A program made the translations under genes and the position numbers. Below the pieces are notes generated by a model. The model made no database searches. It was not told where the DNA came from and saw nothing but the letters and a program-made list of their open reading frames with translations. This document shows, one piece after another, positions 1-41,243 of a stretch of 41,243 nucleotides of DNA. Each line of letters starts with the position of its first letter. Positions within the stretch are counted from its first letter, which is position 1. The DNA is taken from NCBI GenBank assembly GCA_026982555.1, contig JALSGT010000150.1, positions 1-41,243 on the forward strand, in the 5' to 3' direction. This DNA is from Chromatiales bacterium (GTDB lineage: Bacteria; Pseudomonadota; Gammaproteobacteria; SZUA-152).

Positions 1-178
1 TCAAAATAACGTCAATTGTGCCAGCATGGCCCGCAATGGCCTCATCAACACTGTTATCGATCACTTCCTGGGCCAGATGGTTGGGGCGCTCAGTCTGGGT
101 ATACATGCCGGGGCGCTTGCGCACCGGTTCCAGGCCGCTTAATACCTCGATGGAGGCGGCATCATACTTACTGCTCAA
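1..178 (-). CDS. parE: DNA topoisomerase IV subunit B, N-terminal fragment (cut by window edge)
   Basis: The complement of the first 178 bases reads in one frame as the start of a ParE protein. It contains [19 protein letters not shown] followed by [14 protein letters not shown]. The former is the typical GHKL-ATPase entry of type IIA topoisomerase B subunits, and the latter includes the E/N box that binds ATP-Mg. ParE with ParC forms topoisomerase IV, which decatenates daughter chromosomes. [16 protein letters not shown] fits ParE better than GyrB. The start is most likely a TTG at 178, because TAGGAG sits six bases before it and no ATG lies upstream in frame near it. The rest of the gene lies beyond the left edge. 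The ORF track misses it because the start is TTG and the gene is truncated. Confidence 0.9.
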
Positions 179-364
179 TTCAGACTCCTAAAAAATTTTC
201 ACAGAATGGCGCAGTCTACCTGCCCCGGGCGAATGAGGCGAGACCTCAAAACGACTAAACAGACCCGTACCGTTCATCATTCAAGATGAGCCTGAAATAT
301 GCCGATATCAACATAAAATTGAAGCACTTATACCCAACAGACTCCAGTTCATCAACTCAAACGC

Positions 365-2866
365 ATGACCAATCCAAACACATCATCGCCAGCCATTAAC
401 AAAATTCGTCCACGTAACTGGGGGATCCGTCTGAAAATCGGCGTTGGCTTCGGTAGTCTGATCCTGCTCATGACGGCGGGTATGGGTATCACCCTGTTAA
501 AGCTCGATAGCGTCAAACGCACGGCGGCTTCCGCACTCGAAGAACGCCAGCCTGCGGCCAATTACTTTCAACGCCTGTCACAAAGCCTTAATCAGGCCAT
601 TGCCTTGCTCAACAGCTTTTTGTTAACAGGCGACGTGGAACACAAGGCAGGATTCAAACGAATTGCCGACGATATTGCCGACCGTCTGGACGGTGCTCGT
701 CGGCAGGATATTTTCCAAAGCCAGGGGCTCGATGACACATTACACGCATCCCAGACCCTGCTCCAGCAATACCGGAAACATGCAACAGAATTGTTTGCGC
801 TGCACGACAACAACCTGAACAATCGCGGCCTGCTGCTGGCGGGGGAAACACTGAATCCGCTGGCTATCCGTTTTCTGGGCAACATCAATGCGCTGTTGGA
901 TGATGATGACATTAATCCCGGTGATCCGCACATCGCCCAAACCTTACCCGTTTTACAGGAATTGCGTTACAACTGGGTGAGGATGATGGGGACTCTTAAT
1001 CTCTACATCACGTCCCAAAACAAAGAAACCCTGGTCAATTTCAATAACTTCAAAGAAGTTATCAGCATCCTGATGACAAAGCTGAACCGGCTGGAGGTCA
1101 ACATCGGTTTCGGTGAGATCGAGGAGATGAGTGAAATCTATTCTGCTTATCTTGAAAAGCTTCCAGCAGTACTGGCAATATTTGAAACGGGTGCCTGGCG
1201 GGCCGACACTTATCTGCTGCGAACCCAGGTACAGCCTGTCACGCATCAATTGCAAATTCTCTTCGAGGATACTGCTGATAACCTGCTCAACGCAGCATTC
1301 GACAATGGGCAGGAATTAACCCGGTCGCTCTATGAAATTCGCATCTCCTCCTTTATCGGCATGGCTCTCACATTGCTCACCGGTCTACTGTTGGCCCTCC
1401 GCTTTACTCACAGCATCGTACCGCCAATCCAGCGTTTGATGAGCGCTGCCGGTCAAGTGGCTGAAGGTGATCTCAATGCCGAAGTGATGGTAACCAGCAA
1501 TGATGAAATTGGACAGTTAGGTCATTCATTCAACACCATGGTTAACCACCTGCGCCTGGCTGCCATGACCGAACAACAAATGCTGAGTGAACTGCAAATC
1601 CTGAATCAGGATCTGGAAAACCGTGTCAATGAGCGCACCCGGGATCTCGAAGAAAGTGAAATAAAAATTCGCGCCGTGCTCGACAATATCGGCGAAGGTA
1701 TTCTTGTGCTGGATGAATCCGGCACTATTGAATCATTGAACCCGGCAGCCATGACAATTTTTGCGCTGGAGAGCGATGAAGCCATTGGCCTGCACAGCAC
1801 ATTGCTGGCCGGGGGGTATGATGTTGACAAATTTGCAGAACCGGAACAGCAAAGCGACAACCAACAACCCAAGGAATGCCTGGGTCTTCGATCCGACGGC
1901 AACACTTTTCCGATGGAAATTGTGGTATCCGGCATGCTGATTGGTCATAAACGCATGCGCGTCTGTATCGTACGCGACATCACCACCCGCAAAGAAACCG
2001 AGCAAACGCTGGCTGACGCGCAAAACCAACTGGTCGATGCGGCACACAAATCCGGTATGGCCGATATGGCCACAGGTGTGTTGCACAATATTGGTAACAT
2101 CCTCAACAGTGTCAACCTGGCCAGTGAAGAGATTCATCGCATTTCGGACAACAGCAAAATTTCCGGTCTGTTAAAAGCTTGCGACATGTTGCTGAAAAAT
2201 ACTGACAATATGAACGAATTCCTGACTCAGGATGCCCGTGGCAAAAAGCTACCCGAATATTTCATCAAGATGGGCAAGGTGCTGAATACTGAAATCAGTA
2301 GCATCCAGAAAGAGTCCAAAGAACTGATCGCCAAAACCACGATGATGAAAGAAGTCATCAGCACCCAGCAAAACTATGCCAGATCCGGTTTTCATAATGA
2401 ACAGCTCAACCTGTCTGAGCTGGTAGAAGATGCTCTGAAAATTCAGGATGCATCGCTCAAAAAATGGGGCATCAAACTGGATACGCAATTTACCAGCACC
2501 CCGGCATGTATTGGGCAAAAATCCAAACTGCTGCAAGTCATTACCAATCTGATCAAAAATGCCAAAGAAGCCATGAGTAATAATGATCAATTCAACAAAC
2601 CCAAAGAAATGCTTATTGAAACCGGTATGGCCAACGACACCGCTGTTTACCTGAAAATAAAAGACAATGGCTGCGGCATAAACAAAGAGCAGCTTACAAA
2701 AATTTTCAACCATGGTTTTACCACAAAGGAAACCGGGCACGGTTTTGGCCTGCATACCTGTGCCAATGCGATGACCGAAATGAAGGGTGCCTTGAAAGTT
2801 GACAGCAAAGGGACTCAGAAAGGCGCCTGTTTTACCGTTATCCTGCCGGTAAAAAAAGCCGCTTAA
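365..2866 (+). CDS. membrane-bound HAMP-PAS sensor histidine kinase
   Basis: This is a two-component sensor kinase of 833 residues. It has one membrane segment at about 25-46, a periplasmic sensing region to about 325, and a second membrane segment at about 328-350. A HAMP linker (about 350-402), a coiled coil and a PAS domain (about 434-545) follow. The phosphoacceptor histidine is in GVLHNIGNILNSV near residue 573, a variant H box seen in a subgroup of PAS kinases. The ATPase domain shows NLIKNAKEAM (N box), DNGCGI (G1), FNHGFTTK (F box) and GHGFGLHTC (G2), so it should be active. No strong Shine-Dalgarno precedes the ATG at 365. The REC-GGDEF gene starts 33 bases downstream on the same strand, so the kinase probably phosphorylates that protein and controls c-di-GMP. 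The periplasmic ligand cannot be read from sequence. Confidence 0.9.
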   Translation: MTNPNTSSPAINKIRPRNWGIRLKIGVGFGSLILLMTAGMGITLLKLDSVKRTAASALEERQPAANYFQRLSQSLNQAIALLNSFLLTGDVEHKAGFKRIADDIADRLDGARRQDIFQSQGLDDTLHASQTLLQQYRKHATELFALHDNNLNNRGLLLAGETLNPLAIRFLGNINALLDDDDINPGDPHIAQTLPVLQELRYNWVRMMGTLNLYITSQNKETLVNFNNFKEVISILMTKLNRLEVNIGFGEIEEMSEIYSAYLEKLPAVLAIFETGAWRADTYLLRTQVQPVTHQLQILFEDTADNLLNAAFDNGQELTRSLYEIRISSFIGMALTLLTGLLLALRFTHSIVPPIQRLMSAAGQVAEGDLNAEVMVTSNDEIGQLGHSFNTMVNHLRLAAMTEQQMLSELQILNQDLENRVNERTRDLEESEIKIRAVLDNIGEGILVLDESGTIESLNPAAMTIFALESDEAIGLHSTLLAGGYDVDKFAEPEQQSDNQQPKECLGLRSDGNTFPMEIVVSGMLIGHKRMRVCIVRDITTRKETEQTLADAQNQLVDAAHKSGMADMATGVLHNIGNILNSVNLASEEIHRISDNSKISGLLKACDMLLKNTDNMNEFLTQDARGKKLPEYFIKMGKVLNTEISSIQKESKELIAKTTMMKEVISTQQNYARSGFHNEQLNLSELVEDALKIQDASLKKWGIKLDTQFTSTPACIGQKSKLLQVITNLIKNAKEAMSNNDQFNKPKEMLIETGMANDTAVYLKIKDNGCGINKEQLTKIFNHGFTTKETGHGFGLHTCANAMTEMKGALKVDSKGTQKGACFTVILPVKKAA

Positions 2867-2899
2867 AACAGACACATTAAAACACTCCGGGAGATCACA

Positions 2900-4054
2900 A
2901 TGGAACACAACACACGTATTTTGATTGTTGATGACAACGAATCCATCCATGAGGATTTTTGTAAAGTTTTAGTCCATGAACAAAATGAAGACCGCGCCGC
3001 TCTGGATGAGCTGGAAGCCGAACTGTTTGGCGATAATGGGAATGGGCTCAAAAACAACACCCCGGATGATACTTTAAAATATGAAGTCGATTCCGCACTA
3101 CAGGGCCAGGAAGCCCTGGCCATGGTGAACAAAGCGGCACAGGAAGGTCGGCCCTATGCACTGATTTTTATGGATGTACGCATGCCGCCGGGCTGGGATG
3201 GTATCGAAACGATCAGCCGCATCTGGCTAAAACATCCCTATATCGAAATGGTATTATGCACCGCCTATTCCGATTACACCTGGGATGACATTATCGAAAA
3301 ACTGGGCAGCAATGACAAACTGCTGTTTCTACGCAAGCCGTTTGATGCCATAGCCGTGCAACAAATGGCATTAAGCCTGGTAAAGAAATGGAACCTGGGT
3401 GAACAAGCCAGAAACTATGTTCAAAATCTGGAACAGGAAGTAGAACAACGCACCCTTCAGCTCAAGGACTTATTAGCTGAACTGGAAGCAAAAAATGCCG
3501 AATTGGCTGACTCCAATAACCAGCTCAAGCGTGCTGTCCTGCATGATGCGCTCACCGGCTTACCTAATCGCATACTGTTCCATGACAGACTGGAACAAGC
3601 TATCAAACTGGCCACACGCAACAAAACCCAATTTGCAGTGGCAATGATGGACCTCAACGGATTTAAGGAAATCAATGATCAGCGAGGTCATTTGTCTGGG
3701 GATTATGTCCTCAAAACCGTAGCGGACCGTATTCAGAAAACCTTGCGGAACAGCGACACCGTCGCCCGGCTTGGTGGTGATGAATTTGCCTTTGTTCTGC
3801 CAACCGTTGCCCGGGAGTCACCTGACATCGTTCTGAAAAAAATAATGTCCGCCTTTGCAGAACCCATCACCATGGATAGCAACGGTGAAAAAATCAACGT
3901 TGGTGCGAGTATCGGCATTACACTTTATCCCGACCATGGCATCGACGTTGATGCGTTAATTGGCCGCGCTGATGCAGCCATGTACACTGCAAAACGTGAT
4001 GGCAGTGGTATTTGCATGTACGGTGAAAACACTGATAAGGCCGCTACAGGTTAA
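2900..4054 (+). CDS. response regulator with diguanylate cyclase (REC-GGDEF) output
   Basis: The 384-residue protein starts with a divergent receiver domain: acidic pocket in ILIVDDNESIHEDF (7-20), probable phospho-accepting Asp near residue 92 in FMDVRMPPGWDG, and conserved Lys in FLRKPFD near 144. A coiled coil (about 170-212) links it to a GGDEF domain with an intact ARLGGDEFAFVLP signature. RNSD lies exactly five residues before GGDEF, which matches the RxxD inhibitory I-site for c-di-GMP feedback. The enzyme is therefore predicted to make c-di-GMP from two GTP in the cytoplasm. The receiver domain carries an insert with an acidic stretch between strands 1 and 3, a layout seen in receivers paired with the HxN-type kinase upstream. 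A GGGAG Shine-Dalgarno eight bases before the ATG supports the start. The stop codon lies inside the left end of a small inverted-repeat element. Confidence 0.92.
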   Translation: MEHNTRILIVDDNESIHEDFCKVLVHEQNEDRAALDELEAELFGDNGNGLKNNTPDDTLKYEVDSALQGQEALAMVNKAAQEGRPYALIFMDVRMPPGWDGIETISRIWLKHPYIEMVLCTAYSDYTWDDIIEKLGSNDKLLFLRKPFDAIAVQQMALSLVKKWNLGEQARNYVQNLEQEVEQRTLQLKDLLAELEAKNAELADSNNQLKRAVLHDALTGLPNRILFHDRLEQAIKLATRNKTQFAVAMMDLNGFKEINDQRGHLSGDYVLKTVADRIQKTLRNSDTVARLGGDEFAFVLPTVARESPDIVLKKIMSAFAEPITMDSNGEKINVGASIGITLYPDHGIDVDALIGRADAAMYTAKRDGSGICMYGENTDKAATG

Positions 4055-4193
4055 ACCTAAATTCCGCAGTTGACGGCTTCGAGGATGTATTAACATTTTG
4101 ATAAATAGCTTGTTGGGTGGTTTTGGTGCATTCACGGGTTGAATGAGTCGCTACGACCTGTAGAGCGCGTTCAACTGCAGAATCCAGGTTAAA
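4051..4193. mobile_element. MITE-like element with imperfect terminal inverted repeats (copy 1)
   Basis: The left end (AAACCTAAATTCCGCAGTTG) and the complement of the right end (TTTAACCTGGATTCTGCAGT) agree at about 19 of 24 positions, so a 143-bp segment has terminal inverted repeats. It encodes nothing. It fills the gap between the convergent GGDEF and kinase genes and takes in the GGDEF stop codon. A related segment lies at 19586-19830 in the opposite orientation, sharing GGTC-TAGCGACTCAT inside and the same right end. I see no clear target-site duplication. Confidence 0.65.
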
Positions 4194-4209
4194 TCATCAA
4201 TAAATTGTT

Positions 4210-5568
4210 TTATGCCGAGCCATTCACGGCACGATTTTCCAGGCACACGGAAACCCGCAAACCACCCAGTGCCGAAGAACGATCCAACGTCAACTTGCCA
4301 CTGTAAATGTCCACCACATCACGCACAATAGCCAGACCCAGCCCGTGACCGGGTGCAGCTTCATCAATACGCACCCCCCGCGCCGTCAGCTGTTTGATTT
4401 CTTCATCATTGCAACCCGGGCCATCATCTTCCACCACTAACTGCAAATGGTGTTTATCACCCTGTAATTCACAACGCACCTGAGACCTGGCCCACTTGCA
4501 AGCGTTGTCCAGTAAATTGCCGATCAACTCCAACATATCATCACGATCAAAAACAAAAACCACCTCCGGTGCCCGCCAATGAATATTCAGGGGCTTTTCC
4601 TGTTCATTTCTAACGGAAAATATGCGCTGCAACACATCCACCAATACCGGCATCTCTTCCTGCGGCGAAAAACGCACACCGGGCACACCCTGCCCCATCA
4701 ATCGAGCGCGTTTCAATTCACGATCCATAAGTTGCTGAATACTGTCAGTCTGCTGTTTCAGGCTGGCCGACAAACCGGGCAATGCACGTACGTTCTCCTG
4801 TTGCCCAAGCTGGTTCAACAGACTCAATGGGCCTTTAAGGGCATGCGCAAGATTACCCAATGCATTGCGTGAACGTTGTAACCTTTCACCCAGCAGGCGT
4901 AACAGATGATTGACTTCGCGCACCAACAGCCGTACCTCAGCGGGCACTTTTTCACTTAACTGACCCACAGCTCCCTGTTGCAGGTTTTTAACCTCGTGCA
5001 AAATTTTCTCTAATGGGCGAAAAGATCGACGTATAATGTAATGCTGCACACCGAGCAATATCAGTAATGTCAATAGTGACAGCCCCGCAAAATACCAGTT
5101 GAAGCGCACCAGACTTTCCGACAATGGCGTCAGATCTTCTGCAACGGCAAGCGTAAAGCGTTGTCCCTGCTTCTGAAACCCACCCGCCCACATCAGCAAT
5201 GTCTGCCCTGCCGGCCCCTGCACATTCCATTGACGCACCTCCCCTTTGGGCAATCGTGACACAGCCAGAGACTCATCCCATAACGAACGGGAATAAAGCG
5301 TTTTATCATCACCTAATACGATAAAATAATGGCCGGAAAAGGGCTGATTGTAGATATTTGTCATACGTCCCGGTGTTAACTGCAATACCCCGTTTTCACC
5401 CACCTGCAAGGCAGACAACACACTGTCGGCATCATGCTCAAGCCGTGACTGCACAAACTCTTCACCAAATTTTTCAATTGCTCCCGCGACCAGCCACCAC
5501 AACAACAGCATTAACAGCACGACACTGGTCGCCAGCCCCAGTTGCAAGCGTTGCTGTACCGAATTCAC
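4210..5568 (-). CDS. PhoQ-like sensor histidine kinase
   Basis: This 452-residue kinase has membrane helices at about 12-32 and 157-179 flanking a periplasmic domain, then a HAMP region and the H box NLAHALKGPLSLL with His242. The catalytic domain carries NLLDNACKWA (351-360), DDGPG (381-385) and GHGLGLAIVRDVV (407-419). The H box and overall length resemble the PhoQ/QseC group. The start is GTG at 5568, overlapping the end of the response regulator gene by four bases (GTGA) with GGAG seven bases upstream, so the two are translationally coupled. It ends an operon of cytochromes and a PepSY protein, and probably senses redox or envelope state. The acidic divalent-metal patch of enteric PhoQ is not obvious, so Mg sensing should not be assumed. 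Confidence 0.9.
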   Translation of the reverse strand: MNSVQQRLQLGLATSVVLLMLLLWWLVAGAIEKFGEEFVQSRLEHDADSVLSALQVGENGVLQLTPGRMTNIYNQPFSGHYFIVLGDDKTLYSRSLWDESLAVSRLPKGEVRQWNVQGPAGQTLLMWAGGFQKQGQRFTLAVAEDLTPLSESLVRFNWYFAGLSLLTLLILLGVQHYIIRRSFRPLEKILHEVKNLQQGAVGQLSEKVPAEVRLLVREVNHLLRLLGERLQRSRNALGNLAHALKGPLSLLNQLGQQENVRALPGLSASLKQQTDSIQQLMDRELKRARLMGQGVPGVRFSPQEEMPVLVDVLQRIFSVRNEQEKPLNIHWRAPEVVFVFDRDDMLELIGNLLDNACKWARSQVRCELQGDKHHLQLVVEDDGPGCNDEEIKQLTARGVRIDEAAPGHGLGLAIVRDVVDIYSGKLTLDRSSALGGLRVSVCLENRAVNGSA

Positions 5569-6254
5569 ATTCCATCTCCATTTTTATCCGCACTTTTTTC
5601 CCCAAACACATATCCCTGCCCACGCCGGGTACGAATGCGCTCATTGCCCAGTTTGTCACGCAGGCGGCGCACATAAACCTCGATAACATTACTGTCCCGC
5701 TCCGCATCATCTTCGTAAACATGTTCTGTGAGTTTGCTTTTGGATAACACTTTGCCGGGGTGATTCATAAAATAACGCAGCAAACGAAACTCCGTACCCG
5801 TCAACACATGACAGGTACCCGTGGTATCCACCACCTCTTGACGTTCTTCGTCCAACCGCAGACCGGCTATTTCCAATAAGCCATCGGCACGCCCATCACG
5901 ACGACGAATCATCGCGTCAATACGTGCCAGCAGTTCTTCCACATGAAAAGGTTTGCCCAGATAATCATCAGCACCGGCACGCAACCCGTCAACCCGTTCA
6001 TTCCAGGCATCCCGCGCGGTAAGCACGATCACTGGCACGGTATTTTTTTGCCTGCGCCAGTCAGCCAGAACATCAAGCCCCGGTTTCTTTGGCAAACCCA
6101 GGTCGAGAATGACCACATCGTAATCCACCTCGTTGCCCATAAACTCCCCGTCAATGCCATCATGCGCCACATCCACAGCAAAGCCTGCGCGAGACAAATC
6201 CTGTTTGAGACCTGCCGCCAGGGTCTCGTCATCCTCAACCAGTAACAGCCTCAT
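5565..6254 (-). CDS. OmpR/PhoP-family response regulator
   Basis: This is a standard 229-residue DNA-binding response regulator. The receiver domain shows the acidic pair in LLLVEDDE (4-11), the phosphorylated Asp51 in VILDLGLP, and Lys101 in YLGKPFHV. The C-terminal winged helix includes the family segments LTGTEFRLLRYFMNHPGKVL, VIEVYVRRLRDKL and IRTRRGQGYVF. It should bind tandem direct repeats spaced by about one helical turn, and a candidate site lies upstream of the operon at 8354-8374. The ATG overlaps the PepSY stop by one base and has GGGAGG upstream. The coupled kinase gene follows directly. Close similarity to PhoP/QseB types is by eye only. Confidence 0.93.
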   Translation of the reverse strand: MRLLLVEDDETLAAGLKQDLSRAGFAVDVAHDGIDGEFMGNEVDYDVVILDLGLPKKPGLDVLADWRRQKNTVPVIVLTARDAWNERVDGLRAGADDYLGKPFHVEELLARIDAMIRRRDGRADGLLEIAGLRLDEERQEVVDTTGTCHVLTGTEFRLLRYFMNHPGKVLSKSKLTEHVYEDDAERDSNVIEVYVRRLRDKLGNERIRTRRGQGYVFGEKSADKNGDGM

Positions 6255-6565
6255 CAGTCCTCCCGTTCACGTTTAATCATTTCACCGGTCTTTGCATCGA
6301 AATAAAACTCCCAGACTTCACCTTGCGCATTCAACAACTCCACTTCGTAAACATGACGCCCGTTTTTGTTTTCCAGCTCCACCGCAATCACCCGCCCGGA
6401 TTGCTCGGCTCTGGCAGCCTTGAGAATATCTTCCAGCGGTAAAATTTCACCTAACGTCATTAAACGCCGGGCCTCCTCATGATCCTCGTCACTCACACCG
6501 GGGGTCAGCACAAACAAACCCGACAAGCCCAGCAACAGCACCAACACAATTGATAAACGTTTCAT
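6254..6565 (-). CDS. PepSY-domain periplasmic protein
   Basis: A 103-residue protein with an N-terminal signal or anchor segment (about 4-24) is followed by a single PepSY domain. The domain is recognisable from ILPLEDILKAAR near residue 41, VIAVELENKNGRHVYEVELL, and the terminal GEVWEFYFDAKTGEMIKRE. PepSY proteins of this size are secreted and often sit beside PhoPQ-type two-component genes and cytochromes. They are thought to modulate a partner protein rather than catalyse a reaction. Here the gene lies between the diheme cytochrome and the regulator and overlaps the latter by one base. A role as a periplasmic modulator of the neighbouring sensor kinase is an inference from this position. 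Confidence 0.88.
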   Translation of the reverse strand: MKRLSIVLVLLLGLSGLFVLTPGVSDEDHEEARRLMTLGEILPLEDILKAARAEQSGRVIAVELENKNGRHVYEVELLNAQGEVWEFYFDAKTGEMIKRERED

Positions 6566-6623
6566 TAAAAGTCCTTTATTTTATCTAACCGGTTTTGTGG
6601 GAAAGGTTTTATACGACCAGCGA

Positions 6624-7202
6624 TTAATCATCCCAGTCAGCATAACCCGGTATCTTCACCTGATGTTCATTATAAGATCCCTGCGCCGCCCGTGTATGGC
6701 AAAGCTCGCAATTACTGAACGAACGCACATCGGGATTATCTTTCACCACGCGATCAGGAAGCTCGTGGTGTTTACGCTTGAAATAACGTGTTGTGCTGAT
6801 ACGCAACGGGGCATCATTCTTCGCCAACGAACGACTTATACCGCGTGACCGTTTATAGTCAGATGTATCCGCCGCGTTTTCTGTGAGATAAATGGTAAGC
6901 TGCTCGGCATCGGCAGCCTCCAATTCCGCATTTTCCGCAAAGTGATCCTCCAGCCCACCCATCAACCGCTGCCAGGAACGGGCAGGCAGCAAGCCCGGTT
7001 GATAGGGAAAATGACAGGAGCCACATTCGTCTTTGTAAAAAGCATTGTCCACCGGGGCCACATCCAGCCGGGATTGACTCCACTGGTCATTGTCCTCGTA
7101 ATCATCGTCATCACTGAGCACCATCCCGCTGATACCCACCAGCCCCAACGTAAAACCCATCGTCAATACGATGCTCCAGGTTTTGCTTTTCCTATTGTTC
7201 AT
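6624..7202 (-). CDS. diheme cytochrome c (DHC family)
   Basis: The protein has an N-terminal hydrophobic export segment (about 9-28 from the chosen start) and two heme c attachment motifs, CGSCH and CELCH, about 110 residues apart. The spacing, the KRKHHELPDRVV segment between them and the conserved end VKIPGYADWDD match the DHC family of periplasmic diheme cytochromes. DHC proteins are encoded with SHP cytochromes and a b-type membrane cytochrome and shuttle electrons between them, which is exactly the context here. The ORF track starts at a GTG (7211). The ATG at 7202 is preferred because AAGGTG lies six bases before it and overlaps the GTG. The native electron donor and acceptor are unknown. 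Confidence 0.9.
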   Translation of the reverse strand: MNNRKSKTWSIVLTMGFTLGLVGISGMVLSDDDDYEDNDQWSQSRLDVAPVDNAFYKDECGSCHFPYQPGLLPARSWQRLMGGLEDHFAENAELEAADAEQLTIYLTENAADTSDYKRSRGISRSLAKNDAPLRISTTRYFKRKHHELPDRVVKDNPDVRSFSNCELCHTRAAQGSYNEHQVKIPGYADWDD

Positions 7203-7243
7203 GATTGTCACCTTTACCTTTTAACAATGAGAGTGGCTGCAAA

Positions 7244-7657
7244 CTACTGCTGACGGATAAAGCTCAGCAAGTCACCTTTCTCCTGCGGTGTGCATTCACG
7301 CCCCCAGGTCCATTTGCAATTACGTTTAAACCATTTGCGGATTTTTTTCGCACTACTCAGGCGTTCAACATTGACTGCCGGACTAAGCGGCTCGATAGTC
7401 TTACCGGTTTTCGCGTGTTTGCCGGCACTGCGTAAATCATTGCCATGACAAGTGGTACAACTGCGTGCATAACCATCCTTCTCACTCACCACTTCCTGCC
7501 GCCACAGTTGTTCACCTTTTTGTGCGCTAAACGGCCCCGCCCCACTGGCCTGATAACTAACCAGTTGCTCATCCACCACGGATGCCTGACTGGCCAACGG
7601 TACGGCAAGCAACAAAATGAACATTCCCTTACGCAAGACATCGTCGCCTGTTTTCAT
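7244..7657 (-). CDS. SHP-like monoheme cytochrome c (DUF1924)
   Basis: This 137-residue exported protein has a signal peptide (about 10-25) ending near QAS and one heme c motif, CTTCHG. GKHAKTGKTIEPLSPAVNVE and the C-terminal KKIRKWFKRNCKWTWGREC are hallmarks of the DUF1924 family. That family includes Rhodobacter sphaeroides heme protein (SHP), an oxygen-binding cytochrome with an unusual Asn heme ligand. The paired cysteines in NCKWTWGREC could form the family disulfide, and the adjacent Asn is a candidate ligand. The gene overlaps the cytochrome b561 gene by four bases (ATGA) and is followed by the DHC gene, the classic SHP-DHC-b arrangement. The physiological function of SHP operons is not settled. 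Confidence 0.9.
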   Translation of the reverse strand: MKTGDDVLRKGMFILLLAVPLASQASVVDEQLVSYQASGAGPFSAQKGEQLWRQEVVSEKDGYARSCTTCHGNDLRSAGKHAKTGKTIEPLSPAVNVERLSSAKKIRKWFKRNCKWTWGRECTPQEKGDLLSFIRQQ

Positions 7658-8292
7658 GCTGCATCTTCTTCATCAACGGGCTTACGGCCATTAATCATTG
7701 ATTTAACAAGGTTTTCTTTGTGCTGGAGACTTGCGATCAGTACACCTGTCACATGAAAAAACACCAGGGCCAGCGTGGCATTGGAGAAAAACTCATGCAG
7801 CTCCTCCACCACATCCTCCCAAAACTCCCCCACCCCGGACAAACTGGCACCCAGAGGACCAGCAGATTCTTCGATGCCGTAAATGACGATACCGCTTATT
7901 GTCACCAGCACCAGTGACGACAACAGAGCAATAATCATCGCACCACCCGCAGGGTTGTGGCCCAGATAACGTCGAGGATGCTGGCCCATAATGGATTTCA
8001 GATAAGCCCACACTTCACGGGGACGCTTCACAAAATCCGTAAACCGTGCATGGCGGCTGCCCACAAGCCCCCAGATCAAGCGAAAAACCAGCAAACCGGC
8101 AACGACATAACCCGCATAAACATGCAGATCCAGCAAATCATCCTCGGTGAAATAAGCGATAAAAAAGGCACTCACCAGTGACCAATGGAATATGCGTACC
8201 AACGGATCCCACACCGTGACCTGTTTTTGCTGAACCTGCCCCTGTTGGACATCGGTGGCATCAGTATCAAACTTTGTAATCGATGTATTCAT
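7654..8292 (-). CDS. cytochrome b561 family membrane protein
   Basis: This 212-residue membrane protein begins with VWDPLVRIFHWSL, the usual first helix of b-type cytochromes of the b561/Ni-hydrogenase group. Further helices are at about 58-75, 108-132 and 165-187, with histidines in HVYAGY and VFFHVTG positioned as heme ligands. It would accept electrons from the quinone pool and pass them to the periplasmic DHC and SHP cytochromes encoded next. It is the first gene of the six-gene operon. AGGAG about nine bases before the ATG at 8292 supports the start. The loop between the last two helices is rich in acidic residues. The direction of electron flow is inferred from family context. Confidence 0.9.
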   Translation of the reverse strand: MNTSITKFDTDATDVQQGQVQQKQVTVWDPLVRIFHWSLVSAFFIAYFTEDDLLDLHVYAGYVVAGLLVFRLIWGLVGSRHARFTDFVKRPREVWAYLKSIMGQHPRRYLGHNPAGGAMIIALLSSLVLVTISGIVIYGIEESAGPLGASLSGVGEFWEDVVEELHEFFSNATLALVFFHVTGVLIASLQHKENLVKSMINGRKPVDEEDAA

Positions 8293-8353
8293 ATCTCAAT
8301 CTCCTTTTTGCTTTTATCAGCGCTATAGTGTTGCTAAGCCTTACGCTACCCCA

Positions 8354-8374
8354 CCAAGCTGAAGCCAAACTGAA
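8354..8374 (-). promoter_or_regulatory. candidate tandem-repeat operator for the PhoP-like regulator
   Basis: Read on the minus strand, this site is TTCAGTTTGGC followed directly by TTCAGCTTGG. It is a direct repeat with an 11-bp period, the form of site bound by OmpR/PhoP-family dimers. It lies about 60-80 bp upstream of the cytochrome b561 start codon, ahead of a weak TATAGC -10-like hexamer near 8325. Autoregulation of the operon by its own response regulator is an inference from repeat form and position. Confidence 0.4.
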
Positions 8375-8458
8375 AAAAACCGGTTTCAACGCGATTTAAC
8401 TCGCCAACCTCTTGCTGGCCTCTTTTGCAGCACAGGCACTTACACGTAAAATACGCAC

Positions 8459-9667
8459 ATGATTATTCACGCCGATATGGATGCCTTTTTTGCCTCGGTG
8501 GAAATCCGTGAGCAACCGGCACTGCGTGGCAGGCCTGTGGTCGTCGGTGGACGGGCAGAAAGCCGGGGGGTGATCGCGGCAGCCAGTTATGCCGCACGGC
8601 AATATGGCATTCGCAGTGCTATGCCCACGGCAACAGCACTCAAGCGCTGTCCCGAACTGGTTGTTTTACCAGGACGCATGGCTCTGTACAGCGAGGTTTC
8701 GCGGCACATTCAGAATATTTTTGCCCGCTACACACCTCTCATCGAACCCCTGTCGCTGGACGAAGCCTTTCTCGATGTCAACGCCAGCACCGCATTATTC
8801 GGCTCCGCTCAACACATTGCCCGTGACATCAAACAAGCTGTGCTGGATGAACTGCAACTGGTGGTCTCCATCGGCGTAGCGCCCAACAAATTTGTCGCCA
8901 AGATCGCCTCGGATGTGCAAAAACCCGATGGTTTTGTGGTGGTGGAAGCCGCAGACATACAGACATTTCTCGACCCGCTGCCGGTGTCTCGCTTATGGGG
9001 TGTCGGCAAGGTGACGGAGAAAAAGCTCCACACCCGACAGATTCACAGCATTGCAGATTTACGCCATGCCCCCGAATCGTTCATCCGTCAGCATTTCGGC
9101 CAATACGGCGAGCAACTGCGACAACTGGCCCGGGGCTATGACCCGCGCGCAGTGATTACCGAACGCGATGCCAAATCCATTTCCCACGAAACCACCTTTG
9201 CGCAAGACATCAATGATGTAGAAGTTTTGCGCGGCGCACTCTCCAGCCTCACCGAACAGGTCGCCTGGCGTATGCGCCGTCAGAACGTGAAAGGTCGCAC
9301 TGTGCAGCTCAAATTACGCTTCGATGATTTTCACACCATCACCCGCGCCCACAGTCTCAGCGCCGCCACACATCATACCCGCGACGTGTGGCGCACTGTC
9401 CTGCAATTACTGAACAAGGAAATAACCAGTGGCCTGCCGCCCATTCGGCTCATTGGCATGGGAGTGGGGGGATTTGATACCAATGAACCTCATGAACAAC
9501 TCGGCCTGTTTGATACACCACAGACTGATGATGCAACCCCAGGCATCGCCCATGACAAGGCCGGAGGCATCGATAAAGTCACCGATGACATCAACCGCCG
9601 TTTTGGTAACACGTTGTTATTACGCGCCCGGGGACTGCGGCGGCCACGACCTGCATCCACACGCTGA
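8459..9667 (+). CDS. dinB: DNA polymerase IV (Y-family translesion polymerase)
   Basis: The protein opens with IIHADMDAFFASVE, whose aspartates bind the catalytic metal ions. SLDEAFLDV near residue 100 supplies the other acidic residues. YAARQYGIRSAMP (finger), SIGVAPNKFVAKIASD (palm) and GVGKVTEKKL (thumb helix-hairpin-helix) follow in order. The little-finger domain runs from about 235 to 340. At 402 residues it is about 50 longer than E. coli Pol IV. The extra tail starts with EQLGLFD near residue 346, which fits the beta-clamp binding consensus, and then continues for about 50 residues. It copies across damaged bases. No convincing LexA box lies before it, so SOS control is not evident from sequence. 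Confidence 0.96.
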   Translation: MIIHADMDAFFASVEIREQPALRGRPVVVGGRAESRGVIAAASYAARQYGIRSAMPTATALKRCPELVVLPGRMALYSEVSRHIQNIFARYTPLIEPLSLDEAFLDVNASTALFGSAQHIARDIKQAVLDELQLVVSIGVAPNKFVAKIASDVQKPDGFVVVEAADIQTFLDPLPVSRLWGVGKVTEKKLHTRQIHSIADLRHAPESFIRQHFGQYGEQLRQLARGYDPRAVITERDAKSISHETTFAQDINDVEVLRGALSSLTEQVAWRMRRQNVKGRTVQLKLRFDDFHTITRAHSLSAATHHTRDVWRTVLQLLNKEITSGLPPIRLIGMGVGGFDTNEPHEQLGLFDTPQTDDATPGIAHDKAGGIDKVTDDINRRFGNTLLLRARGLRRPRPASTR

Positions 9668-9681
9668 TTCAAAACTGTTAA

Positions 9682-9705
9682 TGTGAATTAAGCGCTTAAT
9701 TCACA
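9682..9705. promoter_or_regulatory. perfect 24-bp palindrome (TGTGAATTAAGC half-site)
   Basis: TGTGAATTAAGC is followed immediately by its exact reverse complement, giving an unbroken 24-bp palindrome between the dinB stop and the next start codon (21 bp upstream of that ATG). There is no T tract on either strand, so it does not look like an intrinsic terminator. A dimeric repressor site for the downstream membrane protein gene is the simplest reading. Confidence 0.5.
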
Positions 9706-9726
9706 CACAGCCAACAGGAACGCATC

Positions 9727-10182
9727 ATGACTATCATTCCCGACATTAGCGATAACTCACCGGCTGAAGGTGATTTACAAATCTATAACACCTTGCTCCA
9801 GCTCTGGCAGGCAGAAAACCCGATCAAAACCATCAAACTGCAATTTTTACTGGCCAGCAATGCCGGGTTATTAGGCTTTTTGTCGTTGCAGAATGACAAC
9901 TTAACGTTACTGGCCACTGGTGGTGTTGTGCTTAATATCATCTGGCTGCTTTCAATTGGCCGTACGTCATTGTTTCAAAAGGCCTGGAAAAACAAACTGA
10001 ATGATATTGCACAGCGACATCCTGACGATGCGCGCTTTCAGGTGCTCGACATCACATCCGCAGAAAAGCGCGCACCGGCCTGGCTGCGCGTTATTGGTGG
10101 AGTCTCCTCCCGGTATTATTTGCTTGGTACGCCCGCCGGACTGGCAGTGGCCTGGCTGGCCATTGCCATGACTCGGCTTTAA
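9727..10182 (+). CDS. small membrane protein of unknown function
   Basis: I do not recognise a named family with certainty. The 151-residue protein has a soluble N-terminus (1-35) containing DLQIYNTLLQLWQAENPIKT, two closely spaced hydrophobic segments (about 38-58 and 60-78), and a basic soluble stretch (80-125). A last hydrophobic helix (about 128-147) ends at the C-terminus. AGGAA seven bases before the ATG supports the start. It is preceded by a perfect 24-bp palindrome that could be its operator, and it converges with the DUF2892 gene nine bases away. The layout resembles small multi-helix sensor or effector membrane proteins, but no function can be assigned. Confidence 0.8.
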   Translation: MTIIPDISDNSPAEGDLQIYNTLLQLWQAENPIKTIKLQFLLASNAGLLGFLSLQNDNLTLLATGGVVLNIIWLLSIGRTSLFQKAWKNKLNDIAQRHPDDARFQVLDITSAEKRAPAWLRVIGGVSSRYYLLGTPAGLAVAWLAIAMTRL

Positions 10183-10191
10183 TGCGGGTTA

Positions 10192-10389
10192 TTACTCGCT
10201 TTTTTCTGTGCCACGAGTATTGAGACCGATTATCGGATACAAAGGACACCAGTTAATCAACCCCGTAGCCAGCGGCACAATACCAATCCAGCCCCATACA
10301 CCAATCACATCAGTTACCGTTAGACCAATCAGTGCGGCACCCACTACAATACGTAATATTTTATCAATACCACCCACATTCAGGTTCAT
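10192..10389 (-). CDS. DUF2892 family (YgaP-type transmembrane) protein
   Basis: This 65-residue protein begins with NVGGIDKILRIVVGAALIG and continues with a second hydrophobic stretch ending LATGLINWCPLYPIIGLNT. This is the full DUF2892 signature, the membrane domain also found fused to rhodanese in YgaP. It forms a two-helix hairpin in the inner membrane with a conserved Cys-Pro near the end. AGGAG before the ATG supports the start. The gene lies 73 bases downstream of a Crp/Fnr regulator gene on the same strand, a common pairing, and a short palindrome between them may be that regulator's site. The biochemical role is not known. Confidence 0.9.
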   Translation of the reverse strand: MNLNVGGIDKILRIVVGAALIGLTVTDVIGVWGWIGIVPLATGLINWCPLYPIIGLNTRGTEKSE

Positions 10390-10453
10390 TTCCCATCTCC
10401 TTTATTTAAAAACAACTCCACCTGAAAAATAAAACATTCACACCGAAATAGCA

Positions 10454-10466
10454 GTGACAATGTCAC
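10454..10466 (-). promoter_or_regulatory. candidate Crp/Fnr-type operator (GTGACAATGTCAC)
   Basis: A perfect 13-bp palindrome, GTGACA-A-TGTCAC, overlaps the end of the Crp/Fnr gene and lies about 65-77 bp upstream of the DUF2892 start codon. TGTCAC/GTGACA arms resemble the half-sites of Crp-fold regulators. Use by the adjacent regulator is an inference from position. Confidence 0.35.
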
Positions 10467-11131
10467 ACAGAGCTGGCGGCTATTTCGGCCAAAACCTGCC
10501 GCTGCCGCAAATGAATACAGCCTCGCTGTAATGCCAGCCAGCCATGGCGCTCAAACTCCTTTAACAAACGACTCACCACCTCACGAGCCGTACCCAGCTC
10601 GCGTGCCAGCACCTGATGGGTGGCGTGTACCACATCATCGGCATCCGTCATCGTCAACAATAACCGTGCCAGGCGAGCATCCATGCGCCCAAAGGCGATA
10701 GCATCGATCAGCATCACCAAAGAGGTCACCCGCTCACCATACGTCGCAAAAACAAACTCACGAAACGCAGGGACTGCCAAAGCCTGCTGAAAAGCTGACA
10801 ATGGAATACTAACGGCTTCCACAGCCGTCTCGGTAATGGCTTCAGCATGATAAAACTCACTGGACAACAGACAGGCGGTGGTCAATACACATGACTGCCC
10901 TGCCTCCACACGGTACAGCACAATCTCCTTGCCCGACTCAGAAAGCTTTTGCACCCGCACCGAGCCTGCCAATACCAACAAATAATTCTGACAAACATCG
11001 CCCTCATGAAACACAGCAACCCCGGCAGGCAAGGACAACGTCCTGGCCGTTGCCAGCGTCGTCAACCAGGCATCATCGTCAATGGATTGCAATGCAGGAA
11101 AGTGGTCAAGCCATGTGGTATCAATGGTCAT
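10463..11131 (-). CDS. Crp/Fnr family transcriptional regulator
   Basis: The N-terminal half is a cyclic-nucleotide-binding-type beta roll: LPAGVAVFHEGD and YLLVLAGSVRVQKLSESGKEIVLYRVEAGQSC. A long dimerisation helix follows (about 130-160). The C-terminal winged helix contains HQVLARELGTAREVVSRLLKEFERHGWL, with recognition helix TAREVVSRLLKEF typical of Fnr-like proteins. The N-terminal four-cysteine iron-sulfur motif of true FNR is absent, so oxygen sensing by that route is unlikely. The family often controls a following DUF2892 gene, as seen here. The ORF track begins at a TTG (11140). The ATG at 11131 is three codons later, and neither has a clear ribosome site. Confidence 0.9.
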   Translation of the reverse strand: MTIDTTWLDHFPALQSIDDDAWLTTLATARTLSLPAGVAVFHEGDVCQNYLLVLAGSVRVQKLSESGKEIVLYRVEAGQSCVLTTACLLSSEFYHAEAITETAVEAVSIPLSAFQQALAVPAFREFVFATYGERVTSLVMLIDAIAFGRMDARLARLLLTMTDADDVVHATHQVLARELGTAREVVSRLLKEFERHGWLALQRGCIHLRQRQVLAEIAASSV

Positions 11132-11165
11132 AGCGCTCAAAAATGCCGCAAAATCAGTGGAAAAA

Positions 11166-11543
11166 TCAAAAAAAGGCGAGTGGGTTTTTACTCATAGCCA
11201 CCGCGACAATATAAGCAAACACCAGCATTGCCGCCAGCCACGCCAACACACGCACACGCTTGCTGCGCCCCGCCCGCAATGCCACCACCCCCAGAACAAT
11301 ATACACCAGCAGCGCCACGATTTTTGCCAAAAGCCACGGCAACTGCAATGCTGCCCAGCCCCATTGGGATACCAAAGCGATGGCACTGACCAACAACACC
11401 GTATCCACCACATGTGGAACAACTTTCACCATACGCGCCTGCAACCAGACCGACCCGCGTATCATCAAAATGCCACGAATAAAAAACCCGCCACCACTCA
11501 GCACGGCACAAGCCACATGCAACCACTTGACACTTTCCATCAT
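11166..11543 (-). CDS. SirB family integral membrane protein
   Basis: From the chosen start the protein is about 125 residues with four hydrophobic helices. It begins MMESVKWLHVACAVLSGGGFFIRGIL, which matches the first helix of SirB2-type proteins, and has the family's PHVVDTVLLVSAI and WLLAKIVALLVYIVLGV helices. The function of the family is not known. The start at 11543 is preferred over the ORF-track start at 11585 because its A is the last base of the preceding cysteine-rich gene's TGA, giving a one-base coupling, and because family members begin at this point. It lies in line with the Crp/Fnr and DUF2892 genes. Confidence 0.82.
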   Translation of the reverse strand: MMESVKWLHVACAVLSGGGFFIRGILMIRGSVWLQARMVKVVPHVVDTVLLVSAIALVSQWGWAALQLPWLLAKIVALLVYIVLGVVALRAGRSKRVRVLAWLAAMLVFAYIVAVAMSKNPLAFF

Positions 11544-11779
11544 CAATGGCGCAACCGGTATATCTGCCACTGATGCTGTCGGCAATTGTATTCACTGCGC
11601 AAAACCTGCAAGCAGGTGACGCACAAACAGCCATCAAACTGTGTACTCACGTACTCTGTTTGCTCCGGGGACAGATAAACGGTTTGACATTGGCACAATA
11701 AAATTGAACCCGCCTTGCATTCAAATTCCGTATTGCAACGGGGGCAGCGCCTGGTTTCGTGTTTGTGAGCTGTTGGCAT
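11543..11779 (-). CDS. cysteine-rich CWC-type small protein
   Basis: A 78-residue protein contains CPRCNTEFECKAGS followed by CQC, matching the Cys_rich_CWC family in which CWC is usual. The second half adds CLCVTCLQVLRSEYNC, giving nine cysteines in all and a likely zinc-ribbon-like metal site. Proteins of this family are small, cytoplasmic and of unknown function. The gene is the first of a minus-strand group with the SirB-like and Crp/Fnr genes. The one-base stop/start overlap with the SirB gene suggests co-translation. Confidence 0.8.
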   Translation of the reverse strand: MPTAHKHETRRCPRCNTEFECKAGSILLCQCQTVYLSPEQTEYVSTQFDGCLCVTCLQVLRSEYNCRQHQWQIYRLRH

Positions 11780-11942
11780 GATGTTTATTGTATGTCGTAG
11801 AGTGAATCAGTGGTAGCGCGGGCTCCAGCATGGAATTTACACACATTTCGAACTGCATGCACAGCGAGAAGGATCTTGCAGGTGGTTCACCCGAAGGGGC
11901 ATGCTCCATACATATCACCATTAATTACCCTGGAACCCGCTG

Positions 11943-12004
11943 CAATTTTATACATAACAGTGGGTCACCCTCTAAATGTGAGCGGTCGACTGCGGAATTT
12001 CGGA
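11943..12004. repeat. doubtful third copy of the 4051/19586 repeat (right end only)
   Basis: GGTCGACTGCGGAATTT here matches the right end of the MITE-like element (GTCAACTGCGGAATTT) at 15 of 16 bases. The preceding AATTTTAT and CACCCTCTAAA loosely follow copy 2. The other end was not found, so this may be a truncated copy or chance similarity. Confidence 0.35.
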
Positions 12005-12478
12005 TCATGTGTTTTTCCTACCCAGACGCTCAACAACCTTTTCCATAACATCCACAGGCGGCACCACACCAGACTTACTGACAATAACGCCCAGAGAAGT
12101 TCCTTCCGCGACAACCCTGTCTCCCACGATAAACGTATGCACCATTTGAAACGACCGCTCATCCCAGCCTGTTATTTCCATTTTAATTTCGTACTTTTGA
12201 AATAAAGTTAATGCCTTTTTATATTTCATTGTGTGTTCGGAAATCACGGGCGTCCATTTTTCAACAATCATTGTTTTAGCCAGCCCGGTTCTGATAAACA
12301 TATCGACCCGGGTTAAATCGCATATTGTCAAATACCGTCCATTATTCATATGCAAATTAATATCAATATCATTAGGAAGGACTCTCAGACTCAACGTGTT
12401 TTTGGGCCTTTCGACGGGAAGGTCCGGCTTGAAAAATGATCCCGCCAAAAGAATAATCATTCGCAAAATCAGATTCAT
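12005..12478 (-). CDS. 4HBT-type acyl-CoA thioesterase-like protein
   Basis: This 157-residue protein has the hot-dog fold signature NDIDINLHMNNGRYLTICDLTRVDM. In this thioesterase subgroup (resembling eukaryotic THEM6-like and bacterial 4HBT_2 proteins) the conserved Asp and the HMNNxRY helix form the active site. A short hydrophobic N-terminus (residues 3-16) may anchor it to the membrane. It likely hydrolyses or binds an acyl-CoA, but the substrate is not readable. It stands alone on the minus strand, divergent from the lipoprotein cytochrome gene with a 180-base gap between them. Confidence 0.85.
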   Translation of the reverse strand: MNLILRMIILLAGSFFKPDLPVERPKNTLSLRVLPNDIDINLHMNNGRYLTICDLTRVDMFIRTGLAKTMIVEKWTPVISEHTMKYKKALTLFQKYEIKMEITGWDERSFQMVHTFIVGDRVVAEGTSLGVIVSKSGVVPPVDVMEKVVERLGRKNT

Positions 12479-12658
12479 AGCAAACCCTTGCCGCCTTTTT
12501 TACACATATGTTTCTCCATAAAGCGGACGTATTTTGCACCCATTTCCGGCTTGGGTGCCCGTGATGAAAAAATCATCAGCTATATTGCAATTCCTGATAA
12601 AATTAGTAACCATTAGGCGGTTATTAAACTCACAAAATATATGGATGGGCAGAAGAAA

Positions 12659-12970
12659 ATGAAGAAAAAAATATTATGCGTTGCGGCAGCTGTTGTTTTA
12701 AGTGGTTGCTCCGGCTCCAAGGACTACACACCAGCAGCGGGAGCATCAGGCAAGGACATCTTCGCACAAGCCTGTGTAGGCTGCCATGCATCCATCAACG
12801 AGACCGAACTAACCACTTTTTGGGAAATTACGGCTGAAAATGCAAATGCCGCTTATGTCTCAGCAAAAATAACCCAGGGCAGCATGAGAATGCCCTCCTT
12901 TCCGAATATCAAGGGTGCAGAGTTAGAAGCAATCACCACCTTCGTATTGGAACACAATAAGAGCAAATAG
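12659..12970 (+). CDS. small lipoprotein cytochrome c
   Basis: From the chosen start the protein is 103 residues. A lipoprotein signal (MKKKILCVAAAVVLSGC) ends in a lipobox, so the mature N-terminal Cys would be lipidated. A single heme site CVGCH follows about 25 residues later, and MRMPSFPN supplies a methionine for the distal ligand, as in class I cytochromes. The last helix, ELEAITTFVLEHNK, is typical too. It is a membrane-tethered periplasmic electron carrier. The ORF track starts six codons earlier. The ATG at 12659 fits the signal peptide better, although the AGAAG upstream is weak. There is no obvious partner next to it. Confidence 0.88.
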   Translation: MKKKILCVAAAVVLSGCSGSKDYTPAAGASGKDIFAQACVGCHASINETELTTFWEITAENANAAYVSAKITQGSMRMPSFPNIKGAELEAITTFVLEHNKSK

Positions 12971-13084
12971 ATTTTCTTTGGCTGTTACATCAACCGAACC
13001 ATCATGTTGATATCAGCTGTAAAACGTCACTTGCCAGTACCACGGCAACATATCCCCCCGACATATCGGAATGACGATATTTGT

Positions 13085-13131
13085 AACGGTTTACGGGAAA
13101 TTGTGCATTCAGTTTAGTAAACCGTTTTTTT
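13085..13131 (+). terminator. rho-independent terminator after the cytochrome gene
   Basis: AACGGTTTAC and GTAAACCGTT form a 10-bp perfect stem around a 22-base loop, and seven T residues follow. It ends transcription from the lipoprotein cytochrome gene and sits right at the stop codon of the convergent mutarotase gene. The long loop lowers confidence a little. Confidence 0.6.
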
Positions 13132-14044
13132 ATAAACCAATAATCTGGCTCAGTGTGTGTGTTTCACCAGGTGCAAGGTGACGCACATCGTCAACGGCGT
13201 TTGCTGTTTCGATGCAGACCATTTGTCGATAACCGTCATCGGGAAAGTCCGCCATGGCTTTGGCTTTGTTTTCCCAGGGATTCCACACGACGGTGGTATG
13301 ACTACCGCTTCTTTTGATGTAGATTTGTCGCAATAACTGCGCATCAAAAATGGCGCAGATACCTTCTGTACAGGTATCTTCAGTATCGAAATAAATGCGA
13401 TCCACTTCTTCTCTAATATAGACAGCATCGTTTTGTTGTTTTATCCGGTTGCCGTCCAGCTGGTCGATATAATGACGCCCGAGTAAGCCGTCAATGTGTA
13501 TTTTTTTGACATCACCAACCGCAAAATAGCTGTGTAACGCTCCTCCGGCAGTGAAGGTTTTTTCACCTGTGTTGCGACTTGTCAATTCGATGGTTAATTC
13601 TGTGCCCACAGTAATGGTTAAGTTCAATTCAAAGGCATGCGGCCACAATGCGCGGGTGGCAGAGGTATCATTCAGTTGTAACTGCAACAAGGTGCTGCCA
13701 TCCGGCAATGTTTTTGTTGTGCTCACTTGCCATTCCATGGTGCGGGCAAAACCATGCTGCGGTTTGTGTTTGTCGATGGCGTGCGGCCCGAACCAGGGCC
13801 AGATTATCGGTACACCGCCGCGAATGGCTTTGTCGTGTTGAAATTGTGCCAACGAACTCGTCCATAATACCGGTTTGCTGCCCTGGGGCTGAAATGCGGT
13901 GATGTGGCCACCGTGCAGATAGACTTCTGCTGCCGCCAGCCCATTGGCGATTTGCACACAGGGCAGGCCGTTTTCACCTGCCTGAAATCTCAACTGGTCC
14001 GCCAGTGCAAACTGCGCATTCAATGCTTCAATGTGATTTGCCAT
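13130..14044 (-). CDS. D-hexose-6-phosphate mutarotase (YeaD/aldose 1-epimerase-like)
   Basis: The protein has the galactose-mutarotase fold sequences YLHGGHITAFQPQG, IRGGVPIIWPWFGPH and HGFARTMEWQV. The histidine in HGFAR is a proposed catalytic residue, and the glutamate in MVCIETANA is the partner near the C-terminus. WNPWENKAKAMADFPDDGYRQMVCIE is the strongest family block. It interconverts alpha and beta anomers of hexose 6-phosphates in the cytoplasm. The start at 14044 is chosen because GGAGG lies five bases before the ATG. The ORF track extends 15 codons further without a ribosome site. It is divergent from valS with about 160 bases between the starts. Confidence 0.92.
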   Translation of the reverse strand: MANHIEALNAQFALADQLRFQAGENGLPCVQIANGLAAAEVYLHGGHITAFQPQGSKPVLWTSSLAQFQHDKAIRGGVPIIWPWFGPHAIDKHKPQHGFARTMEWQVSTTKTLPDGSTLLQLQLNDTSATRALWPHAFELNLTITVGTELTIELTSRNTGEKTFTAGGALHSYFAVGDVKKIHIDGLLGRHYIDQLDGNRIKQQNDAVYIREEVDRIYFDTEDTCTEGICAIFDAQLLRQIYIKRSGSHTTVVWNPWENKAKAMADFPDDGYRQMVCIETANAVDDVRHLAPGETHTLSQIIGL

Positions 14045-14202
14045 GTTACCTCCCCATGCTTGCAGGTCATACCATGAGCATAGCGGCACACCTGCTGTTC
14101 CTGTTGATCAATTTCTCATTGGCAGGCAATACCCACCCTGGTCGCCGTTCTTCGGTATAATGCGTCCCTTTTTACGCAGCCTCACTCGGCGGTCAACAAT
14201 CC

Positions 14203-17031
14203 ATGGAAAAAACGTACAACCCCCACGCCATCGAACAAAAATGGTACGAGACCTGGGAAAAAGAAGGCCATTTCGCCCCTTCCGGCGAGGGCAGTCCCTA
14301 TAGCATCATGATCCCGCCGCCCAATGTCACTGGCAATCTGCACATGGGCCACGGTTTCAACAATACCGTGATGGATACCCTGATCCGCTACCACCGCATG
14401 AAGGGTGATAACACCCTGTGGCAACCGGGCACGGATCACGCGGGCATTGCCACGCAAATGGTGGTGGAGCGCCAGCTCAATGCAGAGGGTAAAACCCGCC
14501 ACGACCTGGGGCGTGATGATTTTATCAAACGTATCTGGGAATGGCGCGAAGAATCCGGGGGAAATATTACCCGTCAGCTGCGCCGCATGGGGTCGTCTCT
14601 GGACTGGGCTCACGAGCGCTTCACCATGGACGAAGGCATGTCTCATGCGGTGCAGGAGGTGTTTGTGCGCCTGCACGAAGAAGGGCTGATTTACCGTGGC
14701 AAACGCCTGGTAAACTGGGACCCGGTGCTGCATACCGCTGTTTCTGACCTTGAAGTATTGTCCGAAGAGGAAAACGGCCACATGTGGCACATGCGTTATC
14801 CTCTGGCCGATTCACAAGGAACGGACAGCGGGCATTTAATCATTGCCACTACCCGTCCGGAAACCATGTTAGGCGATGCTGCTGTGGCGGTGCATCCTGA
14901 TGATGAGCGCTACAGCCACCTCATTGGGCAGTTTGTGACATTGCCGATTACGGGTCGCAAAATCCCGATTATCGCCGATGATTATGTCGATCCGGAATTC
15001 GGCACTGGCTGTTTGAAAATCACCCCGGCACATGATTTCAACGATTACGGTGTGTGGCAAAACCACCGTGATGAAAGCGCCATCAGTGAATTGCCCAATG
15101 GTGGACTAATCAATATTTTCACTATCGATGCAACCATTATTGGCGGCGACGATGAATACGGCGCACTGATTCCTGCCACCTATCATGGGCTGGATCGTTA
15201 TGCGGCACGCAAGCAGATCATCGCTGATCTCGATGCACAAGGCTTGCTGGAAAAAACCGAAAAACACACATTAATGGTGCCACGCGGCGACCGCTCCGGC
15301 GCGGTCATCGAGCCACTGCTCACCGACCAATGGTATGTGAAAGTCGGCCCCCTGGCGGAACCGGCCATCAAGGCAGTGGAAAATGGCGACATTAAATTTG
15401 TGCCCGATAACTGGAAAAACACCTATTTCGAGTGGATGCGCAATATCGAAGACTGGTGCATCTCGCGGCAAATCTGGTGGGGACATCGTATTCCCGCATG
15501 GTACAACGAACAGGGCGATGTGTACGTCGGTCGCAACGAAGCCGAAGTGCGCGAGAAACACGGCCTCGGCCCTGAAATTGCACTCAGTCAGGATGAGGAC
15601 GTGCTGGACACCTGGTTTTCTTCCGCACTGTGGCCCTTTTCCACCCAGGGCTGGCCGGAAAAAACACCGGAACTGGCGGCTTTTTATCCTTCTTCGGTAC
15701 TGGTCACCGGCTTCGACATCATCTTTTTCTGGGTCGCCCGTATGATCATGATGGGCCTGAAATTCACCGGCGAAGTGCCTTTCCGCGATATTTATATCCA
15801 CGGACTGGTGCGCGATGCGCACGGTCAGAAAATGTCCAAGTCCAAAGGCAATGTACTGGATCCCATTGACCTCATCGACGGCATTGATCTGGAATCACTG
15901 GTAGCCAAACGCACCACGGGGCTGATGAAACCCAAAGATGCGCCGAAAATCGAAAAACAAACCCGCAAGGATTTCCCCGACGGCATCCCCTCCTTCGGCA
16001 CCGATGCCCTGCGCTTCACTTTTGCCACACTGGCCTCCACCGGGCGCGATATTAATTTTGACCTCGGTCGCGTGGAAGGTTATCGCAATTTCTGCAACAA
16101 ACTGTGGAATGCCGCTAACTACGTGTTGATGAACACCGAAGGCAAAGACTGCGGCCAAAACGGTGGAGATGTTGAATTGTCCGCTGCCGATCAATGGATT
16201 GATGCACGTCTGCAACAGACCCAACAACAGGTCATCGATGCCTTGCAGCATTATCGCCTCGACCACGCTGCACAAGCCATTTACGATTTCACCTGGAATG
16301 AATATTGCGCCTGGTATCTGGAGCTTTCCAAGCCTGTGCTCACCAATGATGACAGCAGCGAAGCACAACTACGCGGCACCCGGCAAACGCTGGTGCGTGT
16401 GCTGGAATCCCTGTTACGCACCCTGCATCCACTGATGCCATTCATCACTGAAGAAATCTGGCAAAAAGTATCACCCCTCGCCGGATGCGAAGGTGCAACC
16501 ATCATGCGCCAGGCCTACCCGCAGCCGGACATCAGCAATGTGGACGAAACCGCCGCCCGTGAAATAGAATGGGTCAAAGCGTTTATTGTCGGCGTGCGTC
16601 AAATTCGGTCCGGCATGGACATCAAACCCGGCAAACCTTTACCGGTATTGTTACAGAATGCCAGTGATGCCGACATCAGCAACCTGAAACGCAACCGGCA
16701 CACGATTGATTTTCTGGCTCGCACTGAATCCATCAGCATACTGAATGAGGGTGACGAAGCACCCGAGTCCGCCACTGCGCTGCTGGGTGAAATGAAGTTA
16801 CTCATTCCCATGGCCGGGTTGATTGACAAAGAGGCAGAAATTGCACGACTGGCCAGGGAGATTGAAAAGAAGAAACAGGAAGTGGCACGCATTGAAGGGA
16901 AGCTTTCCAACCCGAATTTTGTCGAGCGCGCACCCAAAGCGGTCGTTGCAAAGGAGCGGGAAAAAATTGCAGTCATACAAACTGCATTAAAAAACTTTGA
17001 GGCCCAGCTGAGACGTATCCAGAAAATCTAA
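14203..17031 (+). CDS. valS: valyl-tRNA synthetase
   Basis: The 942 residues match the usual length of bacterial ValRS. The class I HIGH motif is NLHMGHG (45-51) and the KMSKS loop is [14 protein letters not shown] (about 541-554). Between them lie the editing domain with [17 protein letters not shown] and the [15 protein letters not shown] block. [24 protein letters not shown] is specific to ValRS. The C-terminal tail (about 875-942) is the coiled coil that contacts the tRNA elbow ([26 protein letters not shown]). It charges tRNA-Val and removes mischarged threonine. Upstream, no T-box-like structure was recognised. It stands as a single gene, followed by an OB-fold protein gene 52 bases later. 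Confidence 0.98.
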
Positions 17032-17083
17032 GCCAGGTTATTGACCCAAAGTACCTATCAACAAGCAACAAAAGGAATGAAAG

Positions 17084-17440
17084 ATGAAAAAATTACTGAT
17101 CACCCTCGCACTGAGCCTGCTCATCAGCACATCCGCATTCGCAGCAAAAATGACGGTTGAAGAAGTCAACACGCAAATGGCACAGCTGAAAGGCCAACAG
17201 GTTACCGTAACGGGTAAGGTTGTCAAAGTGAACAACGGCATTATGAAGCGCAATTTTGTTCACATACAAGATGGCACCGGCGGGAAAAACACCAATAACC
17301 TCATCATCACCAGCAAACAAACCGCCACCGTAGGTGACAACATTACTGCCACCGGTGTCGTTGTGCTGGGCACTGATTTTGGCATGGGTTATTCATACCC
17401 CCTGCTGGTTGAACAGTCTGTCATCAACGTCAACAAATAA
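17084..17440 (+). CDS. periplasmic OB-fold (tRNA_anti-like) protein
   Basis: This 118-residue protein has a clear signal peptide (MKKLLITLALSLLISTSAFA, cleaved near AFA-AK). An OB-fold follows: GQQVTVTGKVVKVNNGIMKRNFVHIQDGTGG and GDNITATGVVVLGTDFGMGYSYPLLVEQ. The pattern fits the exported tRNA_anti-like OB proteins, often annotated as nucleic-acid-binding although the periplasmic role is unknown. AAAGGAATGAAAG before the ATG gives a ribosome site. It follows valS by 52 bases, probably by chance rather than function. A large inverted repeat begins 19 bases after the stop and may end its transcript. Confidence 0.85.
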   Translation: MKKLLITLALSLLISTSAFAAKMTVEEVNTQMAQLKGQQVTVTGKVVKVNNGIMKRNFVHIQDGTGGKNTNNLIITSKQTATVGDNITATGVVVLGTDFGMGYSYPLLVEQSVINVNK

Positions 17441-17459
17441 ATTGACACCTGGGTGACAT

Positions 17460-17534
17460 GCATTCCCACGCAGGAGCATCACGGCCATTAAGTTAAGCTT
17501 TCATTACTGGCTCCCGTGCTCCGCGTGGGAATGC
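17460..17534. repeat. large imperfect inverted repeat (GCATTCCCACGC family)
   Basis: GCATTCCCACGCAGGAGCAT at 17460 continues into ACGG, and the segment at 17514-17534 is its reverse complement apart from three extra bases in the left arm. The arms are separated by 29 bases. The transcript would form a stem of about 21 bp. No T tract follows. A shorter relative, GGTTCC...GGGAACC, lies near 22252-22277. It may act as a transcript end or be a REP/MITE-like repeat. Confidence 0.6.
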
Positions 17535-17633
17535 GTACCATGGCGGACAAATAACAAAAGGTATGAATTCCCACGAAAGGCTGCAGCAACCAGAACCCAC
17601 AATACGAAATAATTTTACCCAGAAAAAAGCCCG

Positions 17634-18806
17634 ATGGATTTTGCGAAAGAGAGAATGAAGAAACAAAGTCGTCTGGAATCCCAGGACGGGTATAACAACA
17701 CAAGTGGCTGGAGCTTTGGTATTTGCCGCCCGATAACCGGGTTTGATCCGATTCCTTTCCAGGCGAAACATGGCATATGGCACCACACCTTTCCGGACAA
17801 AAAAGCGCTTGAAGACTTTATCGATGACTTCACCTTTTTTCGGTATGGTGGCCGCTGCCCCTCCTGGTATACCGTTCTGTGGGAAAGTGACTTGCTTTCC
17901 CAGGAAGAAAAAAATACCCACACGTTAAACGGAAAAAGCTATACCCCGGAAGCAGGTAAAGCGCGTGTGGTTGAATTACTGCATTCAGGTGAACTTGCCC
18001 TCTATGGCACCGACAACTGGATTCCGGCAAAAGACCGCAATCATCATCTGGTGCCCAAAGCACGCAGAAAAGTAGAATACTTGCCGGTAACCCCTCAGCC
18101 TTATTCCTTAGGGCCACATGACATGCCAGGAGTTGAGCCACCGGCACGGGTGAGCAAAAGCGCAACAGAAAGGCGCAAGGAAAATCACCAGGAACAGAAA
18201 CGGGATGAGAAAATTGATCTGAGCACGTTTGACGAAATATATGCTAAGACTCCAGCAGCCAAATCAGAAATTGATTCAATGGCCGATGAAATTTCTGAAA
18301 TGTCCGGAGGTCAGGTAGCTAAAGCACCAATAAAGTCTCGAGAACGAGCAATCCAAAAAATTATGGATGATTATGGTGGGGATACTAAACGAATAAAAGA
18401 CTTAGCACGAAACACTATAATTGTATCCCCTGATAAAATAAACCCAGTGGTTACTGAATTGGCTAAGCATGGCGCTAGCGTCAAGGTCATCAATGGAGCT
18501 ACGGACCCACTAGGTTATAGCGGCGTTAACTCCACCATTAAAACCCAAGCTGGAATTTTTGGCGAAGTACAAGTGAACACTCCGGCAATGATTTATGCGA
18601 AAGAGCCTGAATCGATAGCAAAAGCCTTGCCTGGTAACGACTTGTATAACTCTATTGCGGTCAAAGCGAAAATCCCTGGGGGGCAAGGCCATAAACTCTA
18701 TGAACAATGGCGTATATTGCCAGCCTCTGACCCTGGGCGTTCAGTAATTGAGACGAAGAGTAAAGCTTATTATGATGTTGTAAGGAGTTCCATTTATGGC
18801 AATTAA
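17634..18806 (+). CDS. RelA/SpoT-fold toxin-like protein with an unknown N-terminal domain
   Basis: The 390-residue protein has two parts. Residues 1-165 (SGWSFGICRPITGFDPIPF, then aromatic-rich PSWYTVLWESD) match no family I recognise, and there is no signal peptide, PAAR or MIX-type sequence that I can see. A charged linker (about 170-215) follows. Residues 230-375 carry RelA/SpoT synthetase-like motifs: APIKSRERAIQKIMDDYGGD, RIKDLARNTIIV, GYSGVNSTI, then GEVQVNT with the expected catalytic Glu311, and HKLYEQWR. It should transfer pyrophosphate from ATP to a nucleotide or RNA end. Toxic relatives include toxSAS proteins and the T6SS effector Tas1. GC drops near the domain start. It overlaps the next gene by 11 bases and is linked to an HD hydrolase gene. 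No good ribosome site is seen; ATG 17655 is an alternative start. Confidence 0.75.
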   Translation: MDFAKERMKKQSRLESQDGYNNTSGWSFGICRPITGFDPIPFQAKHGIWHHTFPDKKALEDFIDDFTFFRYGGRCPSWYTVLWESDLLSQEEKNTHTLNGKSYTPEAGKARVVELLHSGELALYGTDNWIPAKDRNHHLVPKARRKVEYLPVTPQPYSLGPHDMPGVEPPARVSKSATERRKENHQEQKRDEKIDLSTFDEIYAKTPAAKSEIDSMADEISEMSGGQVAKAPIKSRERAIQKIMDDYGGDTKRIKDLARNTIIVSPDKINPVVTELAKHGASVKVINGATDPLGYSGVNSTIKTQAGIFGEVQVNTPAMIYAKEPESIAKALPGNDLYNSIAVKAKIPGGQGHKLYEQWRILPASDPGRSVIETKSKAYYDVVRSSIYGN

Positions 18807-19026
18807 AACTGGAAAATACTTAAATACAAAAAATATCTATATTGATTACCCATTCGAAAAAGTTATGTTCAGACGCATGAAAACAGATGGTTCAATTTAC
18901 AGAAAATTTTATGGTGAAGAGGAATCTCCTGATTCAGTGTCGCATGATAACAAATTGTTTAACGATGCCTTATTATCAGGTGATGAGATAACCCAAGAAA
19001 AATATATGATAGGAAAAGCAGATTGA
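18796..19026 (+). CDS. 76-aa protein of unknown function between toxin-like and HD genes
   Basis: I do not recognise this protein. It is small, charged and soluble, with an aromatic and basic first half (YIDYPFEKVMFRRMKTDGSI) and an acidic second half (GEEESPDSVSHDN, then LLSGDEITQEKY). The ATG at 18796 lies inside the toxin gene, overlapping its last 11 bases, with AAGGAG nine bases upstream. Its TGA overlaps the TTG start of the HD gene. The tight coupling on both sides makes it part of the cassette, so it could be an immunity or accessory protein. Its base composition is AT-rich like the HD gene. A real gene is supported by the ribosome site, the overlaps and the codon-like composition. 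Confidence 0.75.
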   Translation: MAIKTGKYLNTKNIYIDYPFEKVMFRRMKTDGSIYRKFYGEEESPDSVSHDNKLFNDALLSGDEITQEKYMIGKAD

Positions 19027-19463
19027 GCAATCTAGACAAAGCTATTGCTGTCGCTACCGAGGCACATACTGGACAGACTGATAAGGCCGGTCAGCCTTAT
19101 ATTTTGCATCCATTGCGACTGATGCTTAAGTTTCAAGTTGAAATTGAAATGATAGTGGCTGTAATGCATGATGTAATTGAAGATAGTAATTTTACACTTA
19201 ATGATTTAAAAAAACTTGGGTTTTCCGAAATTATTTTGGAAGCTATTGACTATTTATCAAAGAAAGATAATGAGAGCTATGAAACTTTCATCTCACGGTT
19301 ATCAGAAAACAAGTTGGCCAGAAAAATAAAAATTGAGGACATCAAAGATAACTTGAACTTAGCTAGGCTTGATAAAATCACCGATAAAGACTTGGCCAGG
19401 GTTAAAAAATATCATCAAGCATTAAAACTGTTAACTAATAATATCGGCAAACCTAAATTATAA
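19023..19463 (+). CDS. small alarmone hydrolase (SpoT/MESH1-type HD domain), probable antidote
   Basis: At 146 residues this is a stand-alone HD hydrolase of the RelA/SpoT type: AHTGQTDKAGQPYILHPLRL, then MHDVIED. His29, His49-Asp50 and the Glu53-Asp54 pair align with the Mn-binding and catalytic residues of SpoT and MESH1. KIEDIKDNLNLARLDK fits the later conserved Asp-Asn site. It should remove the 3'-pyrophosphate from ppGpp-like alarmones. Family members act as antitoxins to RelA-fold toxins (type IV, by destroying the product). The TTG start overlaps the previous stop by four bases with AGGA upstream. GC is strikingly low, about 27% in one 60-base stretch, unlike the chromosome around it. 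It is shorter than MESH1 but the core is complete. Confidence 0.85.
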   Translation: MSNLDKAIAVATEAHTGQTDKAGQPYILHPLRLMLKFQVEIEMIVAVMHDVIEDSNFTLNDLKKLGFSEIILEAIDYLSKKDNESYETFISRLSENKLARKIKIEDIKDNLNLARLDKITDKDLARVKKYHQALKLLTNNIGKPKL

Positions 19464-19489
19464 TCAGTTAAACCGCAGCCCCCTTACAG

Positions 19490-19522
19490 CTCGGCAGGCT
19501 GGGGTAAGACACGAACCCCAAC
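19490..19522. repeat. hairpin repeat, GGCTGGGGT...ACGAACCCCAAC type
   Basis: CTCGGCAGGCTGGGGT is followed by a short spacer and ACGAACCCCAAC, so the segment folds on itself. A sister copy with the same flanking order (CTCGGTAGGTTGGGGT) lies at 20544-20577. It directly follows the HD gene by about 27 bases and may serve as its transcript end. Confidence 0.5.
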
Positions 19523-19585
19523 ATGATCACGGAGAAGTAACATAATGGGGTATAGATATTTCTAACAAATACAGGACCGTATAAT

Positions 19586-19830
19586 TTATCCTAAAACCCG
19601 CCGCTGAATGGCCGGCAGATTGCATTGAACCTTGTGGCAGGCAAGGTGCGATGAGGAGTCATAGCCCGCTATTGCGACGATGCGCAACGCGGCCAGACGC
19701 AAAAGGCAACGTGCGATACCGGTCATAGCGACTCATCTAGCAAGCGAGCCCGACAAAAACTCAAAACATAATTTTTATCAATGTGTTATTACACGCCCTA
19801 AACAGTCAACTGCGGAATATTAGGTTAAAC
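19586..19830. mobile_element. MITE-like element, longer relative of the 4051-4193 copy (copy 2)
   Basis: The right end (GTCAACTGCGGAATATTAGG) repeats the end of copy 1 with one inserted base. CGGTCATAGCGACTCAT inside matches copy 1 at about 15 of 17 bases. A degenerate left end begins near 19586 (ATCCTAAAACCCGCCGCTGA). Copy 2 is about 100 bp longer than copy 1 because of an extra GC-rich internal block. It encodes no protein. Confidence 0.55.
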
Positions 19831-19845
19831 ACCTCTAGTGTATTT

Positions 19846-19919
19846 AACGCAAAGTTCGCGAAGGCGCAAAGAGCACAAAATATGTGCTTTTTTCTTTGCG
19901 TCTTTGCGCCCTTTGCGTT
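19846..19919. repeat. nested inverted repeat (AACGCAAAG / CTTTGCGTT) with an inner hairpin and T tract
   Basis: The outer arms AACGCAAAG...GGCGCAAAGA and TCTTTGCGCCCTTTGCGTT pair across the segment. Inside them AGCACA-AAATA-TGTGCT forms a small stem followed by six T residues, as in an intrinsic terminator on the plus strand. It is a repeat rather than part of a gene. Confidence 0.5.
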
Positions 19920-20219
19920 TACAACACTTGGTTTGAATGTAGCTCTGTAGCGTCGCTGCCAATGCAGATAGGCTTTATGAAATACCCCCCGTGTCAGGTT
20001 GGTTATCGCCTCGGGTGAAACACTTAAATAATCATATAGGGAGCGGAAAGGGTGCGAAATGCCGGATTGGGATTGATCGATAAATTATTGTCCCGTTTTG
20101 ACAGTGTATCGTGGAAATTGAAAAATAGTGTTTTCTGTCATCGAGCACTGATGATGACAACGATATCATTGAAATGACATGGGGCAAAATCAAGTATCAC
20201 TGGCTTCTTTCAAGTCAAT

Positions 20220-20280
20220 GGTGAAACCGCTACGGTTGGGGTAGTACTGGGTAGGGTGGAACAAGCGCAGCGGTTCCACC
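20220..20280. repeat. GGTGGAAC...GTTCCACC repeat, paired with a degenerate inverted copy
   Basis: GTAGGGTGGAACAAGCGCAG continues into CGGTTCCACC (20251-20280). A decayed copy in the opposite orientation (GGTGAAACCGCTACGGTTGG) sits directly before it. The same unit occurs at 26105, 26310, 36393 and 36509. Each unit is itself a hairpin with 8-bp arms. Confidence 0.65.
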
Positions 20281-20543
20281 TTGTATCAGCAGAAAAAATC
20301 ATAAATACAAAAAAACCAGACACCCAATACGCCGATTTTTTTCAAATAAACAACTTTACTGCAAACTGATAAAGCGTTAACGTCACACTGACGAAGGTCA
20401 GTGTCCGGTGATTTCAATTTTTAGGGTAACTTCCTTCATACAAAAATAACAATTATTGTTCGAGTGATTCTTAGTCGAAAGAGCGGAAGGCCGCTGTGTT
20501 AAAGAAGATGTTAATACGTTTGTACAATCAATAAAATGCTCAA

Positions 20544-20577
20544 CTCGGTAGGTTGGGGTGAAGTACGAACCCTAACA
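20544..20577. repeat. second copy of the GGTTGGGGT...ACGAACCCTAAC hairpin repeat
   Basis: CTCGGTAGGTTGGGGTGAAG and the following TACGAACCCTAAC match the 19490 copy at most positions and form a self-complementary unit. It lies just downstream of the stop of the RluA-type gene, so it may act in ending that minus-strand transcript. Confidence 0.5.
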
Positions 20578-20588
20578 GCTATCCTTCT

Positions 20589-21464
20589 TTACAGTTTAAG
20601 CATCAATGCCTCGGGCAACTGAAAATGTTTTTTCTGTTGCGTGAGCGGACAAACAAAGGCCAGGCTACTGGCTGTTAATTGCAGATTCCCCTCTCTCTCG
20701 TCTACCTGACTTTCCTTGCCATATAACCGGTCACCCACTACAGGAAAACCAATACCCAACAAGTGTTTGCGTATTTGGTGTTTGCGCCCGGTATCTATAC
20801 GCACCTCCAGCAGGGAATAGTTTTTTTCTTTATCGTATTCCAACAGCTTTGCATAACTGCGTGCATGACGACCATCAATGTCGGTAGTGATTTTTTGTGG
20901 CCAGGTACTTTCGGGAAACTGGCCATGCACAATGACCTGATAATGTTTTTCCATTTCACGTTGTGCAAACAGTGCGGCAAGACTGGAGGCTATACGTTTT
21001 TGATGGGCAATCATAATTAAGCCAGTCGCCGCACGGTCCAGGCGATGCACAATAAAAGCCGGGCGTTGTGGCATCAGGTTTTGCTCGACCCAGCGCTGAA
21101 TCGTACAATGGTCACCCCACTTTGACCCTTGTGAAAGTAAACCACAGGGTTTATGCCAAATACTGTATTCACCTTGATCCGCAATAATCTGCGGTGGTGT
21201 GGGAATGGATTCCAGCACCCGTGCATCGTAATAAAGATGCAATTCATCAGCTATCGAAAGTATTTTGCTGGCACGCCGCAATCTGCGGGGTTTGCCGGTT
21301 TTTTTCTCCTCAAGCCACACTGCACCTTTTTGCATGACCTGTTTGATATGTTGTTTAGACAAACCGGTAGCTTCTGCCAGTAAATCGACAGCGCGGGAAT
21401 CCGTATTTTCAACGGTGAGGTGAATGTCAAAAGGTGATGCAAGTTCAGGCATAATAGTGACCAT
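20589..21464 (-). CDS. RluA family RNA pseudouridine synthase
   Basis: The protein has the RluA catalytic block FIVHRLDRAATGLIMIAHQK, in which the Asp of HRLDR attacks the uridine. Supporting motifs are SIWHKPCGLLSQGSKWGD, KHYQVIVHGQ and GRKHQIRKHLLGIGFPVVGDRLYG. An S4-like N-terminal segment (LLAEATGLSKQHIKQVMQKGAVWLEE) is present. It isomerises uridine to pseudouridine in rRNA or tRNA, but the exact target cannot be told. The ORF-track start (21527) is probably too far upstream, since it lies only 11 bases from the divergent gene. ATG at 21464, or MPEL at 21452, fits family N-termini better. Neither has a clear ribosome site. Confidence 0.9.
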   Translation of the reverse strand: MVTIMPELASPFDIHLTVENTDSRAVDLLAEATGLSKQHIKQVMQKGAVWLEEKKTGKPRRLRRASKILSIADELHLYYDARVLESIPTPPQIIADQGEYSIWHKPCGLLSQGSKWGDHCTIQRWVEQNLMPQRPAFIVHRLDRAATGLIMIAHQKRIASSLAALFAQREMEKHYQVIVHGQFPESTWPQKITTDIDGRHARSYAKLLEYDKEKNYSLLEVRIDTGRKHQIRKHLLGIGFPVVGDRLYGKESQVDEREGNLQLTASSLAFVCPLTQQKKHFQLPEALMLKL

Positions 21465-21537
21465 TTTAAAGCTTGCGCATATTGTAGCCGAATAAGGTGG
21501 TGTAAACTGCAAGATATCATTCACCATAAATATACCC

Positions 21538-22188
21538 GTGACACTATTAGAATCACTCTTCCACTCGCAACTATTATTTGCCCTGATGCTTTTTGCCGTT
21601 GTCTCAGTGCTTATCGAAGTTGCGGCTTATAAATTGCTGAATGCCATCGCTGATGTTGCACCGTCACATTGGCTAATGGAACATGCCGTCATCCCCGCAG
21701 CACGGGCATTGGCGCTGGTCAGTTTTATTTTGGTGGCTTACCCGGTGTTATTTGGCGTGGAATCGGCACTGCCTGTTGGTGAGCTGCTGGCCGCCGGGCA
21801 GTTACGATTGAGCAACCTGGTGAATGTGGTTTTTCTATTGTCGCTACTGTTACCACTGATTCCGGTTTTCAGCCGCTGGCCTGCTTTTGTATTGCCCATT
21901 CAGGGTATTGCAGCGGCCACCATGGTGTTTCTCTGGTGGGCCGATACCCAACCACGAGCAGATATCCATTTCTGGCCCGGCGCAATAACAGCGCTGGGTT
22001 TACTGGTGTTTGCTTTTGTGACTCATGAAATCGCTAAACAACTTTCTCATCAACTGGAAAAAAAGGTGGATCGTTTTACTCAGAGAGAGGGCTCCGGTCA
22101 GTTGATTTACCGCACGGTGGTGATGATCATGCAGGTGCCCGTTATTCTGCTATACACTCTATCGCTGGGACGACAACTACACGGATAA
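21538..22188 (+). CDS. multi-pass membrane protein of unknown function
   Basis: This 216-residue protein is mostly hydrophobic, with about six predicted membrane helices (near 10-32, 50-70, 92-112, 115-133, 143-162 and 192-210). Between the last two lies a short charged loop, HEIAKQLSHQLEKKVDRFTQREGS. I do not recognise a family. The start is a GTG at 21538 with no convincing Shine-Dalgarno. It is divergent from the RluA-type gene and convergent with the GIDE-domain gene 177 bases downstream. Coding potential is good because the frame stays open and hydrophobic throughout, with codon use like the neighbours. Confidence 0.75.
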   Translation: MTLLESLFHSQLLFALMLFAVVSVLIEVAAYKLLNAIADVAPSHWLMEHAVIPAARALALVSFILVAYPVLFGVESALPVGELLAAGQLRLSNLVNVVFLLSLLLPLIPVFSRWPAFVLPIQGIAAATMVFLWWADTQPRADIHFWPGAITALGLLVFAFVTHEIAKQLSHQLEKKVDRFTQREGSGQLIYRTVVMIMQVPVILLYTLSLGRQLHG

Positions 22189-22365
22189 AAACATACCGAA
22201 CACTTCGGCAATAAACAACTCCGCAGCAAGCTGGCGCGTGGCATTATTTATGGTTCCTGCGGTCTCCCGTGGGAACCCATACCAGGCTTTGTGACATCCA
22301 CCAACTCGACATGAATATAATCATTGCATAAGTCATTGCACTTAAATGCAGGTTATTGGGCAGCT

Positions 22366-23289
22366 CTAAACAAGTCGCACCGTTGCCATCCACACAGCTG
22401 CTGAACCTGCCACAAAAAAACCTGCCAGACAGCCTCCTGCTTTCAGTTTATAGCGTTTAATCAATTCATGCTGGGGATATACGGATAACAAATAGGGACG
22501 GTTGTCGTGTTGTGGTTTCTTCATAATATGGGTGGGAGGTTCCACGCTGCGCTTTGATTGTTCACGACGCACCCGTTGGTACGCAGCCTTGCGTACGGCC
22601 TCCCATTCCTGCACATCCAGTTCACCATCTCCATTGGCATCAAAATGTTTCAACAGCGCCGCCGGGTTCTTTTTCCAAAGCGCCAGCACGTCACGGACTT
22701 CAGCATCGGTATTAAACGATTCCGCGCCACCACCCACGGACATAAACATGCCAATGGCGTACAAAGATTCGCCAGGGTGCATGCGTTCTTCAGTGTAACG
22801 ATAACGACCACTTAGTCGCCCAAGGAAACTGCCGCTTTTATGTGAATTACGCTGTGAAGGATAACTGAATTCATACCACATTTTTTTGGTTTTGCAGGCG
22901 ACTGTGGCCCCTTCCGGGTCAATCACGCAACGACCGGTACTGCCCACCAAGACAAACAATTCATCGCTGCTACCGGATGCCACGACACGGCTGTGCCGGT
23001 CGTTGATTTTTTCTACTTTGTAACGATACCAGGTACAGGGGGTGGTGGTCAGTGGCGCAATGATAGGCTCCCCTTCCATGAGCTCACCCCGCCCGGCCAG
23101 TTCAACATAGCCTTGTGCCGCAGAACGGATTTTTGAGGTGGGCGTGTCTTCAATAATCCGTGCCCGCCGGAAGAAAATGAAGGCAAAAACAAAACCGGCT
23201 ACAGAGGCAACAATACCAATAAGCAGATAAAAATAAAATTTACCCTGTGGGAGATTGAGCACCCAGGCTTGCAATGACTCAGCGGACAT
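22366..23289 (-). CDS. GIDE-domain membrane protein with an EF-hand insert
   Basis: The 307-residue protein has an N-terminal helix (about 18-41). A GIDE domain follows: IIEDTPTSKIRSAAQGYVELAG, EPIIAPLTTTPCTWYRYKVE and the later VDPEGA-like strand. This is the domain of mitochondrial MUL1-type E3 ligases without the RING. GESLYAIGMFMSVGG continues it. Near residue 210 DANGDGELDVQE is a complete 12-residue EF-hand calcium loop, which is not part of the standard GIDE layout. A C-terminal helix (about 283-303) closes it, so GIDE and the EF hand sit between two membrane anchors. It lies 26 bases after lemA on the same strand, a known pairing in bacteria. The function is unknown. Confidence 0.88.
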   Translation of the reverse strand: MSAESLQAWVLNLPQGKFYFYLLIGIVASVAGFVFAFIFFRRARIIEDTPTSKIRSAAQGYVELAGRGELMEGEPIIAPLTTTPCTWYRYKVEKINDRHSRVVASGSSDELFVLVGSTGRCVIDPEGATVACKTKKMWYEFSYPSQRNSHKSGSFLGRLSGRYRYTEERMHPGESLYAIGMFMSVGGGAESFNTDAEVRDVLALWKKNPAALLKHFDANGDGELDVQEWEAVRKAAYQRVRREQSKRSVEPPTHIMKKPQHDNRPYLLSVYPQHELIKRYKLKAGGCLAGFFVAGSAAVWMATVRLV

Positions 23290-23315
23290 AAATTAAAAAA
23301 ATGACTTGTACAAAA

Positions 23316-23888
23316 TCAGCCAAACAATGCTTTGACATCAACGTCTTTAAGCTCTTCTTCATCAAACTCCAGCAACTCAGCAGGCTTGAAATTGAATTGA
23401 CTGGCAATGATCACATCCGGGAATTGTTCAATGCGCACATTATTAAGATTAACCGCCTCGTTGTAAAATTCACGCCGGTCGGCAATGGCATTTTCCAGCC
23501 CGCTAATACGTGTCTGTAAATGCTGGAAAGACTGATCAGCCTTGAGATCAGGATAGGCCTCGGCCACGGCGAACAAGCCACCTAACCCCATGCGCAGTTG
23601 AGTTTCTGCTGCCCCAAGGGCTGCCATATCACCCATTTGCTGGGCGCTGGCCACTGCGGAACGGGCTTGCATCACTTTTTCCATGGTTTCCTGCTCATAC
23701 CCCATGTACTGCTTACAGATCTCAATAAGTTTCGGCAACTCATCATGGCGCTGCTTCAGCAGCACATCAATGTTCGCCCAGGATTTGCTGACATTATGCT
23801 TCAATGACACCAGATTGTTGTAAATCATGATGGCGTACAGCACGATTGCGGCAATCAGGCCTAGAATAATGAAGGTTGAAATATCCAC
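23316..23888 (-). CDS. lemA: LemA family protein
   Basis: The 190 residues include an N-terminal membrane helix (about 5-23) and then the LemA core. YNNLVSLKHNVSKSWANIDVLLKQRHDELPKLIEICKQYMGYE is diagnostic, followed by ARSAVASAQ, LFAVAEAYPDLKADQSFQHLQTRISGLENAIADRREFYNEAVN and the FNFKPAELLEFDE ending. LemA proteins are membrane-anchored helical bundles of unclear function, often encoded with GIDE or TPM-domain proteins. The start is a GTG at 23888 with GGGAG six bases upstream. The GIDE gene follows after 26 bases, so the two are likely co-transcribed. Confidence 0.95.
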   Translation of the reverse strand: MDISTFIILGLIAAIVLYAIMIYNNLVSLKHNVSKSWANIDVLLKQRHDELPKLIEICKQYMGYEQETMEKVMQARSAVASAQQMGDMAALGAAETQLRMGLGGLFAVAEAYPDLKADQSFQHLQTRISGLENAIADRREFYNEAVNLNNVRIEQFPDVIIASQFNFKPAELLEFDEEELKDVDVKALFG

Positions 23889-24434
23889 TACAACTCCCTG
23901 GTTTTATTAATTAGACTGGCATGGTGATTTTTATCAGTATCGGCAACAATTGTAACGAATTGAGCCAAATGAAAAACAACAGAATCATTGCGCATGACAT
24001 TCAAAAGAGCAAGAAAGCAGATTATTCTGCGAGAGAGGTGCAAATGGGGACGGGGTGTGGGCTCCATTCTGCCGGAGCCGGAACGCGCTCAAAAAAGATA
24101 TTCAAATCTCGCTGCTTATTTCATTCCATTAAAAATGATCAAAAAACAAGCATGCAATAACTCCCCCGCCTGGTATCTCGGCTTTACCTCCTGAGTCACC
24201 CTACCGCCCCCATCCATGGGGTCGTCGTATTCAGCTCTCTCTCGTCTGTTTTTCAAACACAAAAAACGAACGAATGTGAACCCAATCTGAATACCAAACA
24301 GGGAAGTTATTGCATGCCCATTCCAACCGGATATTGATACCCTGGCTGTCGCCATGTCGAATCGACACCTCAACCTAATCTGTAACCTTTATGCCCACAA
24401 CTCCGATTTTTCGAGCTGACATTTATCGTCAATG
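23889..24434. other. 546-base non-coding stretch between sulA and lemA
   Basis: This segment must hold the lemA promoter at its left side. Short ORFs occur on both strands (for example 23921-24160), but they lack recognisable motifs, and one keeps a chance GAGAGGTGCAA before an ATG. A small GGCTCC/GGAGCC stem is present near 24059-24078. I see no RNA gene or further repeat in it. Confidence 0.6.
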
Positions 24435-25133
24435 TCAATTGATCGCCATTTTCAGTTGTGTCCCTTCACGCTGCCGGGGCGATGAAAGGCGCGCATGCCG
24501 CACTCGCTGTTTCCGTTTTGTCGCACGAAACAACACGCCCCAGGCATTACCGGCTTCAGCTGCCTGACGCAGACAATCCAGCGTTTGCGCATCACCTTTT
24601 TCCAGCCATGCCAGTACAGCACCGCAAGTACCCGAACGCAGAGTCTGCTCCAGAACATCAAAACCGTTAGCACTATCGGAATGCACCAGCAACACACGGG
24701 CCGGGTCAATACCTGCTTTTTTTAACTCATCAATACTGGGCAAACAAGGTGGCGCTACCAGTACCAGCCAGCGTTGCTGGCAAAAGCTGGCCAGGGCAGG
24801 CAGCATTTGTTTCAGGTTGCGCTGTAGATTATGCGACTGCGCCTCCGCACGACATTGTTCACCCAGTGAAATACTGCGGATTTCAGTCAATGCGCCAGTC
24901 GGCAGGACTTCCTCTGCTATCTGGCTTTTGCTGGCATTGATTACAGGTGCGTGACTGATTCTTTGCTCGTACCGCGCCTGACTTTTCCCTTTACCTTTTT
25001 TACCGGGCCTTAAATACCCTGAGAGTGAACGAATACTCAAGCGCCAGATCGCCTGCGCATAAAGACTAAAAGAACCACTGATCACATTGTGTCCGATTGC
25101 TTTTAACCCAAAGTATTCCGCTGTCCGTTTCAT
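24435..25133 (-). CDS. sulA: SulA-like cell division inhibitor with a long N-terminal extension
   Basis: The C-terminal half (about residues 105-205) is SulA-like: LPALASFCQQRWLVLVAPP, then PSIDELKKAGIDPARVLLVH, SANGFDVLEQTLRSGTCGAVLAWL and LRQAAEAGNAWGVLFR. SulA binds FtsZ and blocks ring formation during the SOS response. E. coli SulA is 169 residues. This one is 232, with about 100 residues before the core that are basic and resemble nothing I know. The ATG overlaps the lexA TAA by one base, so it is co-transcribed with lexA and controlled by the two LexA boxes upstream. The RecA-like fold of ImuA is an alternative family, but the AGNAWG block favours SulA. Confidence 0.85.
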   Translation of the reverse strand: MKRTAEYFGLKAIGHNVISGSFSLYAQAIWRLSIRSLSGYLRPGKKGKGKSQARYEQRISHAPVINASKSQIAEEVLPTGALTEIRSISLGEQCRAEAQSHNLQRNLKQMLPALASFCQQRWLVLVAPPCLPSIDELKKAGIDPARVLLVHSDSANGFDVLEQTLRSGTCGAVLAWLEKGDAQTLDCLRQAAEAGNAWGVLFRATKRKQRVRHARLSSPRQREGTQLKMAIN

Positions 25134-25738
25134 TATTTCACCTCGCCCCGAATCACACCGACAGCCAGACCTTCAATGGTCAAATCTTCATCGCGCAAAT
25201 CCACTTCGATGGGCTTAAAGCTGGGATTTTCGGGCATCAGGCGCACTTTATTACCGCGACGACGAAAACGTTTGACGGTCACTTCATCCCCCAGACGTGC
25301 TACTACAATCTGACCACTGCGCACGTCCTGTGTGCGATGCACTGCCAGCAGATCACCGTTAAGGATGCCCACATCACGCATGCTCATACCCTTTACCCGC
25401 AGCAGATAATCTGCTGCGGGGTAAAAAATGGCAGCATCCATTTGATAATGCTCTTCGATATTTTCTTCTGCCAGAATCGGGTTGCCAGCCGCCACCCGCC
25501 CGATCACAGGTAAACCCTGCTCTTTGTTGTCTACAATGCGAATCCCCCGTGAGGAACCGGCATACATTTCGATGGCCCCTTTGTTCAACAAGGCCTTGAG
25601 GTGATCTTCCGCCGCGTTGGCAGAACGAAAGCCCATGGCGTCAGCTATTTCCACCCGGGTGGGCGGCATATTGTATTCTTCGATGAAGTCGCGAATCATG
25701 TCCAGCACCTGTTGCTGTCGATTGGTTAACTCTTTCAT
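25133..25738 (-). CDS. lexA: SOS repressor LexA
   Basis: At 201 residues it matches E. coli LexA closely. The winged helix-turn-helix is [33 protein letters not shown]. The cleavage site is Ala84-Gly85 in RVAAGNP (usually AAGEP). The self-cleavage dyad is Ser119 (KGMSMRD) and Lys156 (VTVKRF), the same numbers as in E. coli. It represses SOS genes and is cleaved when RecA filaments form. AGGAGG-like GGAGGATC upstream of the ATG supports the start. Two perfect LexA boxes lie at 25772 and 25803, so it represses itself. sulA overlaps its stop codon by one base. Confidence 0.98.
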
Positions 25739-25771
25739 ATTAAGATCCTCCTGAAATTTTCCTGATATCTG

Positions 25772-25787
25772 CTGTCAATTCATACAG
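25772..25787. promoter_or_regulatory. LexA box 1 (CTGTCAATTCATACAG)
   Basis: The site is an exact CTGT-N8-ACAG, the gammaproteobacterial SOS box, 34 bases upstream of the lexA start codon. Together with the second box 31 bases (about three helical turns, centre to centre) further upstream it should give tight autoregulation of lexA-sulA. Confidence 0.9.
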
Positions 25788-25802
25788 CAATTAGTTGTTT
25801 TT

Positions 25803-25818
25803 CTGTCATTATATACAG
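25803..25818. promoter_or_regulatory. LexA box 2 (CTGTCATTATATACAG)
   Basis: This is a second exact CTGT-N8-ACAG with an AT-rich centre, close to the E. coli consensus. The two sites have their centres 31 bp apart on the same face of the helix, as at the E. coli lexA promoter. Confidence 0.9.
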
Positions 25819-26104
25819 TAATTTTCATTCTGCAAGCCCTCCTGCATGCAAAATAACCCCGGGTTAGTCCGTTAACCGCTGCGAGGCAAGGATGAACGCC
25901 GGGCAATCAACGCACTCATCGACAGACCAAGCCTCATCTGCCGGGTGCGGGGTACCTCAACCTACCCAGCAACTCTGAACGCCCAAACCAGCACATGCGC
26001 TCTGCCTCCCTTATAACCGTCAGGCTAAGCTCTGCCCGGAAAGAGAGTGAAACCAGGGCATTACCGGTTTTTTGTCTGCTCTCTTCAATACAGAGAGTAA
26101 AACC

Positions 26105-26134
26105 GTAGGGTGGAACAAGCGCAGCGGTTCCACC
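26105..26134. repeat. GGTGGAAC hairpin repeat (left member of an inverted pair)
   Basis: GTAGGGTGGAACAAGCGCAG continues into CGGTTCCACC, identical over 30 bases to the right arm of the 20220-20280 repeat and to 36509-36538. Its opposite-facing partner is at 26310-26339. Confidence 0.75.
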
Positions 26135-26309
26135 AATGGGGCGATAAGAAACAACAAATAGCCTTTGTACCCACCACCACTGACAAAAACCCACAACCTG
26201 ACCGCTTGAAAGCGGGAAAAAAGCCTTCATGCAATCACAGCTCACCAGCCAATGGCGACTCAAGGTGGGCATCCATAGCGGATCGAACCTTGAGGTCTCT
26301 TTCCCGTCT

Positions 26310-26339
26310 GGTGGAACCGCTACGCTTGTTCCACCCTAC
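26310..26339. repeat. GGTGGAAC hairpin repeat (right member of an inverted pair)
   Basis: GGTGGAACCGCTACGCTTGT continues into TCCACCCTAC, the reverse complement of the 26105 unit with one difference. Its left flank (CTCTTTCC-GT) is shared with the 36393 copy, so the repeated unit is longer than the hairpin. Confidence 0.75.
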
Positions 26340-26569
26340 CCGGCTTAGCCTGACAGCTATGCCCCCCTCTCAATTTATAAACCGCTACAACAACAATAAA
26401 AAACTGAAACCCTTGGTAAGTTATTAGCTCTACCCCGGCAATCAACCGCGCCTGAAAGCCGCCAACGGGGACAGAATTCCCACAAATGCCAAAAATTACA
26501 TGACAGCCTCGCGCCACATCCGTTAGCATGCAAAATACTGAAACCTGCAGAATTAATGAGAGGTGCAAC

Positions 26570-27328
26570 ATGCTCAGCGAAATATCACTCATGGCCTGGA
26601 TGAGCGGAGCCATTGTATTTGCCATCGGCGGCGGCGTGGGATTTTATATCGCCCGACAAGTAAAGGATAAACACACACTGGGATTGGAAAAACAATTGGA
26701 AACGACGCAAAACCAGCTTAGTGAATATCAGGGTGAGGTCAACCGTCACTTCCTCAAAACATCCCTGTTGTTCAACAAACTCACTGATGATTACCGCGAA
26801 GTGTATGAACACCTGGCCACTGGCGCACAAAAACTCTGCAACGATAAACCCCTCGCCACCACGCTGGATCTGCCGGAGACAAAAATTCTCACCGCCGCAG
26901 GTGCCAGCGCCACGGTCGCCAGCGAGGAAAAACCGACAGTTGATGCCATTGCTCCCGCACCTTCAGATACCGGGCATGATGGCGCCACACAGCCTGATAC
27001 TGAGGAGGCTATGGCAACCACCGCTGAAACAACAACCGAAGCGGTGACCATTGAAGATACCGACCCGCCAAAAGAAACGGTGGAAAAACAGGTCGAAAAA
27101 GTGAAAACGCACGCGGAATCGTCCGGTACTGAGCCTTCAGTCACGGAAGAAACAACACCCGTCATTGCGGAAACTGCTGACAGCCCCCCCGCCATCACCG
27201 AAGAAGAATTGAAAACGCTGGAGGCCAGCGAGCAGAAAAAAAACGAGGAAGACGATATTCCTCTTGGTGCCGAATCCACCCCCAGTGTAAAACCGGAGCA
27301 TCATAAAACCCACCCGTCAATTCACTGA
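26570..27328 (+). CDS. YhcB/ZapG-like (DUF1043) inner-membrane protein with a long acidic tail
   Basis: From the chosen start the protein is 252 residues. One N-terminal membrane helix (about 6-27) is followed by the DUF1043 coiled-coil core: GLEKQLETTQNQLSEYQGEVNRHFLKTSLLFNKLTDDYREVYEHLATGA. YhcB/ZapG takes part in envelope growth and cell division in enterics. After about residue 110 the tail is low-complexity, rich in Thr, Glu, Pro and Ala (for example EAMATTAETTTEAVTIED), and about twice the length of the core. E. coli YhcB is 132 residues, so the tail is a large extension. The start at 26570 is preferred to 26528 because AGAGG lies six bases before this ATG. Confidence 0.85.
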   Translation: MLSEISLMAWMSGAIVFAIGGGVGFYIARQVKDKHTLGLEKQLETTQNQLSEYQGEVNRHFLKTSLLFNKLTDDYREVYEHLATGAQKLCNDKPLATTLDLPETKILTAAGASATVASEEKPTVDAIAPAPSDTGHDGATQPDTEEAMATTAETTTEAVTIEDTDPPKETVEKQVEKVKTHAESSGTEPSVTEETTPVIAETADSPPAITEEELKTLEASEQKKNEEDDIPLGAESTPSVKPEHHKTHPSIH

Positions 27329-27431
27329 ATTTTTCATTCAAAACAAAGCGCTCCCCTATTTCGGAGGGCAATCGCCAACCCTCCGAAACCTGCCGGATTC
27401 ACGCCGCCTGCCAGGGCTATATCGCCGCATT

Positions 27432-27477
27432 TTGTTGCATACGCATCATTCTGTCCTATAATGTGAGAATACAACAA
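27432..27477 (+). promoter_or_regulatory. promoter of the xre-res pair, flanked by inverted arms
   Basis: TTGCAT (27435-27440) and TATAAT (27457-27462) are separated by 16 bp, a good sigma-70 promoter. TTGTTG at 27432 and CAACAA at 27472 form inverted arms around it, and eight of ten bases agree in the extended arms. The Xre antitoxin probably binds here and represses the operon. Confidence 0.6.
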
Positions 27478-27493
27478 TCAAGGAGGCCGGCAT

Positions 27494-27850
27494 ATGGCGC
27501 TTTTACACGCCCAACCCATTGATAATAACGCTGTTCTTTCTGAGGCGCTGTTAAATACGGGCAAGGCATTAGGTATGACACAGGCTCAGGTAGGCAATGT
27601 TATTGGCAAAGATCGCACGACGCTGAGTCGCGGTCTTTCGCCCACCAGCAAGGCAGGCGAGCTGGCATTGCTATTTATCCGTTGTTATCGCAGCCTTTAC
27701 GTTCTGATTGGTGGAAAACCTGACGACATGAAGCACTGGATGCATACCGAAAATCGTCACACTGGCGGCACCCCGGCCAAGCAGGTTCAGACTGTACAGG
27801 GGCTCAACCACGTTCTTGAATATCTGGATGCCATGCGCGGAAAAATTTGA
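27494..27850 (+). CDS. Xre/MbcA/ParS-type antitoxin
   Basis: The 118-residue protein has an Xre-like helix-turn-helix (GMTQAQVGNVIGKDRTTLSRGL, about 28-50). The C-terminal MbcA/ParS/Xre toxin-binding domain includes ALLFIRCYRSLYVLIGGKPDDMKHWMHTENRHTGGTPAKQVQTVQGLNHVLEYLDAMRG. This combination is the standard antitoxin of RES-domain toxins. It should bind its toxin and repress its own promoter, which carries a strong -10 and a flanking inverted repeat. AAGGAGG nine bases before the ATG is a strong ribosome site, fitting the need for excess antitoxin. The toxin gene starts at its stop codon. Confidence 0.93.
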   Translation: MALLHAQPIDNNAVLSEALLNTGKALGMTQAQVGNVIGKDRTTLSRGLSPTSKAGELALLFIRCYRSLYVLIGGKPDDMKHWMHTENRHTGGTPAKQVQTVQGLNHVLEYLDAMRGKI

Positions 27851-28602
27851 TGGACATCTGGGCAACGGTCAGGGACAGGGTGACTCCCGAACATCTTGAT
27901 AATCGTTTACTGAGAATTGTAGAAAGCCAGGAACAGATTGCCACCAACAGCCTTGTTGATGACCTCGAAAAACAGGCTGCACTGGAAGAAATGCTGGACA
28001 GTTCAAAACCACCCGCACCATCACTCAATGGCGCATTACATTACCTGCTGGCAACCCCCTTTCGTTACCCTCCTCTCCCCTATGGCTCCCGATTTGGCGC
28101 AAAATATGAGCCAAGCCTGTTGTACGGTTCCCTGACAGAGGAAACAGCGTTTGCAGAAACCGGGTATTACCGCTTTTTGTTCTGGTCGGGAATGAGTACA
28201 CCGCCACCATCCAACAAACTCATTACCCAGCACACCCTTTTTTCTGTCCGCTACACGACGACTGCCGGGCTGAAACTTCAAAAGTTTCCTTTTAGTGACT
28301 ACCGGGATCAATTATTAAACCCTGTCAGCTACGAAGACACACAAAACCTGGGGCGCGCAATGCGTGAACACGGGATTGCTGCCTTTGAATATTTATCGGC
28401 ACGGGATTGTAATCACGGCATCAATGCCGCACTTTTCAACGCGGGCGCATTGGCCGCCACAACACCCAAAAACCAACGTCAGTGGATTTGTGAAACCACA
28501 CACGACACTGTGCGATTTTATTCAATGGCGGATAAAACAGGCTATCGTTATTCCCTCGACACTTATTTTGTTGAAGGGGTATTTCCTGATCCGGCAGTGT
28601 AG
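27850..28602 (+). CDS. RES-domain NAD+ phosphorylase toxin
   Basis: The 250-residue protein carries the RES core: FRYPPLPYGSRFGAKYEPSLLYGSLTEETAFAETGYYR, with the named Arg in SRFG and Glu in EETAFAE. The Ser lies in AFEYLSARD further on. RES toxins degrade NAD+, as in the MbcT/Res systems. An N-terminal region of about 70 residues precedes the core. The start is the ATG at 27850, whose A is the last base of the antitoxin TGA. The ORF track counts a TTG one codon earlier. With the antitoxin it forms a type II pair controlled from one promoter. Confidence 0.92.
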   Translation: MDIWATVRDRVTPEHLDNRLLRIVESQEQIATNSLVDDLEKQAALEEMLDSSKPPAPSLNGALHYLLATPFRYPPLPYGSRFGAKYEPSLLYGSLTEETAFAETGYYRFLFWSGMSTPPPSNKLITQHTLFSVRYTTTAGLKLQKFPFSDYRDQLLNPVSYEDTQNLGRAMREHGIAAFEYLSARDCNHGINAALFNAGALAATTPKNQRQWICETTHDTVRFYSMADKTGYRYSLDTYFVEGVFPDPAV

Positions 28603-28671
28603 TCTGCTGAAAATGTCGCTAATGTGAACCAGGGGTTTCAGGATGGCGCGTAGTGTGTGCCCACCCTGCCG

Positions 28672-28980
28672 TTATAAACGCCCATTCTGTTCAACAGCGG
28701 TCACCCAGTAAATGCCATGTTCGGCAACACCCAGTCTTGTGCCGCATAACGTTTCAAGCAGCGAGTCCACATCACCATCCTGCAACAGAATGTCCACCCG
28801 TACTCGTGGCGTATAACCAACCACCTTATCCCGCGCCGAAAGAAACGGGTCATTTTCAGCCTGTACACCATGCCCTTCCACATGGCTAAAAGTAAACCCT
28901 GATACCGTCTCCATGTTACGTAACCGGTCGGCCAGTTCCTGTTGTACGTTGGTGTGAATAATCAGCGTCAAAAGTTTCAT
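28672..28980 (-). CDS. DUF3240 family protein
   Basis: This small cytoplasmic protein of 102 residues has MKLLTLIIHTNVQQELADRLR, GFTFSHVEGHGVQAEND and a terminal GIYWVTAVEQNGRL. This is the ferredoxin-like fold of DUF3240, related to PII-like proteins. The family is regularly found as the last gene of heavy-metal RND operons, and here it overlaps the end of the cusA-like gene by four bases. It is thought to modulate the pump, possibly in response to metal or nucleotide, but no mechanism is established. Confidence 0.88.
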   Translation of the reverse strand: MKLLTLIIHTNVQQELADRLRNMETVSGFTFSHVEGHGVQAENDPFLSARDKVVGYTPRVRVDILLQDGDVDSLLETLCGTRLGVAEHGIYWVTAVEQNGRL

Positions 28981-31900
28981 GTCCGTTTCTCCCGTGGGTT
29001 ATTGTCAACACGCTGAGGTTGATGTTTCGACCCGCCTTCCAGCCAGGCATACAGGGTGGGCAGCAAAATCAGGGTCAATAGCGTAGAGGTAAACAATCCG
29101 CCAATCACCACCACGGCCAAAGGCCGCTGTAATTCAGAACCCGGGCCGGTGGCAAACAGCAGGGGCATGAGCCCCAGACTGGCAATAAGCGCCGTCATCA
29201 GCACCGGTCTCAATCGCCGTTCAGCCCCTTCCTGCACGGCCTGCAATACATTACGCCCGGCTTCCCGCAGTTGGTTAAAGTAGCTCACCATCACTACACC
29301 ATTGAGTACGGCCACACCGAACAAGGTGATAAACCCCACCGAGGCGGGCACCGACAGGTATAAACCAGATAAATACAGGCTGACCACGCCACCGATCATG
29401 GCGAAGGGAATATTGAGAATAATCAGCCCGGCCTGCCGCAGAGAACGGAAAGTGGTAAACAACATCACAAAAATCAGTGCGATGGAGATAGGCACCACCA
29501 GACCCAGACGTGCAGCGGCACGTTGCTGATTTTCAAACTGACCACCGTAGGTAATGTAATACGATGGGGGCAGTTGCAGCTCACGGCTAATCGTTGCGCG
29601 CACGTCATCAACAAAACCCACCACGTCACGGCCTTCGACATTTGCCTGAATAACAATCTGACGCTTGGCGGACTCACGGTCAATGGACACCGGACCATCC
29701 ACTTCACGAATGTCGGCCAGACTGCTGAGCGGTATTTTTTCCCCGTCCGGGGTTTCCACCCACAGTGCGCCAATAGTCGCCGGTGAGCTACGGGCCAGTT
29801 CCGGATAACGCAGTTGCACACCAATGCGCTGGTTGCCTTGAATCACTTCGGTGACCACGCGACCGCCAACAGCCACTTCCACCAACCGGTTGATATCTTC
29901 GATATTGATACCAAAACGTGCAATGGCCTGTGGCCGTATTTCTATTTGCAGATAGATCTGACCGGACAGCTGACCACGAAATACATCCACAGCACCAGGC
30001 ACCTGATTCACCAGTGCTTCGATCTGTTTGGATTTTTCTTCCAGTACATCAAGATCATCACCGTAAAGCTTAATCGCCATGGCAGCACGTACACCAGTGA
30101 GCATTTCTGACACACGCATATCAATGGGCTGAGTAAAGGCATAATCAATGCCGATAAACTCATCCAGTTTTGCGCGCAGGTTTTCCTGAAACTCCTCCAG
30201 GCTTACCGTCCATTGATCCCGTGGTTTGGTAATAATAAAATTGTCCGTCTGATGCAGCCCCATAGGGTCAAGACGCAATTCATCAGCACCGGTACGTGAC
30301 ACCACGCCAATAACCTCGGGCAGCTCCATCATTGCTTTTTGATGTGGCACATCCAGTTCCAGTGAACGTTCCAATGAGATGCTGGGTAGTTTTTCGATAA
30401 TCACCACAGTGGTGCCTTCATCCATCACCGGCATAAACTCTTTGCCAATCAGGGGAAACAACGCAATGGCTACCGCCAATGCAACCAGCGCACCTCCTAC
30501 CGCTGTTTTGCGCCGGGCCAGCGCCCAGTGCATAACCGGCAAATAAATGCGTTTTAATATTGCCAGCACTCGGCTATCACCTTCATGATCACCGCGCATC
30601 AGTAAACTGGCCAGCACCGGAATCACCGTGAATGACAAAATCAATGAGCCGATAAGCGCAAACGAAATGGTCACTGCCAGCGGAGTAAACATTTTCCCCT
30701 CCAGACCAGTGAGGCTGAATAACGGCAGGAATACCACGATGATAATCAGCACACCGCTAATCACGGGGGTGGCAACTTCCAGTGTCGCCCGATAGACCAG
30801 ATGCAGGCGATTAACGCCTTTGGGCGCACGATTCAGCTGGGTGTGAATATTTTCCACCACCACCACTGCCGCATCCACCAAAATGCCAATGGCGATAGCC
30901 AGCCCACCCAGTGACATGAGATTGGCGCTGATGCCAAACATGCGCATCATGATGAACGTAAACAACACCGACAGCGGTAAAACCAGCGCCACAGTCAATG
31001 CAGCGCGCAAATTGCCAAGCATCACGATCAACACCAGCAGCACCAGTAAAACAGCTTCACCCAGCGCCTTTTCCACTGTCCATACGGCTGCCGATACCAG
31101 TTCAGTGCGGTCATAAAAAGGTACCGTGCGTACGCCTTCGGGCAGTGCCGGTTTCAGCGCTTCCAGTTCTGCTTTAACACCTTCCACCGTACTGCGACTG
31201 TTAGCGCCCAAACGTAACAGAGCCAACCCGGTAACCACTTCACCCTGTCCATCAGCCGTCACCGCACCGTAACGGGTCAGTGAGTTAATACGCACTTCGG
31301 CCACATCACTGATATGTATCGGTATACCATTGCGGCTGGCAACAGTAATGCTACGAATATCCGACAAACCGCTCAGCTGCCCGGTGGTGCGCACCAGCAA
31401 CACTTCATTGTTGCGATTAATGCGGTCACCCCCCGCATTGCGATTGTTATTTTTCAGCGTGGTTTCCAGGTCATCCAGATTCAATCCATGCGCCAGCAAA
31501 GCTTCAGGATTGGCCACTACTTCAAAAACCTTGACCTCACCACCCAGTGAGTTGACATCGGCCACCCCGTCTACGGTGCGCAAACGCGGACGAATCAGCC
31601 AGTCCTGAATACGACGCAATTCCTGATTGCTATATCCTTCGCCTTCGACGCGATACATGAAACCTTCACCTAACGGTGTGGTGATGGGGCCAAGCCCACC
31701 TTCCACGCCTTCGGGCAACTCACTCCACACCTGGTTAAGGCGTTCGTTCACCTGCTGACGCGCCCAGTAAATATCGGTGCCATCCTCGAAGTCGATGATG
31801 ATAATGCTCAGTGCGTATTTAGTGGTGGAACGCAACACCGTTTGTCGTGGCAGGCCCTGCATTTCTATTTCAATGGGGAATGTAATACGACTCTCTACCT

Positions 31901-32078
31901 CGGTGGGTGACAGCCCTGGTGCTTTGACAATAACCTGCACCTGCGGCGCAGCAATGTCGGGAAACGCATCGATGGGCAGGCTCTTGAAGGCCCACACACC
32001 GGCAGCGGTCAGCACCGTCGCCAGTAATAAAAGCATCAACCGCTGGATCAGGGAAAAACGAATCAGGGAAGCAATCAT
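28977..32078 (-). CDS. heavy-metal RND efflux permease (CusA/CzcA family)
   Basis: The length of 1033 residues, two large periplasmic loops and 12 membrane helices fit HME-RND pumps. FKSLPIDAFPDIAAPQVQV near residue 30 and GLPRQTVLRSTTKYALSIIIIDFEDGTDIYWARQQV are diagnostic of this branch. The proton-relay Asp is in AIAIGILVDAAVVVVEN (about 395-412). The AxGxxxDxxxxxxEN layout is closer to the Cu/Ag (CusA) than to the Zn/Co/Cd (CzcA) signature. The three-methionine shuttle of CusA is not clearly conserved, so the metal stays open. It assembles with the adaptor and TolC-like channel encoded just upstream. Three bases separate it from the adaptor gene. Confidence 0.95.
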   Translation of the reverse strand: MIASLIRFSLIQRLMLLLLATVLTAAGVWAFKSLPIDAFPDIAAPQVQVIVKAPGLSPTEVESRITFPIEIEMQGLPRQTVLRSTTKYALSIIIIDFEDGTDIYWARQQVNERLNQVWSELPEGVEGGLGPITTPLGEGFMYRVEGEGYSNQELRRIQDWLIRPRLRTVDGVADVNSLGGEVKVFEVVANPEALLAHGLNLDDLETTLKNNNRNAGGDRINRNNEVLLVRTTGQLSGLSDIRSITVASRNGIPIHISDVAEVRINSLTRYGAVTADGQGEVVTGLALLRLGANSRSTVEGVKAELEALKPALPEGVRTVPFYDRTELVSAAVWTVEKALGEAVLLVLLVLIVMLGNLRAALTVALVLPLSVLFTFIMMRMFGISANLMSLGGLAIAIGILVDAAVVVVENIHTQLNRAPKGVNRLHLVYRATLEVATPVISGVLIIIVVFLPLFSLTGLEGKMFTPLAVTISFALIGSLILSFTVIPVLASLLMRGDHEGDSRVLAILKRIYLPVMHWALARRKTAVGGALVALAVAIALFPLIGKEFMPVMDEGTTVVIIEKLPSISLERSLELDVPHQKAMMELPEVIGVVSRTGADELRLDPMGLHQTDNFIITKPRDQWTVSLEEFQENLRAKLDEFIGIDYAFTQPIDMRVSEMLTGVRAAMAIKLYGDDLDVLEEKSKQIEALVNQVPGAVDVFRGQLSGQIYLQIEIRPQAIARFGINIEDINRLVEVAVGGRVVTEVIQGNQRIGVQLRYPELARSSPATIGALWVETPDGEKIPLSSLADIREVDGPVSIDRESAKRQIVIQANVEGRDVVGFVDDVRATISRELQLPPSYYITYGGQFENQQRAAARLGLVVPISIALIFVMLFTTFRSLRQAGLIILNIPFAMIGGVVSLYLSGLYLSVPASVGFITLFGVAVLNGVVMVSYFNQLREAGRNVLQAVQEGAERRLRPVLMTALIASLGLMPLLFATGPGSELQRPLAVVVIGGLFTSTLLTLILLPTLYAWLEGGSKHQPQRVDNNPREKRT

Positions 32079-32081
32079 GGG

Positions 32082-33197
32082 TTATTCACTCCCTGCGCCG
32101 TACTGCCAATGGGACTTGAGTTCAGCAACACCACGACTGACAACATTCGTGTCAGCCGTAATACCTTTGATGACCGGTATCCAGCCGCCCGTTTCGGTAC
32201 CGGCTTCAATCACCACCGGCTCAAATCTGCCATTACCCAGCACCTTGAAAACATAATTCTGGTCACCAAGCCGAAACACTGCCGAAGCGGGTACCATTAA
32301 TCCCTCACTGGCCATACCGCTGAGAGTGACTTCGGCATACATACCCGGCAGCAGCCGCCCGTCCGGGTTGGCCAGCACAATGCGACCGCTCACGGTCTGA
32401 CTCAAGGTTTTCACCTCACCACCCAAAGACTCCAGTGTCCCACGGTATATTTGTCCCGGACTGGCCTGCACACGAATTTGTGCCGCCGCACCTGCGCTGA
32501 CTTGCGGCAAACTGGCTACCGGAATCTGCACCATGGCCCACAGAGTACTAAGATCATCGACGCGAAAAGCCACTTGTCCAACGCCGAGCAACTGGCCGGA
32601 CTCAATCTCCACGCCTGTCACCAGACCATCAATAGGACTGATCAAATCAAACACCGCCAGCCGGTCGGGCTGTTTGGCCAGTTGTCTGATTTGTCTATCA
32701 GACAGCCCGGCCAAAGACAACAAACGACGACGGGCCTCCAATGTGGCGCGGGCACTTTTATATTCACTGTCCACTTTTAGCCAACGGCTTTCCGCCACCA
32801 CCCCGTCTTTCCACAAGCCCTCAATGCGAGTACGTTCGGTTTCGGCCAGCTCAAAGCGTGCCAGCGCCTCTAAATAACCAGCCTGTGCCTGACCCAGGCT
32901 ATGACTGCGCAACCGCGCCAGCACCTGCCCTTTGCGTACTTTTTCATTAGCAACAACACGCAACGTTGTCACCAAACCATCCACCACAGGTGCAACACGG
33001 TGGGTTCTGCGCCGATCAGCAGTGAGAATGCCGTTCAGCTTCAACTGTGTAAGACTTTCCCGGTGACTTACTGCAGCAGTCTCCAGACTGGCATTGGCCA
33101 ATTGTGCCGGAGTAAGTTGCAACTCCACCGCAAAAACGGATACCGGGGTAACAATAAAAAGTAATACAAAAGCCAACATGGTCATTGGTTTATTCAT
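32082..33197 (-). CDS. RND efflux periplasmic adaptor (CusB/CzcB family)
   Basis: From the chosen start the protein is 371 residues. A signal peptide (MNKPMTMLAFVLLFIVTPVSVFA) precedes the mature protein. Barrel-sandwich motifs follow: RRTHRVAPVVDGLVTTLRVVANEKVRKGQVLARL and LISPIDGLVTGVEIESGQLLGVGQ, with a helical hairpin between them. The beta-barrel and membrane-proximal domains are in the C-terminal half (GRIVLANPDGRLLPGMYAEVTLSG). It links the pump to the outer-membrane channel. The ORF track extends 70 codons upstream into the tolC-like gene. The ATG at 33197 with AGGA upstream is the likely start. It overlaps the channel gene by eight bases. Confidence 0.93.
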   Translation of the reverse strand: MNKPMTMLAFVLLFIVTPVSVFAVELQLTPAQLANASLETAAVSHRESLTQLKLNGILTADRRRTHRVAPVVDGLVTTLRVVANEKVRKGQVLARLRSHSLGQAQAGYLEALARFELAETERTRIEGLWKDGVVAESRWLKVDSEYKSARATLEARRRLLSLAGLSDRQIRQLAKQPDRLAVFDLISPIDGLVTGVEIESGQLLGVGQVAFRVDDLSTLWAMVQIPVASLPQVSAGAAAQIRVQASPGQIYRGTLESLGGEVKTLSQTVSGRIVLANPDGRLLPGMYAEVTLSGMASEGLMVPASAVFRLGDQNYVFKVLGNGRFEPVVIEAGTETGGWIPVIKGITADTNVVSRGVAELKSHWQYGAGSE

Positions 33198-34557
33198 GAT
33201 AAGTATCCTGTGTGGCAATCGCCTGTGCGTTAATTTTTTCTTCCGTTTGTCTCCCGGTCTGCTTTTCATCAACAAAACGATGGCCAGCAGCCAAACGCAA
33301 TTCTGCGGACTCCTGCCAGGCCTCCTGCAATAACTCCAGGTAACGTTCACGGGCATCAAAATAAGTATTGTTAGCATCGATAAGGGAAAGAATTTCCGCC
33401 TCGCCATTGGTATAAGCCTTACGGGTCAAATCAAAAACCTGTTGCGCAGGCTCAAACACCCGGTTGCGATAATGTTTGCCTTGCTGCACCAAATGACCAA
33501 GGTGTAAATAACTCTGTTGCAGGCGGCTTCCCAGATCTCGCTCCAGCGCTTGAAGCTCTGATCGTATCTGAACCACTTGCGCACGGGCTGCACTGATGCG
33601 TCCACTGTTGCGATTCCAAAGCGGAAGAGTGAAACCAATACCAATACCATTCACACCCTGGCGGCGCCCGTTAAGCGAGTCCCGCTCACGAAACAGGCTC
33701 AGCGTCGGATCCGGCATCCGCTCAGCGCGCACCAGCTTGACCTTCGCCTGAGCCGCCGCCAGCCGCTGCTTTACCGCCAGTATGGCCGGATGTTGTGACA
33801 AACTTTCCTGCAATTGCGCAAGCGCGGGAGTGGCATCAAAAGGCGTCAGTGGTGTCAATTGCACCCTTGCCTCTGCCGTTCCAGTGGTAAAACCCAGATA
33901 GGTACGAAACTGGCTTAATGCCTCGTTAGCTTTACCTTCAGATTTATCAAGAATTTGTTGCGCCGATTCACGGATAAGGTCAAGACGCAAACGCTCCAGG
34001 CGGGAAAGCTCCCCGGCCTGCTCCCGCTGGCGTCCGGCAGCCTGCAATGCCGTCGCCAGCTGCAAACGCAACTCTGCCAGACGCAAACGCTCTGTCGCTA
34101 ACTGCAAGTTGTGATAACGGCGTGCCACCTGAGCCTCCAGACGCACCTGCTGATACTGGCGCTGACTGCGGGCTGCATCCAGCTGCGCTTCGGCAACACT
34201 GCGCTGATAACCAAGACGACCACTAAGCGGCAACGGCTGGCTAAACGCAAACTGGGTAAAATCAGTACCATGCCCCCCCTCATCCTTGCTCATTGAATCG
34301 TCAGCACGCACCTCAACTTCCAGGTTCGGCCATGCGCCCGCCTGTTTCAGCGCGCCCTCACGAGCACGAATCAGCGCCTCCGCACCGCGTGTTTCCGGCG
34401 CAATGTCCACTGCACGCTGAATACTGTCCTCCAGCGTCCACAACGCCTGCGCCAAAACCGGCACCGGTGTAACAGAAAACAACACAAGCACAAACATCAT
34501 GACCTGGTTACTTTTTCGACACCCCTTTTGAACCAACCAATAAAAACCATCCAACAT
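33190..34557 (-). CDS. TolC-family outer membrane efflux protein (CusC/CzcC-like)
   Basis: This 455-residue exported protein has two halves, each with the alternating long coiled-coil helices of outer membrane efflux channels. LEDSIQRAVDIAPETRGAEALIRAREGALKQAGAWPNLEVEVRAD and SQPLPLSGRLGYQRSVAEAQLDAARS form the first repeat. IGFTLPLWNRNSGRISAARAQV and GEAEILSLIDANNTYFDARERYLE form the second. It is the channel of the metal efflux pump. The start is the ATG at 34557 with GGGAG eight bases upstream. The ORF track begins ten codons earlier. The signal peptide follows a basic stretch (VQKGCRKSNQVMMFVLVLFSVTP). It is the first complete gene of the operon. Confidence 0.9.
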   Translation of the reverse strand: MLDGFYWLVQKGCRKSNQVMMFVLVLFSVTPVPVLAQALWTLEDSIQRAVDIAPETRGAEALIRAREGALKQAGAWPNLEVEVRADDSMSKDEGGHGTDFTQFAFSQPLPLSGRLGYQRSVAEAQLDAARSQRQYQQVRLEAQVARRYHNLQLATERLRLAELRLQLATALQAAGRQREQAGELSRLERLRLDLIRESAQQILDKSEGKANEALSQFRTYLGFTTGTAEARVQLTPLTPFDATPALAQLQESLSQHPAILAVKQRLAAAQAKVKLVRAERMPDPTLSLFRERDSLNGRRQGVNGIGIGFTLPLWNRNSGRISAARAQVVQIRSELQALERDLGSRLQQSYLHLGHLVQQGKHYRNRVFEPAQQVFDLTRKAYTNGEAEILSLIDANNTYFDARERYLELLQEAWQESAELRLAAGHRFVDEKQTGRQTEEKINAQAIATQDTYHE

Positions 34558-35098
34558 GAGCAACTCCCGGCGTAATACTCCGTTCACGACAACACAAGAA
34601 ATTTTTAGCGATAAAACATGCAGCAGTGCCCCCGCACAGACCCAAGCCCGCGCGTCAACAATACCAGTGGATAATTAAACGGGACTTAAGTTGGCGGAAC
34701 GCACAGCGGAGGAAAAGTAAATATCACCCGGAAAAGGCAACACTTCCGGCACCAGCACGCTACCAGATATTTTTTCAGCAACTCCCCCGGGCACATATGC
34801 TTGGAAGAAGAAGCATGTGTATGTTGCTGACGATGACTCAAATTATGTACATGCAGCGTGTATTTCTTTTATCTGATGCCTCAACAAATGTTAATCCTGG
34901 ATTCAATGTTTAATATATCTTGCAATAGATATAATATGGCTTGGGAGCTAAATTATGGCGTTATAAAAGCAATAGGTTGGCGTGTTTTCGCACCGGCACA
35001 CCGTCAGCAATCCGACATAATTCATTGATTCTACTGAGTGGAAAAATTTCCAGCTCCTAATTCAGGTTATAAAATAAAATGACTAAATGGAGATAGTG
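34558..35098. other. divergent promoter region with an eroded His-rich reading frame and an imperfect hairpin
   Basis: No intact gene is seen. Inverted arms TCAGCAAC...CACATATGCTT (34775-34802) and AAGCATGTGTATGTTGCTGA (34811-34830) face each other. The minus strand over the same bases can be read as a histidine-rich peptide (HVHNLSHRQQHTHASSSKHM) without a start codon. It could be the remains of a small metal-binding protein at the head of the efflux operon. TATAAT occurs near 34931. Confidence 0.5.
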
Positions 35099-35959
35099 AT
35101 GTCTGAAAAAATACTATATACGTCAGCTGAGATAGAAGCCATAAATGATAAAGATGTGATGTTTATTGACATTCGGGATAAAGAAGATTTTGAAAAGGGT
35201 CATATTCCTGGCGCGACAAATATCCCGGAAATCTTTTATTTTCTTAGCACCAGTACAGAGGATGGCTTGAATGAACTTAAATCTGTATATACTGAACTGT
35301 TTTCAAAGGCAGGTATTTCTTCTGACAAGATGGTCATAATTTATGAAGATAACCTTAATACACGTTATGGCGCATCCTGCCGTGGATTCTGGTTATTGAA
35401 ATACCTTGGCCACCAGCACATTGGAATTCTTGAGGGAGGCTATTCACAATGGAAAAAGACAGGAAACCCGACCACAACCGACACTGAAAAAACCAACCAA
35501 TGTGATTTTATTGTCAAAATTAATAATTCTATTATGGCAACCAAAGCTACTGTGTTGAAGGCAATAAACAATGATGACATTATTTTACTCGACAATAGAG
35601 ATGAAGTTGAGTGGATAGGAAAAAGCTCATCACCTTACGGTATAGATTTTGCGCCACGCAAGGGACGCATACCTGGTGCTGTATGGATAGAGTGGTATGA
35701 CTTTATGGATGATAACGACAACATTGCATCTTTTAAATCCAGCGAAGAGATAAAAGAGCTATGCGCACAAAAAGGTATTTATACTGACAGTGACATTATT
35801 ATTTATTGCTTTAAAGGAGCCCGGGCATCAAATACCTATGTCGCAATGCATCAGGCCGGGTTTCATAATCTCAAGGTTTATTTTGGTTCATGGAATGAAT
35901 GGTCAAGAGACATTGATCTTCCCATCGACAGTGAAGAAATAGAATTCTCTGCGCCATAA
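35099..35959 (+). CDS. tandem-rhodanese thiosulfate/3-mercaptopyruvate sulfurtransferase-like protein
   Basis: From the chosen start there are 286 residues in two rhodanese domains. The first (about 1-125: FIDIRDKEDFEKGHIPGATNIPE) lacks the catalytic Cys, and its loop reads YEDNLNTRYGAS. The second (about 150-280: ILLDNRDEVEWIG, GRIPGAVWIEW) has the active-site Cys in YCFKGARASNTY near residue 236. This is the usual layout of SseA/TST enzymes, which transfer sulfane sulfur from thiosulfate or mercaptopyruvate to acceptors such as cyanide or thioredoxin. The CxxGxR loop is nearer to thiosulfate types, but the substrate is not certain. There is no signal peptide, so it is cytoplasmic. GGAGATAGTG before ATG 35099 fixes the start, four codons after the track's. 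Its AT-rich coding differs from the efflux genes. Confidence 0.88.
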   Translation: MSEKILYTSAEIEAINDKDVMFIDIRDKEDFEKGHIPGATNIPEIFYFLSTSTEDGLNELKSVYTELFSKAGISSDKMVIIYEDNLNTRYGASCRGFWLLKYLGHQHIGILEGGYSQWKKTGNPTTTDTEKTNQCDFIVKINNSIMATKATVLKAINNDDIILLDNRDEVEWIGKSSSPYGIDFAPRKGRIPGAVWIEWYDFMDDNDNIASFKSSEEIKELCAQKGIYTDSDIIIYCFKGARASNTYVAMHQAGFHNLKVYFGSWNEWSRDIDLPIDSEEIEFSAP

Positions 35960-36028
35960 CTAACGATAAAAAGCAAAGAAAAACTAACATCACCGCCCGA
36001 ACCACCTTATTGAAAGAAAAACGACATA

Positions 36029-36065
36029 CCAATATACCGCCAAAACTATTTTGGCGGTATATTGG
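36029..36065. repeat. perfect 17-bp hairpin with a 3-base loop
   Basis: CCAATATACCGCCAAAA is followed by CTA and its exact reverse complement. It lies 10 bases before the ATG of the regulator remnant and about 70 bases after the sulfurtransferase stop. On the plus strand no T tract follows. On the minus strand TATGTCGTTTTTC follows, which is only loosely terminator-like. It may be a decayed operator or a terminator. Confidence 0.65.
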
Positions 36066-36074
36066 CAGAAGAAA

Positions 36075-36315
36075 ATGATGATAAAACTGACGCCCGTTAT
36101 GGAGAAATACGTCCTGCACTGGGGAAAGATGGGCACGCCGCTGGGGCATTAACCGCACTGTGGCAAAAATACATGCCCTGATATTCAACAGTATTGGCTA
36201 TGCATGGCAACCTGGAAAAATAAAAACACCAATCCCGGCCTGGGCTATTCTGGGTAATGTTGAAATTATAGAAAAAGCTATTTCTGATGCCCCGTGTTTA
36301 TCGACGTTCAGATAA
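36075..36315 (+). pseudogene. frameshifted remnant of a GbsR/MarR-type HTH regulator
   Basis: From ATG 36075 the frame reads KLTPVMEKYVLHWGKMGT and stops at 36150. Shifting by one base at about 36136 continues as RWGINRTVAKIHALIFN. Joined, they match the N-terminus of GbsR-like regulators, whose family sequence runs ...EKFVLHWGEMGTRWGINRTVAQIHALL. One extra C near 36138 would explain the break. After HALIFN the sequence no longer resembles the family (GYAWQPGKIKTPIPAW...) and ends at 36313-36315, so the rest of the gene is lost. The hairpin at 36029 may have been its operator. An assembly error could cause the frameshift but not the truncation. Confidence 0.6.
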
Positions 36316-36392
36316 TTCATCCTTTGTTTGGAAAACCCTTTGCATACTCAGGGTATGCAACTATGGTGAATAAAATATATCTCTTTCCGTTT

Positions 36393-36422
36393 GGTGGAAC
36401 CGCTGCGCTTGTTCCACCCTGC
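36393..36422. repeat. GGTGGAAC hairpin repeat (first of an inverted pair)
   Basis: GGTGGAACCGCTGCGCTTGT continues into TCCACCCTGC, the same unit and orientation as 26310-26339, including the CTCTTTCC flank. Its opposite-facing partner lies 87 bases away. Confidence 0.75.
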
Positions 36423-36508
36423 CCGGATAGAGGGTAGAGCCCTGGATAGAAGGTGGCATTAGGGATCATAATTTTTTTGTTCCGCTAGATTCAACACAGC
36501 GCAAAACC

Positions 36509-36538
36509 GTAGGGTGGAACAAGCGCAGCGGTTCCACC
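36509..36538. repeat. GGTGGAAC hairpin repeat (second of an inverted pair)
   Basis: GTAGGGTGGAACAAGCGCAG continues into CGGTTCCACC, with the same preceding AAAACC as at 26105. The order of the two units here is the reverse of that at 26105/26310, so the pairs were not made by one simple duplication. Confidence 0.75.
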
Positions 36539-36672
36539 GTGACCTTGTACACACCCCACAAAGCCATTGCCTGAAGAAAAAAACTCACGTCATTCGAATA
36601 ATTAATATCACTGCTCATTATAAATAATGAACAAATTTACCTAGCCTGACTGCTATGCTATAAGACTTCCTA

Positions 36673-38208
36673 TTAAAGCAATGGTTTAATCGGCATAAAC
36701 TGCCAAAAGAAAACCCGCCATTGCTTCCATGATGACGCAAATGAATCCGGGTCATCATACAGGGCATTCCAACTATTCGTTGGTCCCATATCAGTTTGGA
36801 TAAGTTGTTCTACTTTTTTCGCAATCTGTTTATTGCGAACAATAATGCCCACTTCTGTATTAAGGTTTTCAGAACGCGGATCCAGATTATAAGTGCCGAT
36901 ATAAACCGTTTCTGAATCAATCACCATAGTCTTGGCATGCAGAGCAAAAACCGGGCGAGACTTTTTTATATCGTCGTAACGGTGTAAAAGCTGTTCTTGC
37001 GTCGCGGGATCTGGTTTATATTCAAATATTTGTAAACCCATATTCAATAACTTTTTACGCTGATTTTTGTAACCGCTGAAGGCCTGTATATTATCGGTTG
37101 ATGCAAGAGAGTTGGTGCTGATTTGTATAGAAACACCTCGCTTTTGTGTTCGTCGAAATAATGACTCCGCTTTTTTACTCAAAACCAGATAAGGCGTCTG
37201 GATCACAATTTTATGCTTTGATTTTTCAACCAGCATTGCCAATTCAGCCGTTGTAATACCTCCTCCACCCAGTGAAAAGCGCCGGTTATTTTTCCCGGGC
37301 GTATCGCTGACAAATCGGGCATCAGTCCATATCACTTCTTCTGTCAGCGCTTGAAAGGCAGCAGGCACATTCTCAATGGACTTTCGCACTTCAGGCTCAA
37401 AATTATCAGGCGATTGTGCGTATTTATGTAATTCCTGATAAATTTCCTGCACCTCTGTATCATTTATTGATACATTTTTTTGCAAAATCCCCAGGCCATC
37501 AAACAAATCATTAACCTCAACGCTTAACTCACTGCGCCAGAATTGCTCAAAACTCCATACCATTTTTTCGACAACATTACCCAACACCAGAATGTCTCGA
37601 TCACGGAAATTATATTCATTATTATAATCAAAATATTCATCAGCCATATTCCGACCACCTGTGATGGCAACCTTGCCATCCACAATAAATGTTTTGTCAT
37701 GCATGCGTTGATTAACGCCTCGAAAATCAGTCACCACATTCAAAACACGCTTATGAATCGGTGTCCCTACAGAATGTTGTGGATTATAGATTTTAATAAA
37801 TACATTTGGGTGCAAAGCAAGGGCAAGCAACGTTTTATCGGGCGCGTCAATCAATAAATCATCAACAATCACTCGCACCTTCACTCCACGGTTTGCCGCA
37901 CGCAACAGAGCTTCCGTTGCCAAAATACCAATATTATCGGTACTCCAGATAAAATATTGGACTTCAATGCTTTGCTGTGCATGATCTGCCAACCATGCCC
38001 GCGCCAAAAGCGCCTCTTCGCCTTTATCCAGTACAAGTACGCCTGTTAACCCGTCATGGACTTTGATTTGCTCATCAATATAAGAGAAATTTAATGGCTC
38101 AGCGAGCGCAGAACTTTGTCCAGGCGTAAGGAATAATAGCTGAGTTACTAAACTTAGCAAAAAGACAATACGGATTTTTGAGGCATTAAAACCAGACGAA
38201 TAATGCAT
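36673..38208 (-). CDS. phospholipase D family protein (cardiolipin synthase ClsC-like)
   Basis: The 511-residue protein has two HKD motifs: HDKTFIVDGKVAITGGRNMADEYF near residues 166-190, and HAKTMVIDSETVYIGTYNLDPRSENLNTE near 424-453. Both catalytic His-Lys-Asp sets are intact. IEVQYFIWSTDNIGILATEALLRAANRGVKVRVIVDD near residue 75 is typical of the ClsC/YmdC group, which makes cardiolipin from two phospholipids. An N-terminal hydrophobic segment (about 12-32) may be a signal or anchor. It is the last of three minus-strand genes, starting one base after the stop of the ceramidase-like gene. It could instead be a phospholipase, since the HKD set does not separate the reactions. Confidence 0.88.
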   Translation of the reverse strand: MHYSSGFNASKIRIVFLLSLVTQLLFLTPGQSSALAEPLNFSYIDEQIKVHDGLTGVLVLDKGEEALLARAWLADHAQQSIEVQYFIWSTDNIGILATEALLRAANRGVKVRVIVDDLLIDAPDKTLLALALHPNVFIKIYNPQHSVGTPIHKRVLNVVTDFRGVNQRMHDKTFIVDGKVAITGGRNMADEYFDYNNEYNFRDRDILVLGNVVEKMVWSFEQFWRSELSVEVNDLFDGLGILQKNVSINDTEVQEIYQELHKYAQSPDNFEPEVRKSIENVPAAFQALTEEVIWTDARFVSDTPGKNNRRFSLGGGGITTAELAMLVEKSKHKIVIQTPYLVLSKKAESLFRRTQKRGVSIQISTNSLASTDNIQAFSGYKNQRKKLLNMGLQIFEYKPDPATQEQLLHRYDDIKKSRPVFALHAKTMVIDSETVYIGTYNLDPRSENLNTEVGIIVRNKQIAKKVEQLIQTDMGPTNSWNALYDDPDSFASSWKQWRVFFWQFMPIKPLL

Positions 38209-38209
38209 A

Positions 38210-38995
38210 CTATTTTATGGTGTTATTGACAGTACCGTTATCATAGCGGCTAATGCTCCAGACCGCCAACAGGAAAGCAATCCCGGAAAAAGATGCGATA
38301 ACATGTTTTATTGTATGGCCACTGACACCCAGAACATCATAAATATCAGTATCATAATTTTCCACCAGTTTAGCCGTGAGATACAGCCCCAGGATCAACC
38401 AGATATATTTCTGTTGGTAACGTGATACCGGAAACAGCAACAATATGAGGGGTATCAATATTATGGGTAAAAACTGTACAACTGCATAAAAACGAAGATC
38501 CCCAAAACCCATAGCTTCTGTATATGACCAATAAAATACCGATAATACCCCGATGAATAAAAGTGGCCATAATACGGCCCTACCCAGTCTCTGACTAAGA
38601 TGAAACCATAGGATAAATGAAAAAAAGGCCATAAATGATACTGTCATTGGCAACCGGTCCCATAACAGCGTTTCATTGGTTGGTGAAAGGTGATAATAAG
38701 CCGAACCAAGCCCGGTTAATATCAAACCAATGAAAAATATCAGAACCGGTATTTTATAAACTGTACAAGATTTTTCTGGCAAATACCTTCTGACGATAAC
38801 AAAGCCAAGAATACCGATGATGACAAAAGGGATATTTGACAAAACATTCCATGCATTGGGGATACCCATTTTTGTCTGTCCATCAGCAAACAGATGATAA
38901 CTGGCATCCTGAGCAATGGGCTCAATAAAGAATACTGTGACCAGTATAATTACCGATATCAGCTGTAATATTTTCAGCTTCACATTGCGGCTCAT
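38210..38995 (-). CDS. ceramidase-like (CREST superfamily) membrane protein
   Basis: The 261 residues contain about seven membrane helices. The CREST pattern is visible: NAWNVLSNIPFVIIGILG, GSAYYHLSPTNETLLWDRLPMTVSFMAF and GHTIKHVIASFSGIAF. They supply the conserved Ser, Asp and three His residues (SAYYH, WDR, HTIKH) that bind zinc in alkaline ceramidases, adiponectin receptors and their bacterial relatives. It should hydrolyse an amide or ester bond in a membrane lipid. True ceramides are not expected in most such bacteria, so the substrate may be another acyl lipid. It lies between a hydrolase and a phospholipase D-like gene with gaps of two and one bases. Confidence 0.85.
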   Translation of the reverse strand: MSRNVKLKILQLISVIILVTVFFIEPIAQDASYHLFADGQTKMGIPNAWNVLSNIPFVIIGILGFVIVRRYLPEKSCTVYKIPVLIFFIGLILTGLGSAYYHLSPTNETLLWDRLPMTVSFMAFFSFILWFHLSQRLGRAVLWPLLFIGVLSVFYWSYTEAMGFGDLRFYAVVQFLPIILIPLILLLFPVSRYQQKYIWLILGLYLTAKLVENYDTDIYDVLGVSGHTIKHVIASFSGIAFLLAVWSISRYDNGTVNNTIK

Positions 38996-38997
38996 GA

Positions 38998-39777
38998 TTA
39001 TTCCTGTTTCTTCAGAATCGCGTTTTTTCGATGGAATTTTCCATTCTGCAGATAATGTATTGTCTGACGAATCACTTCGTTACTCGACATGATCATCGGG
39101 TGCGTATGCGGCACAATCAAATAATCTGACATTCCCGCCACTTTAGCCCGCTCAACAGATACTTTACCATCATCATCGCCTGGAATGAGGGTGGATAAAA
39201 TCAGATTAATACTCTTGTTACCCGTTATGACACCAACAGAATAATCCACAGCCCCCAGACTGTTCGGCAGGCTTTCCGCTGATGTACCCAATTGCTGCCC
39301 TGCCGGACCATTAAATGCGTAAAACCCTGGAGAGCCTGCCAGTTTATCAACAATTTCACTCCCCTGGTTGGGAGGGCTCAACATCACAACATGACCTAAA
39401 TTATCCAATAAATGATTAGCCAGATAATAGCGAACCAAAATCCCTCCCATGGAATGAGTGACGAAATGTATTTTTTTTGGCTGTACAGACTGGCATTTCT
39501 CCACCTCTTTTGTCACATGCTCTTCTGCCAGCTTTTCAATTGTCTTTTTCCTTGATGGATAATCAACGTTAATAACATGATAGCCTGATTTACGCAGTGA
39601 TTTTTCCATGGCTGAAAATGAACGATTACTTCTGGCCAGCCCATGAAGCAATACAACACATTCATTTTCGTTATCAGCCATGGGCATTTCGTTATATTTT
39701 TCCATCGAAAAAACAGGGTTTGTTACACTCTGCATTATAATGTATAAAAAAATAATGAATATCTGTTTTATTTTCAT
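38998..39777 (-). CDS. exported alpha/beta hydrolase (lipase-like)
   Basis: This 259-residue protein has an N-terminal signal segment (about 4-24) and an alpha/beta hydrolase core: CVVLLHGLARSNRSFSAMEKSL, VTHSMGGILVRYYL with the nucleophile Ser near residue 111, and GDDDGKVSVERAKV with a candidate acid. HTHPMIMSSNEVI carries the catalytic His near 228. LSPPNQGSE also fits lipases of the PGAP1/LipA-like esterase group. It likely acts in the periplasm or on the outer membrane on an acyl ester. It is the first gene of a three-gene run with the ceramidase-like and phospholipase D-like genes, suggesting joint lipid turnover. Confidence 0.88.
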   Translation of the reverse strand: MKIKQIFIIFLYIIMQSVTNPVFSMEKYNEMPMADNENECVVLLHGLARSNRSFSAMEKSLRKSGYHVINVDYPSRKKTIEKLAEEHVTKEVEKCQSVQPKKIHFVTHSMGGILVRYYLANHLLDNLGHVVMLSPPNQGSEIVDKLAGSPGFYAFNGPAGQQLGTSAESLPNSLGAVDYSVGVITGNKSINLILSTLIPGDDDGKVSVERAKVAGMSDYLIVPHTHPMIMSSNEVIRQTIHYLQNGKFHRKNAILKKQE

Positions 39778-39791
39778 ACTGATTTTTCCAC

Positions 39792-39824
39792 AAAAACAGG
39801 ACAGGTTTCCTACCCTGTCCTGTT
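39792..39824 (-). terminator. rho-independent terminator after the 445-aa membrane protein gene
   Basis: On the minus strand AACAGGACAGG and CCTGTCCTGTT pair perfectly over 11 bp around an eight-base loop, and TTTTT follows. It ends the transcript that comes from the right edge of the window and isolates the lipid operon, which must have its own promoter nearby. Confidence 0.8.
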
Positions 39825-39837
39825 CTATCCTTTTCAG

Positions 39838-41175
39838 TTATTTTTCCCACTGATCCAGTCTGCTTTTCCACCCGGCAAGGCGTCGTTTTATATTGCTGCC
39901 CTTGGACTCCATCATCGAAGCAATAATGATAAACGCGACACCTAATATCGCCAGTCCCGCCCAATTGCCAATATCAAAATGATACACCAACTCATAAAGC
40001 TGTTGCACAACACCCAGCAATATTAAAATAATGCCTCCAGAAAACAGGTTTCTTTGTTTAAATTTATAGCCCCAAAAACTCACGCCTGCACCGGTAACGA
40101 TCGTTATCAGCGAGACCGCAAAACCTGCGTTATCCAACAAATTGACGGCCATTCCGATAACCAGACCCGCTACAGCAAAACGTCTGTATATGCCTGCTCT
40201 GTCATGATTACGATATGAAATATCATATATCATTGCCATTGAAGCTGTTATGCCAAGTGGAAACAATATCTCGTAAGGAAATTGCGTTATGACCTGTAGC
40301 GTTTCAATCAATAAAAAACCAAATGATATCGCCGATAAAACGGACAAACCTTCCAGAAGGCTGCTTATCCTGGAATTAACGCCCAGATAACGAGATATCT
40401 GACGTACAATAAAAAACACACTAATGAATAACACGGTCAACAAAAATAAATCAGCCGAATAAAGCCATAGACTACGCCCCATTAAAACAGCCAAAGGCAA
40501 AAGCTGTAAGCCAAGGGCGATGATGCCTTCATTCGTTTTAGCAGCTGCGTTGTGGCTTGCTGTTTTCCGGCTTAAATAAATAACAACAAAAGTCAGTGTC
40601 AATACCATAAAACCAACTAATTGCGGGTCACGTAGCGGCAATAAAAGTGTGGCATTACTTAATAAAAACAATATTGATAATTTTACCGACATGCTTCTTG
40701 CCAATACCGTAAACCCAAGAAATGTCACTGGAATCAACACCAATAAAGCGATGCCATTGCTTAACAGTGCAGATGTCAGGCTGCCTACAGTCCATGCAAC
40801 GTAATGCGGGTAGGCACTGACATCTATCGCTGCGGTTTGCGAAAATATAAATGCACCAAGAATAGCGAAGTTTGCAGGCACTGAAATCAGTGACAAGGTT
40901 AATAACAGGCGTGCGCCTTTACTTTCTTTCAACCAGTAAGCGCTGGCGAGACCGATGGCTGCCAATGCCCCGGTATGACCCAGCAGTAAAAAATACCGGA
41001 ACATGTCGTCGCCATTATCCCAACCCCGGATCAAAAAGCTGTACATGGCGATTAACACCGCACCTGCACCCAAAATACGTAAGATTGTCGGCAGATTTTT
41101 CATCGGGTCAAAATTTGGTTTTTGTGAGTCTGGAGGCATTGCTCCTTCCGTCCATGGGTCTTTTTGAGTATTCAT
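39838..41175 (-). CDS. multi-pass membrane protein of unknown function (DUF2157/DUF4401-like)
   Basis: This 445-residue protein has about twelve hydrophobic helices. A short charged N-terminus (NTQKDPWTEGAMPPDSQKP) and a basic tail (SKGSNIKRRLAGWKSRLDQWEK) both lie outside the membrane. I do not recognise a characterised family. The layout recalls predicted membrane proteins in the DUF2157/DUF4401 style but no motif proves it. The ATG at 41175 overlaps the TGA of an upstream gene by four bases, with GGGAGG eight bases before it, so the two are coupled. A strong terminator follows its stop. Confidence 0.75.
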   Translation of the reverse strand: MNTQKDPWTEGAMPPDSQKPNFDPMKNLPTILRILGAGAVLIAMYSFLIRGWDNGDDMFRYFLLLGHTGALAAIGLASAYWLKESKGARLLLTLSLISVPANFAILGAFIFSQTAAIDVSAYPHYVAWTVGSLTSALLSNGIALLVLIPVTFLGFTVLARSMSVKLSILFLLSNATLLLPLRDPQLVGFMVLTLTFVVIYLSRKTASHNAAAKTNEGIIALGLQLLPLAVLMGRSLWLYSADLFLLTVLFISVFFIVRQISRYLGVNSRISSLLEGLSVLSAISFGFLLIETLQVITQFPYEILFPLGITASMAMIYDISYRNHDRAGIYRRFAVAGLVIGMAVNLLDNAGFAVSLITIVTGAGVSFWGYKFKQRNLFSGGIILILLGVVQQLYELVYHFDIGNWAGLAILGVAFIIIASMMESKGSNIKRRLAGWKSRLDQWEK

Positions 41176-41243
41176 TTCTGTTCCTCCCTGGCAAGCAATT
41201 GGGTTAATTCCTGGCGTAAATCATCGTCCTTTTCCTTGTTGAG
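41172..41243 (-). CDS. 3' end of an upstream gene (cut by window edge)
   Basis: The minus strand reads LNKEKDDDLRQELTQLLAREEQK and then TGA, whose bases overlap the ATG of the membrane protein gene (ATGA). The 23 residues look like a charged amphipathic C-terminal helix. The gene continues beyond the right edge, and too little is visible to name it. Four-base coupling with the next gene indicates a shared operon. Confidence 0.65.
   Translation of the reverse strand, partial: LNKEKDDDLRQELTQLLAREEQK

What the first reader, a model, noticed from the sequence alone, without database searches (positions are those of the whole stretch)
17634..19463. Three-gene cassette pairing a RelA/SpoT-fold toxin-like protein with a small alarmone hydrolase
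Seen: the first gene ends in a domain with RelA/SpoT synthetase motifs (KSRERAIQKI, IKDLARNTI, GYSGVN, EVQVNT). Two overlapping genes follow, the last a complete SpoT-type HD domain (ILHP, MHDVIED). Known: RelA-fold toxins (toxSAS, Tas1) make alarmones or modify RNA, and some are paired with hydrolase antitoxins. Inferred: this is an alarmone-producing toxin with an enzymatic antidote. It differs from compact toxSAS pairs in having a 165-residue unknown N-terminal domain and a third small gene.
Basis: partly seen in the sequence, partly recalled or inferred. Interest (0 to 1): 0.88.

Follow-up and report, generated by a model that had tools for sequence, protein, structure and literature searches.

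The report
Tas1 alarmone toxin with two antidotes
This is a known kind of bacterial weapon, an enzyme that drains a rival cell's ATP, sitting beside its two known kinds of self-protection gene; what is unusual is that the toxin is joined to a delivery segment seen so far only in this bacterial genus, where the toxin end is swapped like a cartridge.

Summary
ORF1 (17634-18806) ends in a Tas1/Apk1 (p)ppApp synthetase domain: 62% identical to the Tas1 crystal structure 6OX6, E 1e-71, modelled to 1.3 Å. The "third small gene" (18796-19026) is Tis1, the known Tas1-blocking immunity protein (PF24154, E 7e-37). The HD gene (19023-19463) matches the (p)ppApp hydrolase 7SMG (E 5e-32), not MESH1. The order toxin-Tis1-hydrolase recurs at all nine loci from other genera that I found by toxin sequence alone. 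The arrangement of one blocking and one enzymatic immunity protein is published for the Apk2 family. The cassette is therefore a known kind.

What was not recognised by Pfam, PHROGs, NCBIfam or PDB searches is the N-terminal ~175 residues. This leader ends in a fixed LGPH[DE]xPGxxPP linker. Leaders with this linker were found only in the window's genus, where they carry other toxins (RNase A-type, lipase-like, others). In one congener the same chromosomal site carries a lipase-like toxin, with decayed tis1 and aph1 left behind: a caught toxin swap. The delivery route is unresolved: neither T6SS, eCIS nor TPS exporters track these toxins across the genus.

The parts
17634..18161 (+). N-terminal leader of the toxin gene (residues 1-176): a roughly 130-residue domain, then a disordered linker with LGPHDMPGVEPP at residues 157-168 (DNA 18102-18137)
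   Evidence: Start and length match the leader of an RNase A-type toxin in congener G009 (46-48% identity). No hit in Pfam, NCBIfam, PDB or PHROGs for this part. Found only in the window's genus.
18201..18210 (+). Recombination boundary between leader and toxin domain
   Evidence: DNA identity to the same site in G003 ends at 18201 and DNA identity to the G009:C9 tas1 starts at 18210; GC falls from 0.50 to 0.42 here
18225..18803 (+). Tas1/Apk1-type (p)ppApp synthetase toxin domain (residues ~198-390)
   Evidence: phmmer 6OX6 chain A E 1.1e-71; AlphaFold pLDDT about 84-96 over most of the domain; Foldseek to 6OX6 E 8e-24, 1.3 Å over 189 columns, 62% identity
18796..19026 (+). tis1: immunity protein expected to occlude the toxin's acceptor-nucleotide site
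   Evidence: PF24154 Tis1_ImmP 125.8 bits, E 7.3e-37; 6OX6 chain B E 9.8e-20
19023..19463 (+). aph1-like single-domain HD (p)ppApp hydrolase, TTG start
   Evidence: 7SMG '(p)ppApp hydrolase' E 5e-32, 114 bits, well above any (p)ppGpp hydrolase or MESH1; H29, H49, D50, E53, D54, D106 and N110 invariant in the alignment of 11 sequences

Best explanation
The three genes are an antibacterial polymorphic-toxin cassette of the Apk1/Tas1 kind: leader-Tas1 toxin, then Tis1, then an Aph1-like hydrolase. The toxin domain moves pyrophosphate from ATP to the 3'-OH of ATP/ADP, making (p)ppApp and draining the adenine nucleotide pool of a recipient cell. In the producer, Tis1 plugs the acceptor site, and the HD enzyme turns any (p)ppApp that escapes back into ATP/ADP. 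The leader is the trafficking part of a genus-specific polymorphic toxin family; toxin-plus-immunity modules are exchanged behind its fixed LGPH linker. Shown here: homology, fold, conserved catalytic residues, gene order and the swap. Inferred: enzymatic activity, neutralisation, and export to other cells.
For: Toxin domain is Tas1. Middle gene is Tis1. HD gene is closest to a (p)ppApp hydrolase. Gene order conserved at all 9 loci from other genera fetched with the toxin only and in congener G009:C9. Toxin fused to other delivery parts elsewhere: PAAR, Rhs, DUF6861. The leader carries other toxins in congeners: RNase A CdiA-CT, Mbeg1-like lipase. Same chromosomal site in G003 has the leader's linker, a lipase-like toxin plus an ankyrin-repeat-like gene, and decayed tis1 and aph1. 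Composition step at the leader/toxin boundary. Biochemistry of Tas1, Tis1 and Aph1: PMC11782079, PMC12226406, PMC12691689.
Against: No activity has been measured. No exporter is encoded nearby, and no T6SS sheath gene was found in this 73%-complete genome, so export of this copy is unproven. The leader structure is low confidence (mean pLDDT 55).
Confidence: 0.93

Rival explanations
1. A non-exported toxin-antitoxin or abortive-infection module (like FaRel with ATfaRel and AT2faRel), acting inside its own cell.
For: C. marina FaRel is likewise flanked by a hydrolase antitoxin and a Tis1-like antitoxin (PMC11782079). No exporter sits beside the window locus.
Against: The toxin is a C-terminal warhead behind a leader shared with CdiA-type RNase and lipase-like toxins. 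Its close relatives are PAAR and Rhs effectors. The site shows immunity-gene relics after a toxin swap, as in interbacterial effector loci (PMC5361080).
Confidence: 0.12
2. A tRNA-pyrophosphorylating toxin (FaRel2/CapRel type).
For: Same SYNTH superfamily; CapRel appears among the structure matches.
Against: 62% identity to Tas1 against 14-15% to CapRel; the partner is Tis1, not a pZFD antitoxin. PMC11782079 ties Tis1-type neutralisation to (p)ppApp makers and pZFD to tRNA modifiers.
Confidence: 0.03
3. A decayed, non-functional remnant: the leader was once attached to an exporter domain that is now lost.
For: Leader genes in G005 and one G009 copy are frameshifted, and the G003 tis1/aph1 are broken.
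Against: All three window ORFs are intact and overlap, with catalytic residues kept. The leader begins at the same place in congeners that have an unrelated gene (nuoN-like) upstream, so nothing appears to be missing.
Confidence: 0.08

Closest known systems
Tas1/Apk1-Tis1 of Pseudomonas aeruginosa PA14 (6OX6)
   Same: Same toxin domain (62% identity), same immunity protein family, same order
   Different: Tas1/Apk1 is described as a PAAR/T6SS effector; the window toxin has no PAAR and a genus-restricted leader with an LGPH linker
Apk2-IapK-Aph1 MuF prophage toxins (PMC12226406)
   Same: Same logic: synthetase toxin, then a blocking immunity gene, then a (p)ppApp hydrolase
   Different: MuF leader and prophage location there; the window domain belongs to the Tas1/Apk1 side
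FaRel with ATfaRel (SAH) and AT2faRel (Tis1-like) of Cellulomonas marina (PMC11782079)
   Same: (p)ppApp toxSAS with one enzymatic and one Tis1-like antitoxin
   Different: The antitoxin genes flank the toxin; no leader; toxin-antitoxin rather than effector context
Exported alarmone synthetases with varied secretion domains (PMC12691689)
   Same: Apk1-type domains plugged onto many export domains (Sec, LXG, MuF, Rhs/PAAR, DUF4157)
   Different: The window leader was not recognised as any of these domains in the family searches run here

Membership tests
Tas1/Apk1 (p)ppApp synthetase domain | Sequence and fold of the Tas1 SYNTH domain | tested here: met
   E 1e-71 to 6OX6_A; Foldseek E 8e-24, 1.3 Å
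Tas1/Apk1 (p)ppApp synthetase domain | Synthetase motifs kept (IKDLARNTI, GYSGVN, catalytic Glu E311) | tested here: met
   Identical or conservative in the residue alignment and across relatives
Tas1/Apk1 (p)ppApp synthetase domain | Adenosine rather than guanosine acceptor | not testable with these tools
   Needs a nucleotide assay; inferred from 62% identity and the Tis1/Aph1 partners
Tas1 as T6SS effector | N-terminal PAAR and T6SS delivery | tested here: not met
   No PAAR in P0001; no PAAR family hit and no TssC in the own genome, 73% complete
Tis1 immunity protein | PF24154 above its curated cut-off, encoded directly after the toxin | tested here: met
   125.8 bits against cut-off 27; 11-nt overlap with the toxin gene
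Aph1 (p)ppApp hydrolase | Single HD domain with metal and catalytic residues, closest to a (p)ppApp-specific hydrolase | tested here: met
   7SMG E 5e-32; residues invariant across relatives
Aph1 (p)ppApp hydrolase | Published (p)ppApp-specificity signature and activity | not tested
   The defining paper (PMC10083569) is not held
toxSAS toxin-antitoxin pair | Stand-alone small synthetase without a trafficking leader | tested here: not met
   Leader shared with other toxin types in congeners
Polymorphic toxin system | Constant N-terminal part with exchangeable C-terminal toxins and matching immunity genes | tested here: met
   Linker found at 12 places in 7 of 12 genus genomes, with different warheads; same-site swap

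The most novel reading that the evidence does not exclude
The leader plus LGPH linker defines an undescribed, genus-restricted class of polymorphic toxins that is delivered without a T6SS, for example by the genus's extracellular contractile injection system or a two-partner exporter, and that has captured the Apk1-Tis1-Aph1 module as one of several interchangeable warheads.
Probability: 0.45. Interest if true: 0.5.

Novelty: new variant of a known kind. Interest (0 to 1): 0.34.

Why it matters
The toxin and its two antidotes are already understood. The value lies in the context. A Tas1 warhead sits on an unrecognised leader in a genome without a detected T6SS, and a sister species carries the same site with a different toxin and decayed tis1/aph1. 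That gives a concrete natural example of warhead replacement in which a blocking and an enzymatic immunity gene decay together once their toxin is gone. It also gives a marker, the LGPH linker, for finding further unnamed toxins in this genus.

Tried and rejected
MESH1 or general small alarmone hydrolase for the HD gene: rejected, 7SMG scores far better. tRNA-modifying toxSAS: rejected on identity and partner type. PAAR/T6SS: no PAAR in the protein; across 12 genus genomes TssC is in 4 and linker toxins in 7, with only 2 shared. eCIS: G000 has a sheath, tube, AAA+ and eCIS_core locus, but eCIS_core is in 6 of 12 and shared by 5 of the 7 linker genomes, which by hand calculation is about p 0.12, not significant and confounded by phylogeny. 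Using the ~536-aa sheath and the first, smaller count of leader-bearing genomes had looked better (about 0.045 by hand), but it did not survive the fuller linker count. Two-partner secretion: TPS proteins in 9 of 12 genomes, next to a linker toxin at only one locus. Structure search with the leader: nothing below E 1, model poor. Leader in phages' viral contigs and plasmids: none. Promoter and terminator matches are at shuffle level.

Full report
Observation. The quoted synthetase and HD motifs are present.

Identity. ORF1 residues 198-385 match Tas1 of the crystal structure 6OX6 with E 1.1e-71. The predicted structure has pLDDT of roughly 84-96 across most of this domain and superposes on 6OX6 at 1.3 Å over 189 columns with 62% identity; CapRel, Rel and SAS enzymes follow far behind. 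ORF2 is Tis1 (PF24154, 125.8 bits against a cut-off of 27; 6OX6 chain B, E 9.8e-20). ORF3's best solved relative is 7SMG, deposited as a (p)ppApp hydrolase (E 5e-32), with (p)ppGpp hydrolases at 1e-10 and MESH1-type entries (3nqw, 3nr1, 5vxa) at 0.002-0.13. The HD residues are invariant in an alignment of 11 sequences.

Conservation of the trio. A scan of 84,980 species genomes with the toxin domain alone returned nine loci (Pseudomonas, Vibrio, Marinobacter, Pseudoduganella, an Oceanobacter MAG, gamma proteobacterium L18). All nine carry Tis1 and then the HD gene directly downstream, as does a congener (G009:C9). One viral contig has the toxin and a Tis1-like protein but no detected HD gene. 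In these relatives the toxin domain sits behind PAAR (L004 by search; the near-identical N-termini of L005-L007 were read by eye), Rhs (L008), DUF6861 (L011) or unassigned N-termini.

Mechanism from the literature. Tas1/Apk1 makes (p)ppApp and drains ADP/ATP; Tis1 blocks the acceptor-nucleotide site (PMC11782079; PMC12691689). In Apk2 loci the toxin gene is followed by a blocking immunity gene and by aph1, whose product hydrolyses (p)ppApp and partly restores ATP/ADP (PMC12226406). The window trio has the same logic. Activity of these particular proteins is inferred, not shown.

The leader. Residues 1-176 match nothing in Pfam, NCBIfam, PHROGs or PDB. Related leaders were found only in the window's genus among 57 relatives and only in the own genome in a class-wide draw of 369. 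In congener G009 an intact leader that starts at the same point carries a CdiA-CT RNase A domain (PF18431, 28.9 bits against cut-off 27) followed by a small gene. A second leader type shares the linker LGPH[DE]xPGxxPP (profile comparison 95%, driven mostly by the linker). A DNA pattern for the linker gives 12 places in 7 of 12 genus genomes, against 1 for the reversed control pattern; their C-terminal parts include lipase-like and unassigned types.

A toxin swap caught in place. Contig C20 of congener G003 is the same chromosomal site: window 20591-24029 aligns at 84-86% DNA identity, 18043-18201 (leader end and linker) at 79%, and 18945-19414 (end of tis1 and aph1) at 74%. Between the last two, G003 has a lipase-like toxin and an ankyrin-repeat-like gene (my reading of its sequence) instead of tas1, and its tis1 and aph1 are broken. 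DNA similarity to the G009:C9 tas1 begins at window 18210, nine bases after the G003 similarity ends. GC falls from 0.50 in the leader to 0.42 in the toxin, 0.31 in tis1 and 0.34 in aph1, against 0.53 in valS. The tis1/aph1 relics in G003 say that a tas1 module stood there before. Retention of old immunity genes after effector replacement is known from Vibrio cholerae T6SS loci (PMC5361080).

Delivery is open. TssC (VipB) is absent from G000, G003, G005 and G009, the genomes with this leader type; G009 is 96% complete, the others 73-86%. The own genome has an eCIS-type locus on C30 (sheath, tube, AAA+ ATPase, eCIS_core protein), and two-partner exoproteins are common in the genus, but neither tracks the linker toxins significantly. 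One second-type toxin lies directly downstream of a two-partner exoprotein gene (G009:C69).

Verdict. The cassette is a known kind with high confidence. The leader context is a new variant of modest interest.

Noticed in passing
own genome G000:C30 (L036 8247-19000): An extracellular contractile injection system locus: sheath, tube, AAA+ ATPase and two eCIS_core (formerly DUF4157) proteins, one with a weak M15 peptidase match.
   Followed up: partly
own genome G000:C92 (L019 874-2211): A second linker-type polymorphic toxin with a different leader and an unassigned C-terminal domain, conserved in G009 and G011; the contig ends just after it, so its immunity gene is not visible.
   Followed up: partly
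G009:C47 (L017, L028 about 2733) and G005:C300 (L014, L018): Leader genes are frameshifted near a T-rich stretch after the TFF codons; pseudogenes, assembly errors or phase variation were not distinguished.
   Followed up: no
G009:C69 (L060): A two-partner-secretion filament gene (TPS domain and a long repeat region, split by a stop) lies directly upstream of a linker-type toxin gene and a possible immunity gene.
   Followed up: partly
window 19837-19928: A 36-nt imperfect inverted repeat (81% complementary, 20-nt loop) just downstream of the cassette, resembling a dispersed repeat element.
   Followed up: no
window 22366-23289 (-): A GIDE-family (E3 ubiquitin ligase-like) protein with an EF-hand-like segment in a bacterial genome.
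   Followed up: no
L047 4551-7341 (viral contig IMGVR_UViG_3300037070_005649): A Tas1-like domain about 42-45% identical, followed by a Tis1-like domain at the start of a larger ORF, with no detected hydrolase gene.
   Followed up: partly

Follow-up and report, generated by a model that had tools for sequence, protein, structure and literature searches.

A three-gene operon of predicted lipid enzymes

The window analysed here is a 41,243-nucleotide stretch from the genome assembly of a Chromatiales bacterium (contig JALSGT010000150.1). On its minus strand lie three genes, transcribed in the order abH, CER and PLD, whose coordinates agree exactly with those first assigned. The first, abH (38998..39777), encodes a putatively exported alpha/beta-hydrolase of 259 aa that resembles lipases and esterases, CER (38210..38995) encodes a 261-aa integral membrane protein of the ceramidase-like CREST superfamily, and PLD (36673..38208) encodes a predicted secreted two-HKD transphosphatidylase of the ClsC type, 511 aa in length. 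The genes nearly abut, as the first-pass annotation had described, with a gap of 2 bases between abH and CER (38996-38997) and of 1 base between CER and PLD (38209). An AGGA-like ribosome site precedes CER, and the CER/PLD junction reads TAG-T-ATG, a start that suggests coupled translation of PLD.

Comparison with relatives gave dN/dS values of 0.14-0.21 for abH, 0.15-0.22 for CER and 0.07-0.09 for PLD, all well below 1, which places the three genes under purifying selection. That each gene carries an intact catalytic set, as had been proposed, is borne out by alignments of relatives, where the catalytic residues of all three proteins are invariant. As the arrangement recurs in several independent assemblies, we ruled out chance adjacency and an assembly artefact.

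A gene for a DUF2157-like membrane protein, whose Pfam match is under the curated cut-off, lies 60 bases upstream of abH. We rejected it as a member of the operon because a hairpin with an 11-bp stem (39795..39824, minus strand) intervenes and because the gene is not adjacent in one of the relatives (G002). The hairpin is probably the end of the upstream transcription unit, and three other genomes (G003, G007 and G009) have a hairpin of different sequence at the equivalent place. Together, the hairpin and the arrangement in G002 delimit the conserved unit to abH-CER(-PLD). A consensus scan found no convincing promoter for the operon: it gave 21 matches, where shuffled sequences gave 14.8 (sd 3.3).

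Downstream of PLD is a perfect 28-nt inverted repeat with arms 90 nt apart (36393-36420 and 36511-36538). Both arms are themselves palindromic (GGTGGAAC...GTTCCACC), and the element is possibly REP-like or MITE-like. A perfect 17-nt hairpin at 36027-36067, followed on the minus strand by a T-rich tail, is terminator-like. Elsewhere in the window, a gene near valS encodes a 390-aa protein that weakly resembles head-morphogenesis proteins of phages, and beside it lies a gene for an HD-type phosphohydrolase that matches a phage family; this pair (17634-19463) is possibly a phage-derived remnant or an effector-like gene. An RES-domain protein, the toxin type of RES-Xre pairs, is encoded at 27847-28602.

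abH has a lipase fold and CER the fold of an alkaline ceramidase

The abH protein has Pfam matches to Abhydrolase_1/6 (34 bits), with no specific family model above its cut-off, and a putative N-terminal signal peptide. Its AlphaFold model (pLDDT 81.7) matches lipases from Proteus, Pseudomonas and Streptomyces at E values of about 1e-8 to 1e-6. The nucleophile, S109 (39451..39453, minus strand), sits within T-H-S-M-G-G and is invariant in alignment A2, as are the other residues of the predicted S109-D203-H226 triad. With the fold, the Ser-Asp-His triad and the HG motif of the oxyanion hole, abH has the features that define alpha/beta-hydrolase lipases and esterases.

CER scores 43.1 bits against the Pfam Ceramidase model (PF05875; cut-off 32.5) and has seven core transmembrane helices preceded by one N-terminal transmembrane helix. 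Its SxxxH motif (S98 and H102; 38690..38704, minus strand) is invariant in 24 sequences and has the spacing of S77 and H81 in human ACER3. D113 (38657..38659, minus strand), also invariant, follows H102 by 11 residues, as D92 follows H81 in ACER3, and the invariant HxxxH motif (H227 and H231; 38303..38317, minus strand) corresponds to ACER3 H217 and H221 and would supply zinc ligands. All five of these ACER3 residues are required for its activity (PMC9436119). A PDB sequence search with CER returned nothing useful; however, a fold search with the AlphaFold model (pLDDT 91.9) found ACER3 (6g7o, E 4.2e-4, TM 0.62) as the sole hit below E 0.001. The seven core helices, SxxxH, Asp and HxxxH, seen across 24 homologues, are the defining features of the CREST superfamily. 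CER belongs with those bacterial CREST proteins that have no assigned substrate; Pei et al. described bacterial groups of unknown function close to the alkaline ceramidases, and found gene neighbours uninformative for the two closest (PMC3146951).

Lysine and arginine residues of CER fall on the N-terminus, on loops 2, 4 and 6 and on the C-terminus, and acidic residues on loops 1, 3, 5 and 7, which carry the active site. By the positive-inside pattern the active site should therefore face the periplasm, comparable to the luminal site of ACER3 (PMC9436119). This topology, like the export of abH and PLD, was read by sequence inspection and residue counts rather than with dedicated predictors.

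PLD resembles cardiolipin synthases of the ClsC type

PLD matches PLDc_2 twice (132.9 bits), and its two HKD motifs, H170-K172-D177 (37678..37701, minus strand) and H424-K426-D431 (36916..36939, minus strand), are invariant in alignment A3. Its alignment to E. coli ClsC is collinear over 426 aa (33% identity, 208 bits), which together with the paired HKD motifs assigns it to the ClsC type, and this similarity makes cardiolipin-type headgroup exchange likelier than degradative phospholipase D activity. Scores against the NCBIfam cardiolipin synthase equivalog models fall below their cut-offs (TIGR04265, 103.5 of 290 bits; ClsB, 87.3 of 281 bits). The first-pass annotation named three types of lipid enzyme, and these do form a selected unit, with the amendment that PLD is ClsC/cardiolipin-synthase-like and not a generic phospholipase D. 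The protein has a putative signal peptide, and from its sequence we infer a periplasmic transphosphatidylase. A related case is ClsO, a ClsC-like exported enzyme once misread as a secreted phospholipase, which makes cardiolipin at the outer-membrane surface of Acinetobacter and is widespread in Proteobacteria (PMC12846801). Residues 1-40 of PLD hold no Cys and thus no lipobox, so that PLD is not a lipoprotein of the ClsO kind.

We rejected the idea that the lineage has no cardiolipin synthase besides PLD, since most relatives (including G002, G003, G007 and G009) have another PLD-family gene, which reads as ClsB-like by sequence. In the host genome, which is 73% complete, the operon copy is the only PLD-family gene seen. 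The operon copies group as a single clade in a tree built from PLD homologues; nearest to this clade are proteins from three other families and not those of a sister genus, a pattern that would fit either horizontal transfer or differential loss.

The operon is confined to one family

We compared 24 genomes of the host family and 369 gammaproteobacterial genomes. Within the family, abH and CER are adjacent in six genomes (the host G000, G002, G003, G007, G009 and G014), with their order kept across two genera and at least three genomic settings; in a seventh (G006) abH sits at the edge of a contig, and its neighbours are not visible. The first-pass annotation had proposed a search for conserved co-occurrence, and the genes are evidently not neighbours in this contig only. 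PLD is intact in four of the six (G000, G002, G007 and G009). In G003 it is interrupted by in-frame stops and its middle part is missing (L057, 3755-4527), next to an intact abH and CER, and in G014 no PLD follows CER. The operon is flanked by rhodanese and TolC genes in the window and in G003, by a rhodanese gene in G009, by purE-purK-type genes in G002 and by valS in G014, from which it follows that the unit moved, or was acquired more than once, or that its surroundings were rearranged.

Singly, the genes are common: among the 369 genomes, abH (E<1e-40) occurs in 50, CER in 41 and close PLD homologues in 11. At the 33 CER loci outside the host family, neither abH nor PLD adjoins CER in any, which rules out a trio conserved widely across Gammaproteobacteria, and the outside homologues of abH and PLD stand in equally mixed gene contexts. 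Other alpha/beta-hydrolases lie near CER at three of the 33 loci (L021, L024 and L083), a number that we judged informally to be not clearly above chance. Co-presence with abH is modestly raised for CER (12 genomes, Fisher p 0.006) and for PLD (5 genomes, p 0.009), both values being uncorrected for phylogeny. The trio thus looks like a lineage-specific arrangement, seen in some uncultured gammaproteobacteria, of enzyme types that are each already known.

Such a distribution could also arise if three envelope lipid enzymes with unrelated substrates had been gathered in one lineage and co-expressed, for instance under envelope stress, with no common pathway, an explanation that we regard as possible but doubtful. 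The solitary occurrence of each gene elsewhere, the lack of partners beside outside CER genes, the modest co-presence and the loss of PLD where abH-CER stays all agree with it. However, the gaps in the window are only one or two bases long, the arrangement has persisted in two genera at differing genomic locations, and the genes are under purifying selection, all of which suggests a benefit from joint expression.

The earlier proposal of a pathway dedicated to one unusual lipid, whether sphingolipid-like or of the N-acyl amino-acid kind, finds no support here: only one family has the unit, PLD is dispensable in G003 and G014, and the 33 outside CER loci lack partners. It is also unlikely, in our view, that the three enzymes (PLD as a secreted ClsC enzyme that is not a lipoprotein, CER as a CREST zinc amidase and abH as a lipase) form a dedicated periplasmic pathway and act in sequence on one N-acylated membrane lipid, either NAPE-like or an amino-ketone product of the biosynthetic cluster described below. 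If true, this would be the first case known to us of a bacterial CREST amidase whose substrate is assigned.

A ceramide source for CER is not supported

The ceramidase-like features of CER, namely its score above the Pfam cut-off and its ACER3 fold, raise the question of whether it is a true ceramidase in the turnover of a sphingolipid-like or ceramide-like lipid, as the first-pass annotation had suggested for the operon. We searched for serine palmitoyltransferase with the general AONS model TIGR01825, a search limited by the draft state of the genomes, and recognised no separate gene for it in the operon-bearing genomes. By context the hits are BioF, Kbl-like enzymes, N-terminally extended AONS proteins and a PKS-linked enzyme, and we rejected them as serine palmitoyltransferases. 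Of two genomes that bear the operon, G009 (96% complete) yields a BioF-type enzyme alone, and G002 (99% complete) yields BioF together with the PKS-linked enzyme and a single weak hit.

This PKS-linked enzyme is part of a cluster found in the host on contig C146 (locus L213, 137-11919, minus strand), in which a PKS gene (KS-AT-DH-KR-ACP) precedes genes for a PLP enzyme of the AONS type, an MMPL exporter, a LolA-like protein and a further protein of 400 aa. The cluster is a candidate for the synthesis and export of an amino-ketone lipid, and it is also present in G002, G003, G005, G006 and G007; 6 of the 12 genomes of the host genus carry it. Within the genus, five genomes have both cluster and operon, one the cluster only, one the operon only and five neither, a tally in which G006 is counted as operon-bearing and for which a two-sided Fisher test by hand, uncorrected for phylogeny, gives about 0.08.

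An amino-ketone lipid of this kind could conceivably serve as substrate for CER, and the tally within the genus leans the same way. However, no link was found across the 369 genomes: the PKS-AONS-type enzyme (E<1e-90) occurs in 12, among which CER is present in the host and G002 alone, and 39 CER genomes are without the enzyme. Together with the results for G009 and G002, this leaves a classic ceramide source unsupported. That Pei et al. assigned the bacterial CREST members to groups without a known function (PMC3146951) also counts against a ceramidase role. We consider sphingolipid turnover improbable.

Discussion

Our preferred reading, which is tentative and to which we give a probability of roughly 45%, is that abH, CER and PLD form a lineage-specific operon that remodels the acyl chains and headgroups of envelope glycerophospholipids from the periplasmic side. 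It draws on the gene order kept in six genomes and two genera, the low dN/dS values, the collinearity of PLD with ClsC, the ACER3 fold of CER and the lipase fold of abH. All three active sites would lie in the periplasm, judging from the signal peptides of abH and PLD and the positive-inside pattern of CER. Counting against this reading, PLD is broken in G003 and absent from G014 while abH-CER persists.

Enzymes of the ClsC family make cardiolipin from PG and PE. We propose that PLD works through a phosphatidyl-histidine intermediate: the phosphatidyl group, taken mainly from PE or PG, would pass onto PG to give cardiolipin, or alternatively onto water to give phosphatidic acid. The lipase-fold abH may strip acyl esters off displaced or damaged phospholipids. 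CER would be a zinc hydrolase, with zinc held by H102, H227 and H231, D113 as the base and S98 stabilising the oxyanion; its substrate would be a small amphiphile in the outer leaflet of the inner membrane, from which it would cleave an acyl chain. Cardiolipin would result, along with fatty acids for reuse, and no obligatory sequence of action among the three enzymes would be needed. Nor is one shared pathway required, given that all three genes are common on their own in unrelated genomes, beside a variety of neighbours.

Two further uses of the same enzymes can be envisaged. The set could break down extracellular lipids as a source of carbon and phosphate, as the apparent export of two of the three products and the bacterial lipase fold of abH would allow; however, CER is an inner-membrane protein, the conserved unit holds no gene for fatty-acid uptake or a phosphatase, and PLD has its nearest characterised relatives among biosynthetic enzymes (PMC12846801), so that we give scavenging little credence. 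The least probable use is a NAPE route, with abH removing O-acyl chains as ABHD4 does, PLD releasing N-acylethanolamine and CER cleaving its ceramide-like amide: the animal route has steps corresponding to all three activities, but a literature search found NAPE in animal and host contexts only and none for these bacteria, and a ClsC-type transphosphatidylase is better supported for PLD.

Envelope remodelling, if confirmed, would extend the recent finding of cardiolipin synthesis outside the inner membrane. It would also bear on the ceramidase-like bacterial CREST proteins, which are widespread and for which we found no assigned substrate in the literature: the partner set of a lipase and a cardiolipin-synthase-type enzyme points CER to envelope phospholipid turnover, a function testable in E. 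coli.

Each protein has a recognisable counterpart among known systems. CER differs from human ACER3 in its low identity (18%), its extra N-terminal helix and a host with no known ceramide, yet shares the fold (TM 0.62), the SxxxH...D...HxxxH residues with identical local spacing and a zinc site predicted to lie topologically outside. The matched structures are only about 15-20% identical to abH, whereas the alpha/beta-hydrolase fold and HSMG nucleophile elbow are those of true lipases from Proteus mirabilis, Pseudomonas aeruginosa and Bacillus (LipA), and sequence similarity to the Proteus lipase is detectable. E. coli ClsC, a cardiolipin synthase that uses PG and PE, has two HKD motifs as PLD does; unlike ClsC, PLD has a putative N-terminal signal peptide and is encoded beside abH and CER, where E. 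coli clsC follows ymdB. ClsO homologues carry a lipoprotein signal in place of the lipobox-free N-terminus of PLD, and PLD and Acinetobacter ClsO are otherwise alike in being ClsC-like two-HKD enzymes that are exported, putatively so in the case of PLD.
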